Part shown: piece after piece, positions 1 to 64,000 of the stretch
How positions within the stretch are numbered: the first letter of the stretch is position 1
Layout: every line of letters begins with the position of its first letter
Source: Wohlfahrtiimonas chitiniclastica DSM 18708
GTDB lineage: Bacteria; Pseudomonadota; Gammaproteobacteria; Cardiobacteriales; Wohlfahrtiimonadaceae
Length of the DNA: 64,000 bases
NCBI RefSeq assembly: GCF_000375345.1
Contig: NZ_AQXD01000001.1
Location: forward strand, 698,600-762,599
Direction: 5' to 3'
Position numbers and translations under genes: made by a program
Notes under the pieces: generated by a model
Seen by the model: only the letters and a program-made list of their open reading frames with translations
What the model was told of the DNA's origin: nothing
Databases searched by the model: none

Positions 1-3
1 GGG

Positions 4-1122
4 ATGATGAGTTATCAAGAGTCAGATCTACCATTTCAGCGCAAAACCCACATCATTGAAATGACATCTGTGGATACGCAAGATGGACCCATTTTGCGCC
101 AAGAAGAGATTGATTTCAGTGAAGCCTTGGTCAAAGGTGCCAAAACCACTGTCAAGCGCATGCTGTTTCACAGCAAAGCATTCTTAGGTGGCATCACAGC
201 ACAAGTGCTGAAACTTTTCATCCCAAGCAGCATTGATCCCTTTTATGGCGCCACTTTTTTGTGTAGCTATTTAGGGATCCTCAGCCTTTTTCCCCTGCGT
301 AAAAATCACACTGCCACTTTGCTTGGGCTCATTGTGGCTTTAGCAACGGTTTTAGGTGGATTGTGGCCGGTGGCATTATTATTTGGCGGACTCACCACCA
401 CAATCATCGATCTATTTGATAAAGAGACGCGCAATACAGGCTTTTGGTTCACCATTCCGCTCTCATTGTTAGCACTGGCCTTTGCGAGCATTCATATGCC
501 TGAATCAATCTTCAGCGCGATGCCCATTTGGATTTATGGCATCATTGCCATTGCTGTTGGTCTTGGGGTACTTAAACCAAAAGCATTAAAGCATTTGGCC
601 AATCTTGCGCTGATGAACGAGGATGAAAAACGCAGCTATTTAGAAAGCATTGAGCTGCAAGCGGCTGCAAAAATCGCCAAAGCCAATGCTGAAAAAGAAG
701 AGCCTTCCTATGCCATTTTTGCCCGCCACATTGAGATGCTTCGCCTCATTGAAGAGCACACAACGCAGTTGCCGAATGATTTATCCATCGTGGTGGAATC
801 AATTGGCACAGAATCTGTGGACATTTTAAAAATCATGCAGCGCGATCCGCGCGATGTGATCGCTGGCGGACAATTTTTAAACCGCTATTTACCACTGATT
901 CATCAATCCCTTGTGCGCTACAGCACCATTAAATCCCTGCATGATGCACAAAGCATCGAGATGGACATTGATGCAAAAACATTGCAGTCCCTTCGTGGCA
1001 TTCAGCAAGCCTTTGTGCAGATTAAAAAGCAGCTTGCGGACAATGATGTTGATGATCTCAAAGTGGATCTAAATGTGATGGATAAACTCATCCGCGCCCA
1101 AGGCTTTGAGATCAAAGAGTGA
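4..1122 (+). CDS. XpaC-like (5-bromo-4-chloroindolyl phosphate hydrolysis family) membrane protein
   Basis: The protein is 372 aa. Residues about 70-190 hold four or so hydrophobic segments. The C-terminal 150 residues form a charged helical domain ending in a segment (around LADNDVDDLKVDLNVMDKLI) that resembles the conserved tail of the XpaC family. XpaC proteins are poorly understood, often lie beside TelA-type toxic-anion-resistance genes, and the BCIP-hydrolysis name should not be read as a proven activity. The window starts only three bases before the ATG-ATG pair, with no upstream stop in frame, so the true start may lie outside. Its TGA stop touches the stop of the convergent gene, forming a shared TGATCA. 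Confidence 0.65.
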   Translation: MMSYQESDLPFQRKTHIIEMTSVDTQDGPILRQEEIDFSEALVKGAKTTVKRMLFHSKAFLGGITAQVLKLFIPSSIDPFYGATFLCSYLGILSLFPLRKNHTATLLGLIVALATVLGGLWPVALLFGGLTTTIIDLFDKETRNTGFWFTIPLSLLALAFASIHMPESIFSAMPIWIYGIIAIAVGLGVLKPKALKHLANLALMNEDEKRSYLESIELQAAAKIAKANAEKEEPSYAIFARHIEMLRLIEEHTTQLPNDLSIVVESIGTESVDILKIMQRDPRDVIAGGQFLNRYLPLIHQSLVRYSTIKSLHDAQSIEMDIDAKTLQSLRGIQQAFVQIKKQLADNDVDDLKVDLNVMDKLIRAQGFEIKE

Positions 1123-2586
1123 TCATTTTTTGGCAAAATCGAGCGGTTGGAGCACTTCTAGCCGCTTAATGCCATGGACGTTGAGCACAATGCGCACAAG
1201 TTCCGTGGCATGATTTTCCTGCCCTTCTTGATCCCCTTGAATCCGAATGCGCCGAATCATATACACATGATAACTTTTCTCCCCAAGCACTGGCGTTTCA
1301 TCCTCTTCTAAAAATGGGAGCTCTTCAAATGCCACATCAATGTAACGCAAAAAGTCCGTCACATTAAAGCGCGTAATATCTGCAATCGGAAAACGCGTCT
1401 TTTCAAATAAATCAGGCTGATTGATGAGGTGCACTGTTTTTTTGTAATACAACACATCCTCTTCGCGCTCGTTGTTGAGCAAAATCTCCTCATACGTTTT
1501 CTGATGCATGATGCGCACATCATCTGGCAATGCAGAATGAGAAATGAACCGAAACGACTCACGACAAATCCCGATGGGCTTTTTAATCCCTTGTTTATAA
1601 ATGAGTAATTTGCGATCCGGTAGCCAGCGCTGAAAGATCTTTTGCAGCTTCTTTTTACCAATGTCCTTAAAACGATCGCGGAAAATGTACGCCACCACCA
1701 TAATGAGCAGCACTTTAAAACTCAACGTATCATAGCGGCCGCTGCGCCAATTGAACATGATGGCAAAGGTAAAAAGCATCGAGACTGCCGCAATCATCGC
1801 ATAAATGGTGTGCCAAATGAACGGCGCGCCTTTGCGATGACTAATATCCAAAAATAGATAGCGATTGATGTAACGGCGCAGCGTGCTCCAGCGATACAAA
1901 ACCTTCTCATTGCTTTCGCCGGGCGTTGCGATGCTTTCAGGATAATTCTCTTCCCGATACAAAATCTCCTCGCGCCACACATCGCTGATTGCACGACGCA
2001 GCGGCATGTTGCGCTCTGTGATGAGTTTACGCAAATAATAGGTCGTCACCCAGGAGATGTATTCATCACAATATTCAAAGGCTTTTGAGACAATTTTTTC
2101 TTCAATCGCCGCGCATAAAGGTTTTAATGCACGATACGCTGCAATGCTCGCCTCAATGTCCATGAGCAATTGTTGTGTACTCTCCTCACTCTTTTGATTT
2201 GGCCCTTGTAACAAGCCTTTGACAGAAAGGCGAAGGCTGCGCTTATAAGTCAATGCAATGCGTTTTAACGCATTTTCATAATCGGATAAATCCACGTTTT
2301 CTGTTTGCCATGCTTCTAAATCCGCTTTTAACGCTTCAACAATGCCCTCAACCTTATAGAAACTTTTCAATTTATGAGTGGCAGGACTTAAGCGCACATA
2401 ATTTTTAAAGGAGCGACGAAACTCTTCTGCAGAATACGATTGTGGATTGATTTGCAATGCTGCAGGCAAAAAGAAATAGGTCTCCACATGATATTTAATG
2501 TCTTTGGTTTTAGCGTGGTCAAAAGAGACCCGCTGTTTAATTTCAAATTGTTTATGTCCATGAATCTTTAAAGATTCTTTAATCAT
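1123..2586 (-). CDS. Hypothetical membrane protein, 487 aa, function unknown
   Basis: I do not recognise this family. The N-terminal 250 residues are soluble, helical and charged. Two adjacent hydrophobic segments follow at about residues 258-278 and 287-303. The C-terminal 180 residues look like a mixed alpha/beta cytoplasmic domain rich in charged residues. The start codon lies inside the last codons of the upstream Na/Pi cotransporter gene (8-base overlap), so the two are almost certainly co-transcribed and translationally coupled. That suggests a role linked to the transporter or to the same stress, but no catalytic motif is visible. Confidence 0.75.
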   Translation of the reverse strand: MIKESLKIHGHKQFEIKQRVSFDHAKTKDIKYHVETYFFLPAALQINPQSYSAEEFRRSFKNYVRLSPATHKLKSFYKVEGIVEALKADLEAWQTENVDLSDYENALKRIALTYKRSLRLSVKGLLQGPNQKSEESTQQLLMDIEASIAAYRALKPLCAAIEEKIVSKAFEYCDEYISWVTTYYLRKLITERNMPLRRAISDVWREEILYREENYPESIATPGESNEKVLYRWSTLRRYINRYLFLDISHRKGAPFIWHTIYAMIAAVSMLFTFAIMFNWRSGRYDTLSFKVLLIMVVAYIFRDRFKDIGKKKLQKIFQRWLPDRKLLIYKQGIKKPIGICRESFRFISHSALPDDVRIMHQKTYEEILLNNEREEDVLYYKKTVHLINQPDLFEKTRFPIADITRFNVTDFLRYIDVAFEELPFLEEDETPVLGEKSYHVYMIRRIRIQGDQEGQENHATELVRIVLNVHGIKRLEVLQPLDFAKK

Positions 2587-4465
2587 CTACGATTTCCTTA
2601 TCTAGGTGTTCAACATCATCATTGGCAAAGGGATAGGTTTGGCTCTCAAGTGTCAATAACATGATGTCAAATAGGCTTTTCACAAGGCGGCGACAATAAC
2701 TTAAATCATTCATCACAGACCCCGTATTAAAGGCATTGACCTTTTGATCGCGCCCTGCAATGAAAATCTCATGACGAAACACACGTTCAAACTGTTTGCC
2801 CTTGTCTAATTGTGCGTGGATCTCATCGAGTAAATGTGCTCGTCTGACAGGATCACACAGATCCTCATCAAAGGTTTTACGCATCTCATACATCGCTTTG
2901 AGATTGGTGAGCAAATAGAGTTTCAGATCTTGATAAAAATCTTGCATGATGCCCTCTTTTGCAGTGAGATAGCGATTGAAGTTCTTTTGCAAATGGCGGC
3001 TGGATTTGACAGAATCCACCATCGATAACACCACCATTTGGCAATTGAGAAGGTACGATTGGTAATACTCCATCTCTTTAGCATCCGTAAAATGAATGCG
3101 GCTCATGTAAATGAGAATGTTGCCATACAATCCCTTAACATAATGATTATACAGTAAATTGGCATCCACAGAGGCGCGATCATGGCTATTGGCAAAGGCA
3201 TCCTCATTAACCTCGCCATCTGTCACATCTTCTAAGGAAATATTGAGGGATAAACAGACCACTTCTGCGCTCACTTCCCCAAGGTGACGAATCTCTTGGA
3301 ACACTGCACCCATCGCGGCTGCAGGCACGGACAATGAAGCTTCTAAAAGATATTTTGATTGCACTGGCGGATTGCCCTCTTCAATGGCTTCAATCGATTC
3401 TGCGGTTTCCACCACCAAAGGCACTTTTTCAGCATCTGGAATCAAACGCTTTAAACCATCTAACAAACGCATTTGTATGCCCCAAAAGATCGCAACGCCC
3501 AACACATTAAAAAAGGTGTGGAAAAATGCCAATTGCATCATGTCATTGAGATCCAAAATTTTCCCCATGGCATGCGTCAAGTGGCTAATCGGACTCAACA
3601 GCACTAAAACCACCGCAGCAATCACAAAATGGAAAATCAAATGCGCCAATGCTAAGCGCTTACCATCACGACTGCCGCCTAGAAAACCAATGATAGAAGT
3701 TGAAACTGTGCTGCCAAGGAGTGCACCAATCGTTAGGATGAATGCGTCGTTCAACGTGATTTGTGATAAATCGAGCGCCGTTAAAATCAACATAATCGTA
3801 GCATGGCTTGATTGCAATACCATTGTGGCTAAAAAGCCCACCGTCAATAAAATCAAAAAGCGCCAAAAACCTGTGATGTCAAAAGTGGTGAAATCAAACT
3901 GCGTGGTCACATCCGAAAACCCTGTTTTCATATGCGTGATGGCTAAAAAGATAAAAGCAATGCCGATCACCACGCGCCCAAGCGCTTTACTTTTATCACC
4001 ATTAAAAGATGCCAACACCCCAAGCACAATCAAAGGATACGTCAACACCGACAAACTGACGCTTTGCCCTGCCAACGCCAACAACCAAACGCCGCTGCTT
4101 GAGCCAATGTATGCCCCAAGCATGATGGTAAAACCACCTGCAAGCGTAATGAGGGATGCATTAATAAAAGCAATGATCAGCAGCGACACCACCGTGGTAG
4201 ACTGTAAAACGATGGTGGAACCTGCACCAAAGAGCAGCCCTTTCCAACGCTTCGCGGTGCTTTTTGCCAGTAGCTTTTCTAATTTACCACCGGCTAATTG
4301 CTGTAAACCATCGGTCATGCATTGCATGCCAAATAGGAAAAATGCTAACCCTGAGCACAATTCTACCCAACTCGGATGACTCTGAAAGGAGTAGATCAAG
4401 ACAGCAGCAATGATCAAAAAGATCACATGACGAATTTGATTTTTATCCATAGTTTTAATTGGCAT
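2579..4465 (-). CDS. Na/Pi cotransporter family protein (NptA/YjbB-like) with PhoU-like tail
   Basis: The 628-aa protein has about eight to nine membrane segments in its first 370 residues. It carries the duplicated QSS motif of the PF02690 family (an LQSTTVVSLL stretch near the start and an LQSSHATIML stretch later) and glycine/alanine-rich helices. The remaining 250 residues are helical and soluble, as in the PhoU-like C-terminal domain of YjbB-type proteins. Members move phosphate with sodium, often outward. I chose the ATG at 4465 because a GGAGGA lies 12 bases upstream. An in-frame upstream start at 4528 would run into the divergent gene, and an ATG at 4450 is also possible. It overlaps the downstream 487-aa gene by 8 bases. 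Confidence 0.85.
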   Translation of the reverse strand: MPIKTMDKNQIRHVIFLIIAAVLIYSFQSHPSWVELCSGLAFFLFGMQCMTDGLQQLAGGKLEKLLAKSTAKRWKGLLFGAGSTIVLQSTTVVSLLIIAFINASLITLAGGFTIMLGAYIGSSSGVWLLALAGQSVSLSVLTYPLIVLGVLASFNGDKSKALGRVVIGIAFIFLAITHMKTGFSDVTTQFDFTTFDITGFWRFLILLTVGFLATMVLQSSHATIMLILTALDLSQITLNDAFILTIGALLGSTVSTSIIGFLGGSRDGKRLALAHLIFHFVIAAVVLVLLSPISHLTHAMGKILDLNDMMQLAFFHTFFNVLGVAIFWGIQMRLLDGLKRLIPDAEKVPLVVETAESIEAIEEGNPPVQSKYLLEASLSVPAAAMGAVFQEIRHLGEVSAEVVCLSLNISLEDVTDGEVNEDAFANSHDRASVDANLLYNHYVKGLYGNILIYMSRIHFTDAKEMEYYQSYLLNCQMVVLSMVDSVKSSRHLQKNFNRYLTAKEGIMQDFYQDLKLYLLTNLKAMYEMRKTFDEDLCDPVRRAHLLDEIHAQLDKGKQFERVFRHEIFIAGRDQKVNAFNTGSVMNDLSYCRRLVKSLFDIMLLTLESQTYPFANDDVEHLDKEIVDD

Positions 4466-4517
4466 TATAATAGTGAGTCCTCCATTGTATCGTTTATATT
4501 GAAGATTGACACCTGCT

Positions 4518-5534
4518 ATGAAATTCATTTCCCATAACTTTTACTGCCGTGACAGCTTTGTCTTCATTGGCAGCATGTTCATCAGTGCATTGATTGTCTA
4601 TCCTTTTGTGGGCATTCAAGGCGGCATCGCATGGACCTCATTTGCGGTGCTCTGTACTTATTCCCTCTATACAGCGAACGAAGATCGCAGTAACTTTTGG
4701 TACGTCCTATTTTGGATGACGCTCATCATCTCAAGCACCTATGTTGGGCGCTTTTTGCATCTCTCTTGGGGCTTTTATCTCTATCTATTGGCGATCGCCT
4801 ATTGCTATTACTACTTCTTTGGACGAGATCCTGTGTGTGATCGTGCCATGCGTTTCATCATCATTTTATCCACCATTGGTACCACAATGCCGCATGTGAC
4901 CAAAGGCTTGCCATTAGGTTCACTCATTGGGACATTGACTGCGTTGGTGGTGTGCCATTTATTGATGCGTAAAAAATATGATCTTAAAGCTTTTGAACAA
5001 GGGATTTTTACTCATCATCTTTTTAAGCTGCAAACCAACCTTATTCCGCGTGCGGTGATCTATAGCCTTGGCATGTTTGCCTGTTTACTCATTCCCCATT
5101 ATTTGATGCTCGATAAAATTTATTGGGCAACCTTAATGTTCATCATGGTGTTAACGCCCAAAGCGGACAATGTTGTGCACACAACGTTACTAAGATTTTT
5201 GGGCAGTTTAGCGGCGGTGATTTTGCTCTATGCCATTTTCCAAGTGGCGTACCACACAGGCTTACAAAGCCACATGGCGATTTTAGTGCTGATTTTACTC
5301 TTTATGTTTGCCTTCATTTTGCCGATGTGCTTTGGCAAAGACACCTTCATTGTCGCCTTTGGCACCACCTGTTATAGCTTAACGCTCGTGGAATTGGCAG
5401 GCTTTTGGCACAATCCCACTTATACATTGCTCATTGACCGCATCACCGAAACGATGATCGGTGGCATTGTGGCGATCATCGCAGGGATTTTACTTAAAGT
5501 GATGCGTGAACAAGGCGATCCGAATGATCCATAA
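4518..5534 (+). CDS. FUSC-family inner membrane protein, half-size (about 338 aa)
   Basis: About ten hydrophobic segments fall in two blocks of five or so, separated by a short charged loop near residues 155-175. This is the repeated arrangement seen in FUSC/aromatic-acid-exporter (AaeB-like) proteins, but here without the large cytoplasmic domains of YccS. Transport of aromatic or amphipathic acids would be expected from the family; the substrate cannot be read from sequence. The ATG at 4518 is preferred over the in-frame TTG at 4506, although no strong Shine-Dalgarno precedes either. It is divergent from the Na/Pi gene with about 50 bases between, and convergent with the exported-protein gene, with two bases between the stops. 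Confidence 0.7.
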   Translation: MKFISHNFYCRDSFVFIGSMFISALIVYPFVGIQGGIAWTSFAVLCTYSLYTANEDRSNFWYVLFWMTLIISSTYVGRFLHLSWGFYLYLLAIAYCYYYFFGRDPVCDRAMRFIIILSTIGTTMPHVTKGLPLGSLIGTLTALVVCHLLMRKKYDLKAFEQGIFTHHLFKLQTNLIPRAVIYSLGMFACLLIPHYLMLDKIYWATLMFIMVLTPKADNVVHTTLLRFLGSLAAVILLYAIFQVAYHTGLQSHMAILVLILLFMFAFILPMCFGKDTFIVAFGTTCYSLTLVELAGFWHNPTYTLLIDRITETMIGGIVAIIAGILLKVMREQGDPNDP

Positions 5535-5536
5535 AA

Positions 5537-6679
5537 TTATTGATCATTCAATTTTTGCGTGATGTTCATGAACTCTTTACGCAATTCAGGATTATCAAAT
5601 GGCACAATGCTTGGCACTTGCATGGTGGAAAAGGCTTTAAAATCGCGCTGACTTTCCTGCATCAATGACAATACATCAAGCGACACTTTAACAGTGGAAT
5701 AAGTATTGAGTGCAATCGCTTCGCGTGCCTTAGCGGCTTTTAAAATGGCTTTGGCATTCACCGCTTGCACTTTTAAATATTCCATATAGCGGTCGATGGC
5801 CTTGACTGCCAATTGATTGGCTTCGATGTTCTTTTGCAGAATCTTTTTCTGAGCGCTATCCGCACTTTTTTGTAAGCGTTTCGCTTCGGCTAAACTGCGT
5901 TCTGCCTCTGTGCGATACGCTTTGAGTTGCACCATGTAATTCTCTTCGAGTTTTCGAATGAAGTCCGTTTGAATCTTCACCACCATGCGATGCAAAATCG
6001 TTGCCATGCCGTAATAACGCTTCACGGCATCAAAATCTTGCGCATTGGTTTCCATCAAGGTTTGTAGCTGCGTAGACACCGCAATCGCGCTGTTAAAAAG
6101 CACAATGGCACGCACGGTTTCCTCACCTGTTACGGTGGTGTATAAAAATTCTAATTGCTCAGGCGCAAGATTCACGCCAATTTCGCTCAGTGCATCACTC
6201 ATATTTTCACGAAGCGTCACTAAACTCGCCTCATATTGCGCTAAGTTTTGCTCATGGATTTCGATTAAGCGATCATAATCGCCGCGCGTGGAGGCTGTCC
6301 AACCTTTTAAAGTATCGGTGGGCGTATATTTCATCAATGTGCTCGAATCTTCTGCCACCGCAAATAAGCGTTTTTCACGCAAATCACGAATGATGAGGCG
6401 CTCTTTGGCGATATGCTTTTCCATTTTAAAGTAATGTTCCCGAAGTTTGACCAAACTTGGCAACTCTAAACGAACAATCAAATCCCCTAAATAATCATCA
6501 ATGTCTGAATTGGCTGAAGCTTGATCGCGCCCAAACCATTGGCGCTCTGGTAAAGTCAATGTTTCACTGAGCGCGCTCTCCGCTTTACTCAAGATATTCA
6601 AACCCTTATGATCTAATTGCGCGAGGCTCAACTGCCCTAAACTCATCCCCAACATCACCACACAACACCAACGACGCAC
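5537..6679 (-). CDS. Exported alpha-helical protein of unknown function
   Basis: The product is 380 aa with a short basic start and hydrophobic signal peptide (cleavage likely after a LSLAQ-type site near residue 21). The rest is almost entirely heptad-rich, charged helix with long coiled-coil potential, so it is probably periplasmic. It is not a HlyD-type membrane fusion protein: there is no lipoyl/barrel-sandwich signature. The start is set by the ribosome-binding site: AGGAGG is encoded within the longer open frame that begins at 6697, and lies 7 bases before the GTG at 6679. It sits between two FUSC-family genes and may be a soluble partner of one of them. I do not recognise the family. 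Confidence 0.7.
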   Translation of the reverse strand: MRRWCCVVMLGMSLGQLSLAQLDHKGLNILSKAESALSETLTLPERQWFGRDQASANSDIDDYLGDLIVRLELPSLVKLREHYFKMEKHIAKERLIIRDLREKRLFAVAEDSSTLMKYTPTDTLKGWTASTRGDYDRLIEIHEQNLAQYEASLVTLRENMSDALSEIGVNLAPEQLEFLYTTVTGEETVRAIVLFNSAIAVSTQLQTLMETNAQDFDAVKRYYGMATILHRMVVKIQTDFIRKLEENYMVQLKAYRTEAERSLAEAKRLQKSADSAQKKILQKNIEANQLAVKAIDRYMEYLKVQAVNAKAILKAAKAREAIALNTYSTVKVSLDVLSLMQESQRDFKAFSTMQVPSIVPFDNPELRKEFMNITQKLNDQ

Positions 6680-6704
6680 CACACCACCTCCTAACATTTA
6701 ATCA

Positions 6705-6729
6705 ATTGATCATTATACCGATGATCAAT
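6705..6729. promoter_or_regulatory. Perfect inverted repeat in divergent promoter region (candidate operator)
   Basis: Two perfect 9-base arms, ATTGATCAT and ATGATCAAT, flank a 7-base spacer. The dyad lies between the leftward exported-protein gene and the rightward YccS-like gene. The left part of the dyad covers a TATAAT (read leftward at 6717-6712) that could be the -10 box of the leftward gene, so a bound repressor could block it. The regulator is not identifiable here. Confidence 0.45.
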
Positions 6730-6791
6730 CATCAATTTAGTACAAAATTCGCGTAAAATGGTGCCATGAAACATCTAGGAGATGAATTTCT

Positions 6792-8915
6792 ATGAATATA
6801 CCCTTTGAACATGTGCGTAAAATCTTTTACCACAGCAATCTTTTGTTCAGCATTCGCATCATCATTGCGGTGCTTGGCAGTACGATTGTCCCCACACTCT
6901 TTGGCGACATCCGCGCGGTGATCCCTTTAACGCTTGGGGTCATTGCATCCGCAATCACGGACATTGACACAAGCCCAAAACAGCGCATCACCAACCTTGC
7001 CATTGTCTTAACCTGTTTTACCATTGCCACATTTTCCGTGGAATTGCTTTTCCCGCACCCCTATTTATTCATCATTGGGCTTGTGTTGGCAGGCTTTTGC
7101 TTCACCATCATTGGCGCTTGGGGACAACGCTTTGCCGTAATCTCCTTTGGCACGCTGCTCATTTCAACATACACCATGCTCGGCATCGGGCTCTATCACA
7201 CGCCGCTTGTGCTCTCATTATTGATGCTCGCAGGGGCTTTATGGTACGGGCTCATTGCATGGATCGAGTCAATTGTGCAGCCAATTCGCACCACCCATGA
7301 ATATCTGCACAACTCTTTTTTGAGTTTGCGTGACTTTTTAAATGCCAAGTCACAACTCTTTGACCCGGATGAAACCGATGGCTTTGTCCTTCAAACCAAA
7401 ACACTCACAGCGCGCAATCAAGCTTTGATTCAATCCATGAATCGCAGTAAATTCTCGCTCTTTAACCGTTTACGCGGTGATCAAGGGCATCGGCGTGTGC
7501 GCATCATGCTCAATTACTACTTTGTGGCGCAAGATATTCACGAGCGCGCCGCCTCATCCCACATGAATTATCAGATTTTAAGCAATCACTTAAAAAACAG
7601 TGATGTACTGTTTCGCATTGCGCGGATCATGTCGCTACAAGCCGCAGCGTGTGAACAAGTGGCCATTAGCATTAAATACCGTAAACCTTATGAGCATAAC
7701 CCACTGTTTGAGCGCTATTTTGCAACGCTTGCTGAATCCATTAAACAGTGCCAAGCGCCGCAATCGATCATCGTGGCATTGACGAACATCCACAAAAATC
7801 TCCATGAGATTGATCAGCAATTTAAACAGATCAATCAAGTCAATTATATTTCCCATGACAACGTGCACAATCATTTAGTGGAAAATGAAGTGACCACGTT
7901 CAAAGAAGCTTGGCTGCGCATTCGGGAAAATCTCACAGTTAAATCTGCCCTCTTTCGTCACTCTGTGCGCATCAGTCTTGTGTTTGCCATTGGCTATATC
8001 ATCGTACAAGCCACCCATTTGCCTCATGGTTATTGGATTTTAATGACAAGCCTATTCATCTGTCAGCCAAACTACGCCACCACGCAAAAGCGCGTCTTTT
8101 TACGAGTTGCCGGAACTGTCACAGGGATTTTATTGGGCGTCTTTTTTGTGGCGCTCTTTGACACTTTAACCACGCGCTTGTTTGCCATCATCGTTTGCGC
8201 ATGGCTATTTTTCCTCTTTCGCAATTCGCGCTATGCCTTTGCCACTGTGTTCATCACGCTGTTGGTCTTCTTTAGCTTCAGTTTAACTGGGGAAAGTTCA
8301 TTGGATGTGGCCTATTCACGCATCCTTGCCACATTGATTGGGTGCAGCATCTCTTGGTTAGCGGTGAGTTTCTTATGGCCAGATTGGCGCTATCGAACAT
8401 TGCCAAACCTTGTGCAAGCAGCGCTCAATGATAATGCGGCGTATTTGAATCAAACCCACCGTCAATATTCTGTCGGGCGCTTAGATGATGTGGCTTACCG
8501 CTCTGCCCGCCGCGATGCTCATGATGATTCCGCTGATCTTTCTGCCCTCATCAGCATCATGTCTAATGAACCTAAAGTCAATCATCAACTCATTGATCAA
8601 GCCTTTCAGTTTTTAACGCTGAATCATACGTTGATCAGTTACATTTCAACCCTCGGGGTGCACCGTGCATCAAGCTTATCAGATGCTGTGCAAAAGCAGT
8701 TTGATCAAACCTGTGATTTGATGGTCAAGGCATTGCACCGCCATCAACTCAACGAAGCGGATTATCAACATCATTGCCAAGTGCTCAGAGACTTATTGCA
8801 AGCCTCAGAAACGCTCAGCGCCATTGATTATCAGATCCTTCAGCAATTGCAATTGATGTTACAGATCTTGCCGGAGATGATTAAAACGGCTGATCATGTG
8901 ATTCACGCAGCATAA
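6792..8915 (+). CDS. YccS-type FUSC-family inner membrane protein
   Basis: At 707 aa it is close to E. coli YccS (about 720). The order is five to six N-terminal membrane segments (residues about 15-160), a long soluble helical region (about 165-390), a second membrane block (about 400-540), and a helical C-terminal domain. The N-terminal segment that includes LTLGVIASAITDID matches the YccS/YhfK subfamily. It is predicted to be an efflux-type or envelope-stress membrane protein; the substrate is unknown. An AGGAG stretch precedes the ATG by about 10 bases. The dyad at 6705-6729 lies upstream. Its stop is one base from that of the convergent MFS gene. Confidence 0.8.
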   Translation: MNIPFEHVRKIFYHSNLLFSIRIIIAVLGSTIVPTLFGDIRAVIPLTLGVIASAITDIDTSPKQRITNLAIVLTCFTIATFSVELLFPHPYLFIIGLVLAGFCFTIIGAWGQRFAVISFGTLLISTYTMLGIGLYHTPLVLSLLMLAGALWYGLIAWIESIVQPIRTTHEYLHNSFLSLRDFLNAKSQLFDPDETDGFVLQTKTLTARNQALIQSMNRSKFSLFNRLRGDQGHRRVRIMLNYYFVAQDIHERAASSHMNYQILSNHLKNSDVLFRIARIMSLQAAACEQVAISIKYRKPYEHNPLFERYFATLAESIKQCQAPQSIIVALTNIHKNLHEIDQQFKQINQVNYISHDNVHNHLVENEVTTFKEAWLRIRENLTVKSALFRHSVRISLVFAIGYIIVQATHLPHGYWILMTSLFICQPNYATTQKRVFLRVAGTVTGILLGVFFVALFDTLTTRLFAIIVCAWLFFLFRNSRYAFATVFITLLVFFSFSLTGESSLDVAYSRILATLIGCSISWLAVSFLWPDWRYRTLPNLVQAALNDNAAYLNQTHRQYSVGRLDDVAYRSARRDAHDDSADLSALISIMSNEPKVNHQLIDQAFQFLTLNHTLISYISTLGVHRASSLSDAVQKQFDQTCDLMVKALHRHQLNEADYQHHCQVLRDLLQASETLSAIDYQILQQLQLMLQILPEMIKTADHVIHAA

Positions 8916-8916
8916 T

Positions 8917-10146
8917 TTAGTGTATGGCAACATCGTCCTTCGGTGTTGCCGCACTGATCATAAATTGCGCTCTATAATGCATGAATAACCACATCGCCAA
9001 ACCAAAGGCCACAAGGCTAATGCCAGCCCCCACAAAGCCCAATGAATCGAGCCCCAATTTTGCAATCACAATATTGCCCACGAGCGCACCGCCGCCAATG
9101 CCAATGTTAAAAATGCCTGAGTAAATGGACATTGCCACATCCGTTGCATCCGCAGCTAAATCCAAGACTTTCACTTGCAGCGCAAGCCCCACACAGATGC
9201 TGGCAATCCCCCAAATGAAGGACAACACAAACAGCAACACGCTCGAAGATGCCACAGGCAATAAAATCAAAATACACACCGTCAGCACGATGATGGAGAC
9301 AGGCAAGAATGCCAACGGATGGCGACCATTATAGCGCCCGAAAATATAGCTCCCGGCAATGCCTGCCACCCCAAAGATCAATAGTAAAAAAGTGGTATAA
9401 CTTGGCTCGATCTTCGCCACTTGCTCAGCAAAAGGCTCAATGTAGCTGTATACGGTAAAATGCGCCGTGACAAAAATCGCCGTCAGCGCAAAAATGCCCA
9501 CCAATGCAGGTCGTTTAAATAAAATGGGTAAGCTTTTTAAAGAGCCAGCATTTTCACTCGGCAATTTAGGCAACACGCGCAGTAAAACCACCAATGTGAT
9601 CAAAGCAAGCCCGCCAATGCCTAAAAAAGTGAATCGCCAACCCACCATTTGCCCCACAATGCGGCCAATCGGAATGCCAAGCACTGTGGCTAACGCTGTG
9701 CCTGTGGCCAAAATGCCAAGCGCCTGGGATTTTCGTCCAATGGGTGCAACCCGCACCGCAAGCGCCGCGGTAATCGACCAAAACAATGCATGCGAAATGG
9801 CCACACCAATGCGCCCAATGACAAGCACCGTAAAAGATTCTGCCATAAAGCAGATCACATGGCTGATCACAAACACGATAAAGATGTACAACAGTAAGCG
9901 TTTACGCTCCATTGCTCCCACCATCAACAATAAAGGCAATGATGTGAGTGCCACCACCCACGCATAAATGGTGATGATGATGCCCACGTGCCCAATGGAC
10001 ATGTTAAAGTCTTGGCCAATGTCAGTGAGCAATGCAATCGGAATGAATTCTGTCGTATTAAACACAAAGGCTGCAAACGCTAAACTGATGACGCCAAGCC
10101 ATGCGCGATTGGTGTGGTGATTATTTGTGATGGGCGTTGCTAACAT
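8917..10146 (-). CDS. sotB: Sugar efflux transporter, SotB-like MFS permease
   Basis: The 409-aa protein has twelve predicted membrane helices. It shares extended blocks with E. coli SotB/YdeA, including the FNTTEFIPIALL start of helix 1, the TIYAWVVALTSLPLLLM block, the GRIGVAISHALFWSITAALA block and the ATDVAMSIYSGIFNIGIGGG block near the end. SotB exports arabinose and IPTG in E. coli; here the substrate may be a sugar or drug-like compound. AAGGAG lies 5 bases before the ATG. It is monocistronic, bounded upstream by the terminator of the butanediol dehydrogenase-like gene. Confidence 0.85.
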   Translation of the reverse strand: MLATPITNNHHTNRAWLGVISLAFAAFVFNTTEFIPIALLTDIGQDFNMSIGHVGIIITIYAWVVALTSLPLLLMVGAMERKRLLLYIFIVFVISHVICFMAESFTVLVIGRIGVAISHALFWSITAALAVRVAPIGRKSQALGILATGTALATVLGIPIGRIVGQMVGWRFTFLGIGGLALITLVVLLRVLPKLPSENAGSLKSLPILFKRPALVGIFALTAIFVTAHFTVYSYIEPFAEQVAKIEPSYTTFLLLIFGVAGIAGSYIFGRYNGRHPLAFLPVSIIVLTVCILILLPVASSSVLLFVLSFIWGIASICVGLALQVKVLDLAADATDVAMSIYSGIFNIGIGGGALVGNIVIAKLGLDSLGFVGAGISLVAFGLAMWLFMHYRAQFMISAATPKDDVAIH

Positions 10147-10185
10147 CTTCGCTCCTTGTTGGTATGATCAATGCTATTCACCCTA

Positions 10186-10226
10186 ACAAAAAACCCCCTG
10201 TTTGCCTATGGCGCGCAGGGGATTTT
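10186..10226 (-). terminator. Rho-independent terminator of the butanediol dehydrogenase-like gene
   Basis: A hairpin pairs CCCCTG (10195-10200) with CAGGGG (10216-10221), extended by an outer AAA/TTT. It is followed, reading leftward, by a TTTTTT run. It lies just past the stop of the leftward gene at 10249. Confidence 0.8.
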
Positions 10227-10248
10227 GGGCAATCATTGAAAAAACAAA

Positions 10249-11298
10249 TTATTGTTCGCCGCTGAGCGTCACCAAAATTTTGGCTTGAGTTTTATCAGAC
10301 ACCAAGGTTTCAAAACCCTCGTTGACGATCTCATCAAAGGCGATTTTCTTTGTCACAATCGGCGTCACATCTAATTGCCCAGATGCCATCAAATCAATGG
10401 TTTCTTGGAAGCTTGAGGGTGAATAAGCAATCGATGAAGTCACTTTCACACCTGTATTGATGAGCTGCATCGGATGCCAGGTGATGGGCGCTGCAAAAAT
10501 AGAGATGATCACCATCGTACCGCGTGGGCGCGTGACATTGATGGATTGCTCCACCGTTTGCTGAACGCCCGCCACTTCAAACGCCACATCAACACCGCGG
10601 GGCACAATGTTGCGCACAGCCGTAACAGCATCTTCTTTCCCTGAATTGATGATGTGGGTTGCACCCATCGCTTTGGCCATCTCTAAACGTGAATCGGAGA
10701 GATCAAGGGCAATGACTTTAGTCGCGCCACCTGCTTTAGCCGCCGCAATCGTCACTAAACCAATCGGACCTGCGCCAAACACCGCAACCGTATCACCAAA
10801 ACGTAAACCGCCCTCTTTCACCGCTTGCACAGCCACGGCTGTGGGTTCAATTAACGCTGCGGTTTCTAGTGAAAGATGATCCGGCAGATGATACACCGCA
10901 GATTCTGGCACATTCACAAAATCGGCAAAGCCACCATCACAATGTAAACCAATGAAACTAAAGCCATCGTAAATGTCATCATACTCACTGCGTTTGCCAT
11001 GAGTAATCGTTGGATTGACAGAAACGCGGTCGCCCACTTTATATGCAGTCACGTTTTGACCCACCGCTTCCACAACGCCAGAGAACTCATGCCCCATCGT
11101 CAACGGCGCTAAACCACCGGTTAAACCGTCACGCGCTTGAGTCGGAATGAAGACAGGACCTTCTTCAAACTCATGCAAATCACTGCCACAAATGCCTGCC
11201 CATGCCACGCGAATGGTCACTTCATTGTCTTTTAAGGGCGATAATGCTTTATCTTCGATGCGGATATCTTCACGACCATGCCAAACGGCTGCTTTCAT
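10249..11298 (-). CDS. Zinc-type alcohol dehydrogenase, 2,3-butanediol dehydrogenase-like
   Basis: This is a 349-aa medium-chain dehydrogenase. Catalytic zinc ligands are visible at Cys37 (GICGSDLHEF) and His70-Glu71 (MGHEFSGVV), and the NAD site is a GAGPIGL motif near residue 175. The four structural-zinc cysteines of classical MDRs are missing from the lobe around residues 95-115, as also recalled for Bacillus BdhA. The enzyme would interconvert acetoin and butanediol, but related threonine or polyol dehydrogenases cannot be excluded. No acetoin synthesis genes are nearby. AGGAGA precedes the ATG. A terminator follows. Confidence 0.75.
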   Translation of the reverse strand: MKAAVWHGREDIRIEDKALSPLKDNEVTIRVAWAGICGSDLHEFEEGPVFIPTQARDGLTGGLAPLTMGHEFSGVVEAVGQNVTAYKVGDRVSVNPTITHGKRSEYDDIYDGFSFIGLHCDGGFADFVNVPESAVYHLPDHLSLETAALIEPTAVAVQAVKEGGLRFGDTVAVFGAGPIGLVTIAAAKAGGATKVIALDLSDSRLEMAKAMGATHIINSGKEDAVTAVRNIVPRGVDVAFEVAGVQQTVEQSINVTRPRGTMVIISIFAAPITWHPMQLINTGVKVTSSIAYSPSSFQETIDLMASGQLDVTPIVTKKIAFDEIVNEGFETLVSDKTQAKILVTLSGEQ

Positions 11299-11351
11299 AG
11301 CGTTCTCCTATTTATCTTTATTATTCAGTAAGCTATAGCTTATCAGATCCA

Positions 11352-11383
11352 CAAAATAAAAGCCGAAAGGATCGCTTTCGGCT
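11352..11383 (-). terminator. Rho-independent terminator of fumC
   Basis: AGCCGAAAG (11361-11369) pairs perfectly with CTTTCGGCT (11375-11383) around a 5-base loop. Reading leftward, a T-rich tract TTTATTTTG follows. It is the first hairpin past the fumC stop. Confidence 0.85.
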
Positions 11384-11415
11384 GATATTTGTCAATGTGT
11401 CAAAGGATATCGTGA

Positions 11416-12810
11416 CTAAATATCCCCCACCATTTTCTCAGGAATCACCCACGCATCAAATTCCGCTTCTGTGAGATAGCCTAATTCTAATGCTGAGGCT
11501 TTAAGGGTTAAGTTTTTCTGATACGCATTTTTCGCAATTTTTGCCGCTTTATCATAGCCAATGTGAGGATTGAGCGCTGTAACCAACATCAATGAGTTAT
11601 GCAACAAATGGTCAATGCGCTCTAAATTCGGCTCAATGCCAAAGGCACAATGAATGTTAAAGCTGTTCATGCCATCAGACAATAGACGCACTGATTGCAA
11701 GAAGTTATTGATGATCATTGGGCGAAACACATTGAGCTCAAAATTCCCATTCATTCCGCCAATGTTAATCGCCACATCATTGCCCATCACTTGCGCGCAC
11801 AACATGGTCATCGCTTCGCTTTGAGTGGGGTTCACTTTCCCAGGCATGATGGAGCTGCCCGGTTCATTTTCCGGAATGCGAATCTCGCCAATGCCGCAAC
11901 GAGGACCCGAAGATAACCAGCGCACATCATTGGCAATCTTCATCAATGCAGCGGCTAAGCCTTTTAACGTGCCGTGGGCATACACCAATGCATCTGTGGT
12001 GGCCAGTGCCTCAAATTTATTTGGCGCAGTCACAAAATCAAGCTCTGTGAACTCAGAAATTACGCGCGCCACATTCTCAGAATAATGGGGCGGCGTATTT
12101 AAACCTGTGCCCACCGCTGTACCGCCTAACGCCAATTCAGATAAATGCGGCAAAGCGGATTTAATGTGTTTTTCTGCGTTGTGCAACATCTCAACCCAGC
12201 CGGAAATCTCTTGCCCGAGTGTCAATGGCGTGGCATCTTGTAAATGCGTGCGGCCAATTTTGACGATCATTTTAAAATCATTGGCTTTTTTTGCGAGCAC
12301 ATTTCTAAGCGCTGCAAGTTCTGGCAATAAATGTTGATGAATGGCCACCACTGCGGCAATGTGCATTGCTGTTGGGAAGGTATCATTCGAGCTTTGGGAT
12401 TTATTCACATCATCATTTGGATGCACAAGGCGCGCTTCCCCGCGTTCACCGCCCATCAATTCGCTGGCGCGATTGGCAATCACTTCATTGAGATTCATGT
12501 TCGTTTGTGTGCCAGAGCCCGTTTGCCAAATCGCCAATGGAAATTCGTCAGGATGCTCGCCTTTAATGATCTCATCGCACGCTTCAACAATGAACTGCGT
12601 TTTTCGATCATCCAATAAACCTGCTTTATGATTCACCAACGCTGCTGAGCGTTTAACAATCGCCATTGCGGTGATTAAATCTTTGGGCATTTTTTCGGTG
12701 GAGATTTTAAAGTTCTCTAAAGAACGCTGTGTTTGAGCGCCCCAAAGCTGATCTCTGGGCACTTTAACATCACCCATTGTATCTTTTTCTATGCGAAACG
12801 GTTGATCCAT
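11416..12810 (-). CDS. fumC: Fumarate hydratase class II
   Basis: It catalyses the reversible hydration of fumarate to malate in the TCA cycle. The product is 464 aa, a normal family length, and iron-independent. The superfamily signature [11 protein letters not shown] is at residues 318-328, and the HLQDATPL loop with the catalytic-site histidine is at about 189. The ATG at 12810 is chosen because GGAGG lies 5 bases upstream; an in-frame TTG at 12822 overlaps that ribosome-binding site. It is divergent from the large oxidoreductase gene with about 180 bases between. Confidence 0.95.
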
Positions 12811-12991
12811 GGTTTCCTCCAAATTGATGTGAATGGATTAGGAACTTTAATGTAGCGCGATTTTATAAATAAGCAACCCCACGAAAATCGGCAATGATGA
12901 CTTACATCTCAACATCGAATTAAATTTTTAGATACAATATCGCCTTATTCTATCTGTGCAAGACTTATGTAAATTGAATTAGGATGCCGAA

Positions 12992-15900
12992 ATGACTGAT
13001 TTTAACGACCTTTGGAGACCTTACGCGCTCTCTTTTGATGCCCTCAAAACGACAGAAGGGTTAGTGTCGCTCGATGAGCTATTTTTAAAAAGCTTATCGC
13101 CAGAATTAAATAGTACAATCAAAGCTTGGCGCAACAATGCGCTCACGCTCACTGCAATTGAAACCTCTGAGTTACAATTAGAGATTGCCCGTCACCTCAA
13201 CCGTTTCATCAGCGAAACATTAAAAATTGAGGATCACACCAATTTTTACTTTGAACAAGCGGCAGATGAAGCCATTGTGCTTGAGTTTAAAAATCGCTAC
13301 GTGCAGCGCGGCGCAAAACGCTATAAGCAAGAGATCACCGAGAGTTTTAATGCTTTGACTGAACAAGTGATGGCAAAAAGTGGTGCGACTGCTGAGAACT
13401 TTGAATTTGCCCTGGCAAAATATGCCATGGCACTCGAGGCGGAATCTTCGGAAGAAAAAACTGTCATCGAGTGGGCAACGCTTGCATTAAATACCGATGA
13501 AGGCAAAGCATTGACGCAATATTGGGTCTCTTTTAAATTCCCAGAGCGTGTGGATCCACAAGCTTTAGTCAACAGCACAGAGATCACTTTTAAAGGCATT
13601 CCTGTGAAAAAAGGCGATGGCAAAGATCGCCGCCGTGATGGTTTTCATCTCACCGATAGCCGCATGTGTGATCATGACATCGCAGGTGAAACCGATTACT
13701 GTAAATATTGCCATGATCATGATGGGGATTTTTGCAGCAAAGGCTTCCCTGTTAAAAAGGCGCAACCTGAGCTTGGCTTAAAGAAAGATGCCTTTGGCAA
13801 TACGCAAACGGGTTGTCCTTTAGATGAAAAAATCTCCGAAATGATCACGCTGCGTAAGTCTGGCCACGTTGTGGGCGCGCTTGCCATGATCATGATCGAA
13901 AATCCAATGGTGCCTGCCACCGGTCATCGCATCTGTAATGACTGTATGAAGGCGTGTATCTATCAAAAAACTGAACCGGTTAACATTCCACAAATTGAAA
14001 CCAATGTATTAACCAGCGTTTTAAATTTGCCATGGGGCGTTGAGATTTATGACATCTTCACCCGCTGGAATCCTTTAAAACAGACGGATTATCTCCCCAC
14101 AGAGAGCTCAAACCGCAAAGTATTGGTCTCTGGTCTTGGCCCTGCGGGCTTTACCATGACCCATTATCTCTCCCAAGCCGGTTGCCATGTCGTCGCTGTG
14201 GATGGTTTAAAGATTGAACCATTACCTGAAGCCCTCCTCAATGGTCCTGTGGAACATTGGTCATCCTTAGAAGAAGATTTAGCCAACCGCATTTTATATG
14301 GTTTTGGTGGCGTCGCAGAATACGGCATCACGGTGCGTTGGGATAAAAACTTCCTTCGCCTCATCTATTTAGTGCTCGCGCGCCGCAACAATGTCCAAAT
14401 CTTTGGTGGCGTGCGTTTAGGCGGCACATTGATGCTTGAAGATGCCTTTAAAATGGGCTTTGATCATGTTTCCATGGCGGTGGGCGCAGGTTTACCACGC
14501 GTCTTAAACATCGAAAACTCATTAGCTCGCGGCATGCGCCAAGCCTCTGACTTCTTAATGGCGATGCAATTGACGGGCGCTGCCAAACAAACGTCCCTCT
14601 CCACGTTACAAGTGCGCATGCCAGCTGTGGTCATTGGCGGCGGTTTAACCGCAGTCGATGCTGCCACAGAAATGCAGGCTTATTACATCAAGCAAGTGGA
14701 AAAAGTCTTACACCGCGTGGAAACATTGGGTGAAGAGGCTGTGCGCGCTAAACTCTTCACACCTGAAGATCATGACATTTTAGATGAATTCTTAACCCAT
14801 GGCCGCGAAGTGAAAGCTGAACGTGAACGCGCAACTGCGGCAGGTGAAGCACCAAACTTTACGCCACTTTTACACAAATGGGGCGGCGTGTTATTGGCCT
14901 ATCGCCGCACCATGCAAGAATCGCCGGCTTACACTTTAAATCATGAAGAGATCACCAAAGCGTTTGAAGAAGGCATCTTCTATGGTGAATCTTTGAACCC
15001 AACGGGCGTGAATTTAGATAAATATGGTCACATTGAAAGCATCTCCTTTACCAAAAATGGCGAGGATGTCACCATTCCAGCCCGCACAGTATTAGTGGCT
15101 GCAGGGACATCACCGAACACCATTTACGCCACAGAACATGGTACCTTAGAAGTGGAAGATCAACATCACTTCCAAGGCTATGACATTTTGGGCAATAAAG
15201 TGGAATATGATCGCAGCAAAACAGTGAAAGATGATTTTGCACCGTTCACCTCTTTTAATCATAAAGATCATCGCGTGTCATACATTGGGGATACGCACCC
15301 AACATTTAATGGTAACGTGGTCAAAGCCATCACCAGTGCAAAACGCACCGCGGATCAAGTGATTGAAGCGATGAAAGCATTGCCTGCGAATCACATCGAT
15401 AATGCAGAGCTCAGCCGCGTGATGACTGAAGGCTTAACCGTCACCATTGAATCTGTGAAATTAGACAATCCTGCCGTCGCTGAAGTTTGGGTCAAAGCGC
15501 CATTTGTGGCACGCAACTTTAAACCGGGGCAATTCTTCCGCTTACAAACCTATGAAGTCGATGGGCAAATTGTGGATGACACCCGTTTACAAATCCCGCT
15601 CTTTACGGCATCGGGCACCGGCTCAAAAGATGATGCCATTCGCTTGATGGTGTTCCAATGGGGCGTTGCACCGCGCTTAGTGTCACGCTTGAAAAAAGGC
15701 GATCGTTTAGTGTTAGCAGGACCGACAGGTGCGCCAACGGACATCCCCACCAACAAAAACATCCTCATCATGGCAGGACGCTGGGGCACCGCCATTATGC
15801 TCGACTTAGCACCCGTATTGCGTGAAGCTGGCAATAAAATCACCTACATCGCAACCCTTGGCCAAGCCTCTGAAATGGATAAAATGGATGAATTAGAAGC

Positions 15901-16390
15901 GAGCACAGATCAAATCGTTTGGTGCGTGCAAAAAGGTGAGAAAGTCACCGCGCGCCGTGTGCAGGACTCTTCTGTCATCGCCACAGACATGATCGAGCTT
16001 TTGCATGAGTTAGATAAAGATGGCGTGGTGGATTTATCCAGCATTGATCGCATGCTTGCGTTAGGCTCCACAAGCTTACTCAAAGGGTTACAAAAAGAGT
16101 TGTCTGAAGGTGGACGCTTAACGCCAATCTTCAAAGCAGATGTGGAAGTGATGGGCACCGTTGGCAGCCCAATGCAGTGCATGATGAAGGGTGTGTGTGG
16201 TCAATGTTTACAATGGCAAATCGACCCCATCACGAAAAAACGCACCAAAGCTGTGTTCACTTGCGCTGGACAAGATCAAAACGTTAAAGAGATTGATCTT
16301 GACAACTTAACCGCGCGCACCAGCCAAAACCGTTTATTAGATGTATTGAACGTGGCATGGTTTGACAATATTTTAAAGAAAATTGATTAA
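12992..16390 (+). CDS. Giant FAD/Fe-S oxidoreductase: GltD/NfnB-like half fused to PyrK/NfnA-like half
   Basis: The protein is 1132 aa. Residues 1-200 are a helical region I do not recognise. Cys226, 237, 240, 248, 275 (GCPLDE) and 315, 318, 322 (ICNDCMKAC) follow the GltD pattern for two [4Fe-4S] clusters. A FAD-binding GLGPAG motif is at about 381-386 and a second dinucleotide motif VIGGGLTAVDAATE comes near residue 550. The last 270 residues form a ferredoxin-reductase-like FAD/NAD module (KPGQFFRLQ start) with Cys1063, 1069, 1072 and 1091 as in the [2Fe-2S] site of PyrK. Electron transfer between NAD(P)H and another carrier is likely; the partner is unknown. Similar long proteins are generally annotated only as FAD-dependent oxidoreductases. 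Confidence 0.8.
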   Translation: MTDFNDLWRPYALSFDALKTTEGLVSLDELFLKSLSPELNSTIKAWRNNALTLTAIETSELQLEIARHLNRFISETLKIEDHTNFYFEQAADEAIVLEFKNRYVQRGAKRYKQEITESFNALTEQVMAKSGATAENFEFALAKYAMALEAESSEEKTVIEWATLALNTDEGKALTQYWVSFKFPERVDPQALVNSTEITFKGIPVKKGDGKDRRRDGFHLTDSRMCDHDIAGETDYCKYCHDHDGDFCSKGFPVKKAQPELGLKKDAFGNTQTGCPLDEKISEMITLRKSGHVVGALAMIMIENPMVPATGHRICNDCMKACIYQKTEPVNIPQIETNVLTSVLNLPWGVEIYDIFTRWNPLKQTDYLPTESSNRKVLVSGLGPAGFTMTHYLSQAGCHVVAVDGLKIEPLPEALLNGPVEHWSSLEEDLANRILYGFGGVAEYGITVRWDKNFLRLIYLVLARRNNVQIFGGVRLGGTLMLEDAFKMGFDHVSMAVGAGLPRVLNIENSLARGMRQASDFLMAMQLTGAAKQTSLSTLQVRMPAVVIGGGLTAVDAATEMQAYYIKQVEKVLHRVETLGEEAVRAKLFTPEDHDILDEFLTHGREVKAERERATAAGEAPNFTPLLHKWGGVLLAYRRTMQESPAYTLNHEEITKAFEEGIFYGESLNPTGVNLDKYGHIESISFTKNGEDVTIPARTVLVAAGTSPNTIYATEHGTLEVEDQHHFQGYDILGNKVEYDRSKTVKDDFAPFTSFNHKDHRVSYIGDTHPTFNGNVVKAITSAKRTADQVIEAMKALPANHIDNAELSRVMTEGLTVTIESVKLDNPAVAEVWVKAPFVARNFKPGQFFRLQTYEVDGQIVDDTRLQIPLFTASGTGSKDDAIRLMVFQWGVAPRLVSRLKKGDRLVLAGPTGAPTDIPTNKNILIMAGRWGTAIMLDLAPVLREAGNKITYIATLGQASEMDKMDELEASTDQIVWCVQKGEKVTARRVQDSSVIATDMIELLHELDKDGVVDLSSIDRMLALGSTSLLKGLQKELSEGGRLTPIFKADVEVMGTVGSPMQCMMKGVCGQCLQWQIDPITKKRTKAVFTCAGQDQNVKEIDLDNLTARTSQNRLLDVLNVAWFDNILKKID

Positions 16391-16410
16391 TTTCATCATG
16401 GATTGAAAAC

Positions 16411-16437
16411 AAAAAAGGGAGCCAACGCTCCCTTTTT
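16411..16437. terminator. Bidirectional terminator between the large oxidoreductase and the DASS symporter
   Basis: GGGAGC pairs with GCTCCC around a CAAC loop, flanked by an A run on the left and a T run on the right. It can therefore stop transcripts from both convergent genes. Confidence 0.85.
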
Positions 16438-16453
16438 CTTGGTTTTAAATCAC

Positions 16454-17839
16454 CTAGAGCAAAAAGAAGTATGCCCACAAGCTGATCAACACCACACAGA
16501 AAATGTTGAGGATAAAACCAACGCTCACCATCTCTTTTTGTTTGATCAAACCTGTGCCAAACACAATGGCATTCGGCGGCGTTGCAACTGGCAACATAAA
16601 GGCACACGATGCACCAATACCGATCACCAAGACCAAGACTTCTTTGGGTAAACCCATTTGCGCGGCGATGCTTGCAAATACAGGCACCAAAAGCGCTGCA
16701 GAAGCGGTATTACTTGTAAACTCTGTCAATGCAATGATGAACACCGTCACCACCACGATCACAATGAATGGATGGGCATGGACAAAAGTGGTTGCCACTT
16801 GTTGGCCGAGCACTAAAGAAGCACCCGAATCTTTAAGCATCGCACTCAGTGTTAAACCACCACCAAATAGGAATAAAACGCCCCAATCTGTATTTTCAGA
16901 CACTTGCTTCCAATTTGCAGAACCAAAGAGCACCACAGCCACCGCTGCTGCAATCGCAATCCACGTATCTGGGCTACTGATGCCAAAAGTTGAGCCAATC
17001 CAACCGCCAAAAATCCAAGCAATTGCCGTGATGATGAAGATCGCTAAGGTAATGATGCGGGAGATTGTCCACGGAATTTCCACCGTTTCCACCACGATTT
17101 TACGGTTCAAACGTGGGCGCAATACGATGTACATTGCCAATAACATCAATGGCAATAAAACAATCGCCATGGGCAAACCATATTTCATCCACTCTGCAAA
17201 GTCTAAATCAAGCGCCTTAGAGGCAATGGCATTCGGCGGTGAACCCACCATCGTGCCTAAACCACCGATGCTCGCAGAATACGCAATCCCAAGCAAAATA
17301 AACACAAACGTATTGCGATCTTGTTTTTGATCAAGCTGACTCATGATGCCAAGGGCAAGCGGCAACATCATCGCGGCGGTTGCGGTGTTACTGATCCACA
17401 TGGATAAAAACGCTGTCACACCAAAAATTGAGAGCGTTGCCACCCCTAAATGTGAGCCGGACATGGAGATCAACCAAAAAGCGATTTTCTTATCAATTTT
17501 TTGGACATGCAGTGCCGTTGCTAATGCAAAGCCACCGAAGAATAAAAAGATGATGGGATCTGCAAACGTACTCAACGCTTTTTTAGTATCTAAGCCCGGC
17601 AAGCCTGTTGCCACGCCTAAAATGGGAATGAGTAATGCGGTGATCGAGATATGAATGGCTTCTGTAAACCACAAAATGGCCACAAAGAGTAAAATGGCTA
17701 AGCCTTTATTGGCATTGGTATCGTAAGGTAAAATCTCATATAAAACGAATGATAATACAGCTGCAATGGCGGTAATGATAACGCCTTTCAAAACTTTTGG
17801 TGATGAAACCGATGGCTCAGTCACCTGTGAATCCGACAT
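16454..17839 (-). CDS. DASS (SLC13) family sodium:dicarboxylate symporter
   Basis: The 461-aa inner-membrane protein has about twelve hydrophobic segments. It shows the two paired SNT motifs of the family (WISNTATAAMMLPLAL near residue 135 and FTSNTASAALLVPVF near residue 385), each followed by a PPNAI segment (MVGSPPNAIA and VATPPNAIVF), typical of succinate/fumarate/malate or citrate importers. The ATG at 17839 has GGAGGA four to five bases upstream; the in-frame TTG at 17851 overlaps it. Proximity to fumC fits C4-dicarboxylate use, but the genes are separately transcribed. Confidence 0.9.
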   Translation of the reverse strand: MSDSQVTEPSVSSPKVLKGVIITAIAAVLSFVLYEILPYDTNANKGLAILLFVAILWFTEAIHISITALLIPILGVATGLPGLDTKKALSTFADPIIFLFFGGFALATALHVQKIDKKIAFWLISMSGSHLGVATLSIFGVTAFLSMWISNTATAAMMLPLALGIMSQLDQKQDRNTFVFILLGIAYSASIGGLGTMVGSPPNAIASKALDLDFAEWMKYGLPMAIVLLPLMLLAMYIVLRPRLNRKIVVETVEIPWTISRIITLAIFIITAIAWIFGGWIGSTFGISSPDTWIAIAAAVAVVLFGSANWKQVSENTDWGVLFLFGGGLTLSAMLKDSGASLVLGQQVATTFVHAHPFIVIVVVTVFIIALTEFTSNTASAALLVPVFASIAAQMGLPKEVLVLVIGIGASCAFMLPVATPPNAIVFGTGLIKQKEMVSVGFILNIFCVVLISLWAYFFLL

Positions 17840-17956
17840 GCTCTCCTCCAATCTTCCAGTCTAGTCATTGCTCGAAAAAACGAGCATTATAGTAATACAA
17901 TCGACTACATTACAATATTAAATCGATAAATAAAACCTCTCTGATTTTATGCACAA

Positions 17957-17993
17957 CAAAAAACCCTTTGAGAACAAAGCACTCAAAGGGTTT
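17957..17993 (-). terminator. Rho-independent terminator of the aroC-hemB operon
   Basis: A 12-base perfect stem, AAACCCTTTGAG (17961-17972) with CTCAAAGGGTTT (17982-17993), is followed on the leftward strand by a T run. It sits about 30 bases past the hemB stop. Confidence 0.85.
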
Positions 17994-18026
17994 TTCACAC
18001 TATTTTCTTACTACATTTTATAAAAA

Positions 18027-19031
18027 TTAACGGCTCAAGCTGTCAATTTCACCCTCACGCAACCACTCTGCGATCTGCTTGGTGTAGTAGCTGACGATCA
18101 CATCTGCGCCCGCGCGTTTAAAACCGATCATGGTTTCTTTGACGATGGCTTTTTCATCTAATGCGCCTGCCATGGATGCAAATTTAATCGCCGCATATTC
18201 ACCGCCGACTTGATACACTGCCACAGGTAAATTCGTTTGCTGACGAAGACGCGCCACTAAATCTAAATACGGCGTGCCAGGTTTGACCATTAAAATGTCC
18301 GCACCTTCTGCCTCATCAAGTTCCGCTTCAATCATCGCTGTGCGGCCATTGGCGTAATCGGCTTGATATTCATTGCGGTTACCGGATAATTCAGAGTTCA
18401 CCGCTTCTCTAAACGGACCATAAAATGCTGAGGCAAATTTAATGGCGTGCGCTAAAATGCCCACATGCTCATAACCTGCTGCATCTAAGGCTTCACGCAT
18501 GGCTGCAATTTGACCATCCATCATCGCTGATGGTGCAAGCATGTCTGCCCCTGCTTTCGCCGCTGCCACCGCTTGGCGTGCAAGATTTTCGATGGTTTCA
18601 TCATTTTTCACATGGCCATGCTCACACAATACGCCGCAGTGACCATGATCAGTGTATTCACAAAAACAGATGTCCGGAATGATCACCATTTCAGGCGCTG
18701 CTTCACGGATTGTGCGGATCATGCGCACCAATAAACCTTCATCTTTCCATGTGTCACTGCCGATGGCATCTTTATGATGAGAGATCCCAAATGGCATGAT
18801 GTATTTAATGCCAAGGTCGGCCAATTCTTTGACTTCTTTGGCTAAATCCGTCTCAGGATAACGATACACACCCGGTAATGTCTTCAATTGAACAGCTTCC
18901 GTTAGCCCCTCTTCAATGAAGATTGGATGAATCAAATCATTGAGTGAAAAAAAGTTCTCCTGCACCATTTGACGAATCGCAGTGCTTCTGCGCAAACGAC
19001 GTGGACGATACAATGGATGAGCCGTTGTCAT
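18027..19031 (-). CDS. hemB: Delta-aminolevulinic acid dehydratase (porphobilinogen synthase)
   Basis: It condenses two 5-aminolevulinate molecules to porphobilinogen in heme synthesis. The 334-aa protein carries the Zn-site cysteines 122, 124 and 132 (CFCEYTDHGHC) of the zinc-dependent class, and the two Schiff-base lysines at about 198 (AHAIKFASAFYGPFR) and 250 (MVKPGTPYLD). TAGGAG lies 8 bases before the ATG. The aroC stop is only nine bases upstream, so the two are one transcription unit, closed by the terminator at 17957-17993. Confidence 0.96.
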   Translation of the reverse strand: MTTAHPLYRPRRLRRSTAIRQMVQENFFSLNDLIHPIFIEEGLTEAVQLKTLPGVYRYPETDLAKEVKELADLGIKYIMPFGISHHKDAIGSDTWKDEGLLVRMIRTIREAAPEMVIIPDICFCEYTDHGHCGVLCEHGHVKNDETIENLARQAVAAAKAGADMLAPSAMMDGQIAAMREALDAAGYEHVGILAHAIKFASAFYGPFREAVNSELSGNRNEYQADYANGRTAMIEAELDEAEGADILMVKPGTPYLDLVARLRQQTNLPVAVYQVGGEYAAIKFASMAGALDEKAIVKETMIGFKRAGADVIVSYYTKQIAEWLREGEIDSLSR

Positions 19032-19040
19032 GTTTATCTC

Positions 19041-20108
19041 CTAAATTTTCTGATTTTGCCCACGATGGCGCAGCGCTGCATCAAGGAGCGTCATGGCCAT
19101 CATGGCTTCTGCGATGGGCGTTGCACGAATGCCAACGCAAGGATCATGGCGACCTTTGGTCACCACAGTGACATCCTCACCGTGTTGGTTAATGCTGCGC
19201 CCTTCTAAACGTAAACTCGATGTGGGTTTTAAGGCAATGCGTGCCACAATGGGCTGCCCCGATGAAATCCCACCTAAAATACCACCCGCATGATTGCTTA
19301 AAAAGCCACCTGTGCTGGTCATTTCATCTCTAAATTCTGTGCCAAGGGCTTCGATGCAATCAAAGCCATCGCCAATTTCTACGCCTTTCACGGCATTGAT
19401 GCTCATGAGTGAATGCGCCAACTCCGCATCTAAGCGATCAAACACAGGTTCGCCCAATCCAACGGGCACGCCTTCTGCAATGACAGTCACAGCTGCACCC
19501 ACAGAATTGCCAGATTTACGAAGGTTATCCATATAGCTTTCTAACGCCGGAATGTCCGCTTCACAAGGCCAAAAGAATGGATTGTTCTCGATCACGGTTG
19601 CATCAAAGCTTGAAGGACGATTCGGCCCTAATTGTGACAAATAGCCATAAATTTTCACGCCAAATTGTGCCGCCAAAACTTTTTTAGCAATGGCACCTGC
19701 CGCGACACGCACTGCTGTTTCACGCGCGCTTGAGCGACCGCCACCGCGATAATCACGGATGCCATATTTATGATAATACGTATAATCGGCATGACCTGGG
19801 CGAAATTGCTCGGCAATGTTGCCATAATCTTTTGAGCGCTGATCTGTGTTGCGAATCAACAATGCAATCGCGGTGCCAGTTGTTTTCCCTTCAAACACCC
19901 CAGAGATGATTTCCACCACATCATCTTCCCTGCGTTGCGTGGTGTGGCGTGATGTACCGGGTTTACGGCGATCTAAATCCACCTGTAAATCCGCCTCTGT
20001 TAATGGAATGTTTGGCGGACAACCATCAACGATGGCCACCAACCCTGCGCCATGGCTTTCCCCAGCCGTGGTCACTGTGAATAATTTACCAATACTATTG
20101 CCTGACAT
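19041..20108 (-). CDS. aroC: Chorismate synthase
   Basis: It forms chorismate from EPSP at the end of the shikimate pathway and needs reduced FMN. The 355-aa protein has the expected conserved blocks: GESHG near residue 17, the [15 protein letters not shown] stretch near 48, the [22 protein letters not shown] region near 102-135, and a TKGRHDPC block near the end. AAGG precedes the ATG by 6 bases. It follows the symporter gene by 19 bases and precedes hemB by nine. Confidence 0.96.
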
Positions 20109-20127
20109 ATCAACCTTATCATTTAAT

Positions 20128-21423
20128 TTATTTAGACATTATAGCGCTACTTTTATGCGCTAACCAATGCTTACCTTCCACAATTCGTGTGATCAGCATT
20201 GCACACACATTATTGCCCGTTGAATTCAGTAGCGTTGCGGGAATGTCGATGATGATGCTGATCACCAAAATCAATCCCACATATTCAACCGGCACACCAA
20301 AAATCGTACAAATGAACACTTCAGCCGTCAGCCCGCCACTTGGGATCGCGCCAATGACAATGCCCACCACCATTGCCACTAAAATCACTGCCACAAACAT
20401 GCCAAATGATTGAAAGGGAATGCCCACAAGCGTGAGTAAAAAGAGAATTTTAAACACGCCACCCATCACAGAGCCATCCTTATGGGTGTTTGCCCCAAGA
20501 GGAATGATGGTGTCCGCAATATCGCTTGGCACCTGCATCTTTTGTACAGCCATTAAATTGACCGGAATGCACGCGGCGCTTGAAGTCGTTGCAACAGCAG
20601 TCAAGGCAGGCGTTAACGCATTTTGCCAAAATACTCGAACGCCCAATCGCCCCGCCGCTAACCATGCATACAGCGTATTTAAGCCAAAAAATGCCACCAC
20701 CGTTAAAATAAGATACAGCACTAAGACATTCGCATATGCGCCCACGATCTGAGGACCAAGATCGCCCACAATATCCGCAAAATAACAGCCTAAGCCAATG
20801 GGCGCTGCATACATAATGATTTTGACCAAATTGAGCATCACCGACATGCCCGATTCAAAAAAGCGTGCCAGAGGTTGTCCCTTTTCCCCACTCATCATCA
20901 CAGCGCTGCCCGATAATAATGAGAAAATGATCAATGCCAATAGATTGTTGCGGCGAAATAACTCCAGAAAATCTCCTGCCGAGAGCGTTTTAATGAGCAT
21001 CTCAGAGATCGGAATTTCAGTGATGTTAATGGTTTGTCCATGACTTGCCAATAAAGCATTGAGATCATAACCCGCGAGCGGCTGATACCACACAAAACCT
21101 AAATAGCTGATGATGGCGATGACAAGCGCCGTCACTAAAAAGACCCATAAGCCTGCCCATAAAATGCGCTTTAGGCGTGCTGTTTGCGCCGTTTTCGTGA
21201 TGGCGGAGGTGATGCTAAAAAACACAAGCGGCACAATGGTGACAAACATCATGTTTAAAAAAATCTGCCCAATCGGTGCAAATGAGCGCGAAGAAATGTG
21301 CCACACGTCACCAAACATCGACCATTGAATCCCCTGCTGCCCAAGCACAGCGCCCACCGCACCACCAATCACAATGCCCAATAAAATGGTGAAAGAGCCG
21401 AGATAATTTTTCAACGAAAACAT
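20128..21423 (-). CDS. DAACS-family dicarboxylate/amino acid:cation symporter
   Basis: This is a 431-aa SLC1-like transporter with eight helices and re-entrant loops. Hallmarks are a serine-rich [12 protein letters not shown] loop near residue 280 and the [17 protein letters not shown] helix near residue 400, where substrate binds. Likely substrates are glutamate, aspartate, serine/threonine or C4-dicarboxylates. The ATG at 21423 is preferred: the upstream in-frame GTG at 21447 lies inside the lysC terminator hairpin. It is first in an apparent operon with aroC and hemB. Confidence 0.85.
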
Positions 21424-21440
21424 ATGCCACCCATTGAAAA

Positions 21441-21475
21441 AAAGCACACTTTAATCCTCATCAAAGTGTGCTTTT
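21441..21475 (-). terminator. Rho-independent terminator of lysC
   Basis: AAAGCACACTTT and AAAGTGTGCTTT form a perfect stem around an 11-base loop. A T run follows in the leftward direction. It lies directly between the lysC stop and the start of the symporter gene. Confidence 0.85.
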
Positions 21476-21491
21476 TATGATTACAAAATAC

Positions 21492-22724
21492 TTAGTGACT
21501 CAAATGTAAAGAGAACTCTTCATGCAACACACGCACGGCAAGCTCTGCATATTTACTTTCAATGATCACAGACACTTTGATTTCAGAGGTTGAGATCATG
21601 TGAATGTTGATCTTCTCTTTTGCCAAGGCATGGAACATGCGGCTGGCCACGCCACTGTTTGTGCGCATGCCAACACCGACAACAGACAATTTTGCAATGT
21701 CTGTGCGGCCTAACACCTCTTTTGCACCCATTGCATTGGCAACATTTTGCGTGATGAGCAATGCACGATCATAATCAGGCGCATTGACAGTAAACGTGAA
21801 ATCTGTGGTTTCATCTTGGCTGATGTTTTGAACAATCATGTCCACATCGATGTTTTCTTTGCCCACAGCATCTAAGATATTGAAGGCAATGCCCGGACGA
21901 TCCGGTACCCCAAGCACAGTAATTTGTGTTTCGTCACGGTTTAATGCAATGCCAGTAATGATTTCAGATTCCACGTAATGTTCCTTTTCTTCAAACGTAA
22001 TTAAAGTGCCTTCCCCTGGTTCATCAATTAAAGATGATAATACACGCAGAGGAACATTGTATTTGCCCGCTAATTCTACTGAGCGAATTTGTAAAACTTT
22101 AGAGCCTAAGCTTGCAAGCTCAAGCATCTCTTCAAATGTGATGGTGTCTAATTTGCGTGCTTTTTTTTCGATTCTAGGATCGGTTGTATAAACGCCATCG
22201 ACATCCGTATAAATTTGGCACTCATCGGCCTTAAATTGTGCAGCTAATGCAACGGCTGTGGTGTCTGAACCGCCACGGCCAAGTGTTGTAATTTCGCCAC
22301 CTGCGGTCACACCTTGGAAACCGGCCACCACAACCACATAGCCGTCTTCGAGATCTTTACGCACTTTGTCTTCTTGTACACGCTCAATCTTCGCTTTCGT
22401 GTGCACATCATTGGTGATGATGCCCACTTGCGCGCCTGTATAAGATTTTGCTTTGATGCCCATTGAATTTAACATCATGCTCAATAAAGCAACGGTCACT
22501 TGCTCACCGGTGGAGAGCAACACATCCATCTCGCGTTGATTAGGAAACTGATCAATGTCCTTAGCTAAATTGAGTAAGCGATCTGTCTCACCGGACATGG
22601 CCGATAAAACAATTATGAGATCATCCCCCTGCATTTTAAATTTTTTGATTTTATTAGCAACATTTCGAATTCTATCAAGGTTTGCGACGGATGACCCACC
22701 AAATTTTTGCACTAATAAACTCAT
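21492..22724 (-). CDS. lysC: Aspartokinase (monofunctional)
   Basis: It phosphorylates aspartate, the first step to lysine, threonine, methionine and diaminopimelate. The 410-aa protein begins with the KFGGSSVA kinase motif and has the GRGGSDTTAVALA block near residue 150-165. Two ACT regulatory domains fill residues about 265-410, with a VGVGMRTNSGVASRMF segment near 350. This fits the lysine/threonine-sensitive type used by non-enteric proteobacteria. There is no room for a lysine riboswitch in the roughly 75-base leader. A terminator follows the gene. Confidence 0.95.
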   Translation of the reverse strand: MSLLVQKFGGSSVANLDRIRNVANKIKKFKMQGDDLIIVLSAMSGETDRLLNLAKDIDQFPNQREMDVLLSTGEQVTVALLSMMLNSMGIKAKSYTGAQVGIITNDVHTKAKIERVQEDKVRKDLEDGYVVVVAGFQGVTAGGEITTLGRGGSDTTAVALAAQFKADECQIYTDVDGVYTTDPRIEKKARKLDTITFEEMLELASLGSKVLQIRSVELAGKYNVPLRVLSSLIDEPGEGTLITFEEKEHYVESEIITGIALNRDETQITVLGVPDRPGIAFNILDAVGKENIDVDMIVQNISQDETTDFTFTVNAPDYDRALLITQNVANAMGAKEVLGRTDIAKLSVVGVGMRTNSGVASRMFHALAKEKINIHMISTSEIKVSVIIESKYAELAVRVLHEEFSLHLSH

Positions 22725-22796
22725 AAGATCTCTACTCTAATTAATTTTGAAAAATGACTGATGCACTGCGTTTGACACAAAATGCAGAGCTTTAGC

Positions 22797-22825
22797 AACA
22801 TAGCAATTACATTAGACAAATTCAA
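22797..22825 (-). promoter_or_regulatory. Probable sigma70 promoter of lysC
   Basis: Read leftward, TTGAAT (22825-22820) and TATGTT (22802-22797) are separated by exactly 17 bases. A TG one base upstream of the -10 gives an extended -10 element. It is about 73 bases before the lysC ATG. Confidence 0.5.
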
Positions 22826-22832
22826 ATACTTT

Positions 22833-23552
22833 TTAATCTCGCACATCTGCAGTTGCCACAGCGCCCATTTTTTCTGAGCGCAGATGGGTGATCAAAGCTT
22901 TTGCAGTCTCTGTGGGCGTGCTTAATTTAGCGTCTGTTTTATAATCGATAAAGCGCTTGAGGTTTGGAAACAGTTCAGGCGTACTGCTGCGGATCACCGC
23001 TTGCATGTCTGTATCAATCACGCCTGGGGCAATCGACACAACTTTGACAGGATTGTCTTTAGTTTGCTGCTCTGTAAACAGCACGCGCGTAAAATGATCC
23101 ACCGCAGCTTTTGTGGCGCAATAAGCCGCCCAACCTTCATACGCCTTATGGGCAGCGCCAGAGGAGACGTTCATCACACATTTTTCACCACTGAATGATT
23201 CCGTCAATGCCACAAAAGCATTCGTCAAAGCCATCACTGCTCCAACATTGAGCAACAAGGCATGACTGATTTGTGTGGCATCCATTTTACCCACCACACC
23301 AATGGGCTCGACTGTGCCGGCATTATTGATGAGGGTGACGCGCGCTGCATCCGCAAGCTTTGAGGATAACCATTGCGTCATCGCTTCAACGCCCGCTGCT
23401 AAATCTGTTAAATCCACCGTGATTAAATTGGGTAACGCCCTTGGATTGGTGCGTGCTAAACGCAATACTGTGTGCCCTTCTCGCTCTAATTGTGTGGCCA
23501 ATGCATCGCCAATGCCTTTAGATGCGCCGGTGACAATGTATAATTCACTCAT
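22833..23552 (-). CDS. Short-chain dehydrogenase/reductase (SDR)
   Basis: A 239-aa classical SDR: cofactor motif TGASKGIG at residues 8-15, NNAG at 76-79, active-site serine at about 130 and Tyr144-x3-Lys148 (YCATK). The overall pattern resembles sepiapterin reductase/benzil reductase (YueD-like) members, which use NADPH; the substrate is unknown. The ATG at 23552 is chosen over the longer open frame because GGAG lies 7 bases upstream and residue 1 starts the first beta strand. No obvious partner genes are nearby. Confidence 0.85.
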   Translation of the reverse strand: MSELYIVTGASKGIGDALATQLEREGHTVLRLARTNPRALPNLITVDLTDLAAGVEAMTQWLSSKLADAARVTLINNAGTVEPIGVVGKMDATQISHALLLNVGAVMALTNAFVALTESFSGEKCVMNVSSGAAHKAYEGWAAYCATKAAVDHFTRVLFTEQQTKDNPVKVVSIAPGVIDTDMQAVIRSSTPELFPNLKRFIDYKTDAKLSTPTETAKALITHLRSEKMGAVATADVRD

Positions 23553-23694
23553 GATAATCTCCGTCAAAAGATTGACTATAGCCAATCTATAAGGCGCTGA
23601 CAAATGATTGACCATCATTCCATCTTGCAGTTCCCTATGAATATCCCCATCATGATCACTCCTTTCCCATCCATTATTGAATGAAATTGAAATC

Positions 23695-24129
23695 ATGACT
23701 GATCGCAAACCCAACTATTTTTACATCGCCGCTGCCATGGTGATTGATCATAAGAATCGCTTGCTCCTCGTGCGTAAACGCAATACTGAAAAATTCATGC
23801 TCCCCGGCGGAAAAATTGATGGCACAGAATCGCCCCTTGAAGCATTGATGCGCGAATTGCAAGAGGAGATTGATTTAACCATTGCGCCCGATGATGCCCA
23901 CTTTCTACAAACTTATGATGCCAAAGCTGCCAATGAACCGGATCATCGCATTGAGTCCAATCTTTTTCGCGTGGTATTGCCTGAAGGCATCACCATCACG
24001 CCACAAGCGGAAATTGAAGAGATGGTTTGGCTCAATGCCACTGATTATCCTACCCTTAATTTTGCCCCGCTCGTGGTGGAACGCATTTTACCGCTCTGGC
24101 AAGAACATATTCGTGGGAAACAGGTGTAA
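23695..24129 (+). CDS. Nudix hydrolase
   Basis: The 144-aa protein has a near-complete Nudix box: second Gly of GGKIDG, then E after five residues, then RELQEE after seven, covering residues about 37-58. The last Gly of the consensus is Asp. It probably hydrolyses a nucleoside diphosphate derivative, such as an oxidised nucleotide; specificity is not evident. The ATG at 23695 is used rather than the TTG at 23677; there is no strong ribosome-binding site. It lies upstream of erpA, about 45 bases away. Confidence 0.85.
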   Translation: MTDRKPNYFYIAAAMVIDHKNRLLLVRKRNTEKFMLPGGKIDGTESPLEALMRELQEEIDLTIAPDDAHFLQTYDAKAANEPDHRIESNLFRVVLPEGITITPQAEIEEMVWLNATDYPTLNFAPLVVERILPLWQEHIRGKQV

Positions 24130-24146
24130 TCAGTGGCGATTTCTCA

Positions 24147-24152
24147 TATAAT
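24147..24152 (+). promoter_or_regulatory. Candidate -10 box upstream of erpA
   Basis: A consensus TATAAT lies 24 bases before the erpA ATG. The -35 region is poor, so it is weak or activator-dependent if real. It would start erpA and perhaps the following genes. Confidence 0.35.
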
Positions 24153-24175
24153 GGTGAAATTTACAGGAGGTCGTT

Positions 24176-24511
24176 ATGTCAGATACAGGAATTAATTTTA
24201 CAGATGCCGCAGCCCTCAAAGTGAAATCTTTGATCGATGATGAAGCAAACCCGAACTTAATGTTGCGTGTTTACATTCAAGGTGGCGGTTGCTCTGGTTT
24301 TCAGTACGGTTTTACCTTTGCTGAAGAAGTGGAAGCAGGTGACATGGAAGTGGTCAATCAAGGTGTGACTTTATTGATCGATCCATTGAGCTATCAATAT
24401 TTAGTGGGCGCGGACATTGATTATGTGCAAAACCTACAAGGCGAGCAATTTGTGATTCGTAATCCAAATGCCACCACAACATGCGGCTGCGGAAACTCAT
24501 TCAGTGCATAA
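24176..24511 (+). CDS. erpA: Iron-sulfur cluster insertion protein ErpA
   Basis: An A-type carrier that delivers Fe-S clusters to apoproteins, including isoprenoid-synthesis enzymes in E. coli. The 111-aa length and the three ligand cysteines, Cys39 ([11 protein letters not shown]), Cys103 and Cys105 (TTCGCGNSF), are diagnostic, and the sequence matches ErpA better than IscA. An AGGAGG is 5 bases before the ATG. It heads a co-directional run with the SPFH/NfeD/DUF2868/DUF3482 genes. Confidence 0.93.
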
Positions 24512-24537
24512 TTCACAACAATAATAAAGGAGCATTC

Positions 24538-25458
24538 ATGACCGGTTTATCCACCGTAATTTTACTGATCATCATCGCAGCGGTTGTGGTGTTGTATCTT
24601 GGCGTGAAAATCATTCCCCAAGGTCAGCAAGCCACCGTTGAGCGTTTTGGGCGTTATTCTCACACGCTTCACCCGGGCATCAACTTAATTGTGCCTGTGT
24701 TTGATCGCATCGGTAAACGCATCAATATGATGGAACAAGTCATGGATGTCCCTTCTCAAGAGGTCATCACGCGCGACAATGCTATGGTGCGCGTTGATGG
24801 CGTCGTCTTCTTTCAGATCAATGATGCTGCGCAAGCTGCTTATCAGGTCAATAACTTAACCTTATCCATCATTAACCTCATCATGACGAACATTCGTACA
24901 GTGATGGGCTCGATGGATTTAGATGAATTGCTCTCTAAACGCGATGAAATCAACGCGCGTTTACTGGATGTCGTGGATCATGCCACAGCGCCTTGGGGCG
25001 TTAAGGTGACACGCATCGAAATCAAAGACATTGCCCCGCCGCGCGATTTAGTGGATGCCATGGCAAGACAAATGAAGGCAGAACGTGAAAAGCGTGCCGC
25101 CATTTTAGAAGCCGAAGGCCTACGCCAAGCGGAAATCCTCAAAGCAGAAGGTGAAAAACAAAGCGTCATTTTAGATGCAGAAGCCAAAAAAATGGCTGCC
25201 TTCATGGAAGCGGAAGCCCGTGAACGCTTAGCACAAGCCGAAGCGCGTGCCACAGCCATTGTCTCTAAAGCCATTCAAGAAGGTGACACACAAGCCATCA
25301 ATTATTTCGTGGCACAAAAATATGTGGAAGCCTTTGGGAAAATTGCCGACAGCGACAATAGTAAGATCATCATGATGCCGATGGAATCCAGCAGCATTGT
25401 GGGTTCTTTAGGCGGCATTGCAGAATTGGTGAAATCTGCCACACAAACCAAACCTTAG
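24538..25458 (+). CDS. SPFH/Band-7 membrane protein (QmcA/stomatin-like)
   Basis: The 306-aa protein starts with one membrane anchor (residues about 3-22). An SPFH domain follows ([21 protein letters not shown] start), then a long alanine/glutamate coiled-coil (about 175-250) and a short C-terminal segment. It is likely to form oligomeric scaffolds at the inner membrane that influence protein turnover or lipid microdomains. The ATG at 24538 has AAAGGAG 6 bases upstream. It is followed after eight bases by the NfeD-like gene, the classical SPFH-NfeD pairing. Confidence 0.92.
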
Positions 25459-25466
25459 GAGTAAAT

Positions 25467-25913
25467 GTGGCAGCGATCTTAGTCAATTGGTTCACCATGG
25501 GGCTTGTGCTCATCATTTTAGAGATGATTTTGCCAGGCATTTTCCTGATGTGGTTTGGCGTCAGCGCTTTGATTGTGGGCATCATTACCCTCATCATTCC
25601 GATGGCGATGAACACAGAACTCATCTTATTTGCCGTGATTTCTGTGCTCTCTGTCTTAGCAGTGCTGTATCTGATGCGTAAACATGTGCCAGAATCTAAA
25701 ACCACAGTGACGGCGCATCTTAATCAAGTGCGTGGCGCTGAATTGATTGGTCAAACTTTCACCCTACCAAGTGATTGCGATGGACAAGGCAAACTCCCGA
25801 TTGGCGATACTGTTTGGTTGATCCGTGGGCCAATTGCACCTGCCAATGCTCGCATTCGCATTACTGGCATTGAAAACAATACCTTGACTTATCAGATTGC
25901 TGACGACTTATGA
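25467..25913 (+). CDS. NfeD-family membrane protein (short form)
   Basis: A 148-aa protein with three to four hydrophobic segments in residues 1-70 and an OB-fold-like C-terminal domain (about 85-145), the architecture of short NfeD proteins that partner SPFH proteins. The start is a GTG with TAGGAG a few bases before; an ATG two bases earlier is out of frame. The gene overlaps the start of the DUF2868 gene by four bases (ATGA). Confidence 0.88.
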   Translation: MAAILVNWFTMGLVLIILEMILPGIFLMWFGVSALIVGIITLIIPMAMNTELILFAVISVLSVLAVLYLMRKHVPESKTTVTAHLNQVRGAELIGQTFTLPSDCDGQGKLPIGDTVWLIRGPIAPANARIRITGIENNTLTYQIADDL

Positions 25914-26974
25914 AAACGCACCTCGAACCTCATTTACACACCGTAATGCGCCATTGGCGCATTCTCTTTGTGCTGTGGATCGTGCTGACCATTTTAAGCA
26001 CATTATTTGGCTCAAGCTCACTCATTGCTTCCCCAATTCATCCCCTTTACTTTGTCTTGGTGATGCTGCTGCCTTCCACGTTGTTTTTAATTTTTTCACT
26101 CATCACAGCCCATTCGCTGTTTGCAGAGCTCTTTTTACAGCTGAAAAATCTCATCTTTAAGCAGGATCATGCACCGAATCTCAGCACGCCATTACCGGTG
26201 CGCTATATTGCTCAACTCATCTCAAATGCAACATGGCTCACCATTTTGATCACGACGTTGCTTGTGCTCTTTTTTAAATTCACCTTTCAGCACTTTGATT
26301 TTTACTTAGGCAATACCTTTACAGAGAGCCAAAGCACCACGGATCACATTGTCCATTATCTCAATTGGTTGCCAAGTAAACTTGGGCTCATTGAGTTTGA
26401 TGATGCCATCATTCAGGCAAGCTTTCAAAGTGTAAAACTTGCCGATGAAGCGCGCTCGATGTGGGCAAAATGGATCATCGTGATGATCTTGATGTATGGC
26501 ATTGTGCCGCGCCTTTTTGTGTTCATCTATTATGTGATTCGCGCACTGCGCCATCGAAAATCCGCAACTGTTGCCGTCAGTGATGCAGTGATTGAAGATG
26601 CCGCAAAAGAAAAACCTTTGGTGATCCGAGCCCCAAAAACGCCTGTTATTGGTGATGGTCATTATCGAGTCGCACTCGACATCACAGAGCAAACAACTTT
26701 GCCCGATAACGTGGTGCGCTTAAATGACATCGAAGCCTTTCAACAATTTGAAAGTGCACGCAAAGTTGAGCCCGCTCAGTGGATTGAAATCATGATTGAT
26801 GGTAATTTAATGCCAGATCGTGGGATTTTGCGCCGTTTAATTCGCCTGATGAATCAAGCCGAAAAAGCCACCATTCATGTCTTGACGGATGATCCCCATC
26901 AAACACAAATGTGGCAACACCATTTATCCTCCATCATTGTTGACGGCGAGGCAGCTGATTATGAAATCAAATGA
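25910..26974 (+). CDS. DUF2868 membrane protein
   Basis: The 354-aa protein has about four membrane segments: residues about 17-37, 44-66, 98-120 and 180-200. A cytoplasmic C-terminal domain of roughly 140 residues follows. The lay-out and the partner gene match the DUF2868 family, which is regularly found just upstream of a DUF3482 GTPase. The role is unknown. It is coupled by overlap to both neighbours: four bases with nfeD and 14 bases with the GTPase. Confidence 0.75.
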   Translation: MKTHLEPHLHTVMRHWRILFVLWIVLTILSTLFGSSSLIASPIHPLYFVLVMLLPSTLFLIFSLITAHSLFAELFLQLKNLIFKQDHAPNLSTPLPVRYIAQLISNATWLTILITTLLVLFFKFTFQHFDFYLGNTFTESQSTTDHIVHYLNWLPSKLGLIEFDDAIIQASFQSVKLADEARSMWAKWIIVMILMYGIVPRLFVFIYYVIRALRHRKSATVAVSDAVIEDAAKEKPLVIRAPKTPVIGDGHYRVALDITEQTTLPDNVVRLNDIEAFQQFESARKVEPAQWIEIMIDGNLMPDRGILRRLIRLMNQAEKATIHVLTDDPHQTQMWQHHLSSIIVDGEAADYEIK

Positions 26975-28328
26975 CATTACGATTGCCATCGTAGGACACA
27001 CCAATACCGGTAAAACCTCTTTGGTGCGTGCGCTCACAAAGCAGCGCCACTTTGGGGAGGTGAAAAACGCCCCTGCCACCACCATTGATGTGACAAAAAT
27101 TACGCTCGAAACGCCAGATTTTGCCTTCCATTTTGTGGACACACCGGGGCTTGAAGATGCCATGGGGATTTTGGAATTGATGCCACAAAAATCCCTCAAT
27201 GCTTCGCGCGTTGAAGAGAAAGACGCGCTCCTTCAACTCATGGACAACCCGCAATATCAGCAAGATTTTGACCAAGAATTTAAAGTCCTCAAACAGATGC
27301 TCAAAAGTGACATGGCATTTTATGTGATTGATGTGCGCCAACCTTTTTTGCCGCGCTATCACTATGAGATCATGTTGCTCCTGAAAACGCACATTCCTTT
27401 GCTACCGATTTTAAATTTTACGCAAAATGCACGCTACATCGAGGATTGGAAAAATGAGCTCAAAGCCAATGGACTGCATCATTACTTAGAGTTTGATACG
27501 ATTTTATTGCCGAAAAAGCAGCGCTTGTATGAGCAAATTGCCATCATGTTTCCGGATCGTTATCAAAACATTCAATCCTTCATTCAGGTGCAAAACACCT
27601 TAGATCAATCCCGCAAAGCACGCGCATTGATGCTATTGGCAGAATTCTATTTTGACCTGATGACCATTAAAATCAAAGCCAACACCCAAAAGCTTGATCT
27701 AGATGAGATCAATGAGCGCATCACCACAGAAACGAAAGTATTAGAATCCATCTTCATTGATCAGCTTTTAGAACTCTATCAATTCAGCAGAAGTGACATT
27801 CAGCACATCATGCTGACCACAGAAGCGAGCGCGACCACGCAAGATTTACTCTCCGCTGAAGAGCTTGGGCAATTTTCCATTCAATTCACTAAAGGGGCAG
27901 CGGCAGGCGCTGGCATCATGGCAAGCGTTGATTTAATCAGCGGCTTTACCACCCTTGGCATTGCCTCGGCAACGGGCGCTGTGGTGGGCGGCGTGTTCAA
28001 CTCCATTTGGAATTATGGGGAGCGTCTTTGGGACAAATTTCAAGACATTGAATACTTTTTCATTGATCAACCCACCGCCGTTAAATTGATGCTGAATCTT
28101 TTATACATCATCGAACGCCTCAATGATCGCTCCCATGCCGAGCTTGACCCAATTGTGATCGACATGCAGCAATCAACGCCTGCACGCATTCATGATTTTA
28201 TGAAAGCCACAGAATATGTCCGCGCTTACAGCGAATTGCATCAAAAGCAAGATGCTAAAAAAGATAAACTCTTGAAAAAAATTGTCACAGAAATCCAAGA
28301 CTGTTTTATGGCAAATAAAAAAAGCTGA
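26961..28328 (+). CDS. DUF3482 GTPase
   Basis: A 455-aa Era/MnmE-like GTPase. The P loop GHTNTGKT is at residues 12-19, switch residues Thr40/Thr41 follow, and G3 is DTPG at 60-63. The normal NKxD G4 motif is replaced by LNFTQNA at 151-157, so guanine specificity is uncertain. Residues about 311-350 form a glycine/alanine-rich hydrophobic stretch that could insert in or lie on the membrane. The ATG at 26961 begins the first beta strand; longer frames overlap the upstream gene too far. It probably acts with the DUF2868 protein. Confidence 0.8.
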   Translation: MKSNDITIAIVGHTNTGKTSLVRALTKQRHFGEVKNAPATTIDVTKITLETPDFAFHFVDTPGLEDAMGILELMPQKSLNASRVEEKDALLQLMDNPQYQQDFDQEFKVLKQMLKSDMAFYVIDVRQPFLPRYHYEIMLLLKTHIPLLPILNFTQNARYIEDWKNELKANGLHHYLEFDTILLPKKQRLYEQIAIMFPDRYQNIQSFIQVQNTLDQSRKARALMLLAEFYFDLMTIKIKANTQKLDLDEINERITTETKVLESIFIDQLLELYQFSRSDIQHIMLTTEASATTQDLLSAEELGQFSIQFTKGAAAGAGIMASVDLISGFTTLGIASATGAVVGGVFNSIWNYGERLWDKFQDIEYFFIDQPTAVKLMLNLLYIIERLNDRSHAELDPIVIDMQQSTPARIHDFMKATEYVRAYSELHQKQDAKKDKLLKKIVTEIQDCFMANKKS

Positions 28329-28345
28329 TGATTCATCAGCTTTTT
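28317..28345. terminator. Bidirectional terminator between the GTPase and pepD
   Basis: AAAGCTGATG (28321-28330) pairs perfectly with CATCAGCTTT (28334-28343) around a 3-base loop, with A and T runs on the two sides. The GTPase stop codon lies inside the left arm. Confidence 0.85.
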
Positions 28346-28367
28346 CATTTAATGCCTAAAGAGTCAC

Positions 28368-29816
28368 TTAATCTTTTAAGGCTTTTAACAATGATTTGGT
28401 CAATTCATACACTTCTGCCACATCCGGAATGAACACTTGTTCATCGGGTGAATGTGCACCCGTGATGGTCGGGCCAAAGCTCACCATCTCAATTTCAGGA
28501 TAAACACGGCCAATTAAACCGGTTTCTAAGCCTGCATGAATCACCTCTACACGAATGGGTTGGCCATGTTTTTCTTCGTAGATTTTTTGCACCAAATGCA
28601 ATGGTTTTGAATCTAAGTTTGGTGTCCAAGCTGGATACTCATTTTTCGCTTGCCAGAAGTAACCGGCCAATTCACCCAAATTACGGGTTTTAATTTTAAG
28701 GTGCTCTGCCCCTTCAGGTGTTAAAAAACGCCCCAATAAGCCCACATTTAAACCTGTTCTTTCCTCAATGGAAACCGTACCAATGTTACAACTTGTTTCC
28801 ACCACAGGCAGTTCAGCTGAACGTTTTAATACGCCTTGTGGCAACAAGGTTAAAAAGGACAATACATGATGAGAATCTTGTGAGGATAAAGAAGGCGCCG
28901 CCGCTGCTTTTTCATGCAATAACATCACACCTTCATCAATGGCATGTAAACGCTGCGTTAAGTGGGTTTGCCACTCGGTTAAATGCTGCACAAGATGATC
29001 TGTATGGGTTTCATCATACGCAAAAATCGCTGTGGCTTCACGCGTCAAAGCATTGCGAAGTGTGCCGCCCACAAAGGAGACCAAGCGAATGGGCATGGTG
29101 TGGGACAATGCACTTAAACACTCTGCTAAGAGATTATTTGCGCTTTCACGGCCTTTATGAATGTCCGCACCGGAATGTCCGCCACGTAAACCTTTTAAGG
29201 TCACTTTCATAAAGTGGCCATATGTGGCGTCATCATAATCTAATGGTGCACTATAAGTAATGTCCACACCGCCAGCACAACCCACCACACATTTACCGAT
29301 TTTTTCACTGTCTAGATTGATGAGGTATTTGCCTTGTAACCAATTAGGCTGCAATGCACGAACGCCGCCCATGCCTGCCTCTTCATCCACCGTTAAGAAG
29401 ATTTCAAGGGGACCATGCTCAGCTTCAGGATCATCTAAAATTGCCATTCCCATGGCTACGCCGACGCCATTGTCTGCCCCAAGCGTTGTGCCTCGTGCGC
29501 GCACCCAATCACCCTCGATGTACATATCAATCGGATCATTGTCAAAATCATGCTCTGTGCCATCATTCTTTTGGCACACCATATCGGTATGACCTTGAAT
29601 GATCACAGGTGGTGCATTTTCATAACCGGGTGTTGCGGGTTTACGGATGATTAAATTGCCAATGGCATCTTGTAGAACTTCTAAGCCACGTTGTTCGGCT
29701 TGTGCTTTAAAATGTGCTTGAATGCGATCTTCTTTTTTAGATGGGCGCGGGATTTGGTTCATCTCATAAAAATGTTTCCAAACCAATGCGGGCGATAATT
29801 TTAAAATGTCTGACAT
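28368..29816 (-). CDS. pepD: Aminoacyl-histidine dipeptidase (cytosol nonspecific dipeptidase)
   Basis: An M20 metallopeptidase of 482 aa that cleaves dipeptides such as carnosine-like Xaa-His. Metal and catalytic residues are visible: His76 and Asp78 (QGHTDMV), Asp115 (LGADNGVG) and Glu145-Glu146 (TVDEEAGMGG). It also has the lid-type dimerisation domain in the middle. The E. coli protein is 485 aa. It is monocistronic and ends at a terminator shared with the convergent GTPase gene. Confidence 0.93.
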   Translation of the reverse strand: MSDILKLSPALVWKHFYEMNQIPRPSKKEDRIQAHFKAQAEQRGLEVLQDAIGNLIIRKPATPGYENAPPVIIQGHTDMVCQKNDGTEHDFDNDPIDMYIEGDWVRARGTTLGADNGVGVAMGMAILDDPEAEHGPLEIFLTVDEEAGMGGVRALQPNWLQGKYLINLDSEKIGKCVVGCAGGVDITYSAPLDYDDATYGHFMKVTLKGLRGGHSGADIHKGRESANNLLAECLSALSHTMPIRLVSFVGGTLRNALTREATAIFAYDETHTDHLVQHLTEWQTHLTQRLHAIDEGVMLLHEKAAAAPSLSSQDSHHVLSFLTLLPQGVLKRSAELPVVETSCNIGTVSIEERTGLNVGLLGRFLTPEGAEHLKIKTRNLGELAGYFWQAKNEYPAWTPNLDSKPLHLVQKIYEEKHGQPIRVEVIHAGLETGLIGRVYPEIEMVSFGPTITGAHSPDEQVFIPDVAEVYELTKSLLKALKD

Positions 29817-29987
29817 AGAAGTCCTTTATCTCTCTATTGTATACATTGAGCCTCAATCATAATGAATAATGTCACCTTTCTCAAGGCGCAGCCTAAATGG
29901 ATCACTCAATCAATCAGTTGCGATTAATGATACAATGATACACTCAATATTGATTTACATTTGATTCACACTTTTATGGAGAAGCTT

Positions 29988-31700
29988 ATGTCTTTAACGA
30001 TGAAACTTCGGCATCACCTATTATGGATTTTACTCGCGCTGAGCATGATCCTATGGCCTTCGCATGCAGTGGAGGCAGAAACCACACAAAACACCCCAAA
30101 TGCACAAGCGGCACCGAGTGACAGCATTACGGATCAATTGGCCACCATTGTCAATGACATGAAGGAGCTTCAGGACAAGAAAACGGCACTCACCAAAGAG
30201 ATCAAAGCCGAACGTGATGATGCGCACAAGCAAGAGCTTGAAGAAAGCTTAACGCGTACAAATACGCAGCTTAAAGAGTACACCGCCTTGTTTGAAAAAA
30301 TCGCCCTCGGTGGCATTGACACCTCGCGCTTTGATACGCCTGCTAAACAAGCCATCCAACAGGTGGATGATTATGATTGGCAAAAAGAGCTCGTACAGAT
30401 TGCCCAACCCGTCTTTGCCGAGATGAAAAAAATCACCGATGCCCCACGCAAACGCGATGTATTGCGCTTAGAGCAAAAAGAGATCGATGAGCGATTATCC
30501 ATGTTAGATAAAGGTTTGGCCACCTTTGCCCAAATCAATTTAGCAGAGTTGCCAGAGACGGCACAAAAAAATCTCAAAGACATCGAAGCCGGTTGGCAAA
30601 ACCTACACAAAGAGTTGGAACGTGAACGCAAACTTGTGGTGATTAAACTCGATGAGTTGACCACCAAAGAAGGCTTTACCACTCGCTTATATAAAGGCGC
30701 TTGGTCCTTTATGACAGGGCGCGGTTTATTGCTGCTCATCACCATTGCCACATTGTCAGGCTTAATGTACCTCTTTAACCGCTTTTTGGTCTTCATTGAA
30801 AAACGCGAGAAAAATAACATCTCCATCCAATGGCGCGTGTTCATTCTTTTGTATCAAATCATCACCACATTGGTGGCGGTCTTGGTGACCTTGATGATCC
30901 TTTACTCATCAGGTGACATGGTGCTCTTTGGGATCGCGATTTTAATCATCCTCGCCTTCTTAGTCACTTCGCGCAATTCCATTCCTAAATACTTCACCAA
31001 AACGCGCATTTTCTTAAACATTGGGCAAGCCCGTGAAGGCGAACGCGTGATTTATAATGATCTCCCTTGGAAGATCAGCCGCATCAACCTTTACACCGTT
31101 TATTTAACCAATCCATTATTAGAAAATGGTACCGTGCGCTTGACGATTGATCATCTCAACAACATGATCTCCCGCCCTGTGAAAATGGATGAAACCTGGT
31201 TTCCCACCGTCGTTGGTGATGTGATCTATTTAAATGGCACACAATACAAAGTGATGCGCCAAACGCCTGAATATGTTTACCTAACCTCAAGCGGCACAGA
31301 GATCATCTATCCTTCTAAAGATTTCATTAAGGATAAAGTGCTCAATGTTTCTTACGGTTATTACATCTCAACGGAATTGAGCTTAAATTATGCCGCCATT
31401 AATGGTGACATTGATGCCGTGATCACCACCTTACAAGAGGCTTTAAACGCGCGCATTCAAGCGGAAAATCCAGATGCCCACAAAGCCATCAAATCCTTAA
31501 CGATTGACTTTAACCGCATTGATGAGCAAAACAATGCCGTGTTCTTAATTGCCTTTAGCATGGGATCATTTGCCACGGATTATCGCGGTTCGATCATCCG
31601 TTTAGCACAACGCTGCGCCGTGAAAACAGCTCAAGAGCACAATTGGTCTCTCAAAACCATTCGTACATTCAGTATCGATGAGAGCAAACCTGCTCAATAA
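29988..31700 (+). CDS. MscS-like mechanosensitive channel family protein
   Basis: The product is 570 aa: a signal peptide (about 1-30), a helical coiled-coil periplasmic region (about 45-220), three hydrophobic segments (about 236-325), then a soluble beta/alpha region (about 330-565). A segment with GTEIIYPSKDFI resembles the conserved end of the MscS beta domain. It is divergent from canonical MscS, so channel function is inferred. The ATG at 29988 has GGAG 6 bases upstream. It is followed by a bidirectional terminator. Confidence 0.65.
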   Translation: MSLTMKLRHHLLWILLALSMILWPSHAVEAETTQNTPNAQAAPSDSITDQLATIVNDMKELQDKKTALTKEIKAERDDAHKQELEESLTRTNTQLKEYTALFEKIALGGIDTSRFDTPAKQAIQQVDDYDWQKELVQIAQPVFAEMKKITDAPRKRDVLRLEQKEIDERLSMLDKGLATFAQINLAELPETAQKNLKDIEAGWQNLHKELERERKLVVIKLDELTTKEGFTTRLYKGAWSFMTGRGLLLLITIATLSGLMYLFNRFLVFIEKREKNNISIQWRVFILLYQIITTLVAVLVTLMILYSSGDMVLFGIAILIILAFLVTSRNSIPKYFTKTRIFLNIGQAREGERVIYNDLPWKISRINLYTVYLTNPLLENGTVRLTIDHLNNMISRPVKMDETWFPTVVGDVIYLNGTQYKVMRQTPEYVYLTSSGTEIIYPSKDFIKDKVLNVSYGYYISTELSLNYAAINGDIDAVITTLQEALNARIQAENPDAHKAIKSLTIDFNRIDEQNNAVFLIAFSMGSFATDYRGSIIRLAQRCAVKTAQEHNWSLKTIRTFSIDESKPAQ

Positions 31701-31716
31701 GTCATATCGATGCATC

Positions 31717-31744
31717 AAAAAAGCCGAGGACACTCGGCTTTTTT
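31717..31744. terminator. Bidirectional terminator between the MscS-like gene and lptG
   Basis: AAAGCCGAG (31720-31728) pairs with CTCGGCTTT (31733-31741) around a GACA loop, with an A run on the left and a T run on the right. Confidence 0.85.
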
Positions 31745-31756
31745 AATGACTGCTAT

Positions 31757-32812
31757 CTACCTCGATGCCACAAACTTAAAGAGCAAAAAGGCAATGAGCA
31801 GTGCAATGGCGATGGGTAAAATCGCGCCTATAATGGGCGGATAGCCAAAAATTAAAATGGAGTGACTCAAAATTCTAGAGGCTAAATAGATGATTAAGCC
31901 AATCATAATGCCTAAGAAAATGCGCACACCTAAACCGCCTTGGCGATTTTGAGAGAACACCAAAGGTGCCACCACAATCAGCATCACAAAGTTCATAAGC
32001 GGGCTAAAGACCTTCGTCCAAAAAGCTAAGCGATACTCAGAGCTGTCGAGCCCATTGCCATCTAAATAGCGAATGAAGCGATTTAAGTTGCGGATGGATA
32101 AATTCTCAGGCTTTGCGGACAATGCCTCTAAAATGCGCTGATCAATCAGGTTCGGAAACGTCACAGCCTGCTCGACAGTGCGCACAATGCGCGATTGTTC
32201 AATCGTGGTTGTGGTGACATCATTCATGATCCAATCTTTACGATTAAGTGTCGCGCTTGGTGCATGCACCACGTTTTTGATGGTTTGCCCGTCAATGTCA
32301 AACATGGTGATGTTTTTGAGCTCATCATTATGCAGCGCTGCCACATTTAAAATCTCTTGGTTCGAGATCGCCCAAAAGCCATCGCGCACAACGTCTTTAC
32401 CACTTTGATTGTTTTGATAAATCTCCGCTTCAACTGAGCTTTCAGGAATCACCTTTTCACTCAAAAAGAGCGACAATACACTCATCAACACAACCGTGAT
32501 GATCGCGCCATACAAAATGCGAAACTTACTCATGCCTGCCGCACGCATAATGGTGAGTTCATTGGTCGAGGCCAATTGCCCTAAACCAATTAAAGCACCA
32601 AGTAATAAACCCATCGGAATCATACGATTGACGCGCATCGGTAAATCATACAACAAATAGAGCAACACATTGGTCAAGCTAAAATCCGCTTGCCCCACGT
32701 CCGACAACTCATTTAGAAAGGTGAAAAACGTCTCAATGATGGACAACAGTACAAGGCTGCCGATCACCGTCATTAAAGTCGTCCAGAGAATATAACGATC
32801 CACTTTAATCAT
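31757..32812 (-). CDS. lptG: LPS export ABC transporter permease LptG
   Basis: A 351-aa inner-membrane subunit of the LptB2FG complex that extracts lipopolysaccharide and feeds it to LptC/LptA. There are three membrane segments before and three after a periplasmic beta-jellyroll domain (about 125-255). The N terminus (VDRYILWTTLMTVIG) is the usual LptG start. It begins directly after the lptF stop. Unlike E. coli, this pair sits downstream of tgt. Confidence 0.93.
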   Translation of the reverse strand: MIKVDRYILWTTLMTVIGSLVLLSIIETFFTFLNELSDVGQADFSLTNVLLYLLYDLPMRVNRMIPMGLLLGALIGLGQLASTNELTIMRAAGMSKFRILYGAIITVVLMSVLSLFLSEKVIPESSVEAEIYQNNQSGKDVVRDGFWAISNQEILNVAALHNDELKNITMFDIDGQTIKNVVHAPSATLNRKDWIMNDVTTTTIEQSRIVRTVEQAVTFPNLIDQRILEALSAKPENLSIRNLNRFIRYLDGNGLDSSEYRLAFWTKVFSPLMNFVMLIVVAPLVFSQNRQGGLGVRIFLGIMIGLIIYLASRILSHSILIFGYPPIIGAILPIAIALLIAFLLFKFVASR

Positions 32813-33880
32813 TTATGCCAACCTTTTACTGTATCGATACGCAATCACAAGTGCCACAATCAACATCACACCATGCACCCACCACATGCCAAGCCAGCTT
32901 GGCGTCACGCCTTTACGCACCCAGTTTTGAGCCACATTAAGCAAATTAAAATAGACCACATAGATGAAAATGGCGGACAATAATTTACCAAATCGCCCTT
33001 GGCGCGGATTAGAGTGCGCGAGCGCAGGAATCATGATGGCTAAAATCAAAACGCTGATGGCAGAGGCAAAGCGGCGATTGAATTCTGAGTTAAAATCCGT
33101 GCGATTGAGATTGTCCACAATCTCGCGCGTGGAATAGGTGGCCAATTTTGGAAAAACGGGCTGCGTTGAGCTGTCTAAACGCAAGGTGATTTCTTGATAA
33201 TCGAGCACATCAATGCCGCCATTTTTCAAAAAGCTGTAGCGCTTACCGTTTTCTAACACCAAAAAGCGTACACCGGTTTCACGATCCACAATTTGATGCC
33301 CTGTTTTTGCCAATGTAATGGTATAAGCACCCTCACCTTCTAAAGTTTTGATGAAAACATCTTTAATCTCTTGCTGATTTTCTGAGATCTCACGCACATA
33401 CACAATGTTTTTACCACGCGAAAGCTCTCTAAACGTCCCAGCCTTCACCACGGTTAATTGTGCCTCTTCCCTAGCTTGCTGCTGAATGGCAAAGTGCTTT
33501 TGTGAAAAGTACGGAATCACCCAGAAATTGAGGAGCAACAAAATGATGCTAAAAGGCACTGCCAATTGAAACAACACGCGATATAGATTCGTCAGCGGCA
33601 TGCCAAGGGCAAACATCGCCGTCATCTCGGAATCTTTATACAAGCGCCCAAACGCCACAATCGATGCCAATAAAAAGCTCAAGGGCACCAGCTCCGCCAC
33701 AAAGCGCAGAATCTGAATGCCGATCATGGAGAAGATCACATTTGCAGAGATTCCGCCATTCATCACCTCATTGAGCATCAGCGCTAAACGCTGCACCAAC
33801 AAAATGGCGAGCAACACAATCAACGTGGCACTCAACGTCAAGAGAATTTCCCTTGAAATGTAATGGCGGAGAATTTTCAT
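32813..33880 (-). CDS. lptF: LPS export ABC transporter permease LptF
   Basis: The 355-aa partner of LptG has the same 3 + jellyroll + 3 helix plan. The start (ILRHYISREILLTLSATLIVLL) and the following EVMNGGISANVIF helix are typical. Its ATG immediately follows the tgt stop codon and its stop immediately precedes the lptG ATG, so all three are translated from one message. Confidence 0.93.
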   Translation of the reverse strand: MKILRHYISREILLTLSATLIVLLAILLVQRLALMLNEVMNGGISANVIFSMIGIQILRFVAELVPLSFLLASIVAFGRLYKDSEMTAMFALGMPLTNLYRVLFQLAVPFSIILLLLNFWVIPYFSQKHFAIQQQAREEAQLTVVKAGTFRELSRGKNIVYVREISENQQEIKDVFIKTLEGEGAYTITLAKTGHQIVDRETGVRFLVLENGKRYSFLKNGGIDVLDYQEITLRLDSSTQPVFPKLATYSTREIVDNLNRTDFNSEFNRRFASAISVLILAIMIPALAHSNPRQGRFGKLLSAIFIYVVYFNLLNVAQNWVRKGVTPSWLGMWWVHGVMLIVALVIAYRYSKRLA

Positions 33881-35035
<1,155 letters not shown>

Positions 35036-35105
35036 TTAACCTTTAATCCTGATTTTTTCAGAAAAACTTCATACAATGCTTTTATTTTTGCGGACTTTAA
35101 CCCTT

Positions 35106-35537
35106 ATGCCGAATGTTTCCTTCTATATTTTAAGTAGCGATCAGTTCAAAGATTATGTCAAAGTGATCACAAAATTGGCCGTCAAAGCCTTTGAGGCTGA
35201 GCATCAAGTGCTCATTTACAGCCAAGATGCAGAGATTTTAAAGCCTGTGGATGATCATCTTTGGTCATTTGACAGCGAACGCTTTGTGCCCCATGTTTGG
35301 GTGTCAAGCGATGATGAGATTGACGAGAGCGATCCTGTGATTTTAGCAAACTTTGAGCCGGCTTATGTGCGTAAAGATCTGCTCATACAAGTGGCAGATC
35401 AAGTGCCAGACAATTTTGCACAATACCAACGCATCATTGAAGTGATGTACCAAACGCCTGAATGTTTAGCCAAAGGCCGCGAGCGCTTTCGCTTCTATCG
35501 CAGCCAAGGCATTGAACCCACCACCATTAAGTTATAA
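35106..35537 (+). CDS. holC: DNA polymerase III chi subunit
   Basis: This small clamp-loader accessory protein links polymerase III holoenzyme to SSB. The 143-aa protein has the family start (NVSFYIL), a FVPHVW block in the middle, and the terminal RERFRFYRSQGIEPTTI motif. The ATG at 35106 matches the family N terminus better than the one at 35076. HolC usually follows pepA; here pepA is missing and the gene is divergent from tgt. Its stop is one base from the convergent smc stop. Confidence 0.88.
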   Translation: MPNVSFYILSSDQFKDYVKVITKLAVKAFEAEHQVLIYSQDAEILKPVDDHLWSFDSERFVPHVWVSSDDEIDESDPVILANFEPAYVRKDLLIQVADQVPDNFAQYQRIIEVMYQTPECLAKGRERFRFYRSQGIEPTTIKL

Positions 35538-35538
35538 A

Positions 35539-38500
35539 TCACTCCGCCATCTTTTCTGCTTCTGCCAAATCTACAGAAACCAAACGCGACACGCCAGGTT
35601 CACTCATTGTCACACCAATGAGTGATTCTGCCACAGACATCGTGGTTTTATTGTGCGTGATGAAAATAAATTGCACGCGATCACTCATCTCTTTCAGCAA
35701 AGCCCCTAAACGGCGCACATTCGCCTCATCAAGGGGCGCATCCACTTCATCTAAAATACAAAATGGCGCAGGATTTAAGTTAAAGATGGCAAACACTAAA
35801 GCCGCCGCCGTCAATGCCTTTTCACCGCCAGACAATAAATGAATGGTGCCAGGCTTTTTCCCCGGTGGGCGCGCAATGATGTTCACGCCGCTTGATAATG
35901 CATCCTCACCTTTGAGCTCTAAATAGGCTTCACCACCACCAAATAAACGCGGGAAGAGTTTAGAGAAATCCTGATTGACGGCATTAAAGGTGCTCATAAA
36001 GCGCTCACGCGTCTCTTGATCAATTTTATGGATCGCGATCTCTAACTCTGACAATGCGGCATTCAGATCTTGATCCTGCTCATCTAAATACTGCTTACGC
36101 TGGGCAAGTTGCTGACACTCTTCGATCGCCACAAGGTTCACTGCACCAAGGCGGCTCAATTTTTGTTGTACGGATTTGAGCAACGGTGCAACATCCGCAT
36201 CTTCAAGCGCCGCAATCTCATCGGTCATGGCATTTTGCTCATCAATGCTCACGGTTTCTAATAAATCTTGCCAATCTTTCTCAATATGCGCTTGATGGGC
36301 TTTAAACTCCGCCTCACGCACCATTAAGGATTGAATCACCTCTTTTTGGCTTTCGATGTGCTTCTCTTGCGCAGCTTTGAGCGTTTCTTCTTGCTCAATC
36401 GCTGTTTGTAGCGCCGCAACTTCCGCCACAAGTTCAGTTTTTTCAGTGTCCACGGTGATTAAATTTTCTGAATGAATCAACAAAGATTCTTCAAGCAAAA
36501 TCAGCTCATCACTGTCGACTTCGCACTCGGCTTTTTCCTGCAATTTTTGTTGCAATTCGCTCTGTGTTTTCACTAAGCGCGCTAAGTTTTTCTCTGTCTC
36601 TTTTAACTGAAAACGCGTGTTGTCCAATTGCCTTGTGGCGTCATTGACCGCTTGCTGCATGTTTTGCGCTTCGGCTTGTTTGGCTTTTTGCTCTGCTTCA
36701 TAGCTGGACAACTCAGCATCATTTGCTGCTTTTTTAAACTGTGTTTCCTCTAACGTCATCAATAAGCTTTCAAGCGTGATGCGGTTTTCTTCAATTTCAA
36801 GCTGCCCGGCTTCATGGGCTTCTTTCAGTGCGGCCAACTCAGAGGTAATGCGCGCTTGATTCTCCGCAACATGCATGCGCTCTTTATTCAACAGTGCCCA
36901 CGATTTTTCAATCGCCGCTTGCTCTGCTTTTGCGCTTTCTAATGCACTGCTGATCTCTTTAACATGGCTGTTTACGGCACTCTCTTGCTCAATCAATGCT
37001 TGCTTGTCTGATTCTAACTGCATGATCAATTGATTTAAATCCTGTAAGCGACGCTCAAGCTCATTCATCTCTTCGGCGCGCTCTAACACACCATCAATTG
37101 CCCCATCGATGTGTGCAATGAACCAATCCACGCCATAAAGATCGCCATTGGGCATCACGATCCATTCATGCATCTTTAAATCTGCTTTCAGTAGCGCTAA
37201 ATCCAACTCATTGCGCGCCACATACACATGGGACAACAAAGCACCTAACTGTTTATCACTTTGAATGTAATGCCCTAAATGCTGTTCTGTAAACGTACAC
37301 TCTGTGGCTGCAAGCGCATAACCTTCCGGATTTTCAAGTGTGGATAAAGTTAAATAGCGGGCCAAAACCACTTCCGCCGCTTTTTGCCATTCAGGGGCAA
37401 TGGTTAAGGATTCAAACAGAGGCGCTTGCCCCTCTTTTTGTGCCAATACCGCATTTTGCAGTAATGTGAGCGCACTGAGGCGACCTTCATATTCCGATTG
37501 CGTGCGCACGCTTTGATGAATGCGCGCTTCCACATCGCGGCGCGCTTCACTCACGGTTTGTCCTTGTGCCTCTGCATCTGACAAGGATTGCTGCAAGGTC
37601 TCTACAGACAAGGCTTTTTCTTCCATCGCTGCTTGCAACTCAATCAGCTGATCACTGTGGCCATCTTCCGCTTCTAATGCAGATAACTCTAACTGCAATT
37701 TAGCAATGCGCGCTTCGCCATGGATCTGTTGGGTTTCAAAATGGGTGATGCTATTTTTGGCAACATCCGCCTCACGCTCTAATTGGCGCACCTCTTCATT
37801 GAGGATTTTCGCAGTCTGCAAGAATGCATCAAATGTTGTATTGAGGGATTCTAAATGCTCAGTGAGTTCAAAGAGTGAATCGGTCATCACCATCAATGCA
37901 TCACTCTCTTCGCCTTCTGTTGCAGTTAAGGTTTCAAGAGCGATCTGTAATTCTGTGATCTCAGCGTCGACTTGTAATAGTGATGCATTCAATGCCGCTT
38001 GATCTTCATGAGTGCGCGCTTGTGATGTTTTAATGGCCTCAATTTTATGCTCAAGCGTTAAAATCTCACGCTGCTCAGCATGGAATGTTTCTGTAGCCAC
38101 AGATAACGCACCGCTCTTTTCCATCAATGCTGCTTTATTGGCATTGTGTTTAAGGATGAGTTCATTGTAAAAACTCACCGCTTGATGAAATTCTGCCTCT
38201 AATGCCTCTAAACGCGCCGTTAAATCCGCTTGTTCTGCACTGATCTCTGCTTTTTGTTGTTTTAAGGCAATGTATTGCAATAAGCGCTCTTCACGTTTTA
38301 ACACTTGGTAAGTTTCAGCTTTTTTCGCTTGCTTTTCCAAATGGGTGAGCTGCGTGCTGAGCTCTTCGCGCACATCTAATAAGCGCAATAAATTTTGGCG
38401 CGTGTGTTCAATGCGGATTTCCGTTTCGCGTTTTTGTTCTTTATATTTTGAAACGCCGGCGGCTTCTTCAAACACCAAACGCAATTCATCGGGTTTTGAT

Positions 38501-38961
38501 TCCACAATGCGCGAAATCATCCCTTGCTCAATGATGGCATACGAGCGCGCACCTAAACCTGTGCCTAAGAAAATATCGGTGATGTCTTTACGGCGGCATT
38601 TTGCACCATTTAAGTAATACGTACTTTGACCGGTGCGCTCTAAAATACGCTTAATGCTGATCTCGCCAAAGGCTGCCCATTGCCCGCCAATTCGCCCATC
38701 AGTATTGTCAAACACCAACTCAATGCTTGCAAAACTTGAGGCTTTACGACTTGTAGCACCACTGAAAATCACATCCGTCATCGCTTCGCCGCGCAACTGC
38801 TTGGCAGAAGATTCCCCCATCACCCAGCGAATGGCATCAATGATGTTTGACTTCCCACAACCATTCGGGCCCACAATGCCATTTAAGCGGTGTGTTAAAT
38901 CAAACACCGTATGATCTACAAACGATTTAAAACCAGAGAGTTTAACTTTACTTAGATACAC
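35539..38961 (-). CDS. smc: Chromosome segregation protein SMC
   Basis: A 1140-aa condensin ATPase. The Walker A motif GPNGCGKSN is at about 32-40. Long coiled-coil arms enclose a hinge domain near residues 500-640. The C-terminal head has the LLSGGEKALTAAAL signature and the ILDEVDAPLDEANV Walker B. It acts with ScpA/ScpB to compact and separate chromosomes. Its presence suggests the organism uses SMC rather than MukBEF. No scp genes are in the window. Confidence 0.96.
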   Translation of the reverse strand: MYLSKVKLSGFKSFVDHTVFDLTHRLNGIVGPNGCGKSNIIDAIRWVMGESSAKQLRGEAMTDVIFSGATSRKASSFASIELVFDNTDGRIGGQWAAFGEISIKRILERTGQSTYYLNGAKCRRKDITDIFLGTGLGARSYAIIEQGMISRIVESKPDELRLVFEEAAGVSKYKEQKRETEIRIEHTRQNLLRLLDVREELSTQLTHLEKQAKKAETYQVLKREERLLQYIALKQQKAEISAEQADLTARLEALEAEFHQAVSFYNELILKHNANKAALMEKSGALSVATETFHAEQREILTLEHKIEAIKTSQARTHEDQAALNASLLQVDAEITELQIALETLTATEGEESDALMVMTDSLFELTEHLESLNTTFDAFLQTAKILNEEVRQLEREADVAKNSITHFETQQIHGEARIAKLQLELSALEAEDGHSDQLIELQAAMEEKALSVETLQQSLSDAEAQGQTVSEARRDVEARIHQSVRTQSEYEGRLSALTLLQNAVLAQKEGQAPLFESLTIAPEWQKAAEVVLARYLTLSTLENPEGYALAATECTFTEQHLGHYIQSDKQLGALLSHVYVARNELDLALLKADLKMHEWIVMPNGDLYGVDWFIAHIDGAIDGVLERAEEMNELERRLQDLNQLIMQLESDKQALIEQESAVNSHVKEISSALESAKAEQAAIEKSWALLNKERMHVAENQARITSELAALKEAHEAGQLEIEENRITLESLLMTLEETQFKKAANDAELSSYEAEQKAKQAEAQNMQQAVNDATRQLDNTRFQLKETEKNLARLVKTQSELQQKLQEKAECEVDSDELILLEESLLIHSENLITVDTEKTELVAEVAALQTAIEQEETLKAAQEKHIESQKEVIQSLMVREAEFKAHQAHIEKDWQDLLETVSIDEQNAMTDEIAALEDADVAPLLKSVQQKLSRLGAVNLVAIEECQQLAQRKQYLDEQDQDLNAALSELEIAIHKIDQETRERFMSTFNAVNQDFSKLFPRLFGGGEAYLELKGEDALSSGVNIIARPPGKKPGTIHLLSGGEKALTAAALVFAIFNLNPAPFCILDEVDAPLDEANVRRLGALLKEMSDRVQFIFITHNKTTMSVAESLIGVTMSEPGVSRLVSVDLAEAEKMAE

Positions 38962-39052
38962 AACAAAAATGCCCGATGTTTATGATTAAAGGCGGACATT
39001 ATCTAGTCTTAGAAAGATGAATGCAAGATGTGATTGAATGGAAAGGGACAAT

Positions 39053-39083
39053 AAAAAAACCTGAAACCCCAAGGTTTCAGGTT
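39053..39083 (-). terminator. Rho-independent terminator downstream of the DUF4870-like gene
   Basis: An 11-base perfect stem, AACCTGAAACC with GGTTTCAGGTT, encloses a CCAA loop. Reading leftward a T run follows. It also isolates smc from read-through. Confidence 0.85.
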
Positions 39084-39104
39084 CATTGAAAAGAAAGAAT
39101 GTAT

Positions 39105-39443
39105 TTATGCTAAAAACCATTTATAAGGATCAATGTTCTCATTGTGGTTAAATTGCACAAAGCCATAAATCACACGAAATGCAAACCAGATCGAGACACA
39201 AAAGAGCACCAAATACCCCACAAAAATCAGCGTGAGAATGAGCCCCGCGATCCACAACACAAAGCTTGCAAGGCTCGTGCGAATCAAATAGAGCATGTGA
39301 TTGTAATAAATCGTGCCGCGCATCTCATTGCGCTTAACAAAGGCAAGGATAATGGCGATCACCGCCACAGGTGGCATCACAATACTGATCAAAAACAGCA
39401 CATACACTACCAATGACATTTTTTTAGCATCTGTTATGTTCAT
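39105..39443 (-). CDS. Small membrane protein, DUF4870/Tic20-like
   Basis: The 112-aa protein has three hydrophobic segments (about 10-32, 52-72 and 73-95) and ends with a short charged tail. The PPVAVIAIILAFVKRNEMRG-type first loop and the helix pattern resemble small DUF4870-like membrane proteins of unknown role. AAGGAG is 6 bases before the ATG. It may be co-transcribed with the upstream cysteine desulfidase gene, 37 bases away. Confidence 0.6.
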   Translation of the reverse strand: MNITDAKKMSLVVYVLFLISIVMPPVAVIAIILAFVKRNEMRGTIYYNHMLYLIRTSLASFVLWIAGLILTLIFVGYLVLFCVSIWFAFRVIYGFVQFNHNENIDPYKWFLA

Positions 39444-39480
39444 GGTTTGCTCCTTATTTTATGATTAATGAAGGGAAAGA

Positions 39481-40782
39481 TTAACACTTTGCTTTGTTGA
39501 TCATGATTCTAATAATCTGTTCATCCGTCTGTTTCATGCCATCACACACCAAGTGCCCAAGGTTTTGAATGCTCTCCTCCACCGTTGGGGAAACGATGCC
39601 TTCTTGCCCTGTCACACGCACATTGTCAAGCGCCATCATCACCGCTTTAAACGCAGCGTTGGCAGTGGATGACACCTTCATCGCACAACTATTTGCCGCC
39701 CCATCACAAATGATGCCAGAGACATCACCAATCATGCTGCAAATGGCATCGTTGATCACCTCTAATTTGTGATCCCCAAGCAGCCACGCCATGCCAGCGG
39801 CAGCACCCATCGAGGCAGTGGAAGTCGCGCATAAGGCAGACAGCGATGGAAAGGTATTATGAATGTAAATCGCCACCAAATGAGACAAGGTTTGCGCACG
39901 GATGCGATCCTCTTTTGAGGCATTGACAAAATCCGCCACCACCACAACTGGCATCGTGGCAGAAATCCCTTGATTGCCTGAGCCTGAATTACTCATCGCC
40001 GGCAATGTTGCGCCGCCCATGCGTGCATCAGAACCTGCACTTGTGCGAATCATGATGTCCGTCATGAGATCTTTGGAGATGAATCCTTTATCTAACTGAT
40101 TCATCATGGTTTTACCAATGTGCAAACCATAATCATGCGTCAATCCTTCTTCAGAAAGCGCCGCATTCATGGTTTCTGCCTCAAACATAAAGGCGATCTC
40201 TTCAATGGGCACCTGCATGACAAAATCATAAATATCTGCAATGGAAGCCTCTGAAAAATCAAATGCCTTTTTCGGACCTTGATCACCGGTATCCGGCGCT
40301 TCAAAGAGCACTTGACCATCTTTTTCAAGGCGCACAATGTTAGTGTGCCCATCGGCAATGCAAACGCGCGCACTGTGATGCGCTGTACGTACAATCGCCT
40401 CGCTGTAGAGCACCTTTTTCGTCAATGCCATTTGAACGCTGACTTTATCCGCATCAAGGAGCGCTTTTGCCGCTTCAACACAGGATCGATTGATGTTTTT
40501 AAGCACCTCTAAACCTGCTTCACTGTCCCCACAAACGGCACCTGCAGCGGCGGCAATGGCAAGCCCTTTCATGCCTGTCCCGGGCACAGTGACGCCCATG
40601 CCATTTTTTAAAAGGTTCGGGGAGACGGATGTCTCAATCTTAATGATCTCTTCTTGATCACCAAGCAGTGCGCGGGCTTTTGCCGCAGCGAAGGCCAGAG
40701 AGATCGGCTCAGTGCAGCCTAACGCAGGTTTGACTTCACTGTGTAACGCTTTGATGTATTGTTGCCAGGTCTTGTGATTCAT
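39481..40782 (-). CDS. cyuA: L-cysteine desulfidase (CyuA/YhaM family)
   Basis: This oxygen-sensitive Fe-S enzyme converts cysteine to pyruvate, ammonia and sulfide. The 433-aa protein has the LGCTEP motif at about 21-26 (Cys23) and clustered C-terminal cysteines at 318, 348, 359 and 366, suitable cluster ligands. A serine-dehydratase-like SNSGSGNQG loop is at about 264-272. E. coli cyuA lies with a cysteine importer; here it is divergent from a CstA-family transporter with 178 bases between. Confidence 0.88.
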   Translation of the reverse strand: MNHKTWQQYIKALHSEVKPALGCTEPISLAFAAAKARALLGDQEEIIKIETSVSPNLLKNGMGVTVPGTGMKGLAIAAAAGAVCGDSEAGLEVLKNINRSCVEAAKALLDADKVSVQMALTKKVLYSEAIVRTAHHSARVCIADGHTNIVRLEKDGQVLFEAPDTGDQGPKKAFDFSEASIADIYDFVMQVPIEEIAFMFEAETMNAALSEEGLTHDYGLHIGKTMMNQLDKGFISKDLMTDIMIRTSAGSDARMGGATLPAMSNSGSGNQGISATMPVVVVADFVNASKEDRIRAQTLSHLVAIYIHNTFPSLSALCATSTASMGAAAGMAWLLGDHKLEVINDAICSMIGDVSGIICDGAANSCAMKVSSTANAAFKAVMMALDNVRVTGQEGIVSPTVEESIQNLGHLVCDGMKQTDEQIIRIMINKAKC

Positions 40783-40882
40783 CGTCTGTACCTCCTTTCA
40801 CTTAAGGGAATAGTATGCCATTTTTGCGCATATTTTTCAGCCACTTTCTATCACTACACTTTCCCTACAATTTTTTAATCAA

Positions 40883-40913
40883 AGGCTATACAAAGGCAGA
40901 AATTCAGGCTATA
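40883..40913. repeat. Direct repeat AGGCTATA upstream of the CstA-family gene
   Basis: AGGCTATA occurs at 40883-40890 and 40906-40913, a 23-base period of about two helical turns. The second copy runs into TATAAA, a possible -10 box. It could be a regulator site for the divergent cyuA and cstA-like promoters. Confidence 0.3.
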
Positions 40914-40959
40914 AATTGATGAGGTGTGCATAAAAATATACTAAATATGGAGGGAGGAT

Positions 40960-42465
40960 ATGTATACATTCATTGGCAGCATCATTCTATTAATCATCGG
41001 CTATTTGACGTATGGCAAATATGTCGAGAAGATCTTCGGAACCAAAGATCGCCCCACGCCTGCTTACACAAGCAGCGATGGCGTGGATTACGTTCCGATG
41101 AACACCACAAAAAATTCACTCATTCAGTTATTGAACATCGCCGGCGTTGGTCCCATTTTTGGACCCATTTTAGGGGCATTATATGGTCCGGTGGCTTTCA
41201 TTTGGATTGTGCTGGGCTGCATTTTTGCAGGCGGCGTGCATGACTATTTAACGGGCATGATCTCCATTCGTAACCGCGGCGCCCATTTACCTGAATTGGC
41301 AGAAAAATTCTTAGGCAAAGCCATGCGCCACATCGTCAATGCATTTGCCCTCTTATTATTGGTATTGGTTGGCACCGTGTTTGTGTCTGCACCTGGTCAA
41401 TTATTGTATGACTTAATGGGCGGCAAAGTGGGCTTAGCCATCATTGTGAGCGTCATTTTTGCCTACTACGTGCTCGCAACATTATTGCCGATTGATAAAA
41501 TCATCGGCCGCTTTTATCCATTCTTTGGCGCTCTACTTGTGATCAGCGCCATCGGCATTGGCATTGGTTTAGTGGTGACAGGCCAAGCGGCAAACATTCC
41601 AGAAATCACATTAGACAACATGCATCCCGGTGGTTTAGCGATTTTCCCATTGCTCTTTTTAACCATCTCTTGCGGCGCATTGTCAGGCTTTCATGCCACG
41701 CAATCCCCCATCATTTCACGCACCACGCAAAATGAAAAAGATGGCCGTAAAATTTTCTACGGCATGATGATTGCAGAAGGCATCATTGCAATGATCTGGG
41801 CTGCGGCGGCTATGGCCATGTTCTATGAGCCGAATGCTGCCTTTGGCGCAGGTTTACAAGCTGTGTTAAAAGAAGGCGGGCCTGCTTTAGTGGTGAGTAA
41901 AGTGTCCATCACCATGCTTGGCGGCATTGGCGGGACTTTAGCCATTTTAGGCGTCATCATTTTACCGATCACATCTGGCGACACTGCATTTAGAAGTGCA
42001 CGCATGATCATCGCTGATTACCTTAAAATCTCTCAAAAGAGCATTTCTAAACGTTTATGGATTGCTTTACCGATGTTTGTCATCTCTGCCATTTTATTAC
42101 AATTAGACTTTAACATCTTATGGCGTTATTTCTCATGGGCGAACCAATCAACAGCGGTGATTGCACTCTTTGTGGGCGCAATGTACCTTTACTTAGGCAA
42201 TCGTAACTTCTGGGTGCCATTATTACCGGGCATCTTTATGTTGATGGCAACCACAACGTACATCCTTGAGCAACCGATTGGCTTTGGCTTACCTTCACAA
42301 ATCGCCATCATGGGGGCATCTGTCATCTCTGTGGTGTTGGTGGCGCTCTTTTTCTGGCAAGCGAAACGCCAAAAACCCATGGGCTTAAACCTTGAAGAGG
42401 ATTTAACCGGCTGGGATGGCACCATGAAAGAAAGCGGTTATGTCTTTAGCTGTAAAGGCAACTAA
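40960..42465 (+). CDS. CstA-family transporter (short form)
   Basis: A 501-aa membrane protein with about twelve to fourteen helices. It has the CstA core: YGKYVEKIFG near the start, GVGPIFGPILGALYGP near 70, and the SGFHATQSPIISRT stretch near 250. It is shorter than E. coli CstA (about 700 aa), as in many Gram-positive and some proteobacterial homologues. Family members import peptides or pyruvate. GGAGGGAGG precedes the ATG. A terminator follows. Confidence 0.88.
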   Translation: MYTFIGSIILLIIGYLTYGKYVEKIFGTKDRPTPAYTSSDGVDYVPMNTTKNSLIQLLNIAGVGPIFGPILGALYGPVAFIWIVLGCIFAGGVHDYLTGMISIRNRGAHLPELAEKFLGKAMRHIVNAFALLLLVLVGTVFVSAPGQLLYDLMGGKVGLAIIVSVIFAYYVLATLLPIDKIIGRFYPFFGALLVISAIGIGIGLVVTGQAANIPEITLDNMHPGGLAIFPLLFLTISCGALSGFHATQSPIISRTTQNEKDGRKIFYGMMIAEGIIAMIWAAAAMAMFYEPNAAFGAGLQAVLKEGGPALVVSKVSITMLGGIGGTLAILGVIILPITSGDTAFRSARMIIADYLKISQKSISKRLWIALPMFVISAILLQLDFNILWRYFSWANQSTAVIALFVGAMYLYLGNRNFWVPLLPGIFMLMATTTYILEQPIGFGLPSQIAIMGASVISVVLVALFFWQAKRQKPMGLNLEEDLTGWDGTMKESGYVFSCKGN

Positions 42466-42481
42466 ATTCACCCATCCTTGA

Positions 42482-42505
42482 AACGGCGCAAAAGCGCCGT
42501 TTTTT
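42482..42505 (+). terminator. Rho-independent terminator of the CstA-family gene
   Basis: AACGGCGC pairs with GCGCCGTT around an AAAA loop, followed by TTTTTT. Confidence 0.9.
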
Positions 42506-42567
42506 AATGCGCGCAAAGATAAAAATAAGATATAGTTCATGATCCCTATCTTCAACTAGGAAAGCAC

Positions 42568-43455
42568 ATGATCGAACGCATTCATTTAGCCATTTTTCGC
42601 GCCATTGATCGCGAAGGCTCGTTAACGGGCGCTGCAAAATCATTGAACTTAACGCAATCGGCATTGAGTCACACCATCAAAAAACTTGAGCACCTTGTGG
42701 GCACAGAGCTTTGGGTGAAAGATGGCCGCACCCTTCGCTTAACAGAGGCAGGACAATATTTGCAAGATCAAGCGAATCGTTTGCTTCCACAGCTTGAACG
42801 TGTGGATCATAATCTGAAAGGCTATGCCCGCCATGAGCTTGGCACACTGCACATTGGCATGGAGTGCCATCCGTGTTATCAATGGTTACTCAGCATTGTT
42901 GATCCTTTTTTGCATGCTTATCCTGGCGTGGACATCGATGTCAAACAGCGCTTTAAATTTGGTGGACTTGCAGCCATTTTTAACCATGACATTGATCTAC
43001 TGATCACGCCCGATCCCATCAATATGGCGAACATCATCTTTGAGCCTGTGTTTGAATATGAATTGGTGTTAGTGGTACATCAGGATCATCCGCTGGTGAA
43101 TTCGCCTTTTGCAAAGCCGAGCGATCTATTGACAGAAACCCTATTCACCTACCCCGTAGAAAAAGCGCGCTTAGATGTGTTCAACCAATTTTTACTGCCC
43201 GCTGCCTGCATCCCTAAAGTGCACAAACCCTTAGAAGATACCGAGATCATCTTACAAATGGTGGCCACACAACGCGGCGTCACCACCATGCCAAGATGGC
43301 TCATTGATCGCTATCAAAAAAAATTCCCCATTCGACCTGTGCGTTTAGGTGAAGGGGGAATCTTTAAAAACATTCATGTGGGCTATCGCGAATTAGATCA
43401 GCACAATGCCCATGTGCGTCGCTTCATTGAGCTGGCAAGAGCGGCGCCGCGCTGA
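42568..43455 (+). CDS. LysR-type regulator, MetR-like
   Basis: The 295-aa regulator has an N-terminal winged helix (SLTGAAKSLNLTQSALSHTIKKLE at about 18-41, quoted in part: GAAKSLNLTQSALS) and a LysR effector domain. It shares MetR-specific blocks: MECHPCYQWL near residue 93 and FTYPVEKARLDVFNQFLLP near 190. MetR controls methionine synthesis with homocysteine as co-effector. No met gene is adjacent, so it may regulate the neighbouring cysteine desulfidase/CstA genes or a distant regulon. AGGAA precedes the ATG by 5 bases. Its stop touches that of prc. Confidence 0.82.
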   Translation: MIERIHLAIFRAIDREGSLTGAAKSLNLTQSALSHTIKKLEHLVGTELWVKDGRTLRLTEAGQYLQDQANRLLPQLERVDHNLKGYARHELGTLHIGMECHPCYQWLLSIVDPFLHAYPGVDIDVKQRFKFGGLAAIFNHDIDLLITPDPINMANIIFEPVFEYELVLVVHQDHPLVNSPFAKPSDLLTETLFTYPVEKARLDVFNQFLLPAACIPKVHKPLEDTEIILQMVATQRGVTTMPRWLIDRYQKKFPIRPVRLGEGGIFKNIHVGYRELDQHNAHVRRFIELARAAPR

Positions 43456-45591
43456 CTATTTTGCAGGCGATTTTTGTTGAATTAAATCAATATAATCACT
43501 CATGATGTTAACGCTTTCATCTAACAATACATCCGGCGTTGTCTCTTTTAACAACTCTGTGTGCGTGCCATCTTCATTCTTGTATTGCTCTAGGGTTAAA
43601 GGCTCAAGATTGTAAAGGGCACGAATCTCATTGGCATTGTCAAAGGAGGCTTTTTCTTGGGTGTTGAGTTCTTGATGGCGTTCATCTAAATTAAGAGAAA
43701 GCGTCTTCACATCCCAAAGCGCTTGAATTTTATCACGCTGCGCTTGGAAGATTTTAAGCTTCTCATCTTGAGTTAAGCGCTCATCATGGGCTTTTTGCAA
43801 AGGCGCCACAAACTCCGTCAATGTTTCAGTCACTTTGAGATCTTTGGCCGCCGGAATTTTATCCCACGGCAAAACATATTTCTCTTTCGCCTCGCCGATG
43901 TCTTGCGGATTGTAGATTTGTGGCAACACAATGTCTGGCACAACGCCCTTCTCTTGCGTACTTTCACCATTCGCGCGATAGAACATCGCAATGGTCACTT
44001 TACTTTGCCCAGGTTTATCCGCTTTTGCCAACCAACCATCTAATGGCAGTAAGGATTGCACAGTGCCTTTACCAAAGGTGGTATTGCCCACAATTAAGCC
44101 GCGCGCTTGATCCTGAATGCTGCCTGCAAAAATCTCACTTGCCGATGCACTCAAGCGATCGGTGATCACCATCAAAGGTCCATCATAAATTGGCTTTTCA
44201 TTGACGCTGTGGCGCGTTTCAATAGAGCCATTATAATTTTTCACCTGCACCACGGTTTTCTTTTCTGGAATAAAGAGCGCAGATAAATTAATCACTTCCT
44301 CTAAAGAGCCGCCGCCATTGCCACGTAGATCGATCACTAAACCATCAATGTGCTCTTTGTCTGTCAGTTCATTGACCAAGCGCTTCATATCGCGCGTGGT
44401 GCTTCTGAACTCTTTTTCACCCTCTTTGCTGCCTTCAAAATCACTGTAGAACGTGGGCAACGTGATGACACCAATCTTTTGTGTTTTGCCATCCTTTTCG
44501 ATGATTTTAACGTCAGATTTTGCCGCTTGCTGCTCTAATTTCACTTTATCACGCACAATGCGCACGATTTTCTCAGGACCTTTGCCTTTATTACCAAGCA
44601 CCTGTAATCGGATCACAGTACCTTTTTTACCACGGATTTTATCCACCACATGATCTAAACGCATGCCCACGATGTCTAAAAATTCGCCATCATCGCCTTG
44701 CGCCACACCAATGATTTGATCACCCACCACCAATTGATTGCTCAAATCCGCAGGACCGCCCGACACAATTTCCATAATCGAAATGCCATCATCATCTTGG
44801 CGTAATACAGTGCCAATCCCTTGTAGTGAGAGGCTCATGTTGATGTTAAAGTTTTCCATCGTGCGATGGGATAAATAACCTGAATGGGGATCAAACGCCA
44901 AGGAAATGGCATTCATATAGATTTCAAAAATGTCATCGGCATCCACCTGCATCAAGCGTTCATGACGCGATGCATAGCGTTTTTTCAACTTTGCTTTTGC
45001 TTCATCTAACGTAATTTCATCATCTGACACGATGAGATTTAACAATTCATTTTTGATGCGCTGCGCCCAAATGGCATTGAGCTCATCGGTTGTTTGAGCA
45101 AAGGGCTCATCTTTACGATTGATGAGAATCTCTTCATCGGTGGTAAAATCAAAATCACCGTCGATCAATTGTTCAATGGCGGTTTCACGCTCATCAATGC
45201 GTTCGATCAAACGGTTGTACATTTCAAAAGGAAAGTGCAATTGCGCTTTCCTTAAGTAATCATCAAACAAATACTTGTGTTGATTGAATTGATCAATGTC
45301 GGACTGTAAAAAGTAGACATGCTGCGGATCTAGAGAGTTCAGATACAACGAGTAGATGCGCTCAGAGAGCGCATCATTAATGGGCAACTGACCATATTGA
45401 AATTGAGCCATCGCTGCCGCATGCGCTGAACTGATGCGTTCAAAGCGTTTATTCGACTGAATCTGCGGCAATTGCTTTTGCTCAATGGCACTTGCTCGAA
45501 TCGCCGGCAACTCACTCGCTTGCAGATTGCTAAAGAGCAATGCTGCGGCTAATGGCAGGATCATGCCCCATTTTGTTCGTTTCATCATCAT
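43456..45591 (-). CDS. prc: Carboxy-terminal processing protease (Prc/Tsp)
   Basis: A periplasmic S41 protease of 711 aa. It has a signal peptide (about 1-26), a helical N-terminal domain, a PDZ domain (about 245-335), and a catalytic domain with Ser483 (SASASE) and Lys508 (TFGKGTVQ), the 25-residue spacing seen in E. coli Prc. A DUF3340-type C-terminal region ends the protein. It trims or degrades envelope proteins such as peptidoglycan hydrolases and tagged substrates. Three consecutive ATGs make the exact start uncertain by one or two codons. It lies 34 bases after serC. Confidence 0.93.
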   Translation of the reverse strand: MMMKRTKWGMILPLAAALLFSNLQASELPAIRASAIEQKQLPQIQSNKRFERISSAHAAAMAQFQYGQLPINDALSERIYSLYLNSLDPQHVYFLQSDIDQFNQHKYLFDDYLRKAQLHFPFEMYNRLIERIDERETAIEQLIDGDFDFTTDEEILINRKDEPFAQTTDELNAIWAQRIKNELLNLIVSDDEITLDEAKAKLKKRYASRHERLMQVDADDIFEIYMNAISLAFDPHSGYLSHRTMENFNINMSLSLQGIGTVLRQDDDGISIMEIVSGGPADLSNQLVVGDQIIGVAQGDDGEFLDIVGMRLDHVVDKIRGKKGTVIRLQVLGNKGKGPEKIVRIVRDKVKLEQQAAKSDVKIIEKDGKTQKIGVITLPTFYSDFEGSKEGEKEFRSTTRDMKRLVNELTDKEHIDGLVIDLRGNGGGSLEEVINLSALFIPEKKTVVQVKNYNGSIETRHSVNEKPIYDGPLMVITDRLSASASEIFAGSIQDQARGLIVGNTTFGKGTVQSLLPLDGWLAKADKPGQSKVTIAMFYRANGESTQEKGVVPDIVLPQIYNPQDIGEAKEKYVLPWDKIPAAKDLKVTETLTEFVAPLQKAHDERLTQDEKLKIFQAQRDKIQALWDVKTLSLNLDERHQELNTQEKASFDNANEIRALYNLEPLTLEQYKNEDGTHTELLKETTPDVLLDESVNIMSDYIDLIQQKSPAK

Positions 45592-45625
45592 ATCTTTTTG
45601 TCAACCCAAGTATTTGTTGTGTGAT

Positions 45626-46708
45626 TTAACCATACTGTTTTTCAAAGTCGGACATGAATTCACACAATGCACGTACACCTTCTAAAGGCAATGCATTGTA
45701 GATGCTTGCACGCATCCCGCCGACCGAGCGATGGCCTTCTAAATTGATTAAGCCCTGTTCTTTTGCTTTCGCTAAGAAGATGGGATCTAATTCTGGATTT
45801 GCAATGGTGAATGGAATATTCATGCGAGAACGTGCATCCATTGCCACAGGATTGTGATAAAAATCACTCTGATCAATCAAGCCATAAAGCATCGCGGATT
45901 TTTCTGCATTGATTTTTTCAATCGCCTCAACGCCGCCTTGCCCTTGCAACCATGTCAAAACAAGATCAATCATGTAGAGTGAGAATGTCGGTGGCGTATT
46001 GATCATGGACATGTTTTTCGCTTGCACTTCATAATTGAACACATCTGAAGTTTTAGGATCCGCTTGGCCCAGTAAATCTTCACGCACGATCACTAAAGTC
46101 ACGCCCGATGGACCAATGTTCTTTTGTGCCCCTGCATAAATCAAACCAAATTTAGACACATCAAACGCGCGCGATAAAATGTTCGAGCTCATGTCTGCCA
46201 CCACAGGTGTTTCACACGCTGTCAATGGTGCTCTAAATTCCACACCATTGATGGTTTCATTGTCGCAATAATGAACAAATGCGCTGTCTTTAGAAAAGTT
46301 CAGCGCATTTAAATCGGGCAACGTGGTGAATTTTGTCTCTTTCGTACTCGCCACAAGGTTGATGTTGGCATGTTTTGCCATCGCCTTCATGGCTTTGCCA
46401 GACCACACACCGGTTTCAATGGCATCAATTTGCGTTTTTCCCCCTAAGATGTTCATGGGGATCATGGAAAACTGCGCAAAAGCGCCACCTTGCAAAAACA
46501 ACACTTTGTAGTTTTCAGGGATATTGAGGAGCGAACGCATTTTGTTTTCGCAGTTTCTCATCACTGCCTCAAACTCTTTGCTGCGGTGGGAGACTTCCAT
46601 CACCGACGCACCTAATCCCTGCCAATTTAACAATTCTGCCTGGGCTTGTTTTAATACTGACTCAGGTAAAGTAGAGGGTCCTGCACAAAAATTATAATTA
46701 CGTTCCAT
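45626..46708 (-). CDS. serC: Phosphoserine aminotransferase
   Basis: A PLP enzyme of serine and pyridoxal-phosphate synthesis, 360 aa. The N terminus (NYNFCAGPSTLPESVL) and the PLP lysine at about 196 (YAGAQKNIGPSG) are typical, as is the C-terminal EGHRSVGGMRASIYNA-type block. The ATG at 46708 is used; the in-frame TTG at 46714 is less likely. It probably shares a transcript with prc, although their functions are unrelated. Confidence 0.95.
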   Translation of the reverse strand: MERNYNFCAGPSTLPESVLKQAQAELLNWQGLGASVMEVSHRSKEFEAVMRNCENKMRSLLNIPENYKVLFLQGGAFAQFSMIPMNILGGKTQIDAIETGVWSGKAMKAMAKHANINLVASTKETKFTTLPDLNALNFSKDSAFVHYCDNETINGVEFRAPLTACETPVVADMSSNILSRAFDVSKFGLIYAGAQKNIGPSGVTLVIVREDLLGQADPKTSDVFNYEVQAKNMSMINTPPTFSLYMIDLVLTWLQGQGGVEAIEKINAEKSAMLYGLIDQSDFYHNPVAMDARSRMNIPFTIANPELDPIFLAKAKEQGLINLEGHRSVGGMRASIYNALPLEGVRALCEFMSDFEKQYG

Positions 46709-46846
46709 TTTCAATCCACAATTTAAAATGTATGAGCAAGGCTACACTATACCAAATTTTTTCTAAAATGGAGTCTTTCATCATGGCTAAAATCTATGCC
46801 TAGAATTGCCTTTTCAATATTTGACATAGGATTTTAGAAAGCTTTC

Positions 46847-46855
46847 TGCTAGAAT
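46847..46855 (+). promoter_or_regulatory. Candidate extended -10 promoter of clpP
   Basis: TGCTAGAAT forms an extended -10 element 38 bases before the clpP ATG. A consensus TTGACA occurs at 46821-46826, but the 23-base spacing is too long for a standard pair, so the -35 assignment is open. Confidence 0.35.
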
Positions 46856-46892
46856 TGGTGGCTTATTTTTAAATTCGGTCATGAGGATTCTA

Positions 46893-47501
46893 ATGTCTTT
46901 TAATAATGATATTCACAACCTAAACTTAGTGCCAATGGTTGTCGAACAATCGGCTCGTGGCGAGCGCGCATTTGATATTTACTCTCGCCTTTTGAAAGAT
47001 CGCGTGATCTTTTTAGTGGGACCTGTCGATGACTATAGCGCGAACCTTGTGGTGGCTCAAATGCTATTTTTAGAAGCAGAAAACCCTGATCGTGACATCC
47101 ATTTATACATCAATTCACCCGGTGGTTCTGTCACAGCTGGCATGTCCATTTATGACACCATGCAGTTCATTAAACCGGATGTATCCACCATGTGTATTGG
47201 TCAAGCATGCAGCATGGGCGCCTTTTTATTAACGGCAGGCGCTGAAGGCAAGCGTTTATCCTTGCCAAACTCACGCATCATGATCCATCAGCCACTTGGC
47301 GGTTATCAAGGTCAAGCGAGCGACATCGAAATTCACACCAAAGAGATGTTGTTCATTAAAGATCGTTTAAACCGCATCATGGCAGAACACACCAAACAAC
47401 CTTTGAAAAAAATTGTGAAAGATACAGACCGCGATAATTTTATGAGTGCCGAAGAAGCAAAAAAATACGGCATCATCGATTCTGTCATCTCTCACCGTTA
47501 A
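46893..47501 (+). CDS. clpP: ATP-dependent Clp protease proteolytic subunit
   Basis: The 202-aa serine protease forms the tetradecameric chamber used by ClpX. The catalytic triad is Ser107 ([10 protein letters not shown]), His132 (MIHQPLGG) and Asp181, with the same spacing as E. coli ClpP. The ATG at 46893 has GAGG 6 bases upstream; the ATG at 46881 overlaps that site. clpX follows after 15 bases. Confidence 0.96.
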
Positions 47502-47516
47502 TAAAGACTAAATTTT

Positions 47517-48815
47517 ATGACTGATACTCCAAAGAAAAAAGGCAAAGTCTTGCGCTGTTCATTTTGTGATAAGTCACAAGATGAAGTGCAAAAACTCATT
47601 GCTGGCCCTAATGTGTACATCTGTAATGAATGCATCGCGCTGTGTGGCGAGCTCATCACGGATGAAATGGTGGAAGATCACACCAAAAAACCTCTGCCGA
47701 AACCGAAAGCATTATTCGAAGCTTTAAACGAATATGTGATTGGCCAAGATTTGGCGAAAAAAACATTGAGCGTTGCGGTGTATAACCACTACAAACGTTT
47801 AGAATCTAAAACTGTGCGTTCTGATGTAGAACTCACCAAAAGTAACATTTTACTGATTGGCCCAACGGGTTCAGGTAAAACATTATTGGCCGAAACCTTA
47901 GCTAAAATGTTGGATGTGCCCTTTGCCATTGCTGATGCCACAACCTTAACAGAAGCAGGTTACGTGGGTGAAGATGTGGAAAACATCGTTCAGCGCCTAT
48001 TGCAAAATGCCAACTTTGATGTGGAACGTGCGCAAACAGGCATCATCTATATTGATGAGATCGATAAAATCACACGCAGAAGTGACAATCCATCCATCAC
48101 GCGTGATGTATCCGGTGAAGGCGTTCAGCAAGCCCTACTCAAAATCATTGAAGGCACTGTAGCTGCGGTATCGCCTCAAGGTGGCCGCAAGCATCCAAAT
48201 GCTGAGCTCATCAATGTCGATACGCGCAACATCCTCTTCATTTGTGGCGGTGCATTTGCGGGCTTAGATAAAATCATCAACATGCGTCAAAACAAAGGCG
48301 GCATTGGTTTTAGCGCTGAACTTAAGAAATCAGATGAAGAACGCACAATCTCTGAACTCTTTGCCGAAGTGGAATCAGAAGATTTAATCAAATTTGGTTT
48401 AATCCCTGAATTCATTGGCCGATTGCCTGTTGTGGCAACGTTAGAAGAGCTTGACGAAGCTGCCCTCATCAACATTTTAACGAAACCTAAAAATGCCATT
48501 GTGAAGCAATTTGAATACCTTTTTGCCTCTGACAATGTTGAATTAGAATTCACAGAAGAAGGTTTAAAAGCGATTGCTGAATTGGCCATTGCCCGTAAAT
48601 TAGGCGCACGCGGCTTACGCAGCATCATTGAGTCCACGTTGTTAGACACAATGTTTGACATTCCATCGGAAGAGAATGTGGCCAAAGTCATCATCGACCG
48701 CCCACAGATCATTGATCGTGTGCCACCGATGATTGAATACACATTACCGGCTGCTGAGGCCAAAAAACCTGCAAAGCGCACCTCGAAGCGCTCAAAGGCT
48801 GAACAAACGTCATGA
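47517..48815 (+). CDS. clpX: ClpX unfoldase subunit of ClpXP
   Basis: The 432-aa AAA+ ATPase has an N-terminal zinc-binding domain with Cys14, Cys17, Cys36 and Cys39, Walker A GPTGSGKT at 115-122, Walker B IIYIDEID at about 176-183, and the GYVGEDVE pore-region motif. It recognises tagged proteins and feeds them to ClpP. In most gammaproteobacteria lon follows; here RNase T follows with a four-base ATGA overlap. Confidence 0.97.
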
Positions 48816-49456
48816 GTGATCAATTAAGTCATCCGCCCTTAATGTCATTGCGCTTTAGGGGCTTTTTACCTGTTGTTGTCGATGTAGAAACCGGCGGTTT
48901 AAACCCAAAAAAAGATGCGTTGCTTGAAATAGCGGCCGTCTTTTTAGACATCGATGACAATGGCATGATGAAAACCACGCATCATGTCTCCACCCACATT
49001 GAACCTGCGCCAAACTTAGGCATCAATCCTGAGTCCATGAAGATCAACGGTATTAAGTTAGACAATCCGTTTCGCATGGCAATCCCGGAGAAAGAGGCGC
49101 TCACCCGCGTCTTTACTGCGGTACGTGAAGAGGTTCGTCGCCAAGGTTGTACACGTGCCATTTTAATTGGCCACAATGCGCATTTTGACTTAGCGTTTTT
49201 AAATGCTGCCATTGAACGTTGTGACATCAAACGCTCACCTTTCCACCCCTTTTCTGTGTTAGATACGGCAAGCTTAAGTGCGCTGGCCTTTGGGCAAACG
49301 GTGTTGGCAAAATCAGCGATCGCCGCAGGCATGACCTGGGATGCAGCCGATGCTCACTCTGCCCTATACGATACACAGCAAACCGCAGAATTATTCTGTA
49401 AAATTGTCAACATGTGGCAAACACACATTGGCTTTGATCTACATTCCGTTCTATAA
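48812..49456 (+). CDS. rnt: Ribonuclease T
   Basis: A DEDDh 3'-5' exonuclease that trims tRNA and other stable RNA 3' ends and turns over the tRNA CCA end. The 214-aa protein has Exo I VDVETGGL (residues about 22-30), Exo II with [11 protein letters not shown] near 120, and Exo III with [14 protein letters not shown] near 190. The ATG overlaps the clpX stop (ATGA), implying translational coupling. Confidence 0.92.
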
Positions 49457-49467
49457 AAGGATCGATT

Positions 49468-51030
49468 ATGTTTAAAATGCTCTCCAAATCTTTAAACGAC
49501 CATCTCAAAACATTAGGTGCTAAGGCCGATGGCATCAAACATGTGACGATGGGCTTAGAACGTGAAGGTTTGCGTGTGAATGAGCAAGGCCTGTTGAGCC
49601 AAGCGCCGCATCCGCGTGCCCTTGGTTCAGCATTGACAAACCCAAACATCACCACAGATTTTGCGGAAAATTTATTGGAGTTTGTCACCAATGTGTATCA
49701 CTCCCCTGAAGATCTCTATCAAGCATTAGATGAAATCCAGGCCTACACCGCAGAATGCTTAGATCATGAAGTGGTGTGGCCAGATTCCATGCCGCCCACC
49801 ATCAACAATGTTGATGACATTCCGATTGCTCAATATGGCACATCAAATGCTGCAAAAATGAAAACGCTGTACCGCACCGGTCTTGCCCATCGTTATGGCA
49901 AGATGATGCAAACCATCGCAGGCATTCATTTTAACTTCTCGTTGAGTGATGAGTTTTTTACCAATTGGCAAGCGGCACTTGGCAATACGCAATCCCTTCA
50001 AGATTTTAAATCAGAGCGCTATTTACACTTGATGCGTTCAGTGTCACGTTTTGGCTTTTTAGTGCCCTATTTCTTTGGCGCATCGCCTGTGATGCCCAAA
50101 ACCTTCCTACAAGAAGGCAGCCATCATCCATTTGAAACGTTTGATGATGAAACGGTGTATCTTAAAAATGCCACCTCCCTTCGTTTATCAGACATTGGCT
50201 ACAGTAACAACAAATGTAAATTCACAGTTTCGTTTAACTCATTGACAGATTACATCCGTGACATTGAGCGTGCTGTGTTGACGCCATGCGATAAAGTTTC
50301 CCACATTCCCACGAAAAAAGATGGTCAATATTTTCAGATCAATAATCACATTCTACAGATCGAAAATGAATACTATGCGAGCATTCGCCCCAAACAAGTG
50401 CTGAAAAGCGGTGAAACATTACTGAGCGCCTTAAAAACACGCGGGATTGAGTATGTGGAACTTCGCACGGTGGACATCATGCCAAGCGTGGCGACAGGTA
50501 TTTCTGTGGAAACCATCCGTTTTCTACAAGCCTTTTTAACCACTTGTTTGCTCTCTGATGCATTGCCGCTCAGTTATGATGAATATGAAGAAAACCGTAA
50601 AAATCTTGCTAAAGTGGCTGCCAATGGCCGTCAAGAAGGGTTAACACTCAATCTCTCTGGGCACGATTATCCATTGAAAGATTTATTGCGCTTTACGTTA
50701 GATTGGATTCGTCCTGTGGCAGAGATTTTAGGCGCGCCCTATGTGGCCACCTTATCGCCTTTGAAAAAAATGGTTCAATCAAGTGCATTGACGCCTTCGG
50801 CTGAACTCATCAAGTCATTACAATCGACTGACTTAAATTACAACGCTTATTGCATTGAAAAAGCGCTCGATTACAAGCAACATTATTTAACGGATCACAA
50901 GCTCACGGAGGCACAACGCGAACGATTTAAAACCCTCGCTCAAGACAGCATCGCTCGTCAAGAAGCGTTAGAGGCTGAACCTCAAATCGATTTTGATGAG
51001 TATTTAGCAAATTATTTTAAATCCATTTAA
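49468..51030 (+). CDS. gshA: Glutamate-cysteine ligase
   Basis: The first and rate-limiting step of glutathione synthesis, joining glutamate and cysteine with ATP. At 520 aa it matches the gammaproteobacterial GshA class (E. coli 518). The MGLEREGLRV motif near residue 28 carries the ATP/metal-binding glutamates, and the SLRLSDIGYSN block near 245 is typical. AAAGGAT precedes the ATG. It lies 11 bases after rnt; terC follows after 15 bases. Confidence 0.95.
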   Translation: MFKMLSKSLNDHLKTLGAKADGIKHVTMGLEREGLRVNEQGLLSQAPHPRALGSALTNPNITTDFAENLLEFVTNVYHSPEDLYQALDEIQAYTAECLDHEVVWPDSMPPTINNVDDIPIAQYGTSNAAKMKTLYRTGLAHRYGKMMQTIAGIHFNFSLSDEFFTNWQAALGNTQSLQDFKSERYLHLMRSVSRFGFLVPYFFGASPVMPKTFLQEGSHHPFETFDDETVYLKNATSLRLSDIGYSNNKCKFTVSFNSLTDYIRDIERAVLTPCDKVSHIPTKKDGQYFQINNHILQIENEYYASIRPKQVLKSGETLLSALKTRGIEYVELRTVDIMPSVATGISVETIRFLQAFLTTCLLSDALPLSYDEYEENRKNLAKVAANGRQEGLTLNLSGHDYPLKDLLRFTLDWIRPVAEILGAPYVATLSPLKKMVQSSALTPSAELIKSLQSTDLNYNAYCIEKALDYKQHYLTDHKLTEAQRERFKTLAQDSIARQEALEAEPQIDFDEYLANYFKSI

Positions 51031-51045
51031 GGACGTTTTTCCACC

Positions 51046-52026
51046 ATGAATCTAGACATTGGTTCACCGTTTTTATACACCGTTTTTGCCATTGCCGTTT
51101 TAATCATGATCGCTGTGGATATGCTTGCATTAAAGCAAACGGGCGATCACAAAGTGAGCACAAAAGAGGCGCTCATCTGGACGCTCATTTGGGTCACCGT
51201 TGCCCTTGTTTTCAATGGCTGGCTCTATTGGTATTTAGCCCATGGCGATTTTCCGGGGCTCACAGCCGCGGAGCAGCAAGCCCAAGCCACAGAAGCTGCT
51301 GTTGATTTCCTCACCGGTTACGTGCTTGAAAAATCACTCTCCATTGATAATATTTTCGTCTTTTTATTGATTTTCAGCTTCTTTAAAATTCCAGCAAAAT
51401 TCCAACGCCGCGTTTTGGTGTACGGCATCTTTGCCGCCATTGCCCTACGCATTTTGATGGTGTTGGTGGGTTCTGCCCTCATCTCACAATTTGAGTGGAT
51501 TTTGTATGTCTTTGGTGCCTTTTTGGTGTACACAGGATTTACGATGTTCAAAAAGCACGATGAAGAAGAAAACCTCAATGACAAATGGCTCATTCGCACT
51601 GTGAAAAATAAGTTCCGCTTCACGGATCGATTAGATGCAGAACACTTTTTCACGATAGAAAATGGTTTACGTTATGGCACGCCGCTGTTATTAGCGCTCA
51701 TCGTCATCACCATTTCTGACATTATTTTTGCAGTGGATTCTGTCCCTGCCATCTTTGCCATCACCAAAGATCCGTTCATTGTGATGACTTCTAACGTATT
51801 TGCGATTTTAGGGTTGCGCGCCATGTACTTCTTATTGGCCGACATGGCCGACCGCTTCCATTTCCTCCAGTATGGTTTAGCCACCATTCTCATTTTTATC
51901 GGTGGAAAAATGTTACTGCTCGCTTTAGACATTCACATCCCCACGTGGATTTCCCTTTCGGTGGTCTTACTGATTTTGGTGGGCTCTGTCGTGATATCAC
52001 TGAAGCGCAAACCTAAAGCATCTTAA
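51046..52026 (+). CDS. TerC-family membrane protein (Alx-like)
   Basis: A 326-aa protein with about nine helices and the family motif EKSLSIDNIFVFLLIF near residue 95, a conserved acidic pair in the later SDIIFAVDSVPAIFAITKD stretch (quoted in part), and a TerC fold. Members export manganese or help metal loading of secreted proteins; tellurite resistance is not implied. It is likely part of the run from clpP to this gene, ended by the hairpin just downstream. Confidence 0.9.
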   Translation: MNLDIGSPFLYTVFAIAVLIMIAVDMLALKQTGDHKVSTKEALIWTLIWVTVALVFNGWLYWYLAHGDFPGLTAAEQQAQATEAAVDFLTGYVLEKSLSIDNIFVFLLIFSFFKIPAKFQRRVLVYGIFAAIALRILMVLVGSALISQFEWILYVFGAFLVYTGFTMFKKHDEEENLNDKWLIRTVKNKFRFTDRLDAEHFFTIENGLRYGTPLLLALIVITISDIIFAVDSVPAIFAITKDPFIVMTSNVFAILGLRAMYFLLADMADRFHFLQYGLATILIFIGGKMLLLALDIHIPTWISLSVVLLILVGSVVISLKRKPKAS

Positions 52027-52032
52027 TCAACT

Positions 52033-52063
52033 AGCCTCACTATGACTCATAGCGGGGCTTTTT
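52033..52063 (+). terminator. Probable terminator after the TerC-family gene
   Basis: An imperfect hairpin (AGCCTC-A-CTAT with ATAG-C-GGGGCT around a GACTC loop, one mismatch) is followed by TTTTT. It separates the TerC gene from the permease. Confidence 0.65.
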
Positions 52064-52099
52064 AAATTCGCATTTGTCACAATTTTAGGAGACTTTTTC

Positions 52100-53416
52100 A
52101 TGTTAGAGCGAATCTTTAAACTTCGTGAGCATAAAACCAATGTTCAAACCGAAGTCTTAGGAGGGATGACGACATTCTTAGCAATGTCCTACATCATTTT
52201 TGTCAATCCGATCATCTTATCTAAAACCGGCATGGACATGGGTTCTGTGTTTGTGGCAACGTGTGTCGCCGCCGCAATCGGTACCTTCATCATGGCATTT
52301 TTGGCCAACTACCCCATTGCCGTTGCACCCGGCATGGGATTGAATGCCTTCTTTGCCTTCACCATTGTGGCGAACATGGGCTTTACTTGGCAGCAAGCAT
52401 TAGGTGGCGTATTTGTCTCTGGCGTCATTTTCTTAATTCTGACTGCGACAGGTTTACGTTCATGGATCATCGAAGGGATTCCGGCATCGTTACGCGCATC
52501 CGTTGCCGCAGGTATCGGCCTATTCTTAGCCTTCATCGGCTTACAATCAGCTCAAGTGGTGGTGGATGATTCCGCCACACTTGTTAAATTAGGTTCTCTC
52601 TCTAATCCCACCGTTTTATTCTGTGTGCTTGGCTTTTTAGTGATTGCAGTGTTAGATGCATTAAAAGTGAAAGGCGCCATTTTGATCGGTATTTTGGTGA
52701 TCTCCGCTTTAAGCATTTTCACAGGCAATACACATTTTGCCGGCATCGTTTCCATGCCGCCTTCAATCGCCCCAACCTTCTTCCAAATTGATTTCTCAAA
52801 AGTATTGGAAGCAGGCTTCTTACAAGTGATTTTAACCCTTGTATTGGTTGAACTATTTGATGCCACTGGCGTATTAATTGGCGTGGCAAAACGTGCCAAA
52901 ATTTTAGATGACACATCCCCTGAAAACAAAAAACGTTTCTCACGCGCACTCTTTGCAGACAGTACCTCGATTTTAGCAGGCAGTATGCTTGGCACAAGCT
53001 CTGTGACAGCGTATGTGGAAAGTGCATCAGGCGTACAAGCAGGCGGCCGCACCGGTTTAACGAGCGCAACCGTTGCCGTTCTTTTCTTAGTGGCACTCTT
53101 TTTCTCGCCATTATTAACAGCAGTGCCTGCCTATGCCACAGCGCCTGCTTTAATCTATTTGGCCTGTTTAATGCTTCGCGAATTGACAGAAGTGAACTGG
53201 GATGATTTAACTGATGCCATTCCGGCAGCCTTGATGGCATTTACCATGGCATTCACCTATTCGATTGCCAATGGCTTTGCTTTTGCCTTCATCAGCTATG
53301 TGGTGCTTAAAGTGTGTACTGGTAAATTCCGCCAAGTGCATCCTGCCACTTACATCATTGCAGCGCTGTTCTTAGTGAAATTCATTTTATACAGCATGGA
53401 AAGTGCCGCGGCATAA
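52100..53416 (+). CDS. NCS2/AzgA-type purine permease
   Basis: The 438-aa permease has about thirteen to fourteen helices. It has the AzgA/PbuG-type N terminus (EVLGGMTTFLAMSYIIFVNP), the APGMGLNAFFAF helix near 80, and LGTSSVTAYVESASGV near 300, the substrate-site region. Adenine, guanine or hypoxanthine import is expected. AGGAG is 9 bases before the ATG. The short leader has no room for a purine riboswitch. A strong terminator follows. Confidence 0.92.
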   Translation: MLERIFKLREHKTNVQTEVLGGMTTFLAMSYIIFVNPIILSKTGMDMGSVFVATCVAAAIGTFIMAFLANYPIAVAPGMGLNAFFAFTIVANMGFTWQQALGGVFVSGVIFLILTATGLRSWIIEGIPASLRASVAAGIGLFLAFIGLQSAQVVVDDSATLVKLGSLSNPTVLFCVLGFLVIAVLDALKVKGAILIGILVISALSIFTGNTHFAGIVSMPPSIAPTFFQIDFSKVLEAGFLQVILTLVLVELFDATGVLIGVAKRAKILDDTSPENKKRFSRALFADSTSILAGSMLGTSSVTAYVESASGVQAGGRTGLTSATVAVLFLVALFFSPLLTAVPAYATAPALIYLACLMLRELTEVNWDDLTDAIPAALMAFTMAFTYSIANGFAFAFISYVVLKVCTGKFRQVHPATYIIAALFLVKFILYSMESAAA

Positions 53417-53444
53417 TCTTGAGCCACCCTGTACAATCAAAATC

Positions 53445-53479
53445 ATCCCATTTAGGATAACCTAGATGGGATTTTTTTA
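53445..53479 (+). terminator. Strong rho-independent terminator of the purine permease gene
   Basis: ATCCCATTTAGG (53445-53456) pairs over all 12 bases with CCTAGATGGGAT (53461-53472), with one T-G pair and an ATAA loop, followed by a run of seven T. Confidence 0.9.
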
Positions 53480-53570
53480 ATCTTTACACATTTTTGACAA
53501 TTTTCAGCAATCTTTTGCAACACTTGACGTACACTATCTAATCGAGTTCATTTCCATTTTAAGGTCATTC

Positions 53571-54581
53571 ATGCGTCGATTTTTTACTGTGCTATCCCTG
53601 ACTGTTTTGATACTGCCGATTGCCTTTGGTGAGCCGCGCCCGATTTTAGTGGAAGTGGCGGAGACACAAATCATCCCAAAAGTTGAATACATCAATGCCG
53701 TGGGCACATTATTGCCCTATGAGCGCGTGATCATTCGCCCAGAAATGTCTGGCAAAATCACTGAAGTGGCCGTCAAAGAAGGCGCCCGCGTGACGGCGCA
53801 AGAAGTACTCTTTCGCTTTGATGATCGCTTAGCCACCGCGCAATATAAAAATGCCACCGCAAATTTGATGAATGCCATGCAAAACGTCAAACGGCTAGAA
53901 GCCTCAAAAGGCAGCGCGAGCGCCCAGCAGTTAGATGCCGCAAAAACAGCAGCCTTACAAGCCGAAGCAGATTTAGAGATGGCTGAAGTGACCTTAGATC
54001 GCACCGTGATTAAAGCGCCCTTTAATGGTCGCCTTGGGCTCATCAACCACTTTGCGGGCAGCTACGTGCAATCTGGCAGTGATTTAACCACGATTGTGGA
54101 TACAGAAAAACTCAAACTTGAATTCAACTTACCAGAGCGCTTAGCCCATACCGTGCGCCTCAATCAACCCTTACAATTTTCAGTGGATAATTTCCCGAAA
54201 AAAACCTTCACCGCAGAAATTTACGCGTTAAGCCCTGAAATTGAACAAGAGGGACGATCTCTAACGGTACGCGCTATTTACGATAATCAGGATGACGCAT
54301 TGCTGCCCGGCATGTTCTCGCGCATCTTCCTTGAAATTCCTTTAGGTTACCAAGTCATCATGGTGCCAGAAGAAGCCGTATTTTCCGCAGAAGGCAAACA
54401 ATATGTGTACACCGTTGTGCCACAAGGTGAGCAGAAGATTGCTAAACTCACAGAAGTCACCTTAGGCGATCGCTCAAGTTATGCGATTGAAGTCTTGCAC
54501 GGGTTACAAAAAGATGATGTGGTGGTGAAAGTTGGCCAAGCAAAATTGCGTGATGGAGCGGTGATTCATGAAGCTCTCTGA
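53571..54581 (+). CDS. RND efflux periplasmic adaptor (membrane fusion protein)
   Basis: The 336-aa protein has a signal peptide (about 1-20), a biotinyl/lipoyl-like domain split around a coiled hairpin (IIRPEMSGKITEVAV and VIKAPFNGRLGL blocks), and beta-barrel and membrane-proximal domains. It resembles MexC/VexC-type adaptors. The hairpin is short, as in minimal RND adaptors. It overlaps the pump gene by 14 bases, so the two are translationally coupled. No outer-membrane factor gene is adjacent. Confidence 0.92.
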   Translation: MRRFFTVLSLTVLILPIAFGEPRPILVEVAETQIIPKVEYINAVGTLLPYERVIIRPEMSGKITEVAVKEGARVTAQEVLFRFDDRLATAQYKNATANLMNAMQNVKRLEASKGSASAQQLDAAKTAALQAEADLEMAEVTLDRTVIKAPFNGRLGLINHFAGSYVQSGSDLTTIVDTEKLKLEFNLPERLAHTVRLNQPLQFSVDNFPKKTFTAEIYALSPEIEQEGRSLTVRAIYDNQDDALLPGMFSRIFLEIPLGYQVIMVPEEAVFSAEGKQYVYTVVPQGEQKIAKLTEVTLGDRSSYAIEVLHGLQKDDVVVKVGQAKLRDGAVIHEAL

Positions 54582-57500
54582 TCTCTCCATTCGCCGCCCT
54601 GTTTTCGCCATCGTTCTCAACATTCTCATCATTTTGCTTGGCATTGTGGGTTTGAGTCGCATGAGCATTCGAGAATACCCCAATATTGATCAGCCTGTGA
54701 TCAGCGTGCGCACGATGTACAGCGGCGCGAGCCCAGACATCATTGAAACTCAAGTCACCAAACCCATTGAAGATGCATTGACAAGCATCGATGGCATTGA
54801 TTATTTAAGCTCCATGTCGCGCCGCGGCATGTCCTTTGTGAACATCACGTTTAACCCCAACAAAAACATCGAAGAGGCAGCCAATGATGTGCGTGATCGA
54901 ATCTCACGCGCGAAACGCCAACTGCCAGATGATGTGGATGAGCCCCTCATCAATAAAAGTGATTCTGATGCGGATCCTGTGATGATTTTAACCCTCACCA
55001 GTGATACGCTCTCCTCAATCGAACTCACGCAGCTCATTGAAAACAATATTCAGCCTCAAGTCGAACTCCTTGAAGGCATCTCCATGCTTGAACTTTGGGG
55101 CGCGCGTGATCCTGTAATGCGCATTTGGTTAGACACTGAAAAGATGGCGGCGTTTGACATCGAAATTGCCGACATTGAATCGGCGCTGCGTAAACAAAAT
55201 GTGGAGATTCCTGCCGGCACCATCAAAAGCAATGCCCGTGAGCTTGCCATTGTGGCGCAAACAGATTTAAACACTGTGGATGAATTTGGCAACATCATCA
55301 TCAAAACCACGCACCAAAATAACAATCAGCACATTGTGCGTTTGAAAGATTTAGCAAATGTGGAGCTAGGCGGCGTCGAAGAGACTTCACGTCCACGCAT
55401 GAATGGCAAGCGCGGCGTTGGGATTGCCATCATTAAGCAATCGACCGCCAATCCGCTCACCATTTCAGACAATATCCGTAAAATTCTGCCCACATTGCGT
55501 GAATCCCTACCCGATGATACCGCGCTTGAAATCAGCTCTGACAACTCCATTTTCATCCAAAAATCCCTACAATCGGTTTATTCCACCATTGTGGAAGCGC
55601 TGATTTTTGTGGGCATCATCATTTTCTTCTTTCTGCGCAGCGCGCGCGCCACATTAATCCCGATGGTGACCGTACCAATTGCCTTAATTGGCACACTCTT
55701 TGCCATGTATTTGTTAGGTTATTCCATCAATACCTTAACCATGCTCGCATTTGTGTTGGCCATTGGACTTGTGGTGGATGATGCGATTGTGATGCTCGAA
55801 AACATCCATCGCCACATCGAAGCGGGATTATCGCCCTTAGATGCCGCATTTAAAGGCTCAAAAGAGATTGGGCTTGCCATCATCGCGATGACCCTCACCC
55901 TTGCCGCGGTCTTTTTACCGTTAACCTTCACAGAGGGTCGCATTGGGCAGCTCTTTGTGGAATTTGCCGTGACGCTCTCCATCGCCGTCATCATCTCAGG
56001 TTTTACAGCGCTCACACTCTCACCGATGATGTGCGCAAAATTATTGCCTGCAAAATCCACTGAAAAAAAGGGGCGCATTTTTAACCTCATTGAATCGGGC
56101 TTTGATGGACTCACGCGTGCCTATACGTCAAGATTACGCCGCATCATACCAAAGCGCATGCTCATTGTGAGCATCATGATGCTCACTTTGATCGCAAGCT
56201 ACAGCATCTATCAAATATTACCGAAAATGCTCGCGCCCATTGAGGATCGTGGCTTTATTCGCATCACAGCCATTGCCCCAGAAGGTGCAACGGTGGATTT
56301 TACGGATCGCTACTTGACGGACATTGAGGATCATCTCTTAACGACGCTGCCTGAATCAGTGATCTTTGTGGTGTCAGGTGTTGCCGCAGGCGGTATTGGT
56401 AACGTGATGCTGCCCGATTGGGATACACGCAGTGAATCACAAATGAGCATCGTGCAACGCCTCAATCAATCCTTTCGCAACATTGCCCTTGGCTTACGCG
56501 TTTTTGCGAGCAATCCGCAATCTTTAGGGCAAGATGGGCGCTCAAAAGCTGTGGAAGTTGTGGTGCGCTCCACAGAGAGCTTTGCAACCCTTGATCAGCA
56601 CATGACAGAGATCATGGCAAAGCTCAATCAAGACAATCGCTTAGTGACGCCTGATCATAACCTTCGTCTCAATACGCCACAATTGGAAGTGGATGTGGAT
56701 CGCGAGAAATTGGCGCTCCTTGGGATTGATGTCAATGCCGTTGGCCGAGCATTAGAAACGGCTTTAGGCGGCCGAACAGTGACGCGCTTTAAAGAAGGTT
56801 CAGAGCAATATGATGTGCTCGTCCAAGTTGAGCCCACGCAACGCAATGAGCCCAATCACCTAAAAAACATCTATGTGCGCTCGAATAAAAATCAGATGAT
56901 TCCTTTGTCCAATTTCGTCACCATTCGTGAAACTGTGGCACCGCAAAATCTTAATCACTTCAATAAATTAAGAGCGGTGACCCTTTCGGCCGATTTAGCG
57001 GAAAATGTCTCCCAAGGCGAAGGGATCGCTGCCGTTGAAAATGCCATTCGTGAGGTGATGCCTGATGCCCTATTAGATTATACTGGCAGCGCGCGCGAAT
57101 TTAAAAGTTCAGGCAGCGCGATGAGCATTGTATTTTTATTGGCAATTGTGTTCATTTATTTGGTGTTAGCCGCGCAGTTTGAATCATGGATGGATCCATT
57201 GATCATCTTATTATCTGTGCCCTTAGCGGCATTAGGTGCGCTCCTTGCCTTATACTTTACAGGCAATGGCATCAATATTTATAGTCAAATTGGGTTGGTG
57301 ACGCTCGTTGGGCTCATCACAAAACATGGCATTTTACTCGTTGCCTTTGCCAATCAGTTGCAAGATCAGGGCAAAGATCGCATCGCTGCCATGATCGAAT
57401 CGGCCAGTTTACGCCTACGCCCCATTTTGATGACCACCGGTGCAATGGTGCTTGGTTCATTGCCTTTAGCCCTCGCCCATGGCGCAGGCGCTGAATCACG

Positions 57501-57624
57501 TGCCACCATCGGCTGGGTGATTGTGGGCGGTTTAGCCCTTGGAACACTGCTGACGCTCTTTGTGGTGCCAAGCTTATATTTAATGTTCAGTCGTCATCAT
57601 CGACGCTTAGGACGACACACATAA
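54568..57624 (+). CDS. RND multidrug efflux pump permease (HAE1 family)
   Basis: A 1018-aa AcrB/MexD-like pump with twelve helices and two large periplasmic loops. The proton-relay aspartates are visible as Asp404-Asp405 in the GLVVDDAIVMLENI helix 4. Drug or fatty-acid efflux driven by proton import is expected; the substrate range is not readable. It would need a distantly encoded TolC-like channel. Its last 28 bases overlap the 3' end of the convergent methyltransferase gene. Confidence 0.94.
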   Translation: MKLSDLSIRRPVFAIVLNILIILLGIVGLSRMSIREYPNIDQPVISVRTMYSGASPDIIETQVTKPIEDALTSIDGIDYLSSMSRRGMSFVNITFNPNKNIEEAANDVRDRISRAKRQLPDDVDEPLINKSDSDADPVMILTLTSDTLSSIELTQLIENNIQPQVELLEGISMLELWGARDPVMRIWLDTEKMAAFDIEIADIESALRKQNVEIPAGTIKSNARELAIVAQTDLNTVDEFGNIIIKTTHQNNNQHIVRLKDLANVELGGVEETSRPRMNGKRGVGIAIIKQSTANPLTISDNIRKILPTLRESLPDDTALEISSDNSIFIQKSLQSVYSTIVEALIFVGIIIFFFLRSARATLIPMVTVPIALIGTLFAMYLLGYSINTLTMLAFVLAIGLVVDDAIVMLENIHRHIEAGLSPLDAAFKGSKEIGLAIIAMTLTLAAVFLPLTFTEGRIGQLFVEFAVTLSIAVIISGFTALTLSPMMCAKLLPAKSTEKKGRIFNLIESGFDGLTRAYTSRLRRIIPKRMLIVSIMMLTLIASYSIYQILPKMLAPIEDRGFIRITAIAPEGATVDFTDRYLTDIEDHLLTTLPESVIFVVSGVAAGGIGNVMLPDWDTRSESQMSIVQRLNQSFRNIALGLRVFASNPQSLGQDGRSKAVEVVVRSTESFATLDQHMTEIMAKLNQDNRLVTPDHNLRLNTPQLEVDVDREKLALLGIDVNAVGRALETALGGRTVTRFKEGSEQYDVLVQVEPTQRNEPNHLKNIYVRSNKNQMIPLSNFVTIRETVAPQNLNHFNKLRAVTLSADLAENVSQGEGIAAVENAIREVMPDALLDYTGSAREFKSSGSAMSIVFLLAIVFIYLVLAAQFESWMDPLIILLSVPLAALGALLALYFTGNGINIYSQIGLVTLVGLITKHGILLVAFANQLQDQGKDRIAAMIESASLRLRPILMTTGAMVLGSLPLALAHGAGAESRATIGWVIVGGLALGTLLTLFVVPSLYLMFSRHHRRLGRHT

Positions 57625-58151
57625 ACAAATGCTGGTGGGAAATTTTTCACCACAAATTGCTTCTCCCAATCAAAATAACGGGAGAGCAATTTCTCCATGC
57701 GATTGGTGTATTGAAACAAAATGAAGGTGCCCTGTGTCTCTTCTAAAATTTGTGCTGTCACCTTTAAAATGCGCAGTGAAATGCGCAGTGGCAAGGATAA
57801 AAATGGCAAGCATGAAAAGATGATGTCAAAAGGTTGATCAAGAGTTTCAGCGGAAACTTTACAGATTTTTAGGCGCGGATCATGAATTTCATCCAACGAT
57901 TCAAAGAAAATTGAATTGATTTCATAAGCATATAACGCAGCATCTTGCCCCATTGCACGTAAAATGTGGTGCGTCAAAACGCCATCACCAGCCCCAAGCT
58001 CTGCCACCAATAGTGAAGGCGTGCGCCAATTGACTTGATGGACCATCGCTTCACACAACGCTGGTGAAGATGGCATCAAAGTGCCCACACTTCTTGGCGA
58101 GTGAATGAAACTATTAATATAATTGAGATGCTTTTTAAAGCGCGCAGACAT
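57597..58151 (-). CDS. SAM-dependent methyltransferase, PmtA/rRNA-dimethylase-like
   Basis: A 184-aa class I methyltransferase. The N terminus FIHSPRSVGTLMPSS is typical of phospholipid N-methyltransferase (PmtA)-like proteins; the SAM motif I is ELGAGDGVLT near residue 50, and motif IV DIIFSCLPFLSLP lies near 110. Phosphatidylethanolamine methylation is possible, but substrate assignment is uncertain. The 3' end overlaps the convergent RND gene. Confidence 0.72.
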   Translation of the reverse strand: MSARFKKHLNYINSFIHSPRSVGTLMPSSPALCEAMVHQVNWRTPSLLVAELGAGDGVLTHHILRAMGQDAALYAYEINSIFFESLDEIHDPRLKICKVSAETLDQPFDIIFSCLPFLSLPLRISLRILKVTAQILEETQGTFILFQYTNRMEKLLSRYFDWEKQFVVKNFPPAFVYVCRPKRR

Positions 58152-58180
58152 GTGACCGTCCTTTTTTTATGATCTACAAC

Positions 58181-58203
58181 AAAAAAGCACGCAAGGCGTG
58201 CTT
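58181..58203 (-). terminator. Rho-independent terminator of the SlyB-like lipoprotein gene
   Basis: AAGCACGC (58185-58192) pairs with GCGTGCTT (58196-58203) around a 3-base loop, followed in the leftward direction by a T run. Confidence 0.85.
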
Positions 58204-58219
58204 ATGATATGAGCGCCAA

Positions 58220-58687
58220 TTAAATGGGATTGACGCGGCTCGTACCTTCACGAGTGGTGGTGATTGACACCCGTTGACCCGCATAAAATTGCGTGCCATC
58301 CGCCGCTTGTACATAAGCGCGCGTGGTGTGCGTGCCATCTAAGGTCACTAAGATTTCAACGCCTTGAGATTTGGTCATGCCTTCTTCAGCAGCCGCACCG
58401 GCTAACACACCGACCGCGGCCCCTGCGATGGTGGCCAATGCTTTACCGCGACCGCCACCAATGGAGTTTGCAGCCACGCCACCTAATGCACCCCCTGTCA
58501 CAGCGCCTAAACCTGTTTTCGTGCCTTCGATTTTCACAGGGCGCGTGCTCACCACTGTGCCAATTTGTACCGTTTGGGCTTGACGTGCTTCAGAACGTGA
58601 ATAGCTATCCCCTGATAATGATGAGGCACAACCTGTCACAAAGACGGAAGCCACCATTAACACCAATGCTTTTTGACGTAAGTTCAT
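58220..58687 (-). CDS. slyB: Glycine-zipper outer membrane lipoprotein, SlyB/Pcp-like
   Basis: The 155-aa precursor has a lipoprotein signal with lipobox VTG-Cys20. A glycine-zipper region (about 70-110, GGALGGVAANSIGGG type) and a small C-terminal beta domain (about 115-150) follow. SlyB-like lipoproteins support outer-membrane integrity, and in enterics SlyB is PhoPQ-regulated. The ATG at 58687 has AAGGAT 5 bases upstream; the longer open frame from 58708 is not needed. Confidence 0.88.
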   Translation of the reverse strand: MNLRQKALVLMVASVFVTGCASSLSGDSYSRSEARQAQTVQIGTVVSTRPVKIEGTKTGLGAVTGGALGGVAANSIGGGRGKALATIAGAAVGVLAGAAAEEGMTKSQGVEILVTLDGTHTTRAYVQAADGTQFYAGQRVSITTTREGTSRVNPI

Positions 58688-58784
58688 AATGTATCCTTTG
58701 AATATCATTCAAATCCAATCATGCCTATAGTTTAATGCATAAACCGCTAGAATGCGCGTTTGATTCCATTAAAAATGTTTAAAA

Positions 58785-60074
58785 TCATGGGGTACAGGCA
58801 ATTTCTTTAGAAGATTCAAAGACCTCTCGATCAAACTCTCCCTGAGCATGCGCAAGAATGATGCTCGCATAAATGTTCCCCATGACATTCACAATGACGC
58901 GCGTGATGGCATAAAAATAATCTAAACTGAAGAAAATGAGCGCCGCCTCTTTCGGCAAACCCACTAAGTCAAAGAGCATCAATAATGACACCAGCGCCCC
59001 ACCGAGCACACCGGGATTGCCAAGAGAGGCAATCGTTGCATAGATGCCAAGCATCACATAAAAGCTCAGCGTCATCTCTAAATTTGCACAATGCGCCACC
59101 GCAATCACAATGATCACGTTTGTGATGGGTCCACCATTGGTATTAAGGGAGTTGCCAAGGGGCAAAACAAAATTGGTCACCTTTTTACTGACGCCTAGAT
59201 GACGACTGCTGTCCATCGCTAAAGGCAGTGATAACGCCGTTGAGGTGATGCTGCCGGCAAAGATCATCACGCGGGCAGATTTTTTCAGTAAAATGGCAGG
59301 ACTTAAACGGTAGCGCAGACAAATAAAGAGTGTATAGAGCAGAAAAAAGAGCACATTCAATGCAGTGATGTAAACCAGCACCATTCCAAGAGTTTTGAGT
59401 GTGCCAAGCCCATGAATCACAATGGTGGATGAGACAATGCCAAACACAGCAATCGGTGCCACTTTCATAATTAGAGAGATCATTTTGAGCACCACACTTC
59501 TAAAAGCTAACGTGACATTTAACAGCGCTTCTACATTCGGTGTCACATCACGCAATAGATTGATGCATGCACCAAACAGACATGAAAATACGATGATCTG
59601 TAAAATCGACGGCTGCGTAAATGCTGTAAAAACATTGTTTGGGAAAAAGCCCAAAACAATCTCTTGAATGGTTAACGATGCCATGTGCGAAGCTTTCACA
59701 GCTTTAACCACCTCAACATCAAATTGAAATGGTAATAGTGTGCTGATCAAAATGGCCAACGTCGCTGACAATGCTGTGGCCATAAAAAAGAGCCACAAAG
59801 TTTGAATTCCTAAGCGCTTAAACTCCTCTAAATGCACGGAGGAGACGGACATCACCACAGAGCCAAAAATCAAAAACGGCACACACATGTACATCAAATT
59901 CATGAAGATCTGCCCTAACATGTGCAAATAGCCGGCGGACTGCAATACGCATTCTGTCCATCGTGGCGAGGTGTTCTTGAGGCTCAAAAGCCCCACGCCG
60001 ATGATGATGCCGAGCACTAAACCCAACAATATTTTGCCAGATGCAGTGGTTAAAAACCGTCTAAATTTGCACAT
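58785..60074 (-). CDS. DAACS-family dicarboxylate/amino acid:cation symporter (second copy)
   Basis: A 429-aa SLC1-like transporter with the family serine loop STALSLPLAMDSSRHLG near 275 and VLPLGNSLNTNGGPITN near 305. It is clearly distinct from the copy at 20-21 kb: here the NTNGGP motif is intact. Substrates are likely glutamate/aspartate or C4-dicarboxylates. It is monocistronic, starting 82 bases after the ppnN stop. Confidence 0.87.
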   Translation of the reverse strand: MCKFRRFLTTASGKILLGLVLGIIIGVGLLSLKNTSPRWTECVLQSAGYLHMLGQIFMNLMYMCVPFLIFGSVVMSVSSVHLEEFKRLGIQTLWLFFMATALSATLAILISTLLPFQFDVEVVKAVKASHMASLTIQEIVLGFFPNNVFTAFTQPSILQIIVFSCLFGACINLLRDVTPNVEALLNVTLAFRSVVLKMISLIMKVAPIAVFGIVSSTIVIHGLGTLKTLGMVLVYITALNVLFFLLYTLFICLRYRLSPAILLKKSARVMIFAGSITSTALSLPLAMDSSRHLGVSKKVTNFVLPLGNSLNTNGGPITNVIIVIAVAHCANLEMTLSFYVMLGIYATIASLGNPGVLGGALVSLLMLFDLVGLPKEAALIFFSLDYFYAITRVIVNVMGNIYASIILAHAQGEFDREVFESSKEIACTP

Positions 60075-60156
60075 GATTACAGCCTTTGTTCTTTTTTTAT
60101 CAACATTGTGTGTTCAAAGGTGGCGGCGCTTTTGGCGCTCTGTCACTTTTTTTGCG

Positions 60157-61539
60157 TTATTTTATGACTCGATAACATGGTTCATACTGCTCGCCCGGCA
60201 ACTTCATGCGCCCTTGCGCCACAAAATCATTGAGCAATTGATCGATCAAATCCATCAGTTCAGGTGCGCCATGCAGTTCATACGGACCATGTTCAGCAAT
60301 GGCTTTGATGCCCACTTCCTTAATGTTTCCAGCCACAATGCCAGAAAATGCCTGACGAAGCGCCGCGGCCAATTTCTCTTTTGGTTGATCTTTATGAAGG
60401 TTTAAATTCGCCATATTTTCATGGGTGGGATCAAAGGTTTTTTGAAGCTCTGGGGCAATGGCCAGCGACCAGTTAAAGCAATACGCATCATCACGTGCTT
60501 TACGATTTTCACGCACAATCGGCATCATCTCTTTCATCTTTTGGGCCACCAATGTGGCATCCCCAATGATGATTTGATAATACTTTTGTGCCTCACTGCC
60601 TAAACTTTCATGAATGAAGCGATCTAATGTTTCAAAATAAGCGCGGCTCTCAGTGGGGCCTGTCAAAATGATGGGCAACACTTGATCCTGATTCTCTTTC
60701 ATCATCAAGATGCTAAGCACATATAAAAACTCTTCCGCGGTGCCAACACCGCCCGGAAAAATAATTAAACCATGTCCTAAGCGAATGAATGCCTCGATGC
60801 GCTTCTCAATGTCCGGCATGATGATCAATTCATTGACCAATGGATTCGGTGGCTCTGCCGCAATGATCGAAGGCTCGGTAATGCCAATATAACGATTGGC
60901 CTCATGACCTTGTTGCGTGTGCCCAACGGCTGCACCGCGCATCGGCGCTTCCATTGCCCCAGGACCGCAACCAGTACAAATGTCAAAATGACGCAAGCCC
61001 AATTCATGCCCCACATCTCTAGCGTATTGGTATTCCACAGCATTGATGGAATGCCCGCCCCAACACACCATGACATTCGAATCATTCGAGGCTTTTAACG
61101 CTTTGGCATTGCGAAGGGTCATGAAAATGATGTCGGTGGTGATCTTTTGATTGCCATATTTGAAGAATTTTTTCTGATCATAACTGTTGACCACTTCACG
61201 CATGTACAAAATATCTCTGAGCACAGAAAAGAGGTTCGTGCGGATCAAATGGGTCAATTCACCATCCACAAACACCGATTGCGGCGGATTATACAACTCA
61301 AGTTTAATGCCGCGCTCTGTACGCTCAACTTTGGCATCAAAATTTTCATATTTTTGAAAAATTTCATTGGCGTTGTCTGTTTGGCTGCCGGTATTTAACA
61401 CCGCCAACAAACAATTTCTAAATAAGTGATACAACTCACCATCTGAGCGCTTACGCAACAAATCACTTTCCACTTGGGAGAGTAAATCAAGGGAGCCTTT
61501 TGGCGGATAAATATGATAAATATTATTGTGTTCTGTCAT
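60157..61539 (-). CDS. ppnN: Nucleotide 5'-monophosphate nucleosidase (YgdH/PpnN)
   Basis: The 460-aa LOG-type enzyme cleaves the N-glycosidic bond of purine and pyrimidine monophosphates and in E. coli is stimulated by (p)ppGpp. A central lysine-decarboxylase-like LOG domain carries GGHSIN near 170 and the [10 protein letters not shown] motif near 270, flanked by the N- and C-terminal regulatory domains specific to PpnN. The start is three bases after the yaaA stop, so the genes are coupled. Confidence 0.92.
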
Positions 61540-61542
61540 GAC

Positions 61543-62316
61543 TTAATCCTTATAAAATAACCATTCTGAAGGATGGTTTTGCGCTGCACCTTTAAAAGCA
61601 TAACCGAGAAGATCAAACGCTTTGAGATCATCAGGCGAGGTGACATTTTGCTCTGCTGCATAACGCACCATCGCACCACGCGCTTTTTTCGCATTAAAAC
61701 TGATGGTTTTGTACTGCCCATTTTTATAATCTTTAAAAATTGGCGTGATCACAGGGACGGTTAATGCTTTGGGATCAACAGCTGAAAAATACTCATGAGA
61801 TGCCAAGTTAATCACTGTCGTGATGCCCTTTTCAGCAATGATTTGATTTAAATAATCCGTGATGCGCGATCCCCAAAACTCATAGAGATTTTTACCACGC
61901 GGATTTGTTAATGCAGTGCCCATTTCTAATCGATACGGCGCAATCCAATCAAGGGATTTAACCGCACCATATAAACCAGACAAAATCATTAAATGGTTTT
62001 GCACATAATCCAATGCTGTGTTTGAGAGATCATAAGCATTCAACGACTCATACGCATCGCCATTGAATAGGAAAATCGCAGGTTTGGCATTGTGCTCCGT
62101 CAGCGGTGTTGTAAAGTTACTGTAACGCTCAGCGTTCAGGAGTGCTAATTTATCAGAGATTTTCATCAAAGATTCGAGCGCTGGCGGCGACAATGGACGC
62201 AATACATCCATCAAGGCTGCACTCTCTTGAATGAAATGTGGCTCACCTTGACCTTGCACAGGCGCAGGGCGCACTTCATCGAGTTTTTTCGCGGGCGACA
62301 ATAAAAATAACAACAT
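61543..62316 (-). CDS. yaaA: Peroxide stress protein YaaA
   Basis: A 257-aa DUF328/UPF0246 protein with the hallmark start LLSPAKKLDE and an ITTVINLASHEYFSA-type middle block. In E. coli YaaA limits free iron during hydrogen peroxide stress and binds DNA. GGAGA lies 5 bases before the ATG. It sits between the PAP2 phosphatase gene (13 bases upstream) and ppnN. Confidence 0.93.
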   Translation of the reverse strand: MLLFLLSPAKKLDEVRPAPVQGQGEPHFIQESAALMDVLRPLSPPALESLMKISDKLALLNAERYSNFTTPLTEHNAKPAIFLFNGDAYESLNAYDLSNTALDYVQNHLMILSGLYGAVKSLDWIAPYRLEMGTALTNPRGKNLYEFWGSRITDYLNQIIAEKGITTVINLASHEYFSAVDPKALTVPVITPIFKDYKNGQYKTISFNAKKARGAMVRYAAEQNVTSPDDLKAFDLLGYAFKGAAQNHPSEWLFYKD

Positions 62317-62329
62317 ACCGTTCTCCTTG

Positions 62330-63109
62330 TTAGGCGCGTTGAATTAAACGCTTAGGCAAATGAGACAATGCTTGATAATAAGGCTGCAATTGAGCAATGC
62401 GGGAGAGTTTTGCATACACTACGCAAATGATGGGCACATAGAGAATGCTCACTAAAACATCGATCGGAAAATGCATGCCAAGGGCTAAGCGGCTGGTGAT
62501 CATCAATGCACTCCAAATGGCAATCACGCCCACGGCAATGTAATCACGAAGGCGCGTCATCGGTAAAATCAAGACAAATAACATGAGCCAGCACACTGCA
62601 AACGCCGCATGCCCGGATGGAAATGAATAACCGGTCTCTTTTGCCCAATGCTTTTTAAGATAAGTCGGCATCTCATCATGCCCAAGGAGCACATCCTCCA
62701 CGATCATCTTGCGATCTGCCCTTGAGGATTCATAAAAACTCTCTAAATCCACATGGTTTTCCACCAAAAATGCCGTATAAGGGCGCGGCTCTTTATAAAA
62801 AGATTTTAAGCCGGTTTTCACAGCTTGTGTACCCACCAGCAAAATAAAGGCTGTGAAAAACACCAACACCCAAGACATTTTTGCGCGCGCAAGCACCGAT
62901 AAAACAGTGGCAAGTACAACGCATGTGATGAAGGCATAGGTCACTGCCGTGCCAGATTGCGTCACTAAAAATAAAAGATGATCCCATGTTGTGTAATGAT
63001 CCTTCATTTGCCAATGCCAACCGCTGATCATCACCCCCACTGCAATGCTGAGTAACCCCAGGGTGAAAATGGTCATGATCGTCAATTTTTTGCGGCTTAA
63101 CTCCAGCAT
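62330..63109 (-). CDS. PAP2-family phosphatase, PgpB-like
   Basis: A 259-aa inner-membrane phosphatase with about six helices. The three PAP2 motifs are complete: Lys102-x6-Arg109-Pro (KSFYKEPRP), PSGH at 164-167, and Ser206-Arg207-x5-His213-x3-Asp217. The layout resembles E. coli PgpB, which dephosphorylates phosphatidylglycerophosphate and undecaprenyl diphosphate. Its promoter region faces that of the uracil permease gene. Confidence 0.85.
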   Translation of the reverse strand: MLELSRKKLTIMTIFTLGLLSIAVGVMISGWHWQMKDHYTTWDHLLFLVTQSGTAVTYAFITCVVLATVLSVLARAKMSWVLVFFTAFILLVGTQAVKTGLKSFYKEPRPYTAFLVENHVDLESFYESSRADRKMIVEDVLLGHDEMPTYLKKHWAKETGYSFPSGHAAFAVCWLMLFVLILPMTRLRDYIAVGVIAIWSALMITSRLALGMHFPIDVLVSILYVPIICVVYAKLSRIAQLQPYYQALSHLPKRLIQRA

Positions 63110-63253
63110 GCGCGTCTTTCCTAAATGATGAGAATGAATCCATCATTATAGCACCAATGGCAATGATTTTTATACGCTGAGCAAGGATTTGAGTGATATA
63201 CTGTGCGGCGATTTTTCTTTCCCCCACCCTATTGATTTATTAAGGAGCGTACT

Positions 63254-64000
63254 GTGCAGTCGATTAAAGACTTCATTGCAGGTGTGCAGATCTTGTTTGT
63301 CGCCTTCGGTGCCATGGTTTTAGTGCCATTACTCACCGGCTTAAACCCTTCAATGGCGCTGTTAGGCGCTGGCCTTGGTACCCTACTCTTTCAAATCGTC
63401 ACCAAACGCAAAGTGCCGATTTTTTTAGGTTCATCCTTTGCCTTCATCGCACCGATCATCTTCTCCCTACAAACTTGGGGCATGGGCGCCACCATGTTTG
63501 GCCTCTTTGCAGCAGGTTTCATGTATTTTGTCTTTGCGTTGATCATTCGTTGGCGCGGCATTGGCTTGGTCAATACGTTGATTCCACCGGTCGTCATTGG
63601 TCCTGTGATCATGGTCATTGGTTTATCGGTTGCCGTGACTGCCACACAAATGGCCATGGGCATCAGCGGTGGTACACCCATCATGAAAGACACATTAGCC
63701 ATCATTTTATCAATCGCGACCTTTACAGTCACAGTATTGATCACCATTTTTGGTAAAGGCTTATTTCGCTTAATCCCAATTTTAGGCGGGATTTTTGCAG
63801 GTTATCTCATTACATTTGTGTTTGATATCACAGGTTTCTCTGCAAGCCTGAATGACGGACAAAACATTTTACACCTTGAGAACTTAATTAATGCGCGTTG
63901 GTTTGCAGTGCCTCAATTACATGCCCCTGAAGTCAATTGGCTTGCAGCCCTCTTTATGTTACCCGTTGCCATTGCCCCTGCCATTGAGCACATCGGCGGC
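63254..64000 (+). CDS. uraA: Uracil permease (NCS2), 3' end outside the window
   Basis: An open frame of 249 codons runs to the last base. It encodes six to seven helices of an NCS2 nucleobase:cation symporter. UraA-like blocks include QILFVAFGAMVLVPLLTGLNP (first helix, quoted in part), FLGSSFAFIAP with the substrate-site region, LIPPVVIGPVIMVIGLS, and a final AIAPAIEHIGG containing the conserved proton-coupling glutamate. The start is a GTG with AAGGAG 6 to 7 bases upstream; no ATG fits. Uracil import is likely; xanthine or urate cannot be excluded. Confidence 0.85.
   Translation, partial: MQSIKDFIAGVQILFVAFGAMVLVPLLTGLNPSMALLGAGLGTLLFQIVTKRKVPIFLGSSFAFIAPIIFSLQTWGMGATMFGLFAAGFMYFVFALIIRWRGIGLVNTLIPPVVIGPVIMVIGLSVAVTATQMAMGISGGTPIMKDTLAIILSIATFTVTVLITIFGKGLFRLIPILGGIFAGYLITFVFDITGFSASLNDGQNILHLENLINARWFAVPQLHAPEVNWLAALFMLPVAIAPAIEHIGG

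Follow-up and report, generated by a model that had tools for sequence, protein, structure and literature searches.

The window analysed here is the whole 64,000-nucleotide stretch from Wohlfahrtiimonas chitiniclastica DSM 18708, and it holds a run of five genes encoding ErpA, an SPFH protein, a short NfeD protein, a DUF2868 protein and a DUF3482 protein. A preliminary description had placed these five genes with gaps of 26 and 8 bases followed by overlaps of 4 and 14 bases, and both the positions and the spacing were confirmed. The features of the locus, in window coordinates, are:

23695 to 24129, plus strand: nudix hydrolase gene (PF00293, E 3.1e-14, scored on a longer frame from 23677)
24176 to 24511, plus strand: erpA, iron-sulfur cluster insertion protein (NCBIfam ErpA equivalog, 181.3 bits, cut-off 117)
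24538 to 25458, plus strand: SPFH protein of the QmcA (YbbK) type, 306 aa (Band_7; PDB 8z5g_A)
25467 to 25913, plus strand: short NfeD protein of the YbbJ type, 148 aa, GTG start (PF01957, 31.1 bits, cut-off 29.1; 8z5g_B)
25910 to 26974, plus strand: DUF2868 protein, 354 aa (PF11067, E 1.7e-22, 80.9 bits, cut-off 26.8)
26654 to 26971, plus strand: predicted G-domain-like fold of DUF2868, residues 249-354 (structure comparison of the AF2 model)
26961 to 28328, plus strand: DUF3482 protein, 455 aa (PF11981, E 1e-39, 137.2 bits, cut-off 29.2)
about residues 1-200 of DUF3482: N-terminal G domain (MMR_HSR1, PF01926, E 9.7e-17, 61.5 bits, cut-off 21.9)
26994 to 27020, plus strand: DUF3482 P-loop, residues 12-20 (strict GxxxxGK[ST])
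27906 to 27980, plus strand: DUF3482 glycine-rich hairpin, residues 316-340 (pLDDT under 50)
28319 to 28345, no strand assigned: terminator-like hairpin with a 12-bp stem and A and T runs, between convergent genes

The longest open reading frames of the SPFH and DUF3482 genes begin farther upstream (24481 and 26889), and the starts given in the preliminary description fit better and are preferred here. The terminator that it had seen at the end of the run is a real hairpin (-13.7 kcal/mol, z -4.95; 0 of 200 shuffles equally stable), and is absent from the list produced by a terminator scan of the window. A scan for promoter-like sites found none on the plus strand within the run, and is weak as a whole, since it lists 22 sites where shuffled sequence gives 15.2 +/- 3.8. 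The closest upstream sites from the same weak scan, at 23517-23558, lie ahead of the nudix gene, so that the transcript start may precede erpA. The nudix gene is on the same strand, ends 46 bases 5' of erpA, and may share a transcript with the erpA run; it was matched in Wohlfahrtiimonas loci only and is outside the block that is conserved beyond this genus. Since the identical five-gene order is found in 15 further genomes of Ignatzschineriaceae, the run is not due to chance. erpA is the first gene of the conserved block, and a functional tie to the other four genes is not evident.

The window SPFH protein matches Protein QmcA (8z5g_A) with an E value of 7.8e-126 over residues 8-302 of 306, and the product of the NfeD gene, which lies 8 bases from the SPFH gene, matches YbbJ (8z5g_B) at 2.6e-16. 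On these matches both are assigned to the QmcA-YbbJ (SPFH1/NfeD1) kind. Passages of two papers describe the Escherichia coli complex as a 26-fold membrane cage (PMC12624060, PMC13086221), and its structure 8z5g is credited to Tan et al. 2024 in passages of these and of PMC13100048. PMC2636767 reports SPFH1/NfeD operons to be common, at 229/353. The window resembles E. coli in having neighbouring SPFH and short NfeD genes whose products both match by sequence, but differs in having erpA on the 5' side and DUF2868-DUF3482 on the 3' side. Ten qmcA regions were read in other families of the order: nine have nfeD nearby, and none has erpA or DUF2868/DUF3482 near qmcA. The DUF pair was also absent around qmcA in one genome of a fourth Ignatzschineriaceae genus.

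The AF2 model of DUF3482 (pLDDT 83.9, pTM 0.81) gave a list of structural matches filled by G domains. Der and Era are the nearest solved G domains by sequence as well as by fold (Era 7c1o: Z 18.0, rmsd 3.4, 170 aligned), and the model shows an Era-like G domain followed by a C-terminal helical domain. Across 132 aligned sequences the G1 motif GxxxxGK[ST] is present in 130, the other two starting with Ser, and the P-loop fourth residue Asn and the G3 motif DxPG are found in all 132. The G4 motif NKxD is present in 0 of the 132; at its site Asn is kept throughout and the next residue is Phe in 117. As G4 is missing, guanine specificity is not assured, and we regard DUF3482 as a G protein by predicted fold without classing it as a canonical GTPase. 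It shares with Era, Der and MnmE the G-domain fold, the sequence match and the P-loop Asn, but differs from them in lacking NKxD and in having its own C-terminal helical domain and a membrane partner gene. According to a passage of PMC3466195, K+-activated GTPases carry Asn in GxxNxGK[ST] and a second Asn five residues past the P-loop Lys. All 132 DUF3482 sequences have the first; at the position of the second DUF3482 has Arg23, invariant in a 64-row alignment. Residues 316-340 are a candidate membrane-contacting glycine zipper, and it is around positions 150-210 that the PF11981 profile picks up unrelated proteins with glycine zippers. Assignment to a defence system was rejected, as PADLOC at E 0.001 gave only LeoA and LeoBC, which match about 60 G-domain residues (LeoA: 28.2 bits, residues 5-65 only).

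DUF2868 (AF2 model: pLDDT 88.0, pTM 0.65) is predicted, from this model and from its charge distribution, to consist of a short N-terminus, four membrane helices and a C-terminal alpha/beta domain, with an acidic loop of about 55 residues separating predicted helices 3 and 4. The N-terminal part before helix 1 is 10-29 residues long in 20 of 21 Ignatzschineriaceae frames and 58 in the remaining one, against a median of 72 in 111 other sequences. The C-terminal domain resembles mostly small GTPases among solved structures (RagA 6u62_B: Z 8.2, rmsd 2.9, 103 aligned), and all but about five of the best 50 matches listed are G proteins, the remainder including a TIR domain along with a handful of further chains that are not G proteins. 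No Foldseek match reached an E value of 0.001, EngB being found with a probability of 0.99 and an E value of 0.08, and the likeness to G domains is near background, so that a Z near 8 could reflect merely a common arrangement. A search over the whole length of 132 DUF2868 sequences found no P-loop GxxxxGK[ST], and the modelled domain is a candidate pseudo-GTPase without a P-loop. It carries a PDRG motif at residues 302-305, with xDRx in 117 of the 132 sequences.

The preliminary description had given the two DUF families as paired in many proteobacteria, and the surveys bear this out as a near-constant association. In the loci taken from whole genomes, 51/51 intact DUF3482 genes have DUF2868 as a same-strand neighbour, a count that leaves out three weak PF11981 matches (L047, L048, L049) and the fusion L114; in one locus (L098) the two genes are about 0.4 kb apart. 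Among named loci the genes are on the same strand in 80/80, with open frames at most 134 bases apart in 79. In a reverse survey of one other family, DUF2868 was found in 24 of 80 genomes (22 over the cut-off), and all 24 had a DUF3482 part, as a separate frame in 18 (about 0.8 kb away in L324) and in the same frame in six. In the fusion L327 the membrane part leads directly into the P-loop-bearing G domain with no pseudo-G domain between, hence this domain is not indispensable. Wherever the P-loop is T-type, the accompanying DUF2868 has an xD[RQ]x motif (119/119), and with other P-loops it never does (0/13), a match between coupled subfamilies with few independent events behind it. The near-constant pairing and natural fusions mean that evolution has handled the two families as one unit.

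Pairs are known from Pseudomonas, Achromobacter, Marinomonas, Gilliamella and others (Pfam PF11067, PF11981). The Ignatzschineriaceae pairs share with these both families, their order, their strand and mostly the tight spacing, but have the shorter DUF2868 N-terminus and a DUF3482 that forms one long-stemmed clade. Elsewhere the survey turned up no conserved functional neighbours except clusters common to related genomes, such as dihydrofolate reductase genes in 7 and dihydroxy-acid dehydratase in 8 of 41 loci outside Ignatzschineriaceae, the 41 including false PF11981 matches and L114. L047 and L048 were rejected as DUF3482, holding OmpA-type or other glycine-zipper domains, and L049 was set aside as a weak match of the same kind; a DUF3482-like match in L238, at a distance of 5 kb from qmcA, proved to be elongation factor G. 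The literature passages found that mention DUF2868 or DUF3482 give no function, and no title on the two families was among the matches listed for Wohlfahrtiimonas, Ignatzschineria and SPFH. A tentative assignment of the pair to Pseudomonas aeruginosa locus tags failed, PA0352 appearing in a nucleobase-transporter paper.

SPFH and NfeD genes adjoin the pair in all 16 Ignatzschineriaceae genomes with DUF3482. In the whole-genome survey SPFH, NfeD and erpA lay beside the pair in 14/14 Ignatzschineriaceae loci, with erpA up to 580 bases from SPFH, against 0/37 others, and among named loci in 6/6 against 0/74. Of the 37 genomes outside Ignatzschineriaceae that carry DUF3482, 27 have no close QmcA; conversely, DUF3482 is absent and a close QmcA present in 12 of 14 genomes that belong to other families of the order. 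It had been proposed from the window that the GTPase pair may act on SPFH-defined membrane zones; the neighbourhood survey found the adjacency in Ignatzschineriaceae only, an outcome that the preliminary description itself had held to speak against this idea, and on this distribution a general SPFH-GTPase coupling is not supported. What stands is the near-constant DUF pair, here in a tight run with genes of the QmcA/YbbJ type. In the DUF3482 tree Ignatzschineriaceae form one clade (SH-aLRT 100) on a long stem branch, a topology that fits a single joining of the pair to erpA-qmcA-nfeD.

The block is retained in three genera in which DUF3482 is only 41-43% identical to that of the window, and both flanks are replaced in two of the three, which speaks against a merely fortuitous joining. 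As a control, the window was compared with one Ignatzschineria genome, of which 1.22 of 2.56 Mb was covered: 14 of 16 testable neighbour pairs were kept, four of them from the block. The comparison is biased towards retention, since a pair that has been scattered is more apt to lose one member to the stretch left out of the search. As 10 of 12 pairs without the block are also kept, its retention is ordinary, which weakens it as proof of function. The adjacency of the pair to SPFH/NfeD is by itself weak evidence of joint work, and with the link confined to one small family in the survey it should not alone assign the pair to SPFH microdomains.

Taking the observed pairing, fusions, distribution and motifs together with the predicted folds and topology, we consider it probable, with some reserve, that DUF2868 and DUF3482 form one inner-membrane-tethered G-protein unit that was joined once to the QmcA-YbbJ genes. 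DUF2868 would supply a four-helix membrane anchor with a cytoplasmic C-terminal G-domain-like module lacking a P-loop, and DUF3482 a G domain of the Era/Der type and, behind it, a helical domain that contains the putative glycine-zipper hairpin. Protein contact would keep DUF3482 at the membrane, the pseudo-G domain and membrane part of DUF2868 meeting the G domain and helical domain of DUF3482, and the nucleotide cycle may alter the state of the membrane part. The joining behind erpA-qmcA-nfeD would have occurred in an ancestor shared by Wohlfahrtiimonas, Ignatzschineria and a third genus, and probably serves shared expression rather than a required physical partnership.

A different arrangement would make the DUF2868 C-terminal domain an ordinary Rossmann-like domain and DUF2868 a channel or sensor gated by DUF3482, by analogy with FeoB, whose membrane part is controlled by a G domain. 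The weak Foldseek scores, the non-G chains among the structural matches and the direct passage from membrane part to intact P-loop in L327 would suit this, but the predominance of G proteins over generic Rossmann folds among the 50 matches listed does not, and we find it rather doubtful. That DUF3482 might be an Era/Der-like ribosome-assembly GTPase merely kept at the membrane is suggested by its closest solved G domains; ribosome-assembly GTPases are near-universal, however, whereas DUF3482 is patchy (14/274 genomes of the class), matches no KH domain and has a constant, sometimes fused, membrane partner, which leaves this scarcely credible.

A narrower form of the original proposal would make the GTPase pair a functional component of the QmcA-YbbJ microdomain in Ignatzschineriaceae, for example an energy-using regulator. 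The intact block in 16/16 genomes despite flanks exchanged in two of three genera, the 4-base nfeD/DUF2868 overlap in the window, the shortened DUF2868 N-terminus and the long stem branch argue for such a role, as does the synthetic phenotype reported for a membrane GTPase and a flotillin in Bacillus subtilis (PMC3551649). This DynA-FloT genetic link resembles the window in bringing a membrane GTPase into functional proximity to a scaffold of the SPFH type, but the Dynamin_N score of DUF3482, 18.1 bits, lies below the cut-off of 27. Against this role, the tree fits one origin, the block also holds erpA with no likely role there, most other testable neighbour pairs are retained too, and outside Ignatzschineriaceae the GTPase pair and QmcA mostly occur apart in the genomes surveyed; we judge it unlikely. 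A bolder combination is more speculative still and would surprise us: the DUF2868 pseudo-GTPase would pair with the DUF3482 G domain, the Asp-Arg of PDRG supplying in trans what an active site with no G4 Asp lacks, and the whole would have been recruited to drive the QmcA-YbbJ cage in Ignatzschineriaceae. If true, bacteria would possess a membrane G-protein heterodimer that can in principle be likened to eukaryotic Rag or SRbeta-type receptors.

On our preferred reading of a membrane-tethered unit, two uncharacterised families gain a concrete predicted architecture, in which one protein joins a G-like domain to a membrane anchor and the other supplies a G domain without G4. Neither DUF2868 nor DUF3482 matches the YcjX or YcjF Pfam families at E 0.01, but the two-gene logic of a GTPase with a membrane protein is the same as in E. 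coli YcjX-YcjF.

The neighbourhoods of DUF3482 genes were surveyed in two sets of loci. For the whole-genome set 55 loci were read, and removal of the fusion L114 and of three weak matches (L047 and L048, which carry glycine-zipper domains, and L049) left 51 with an intact DUF3482 gene; DUF2868 adjoins DUF3482 on the same strand in all 51. In the named set, the best 80 of at least 565 confirmed matches found with one P-loop pattern, the two genes share a strand in 80/80 and their open frames are at most 134 bases apart in 79. The sole larger distance among these best 80, approximately 5 kb, is found in Bordetella ansorpii (L183:4993-10000). The pairing of DUF2868 and DUF3482 stated in the preliminary description is borne out. 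SPFH, NfeD and erpA genes lie beside the pair in 14/14 whole-genome and 6/6 named loci from the Ignatzschineriaceae, the family of the window genome, in which the two sets overlap; combined, the block is present in 16 of 16 genomes of this family with DUF3482 (the window's own, 14 of the whole-genome set and G289, taken to be the same as L120). Outside the family the counts are 0/37 and 0/74, and apply to the DNA read, because the stretches reach at most ~10 kb per side and some end at contig ends (shortest contig 5.5 kb). Nor is any other neighbour of the pair conserved beyond groups of related genomes among the loci of the whole-genome set outside the family. In this survey, one of the checks that the preliminary description had named for its possible membrane-scaffold/GTPase system, the adjacency is confined to one family within the DNA read; a general SPFH-GTPase system is not supported.

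The run and its surroundings in the window are:

23517-23558, plus strand: two overlapping promoter-like sites upstream of a nudix gene (promoter scan, weak evidence)
24176-28328, plus strand: erpA, SPFH (qmcA), NfeD, DUF2868 and DUF3482 genes
28319-28345: terminator-like hairpin with a 12-bp stem (z -4.95), between convergent genes
29961-31700, plus strand: 579-amino-acid protein with membrane segments, of mechanosensitive-channel type by eye only, without a Pfam match at E 0.01

The places of the five genes, the spacing between them in the window sequence (gaps of 26 and 8 bases, overlaps of 4 and 14) and the terminator-like structure at the end all agree with the preliminary description, and NCBIfam and Pfam matches confirm the family identities. 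The promoter scan of the window, itself weak evidence, lists no promoter-like site on the plus strand within the run, and the sites at 23517-23558 are the nearest candidate promoter for the whole run. Because they precede the nudix gene, which ends 46 bases before erpA, the transcript may start before erpA and be longer than the five genes previously described.

To characterize the pair we compared 132 sequences of each protein (the window's, 51 from the whole-genome set and 80 from the named set, with some genes fetched twice). In the AF2 model of DUF3482 (64 sequences, mean pLDDT 83.9) residues 2-203 form an Era/Der-type G domain, matching Era 7c1o with Z 18.0 over 170 aligned residues; by sequence the best match is Der. 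The P-loop GxxxxGK[ST] is present in 130/132, the other two beginning with Ser, and G3 is DxPG in every sequence. The G4 motif NKxD is found in 0/132, so that guanine specificity is not assured; its Asn is kept in all 132, with Phe as the next residue in 117. An Asn in the P-loop, as is typical of K+-activated GTPases, is likewise present in 132/132, while the second Asn described in PMC3466195 is replaced by Arg. The C-terminal domain is helical in the model, with a glycine-rich hairpin (316-340) of low confidence.

DUF2868 was modelled from 59 sequences with a mean pLDDT of 88.0 and a pTM of 0.65, which leaves the relative placement of its parts unsure. It contains four hydrophobic helices, all long; the third and fourth are joined by an acidic loop of ~55 residues, and a basic segment follows the last one, features that fit a prediction of both ends being cytoplasmic. 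Residues 249-354 form a predicted alpha/beta domain whose best solved match is RagA (Z 8.2, rmsd 2.9, 103 aligned), followed by Gtr1, EngB and Arf; G proteins make up all but ~5 of the 50 rows listed. A P-loop is present in 0/132 DUF2868 proteins. The model is suggestive, though no proof, of a G-like domain without a P-loop: a Z near 8 can be background, and Foldseek returned nothing for this domain at E <= 0.001. The N-terminus is shorter in Ignatzschineriaceae, where helix 1 is preceded by 10-29 residues in all but one of 21 frames and by 58 in that one, than elsewhere (median 72, n=111, three also short), these lengths being approximate since start codons were picked by rule.

In the family of G514, outside the Ignatzschineriaceae, DUF2868 occurs in 24/80 genomes (22 over cut-off), and all 24 have a DUF3482 part, as a separate nearby frame in 18 and in the same frame in 6. 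In the fusions L313 (= L114:9603-11765, minus strand), L314, L315 and L317 the membrane part of DUF2868 is linked to the C-terminal glycine-zipper domain of DUF3482, with no recognisable G domain or P-loop. L327:1219-3342 is a single frame in which a DUF2868-type membrane part is followed directly, without an intervening pseudo-G domain, by a G domain whose P-loop is intact and then by the C-terminal domain of DUF3482. L322 has DUF2868 then a G domain in one frame; Pfam names only the latter, the DUF2868 part resting on the genome search (1.4e-8) and a custom profile, and both L322 and L327 run to the end of the stretch read. The subfamilies also split together, T-type P-loops occurring with xD[RQ]x in DUF2868 in 119/119 and the others without it in 13/13, as would be expected of a linked pair, with few independent events behind the split. 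We therefore take DUF2868 and DUF3482 to be one functional unit, a membrane-tethered G protein. In this reading DUF2868 would use its membrane part together with its G-like domain to recruit DUF3482, with help from the glycine-zipper domain, and nucleotide turnover would alter the membrane part; envelope maintenance is our guess at the physiological output. In the literature searched, which leaves out most subscription journals and all preprints, papers name the two domains without a function, and none of those listed for SPFH, NfeD, GTPases, Wohlfahrtiimonas or Ignatzschineria deals with the pair.

The SPFH and NfeD genes of the run belong to a known type: their products match QmcA of E. coli (8z5g_A, E 7.8e-126, residues 8-302) and YbbJ (8z5g_B, E 2.6e-16), respectively. 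Two reports describe the E. coli complex as containing 26 QmcA copies (PMC12624060) or 26 heterodimers (PMC13086221). The DUF pair is encoded in one run with QmcA-YbbJ in Ignatzschineriaceae, yet the two occur apart elsewhere. Counting matches over the family cut-off, with the window's own genome (1.99 Mb) in each count, DUF3482 is patchy: 14/274 genomes of the class, 29/299 of the phylum (every one of them in that class) and 17/57 relatives (16 in the family, 1 elsewhere in the class), with 0/14 from other families of the order. Twelve of those 14 carry a close QmcA, defined by E below 1e-100 (the next match lies at 2.5e-78); the remaining two have QmcA in two overlapping pieces (G149) or a partial match (G292). 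In ten qmcA regions from these families nfeD is near in nine and directly adjoining in seven (L229 and L230 have 0.8 and 1.3 kb between, where something may lie; L233, an 8.4-kb contig, has no nfeD match), and erpA, DUF2868 and DUF3482 are found in none. Among 37 genomes with DUF3482 outside the family 10 have close QmcA; nfeD adjoins qmcA in 7/7 regions read, and the pair in 0/7, one weak DUF3482-like match being elongation factor G.

One joining of the block within the family is the simplest history. The nearest named relatives of the window DUF3482 are from Wohlfahrtiimonas (72% identity) and Ignatzschineria (42-49%, best segment), labelled Ignatzschineriaceae by the tree tool, and in a quickly built tree that took in 66 of the 132 DUF3482 sequences the 11 from the family form one side of a branch (SH-aLRT 100) with a long stem of 2.06 changes per column; the tool flags odd letter make-up in several rows, including the window's. 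G279, from a fourth genus of the family (80% complete), carries qmcA-nfeD but neither erpA nor the pair beside it, and gives no DUF3482 match, for which loss of the pair is as possible as later joining; in G278 (81% complete) a 3.3-kb contig stops inside nfeD and is uninformative. In two of the three block-bearing genera both flanks are unlike the window and the five genes alone are shared, apart from matches of 23-28% identity. As a control for how unusual this is, window neighbour pairs were followed in an Ignatzschineria genome of 2.56 Mb, of which 1.22 Mb were covered. Of the pairs with both members found, a set biased towards kept pairs, 14/16 are still adjacent, in four blocks, and 10/12 when the block's own four are excluded. 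erpA is retained too, up to 580 bases distant in Ignatzschineria, which makes a single transcript including it less certain there. Retention is compatible with an operon and no proof of shared function, and direct coupling of the pair to QmcA-YbbJ in the family is possible but seems to us unlikely, with one event in a single lineage as its evidence. In G149 the qmcA pieces (G149:C1:1191423-1192318) lie in different frames, as if frameshifted. In five genomes of family f161 (G550, G351, G436, G574 and G526) close QmcA and DUF3482 share a contig, ~16, 34, 34, 61 and 105 kb apart, which is probably shared regional gene order.
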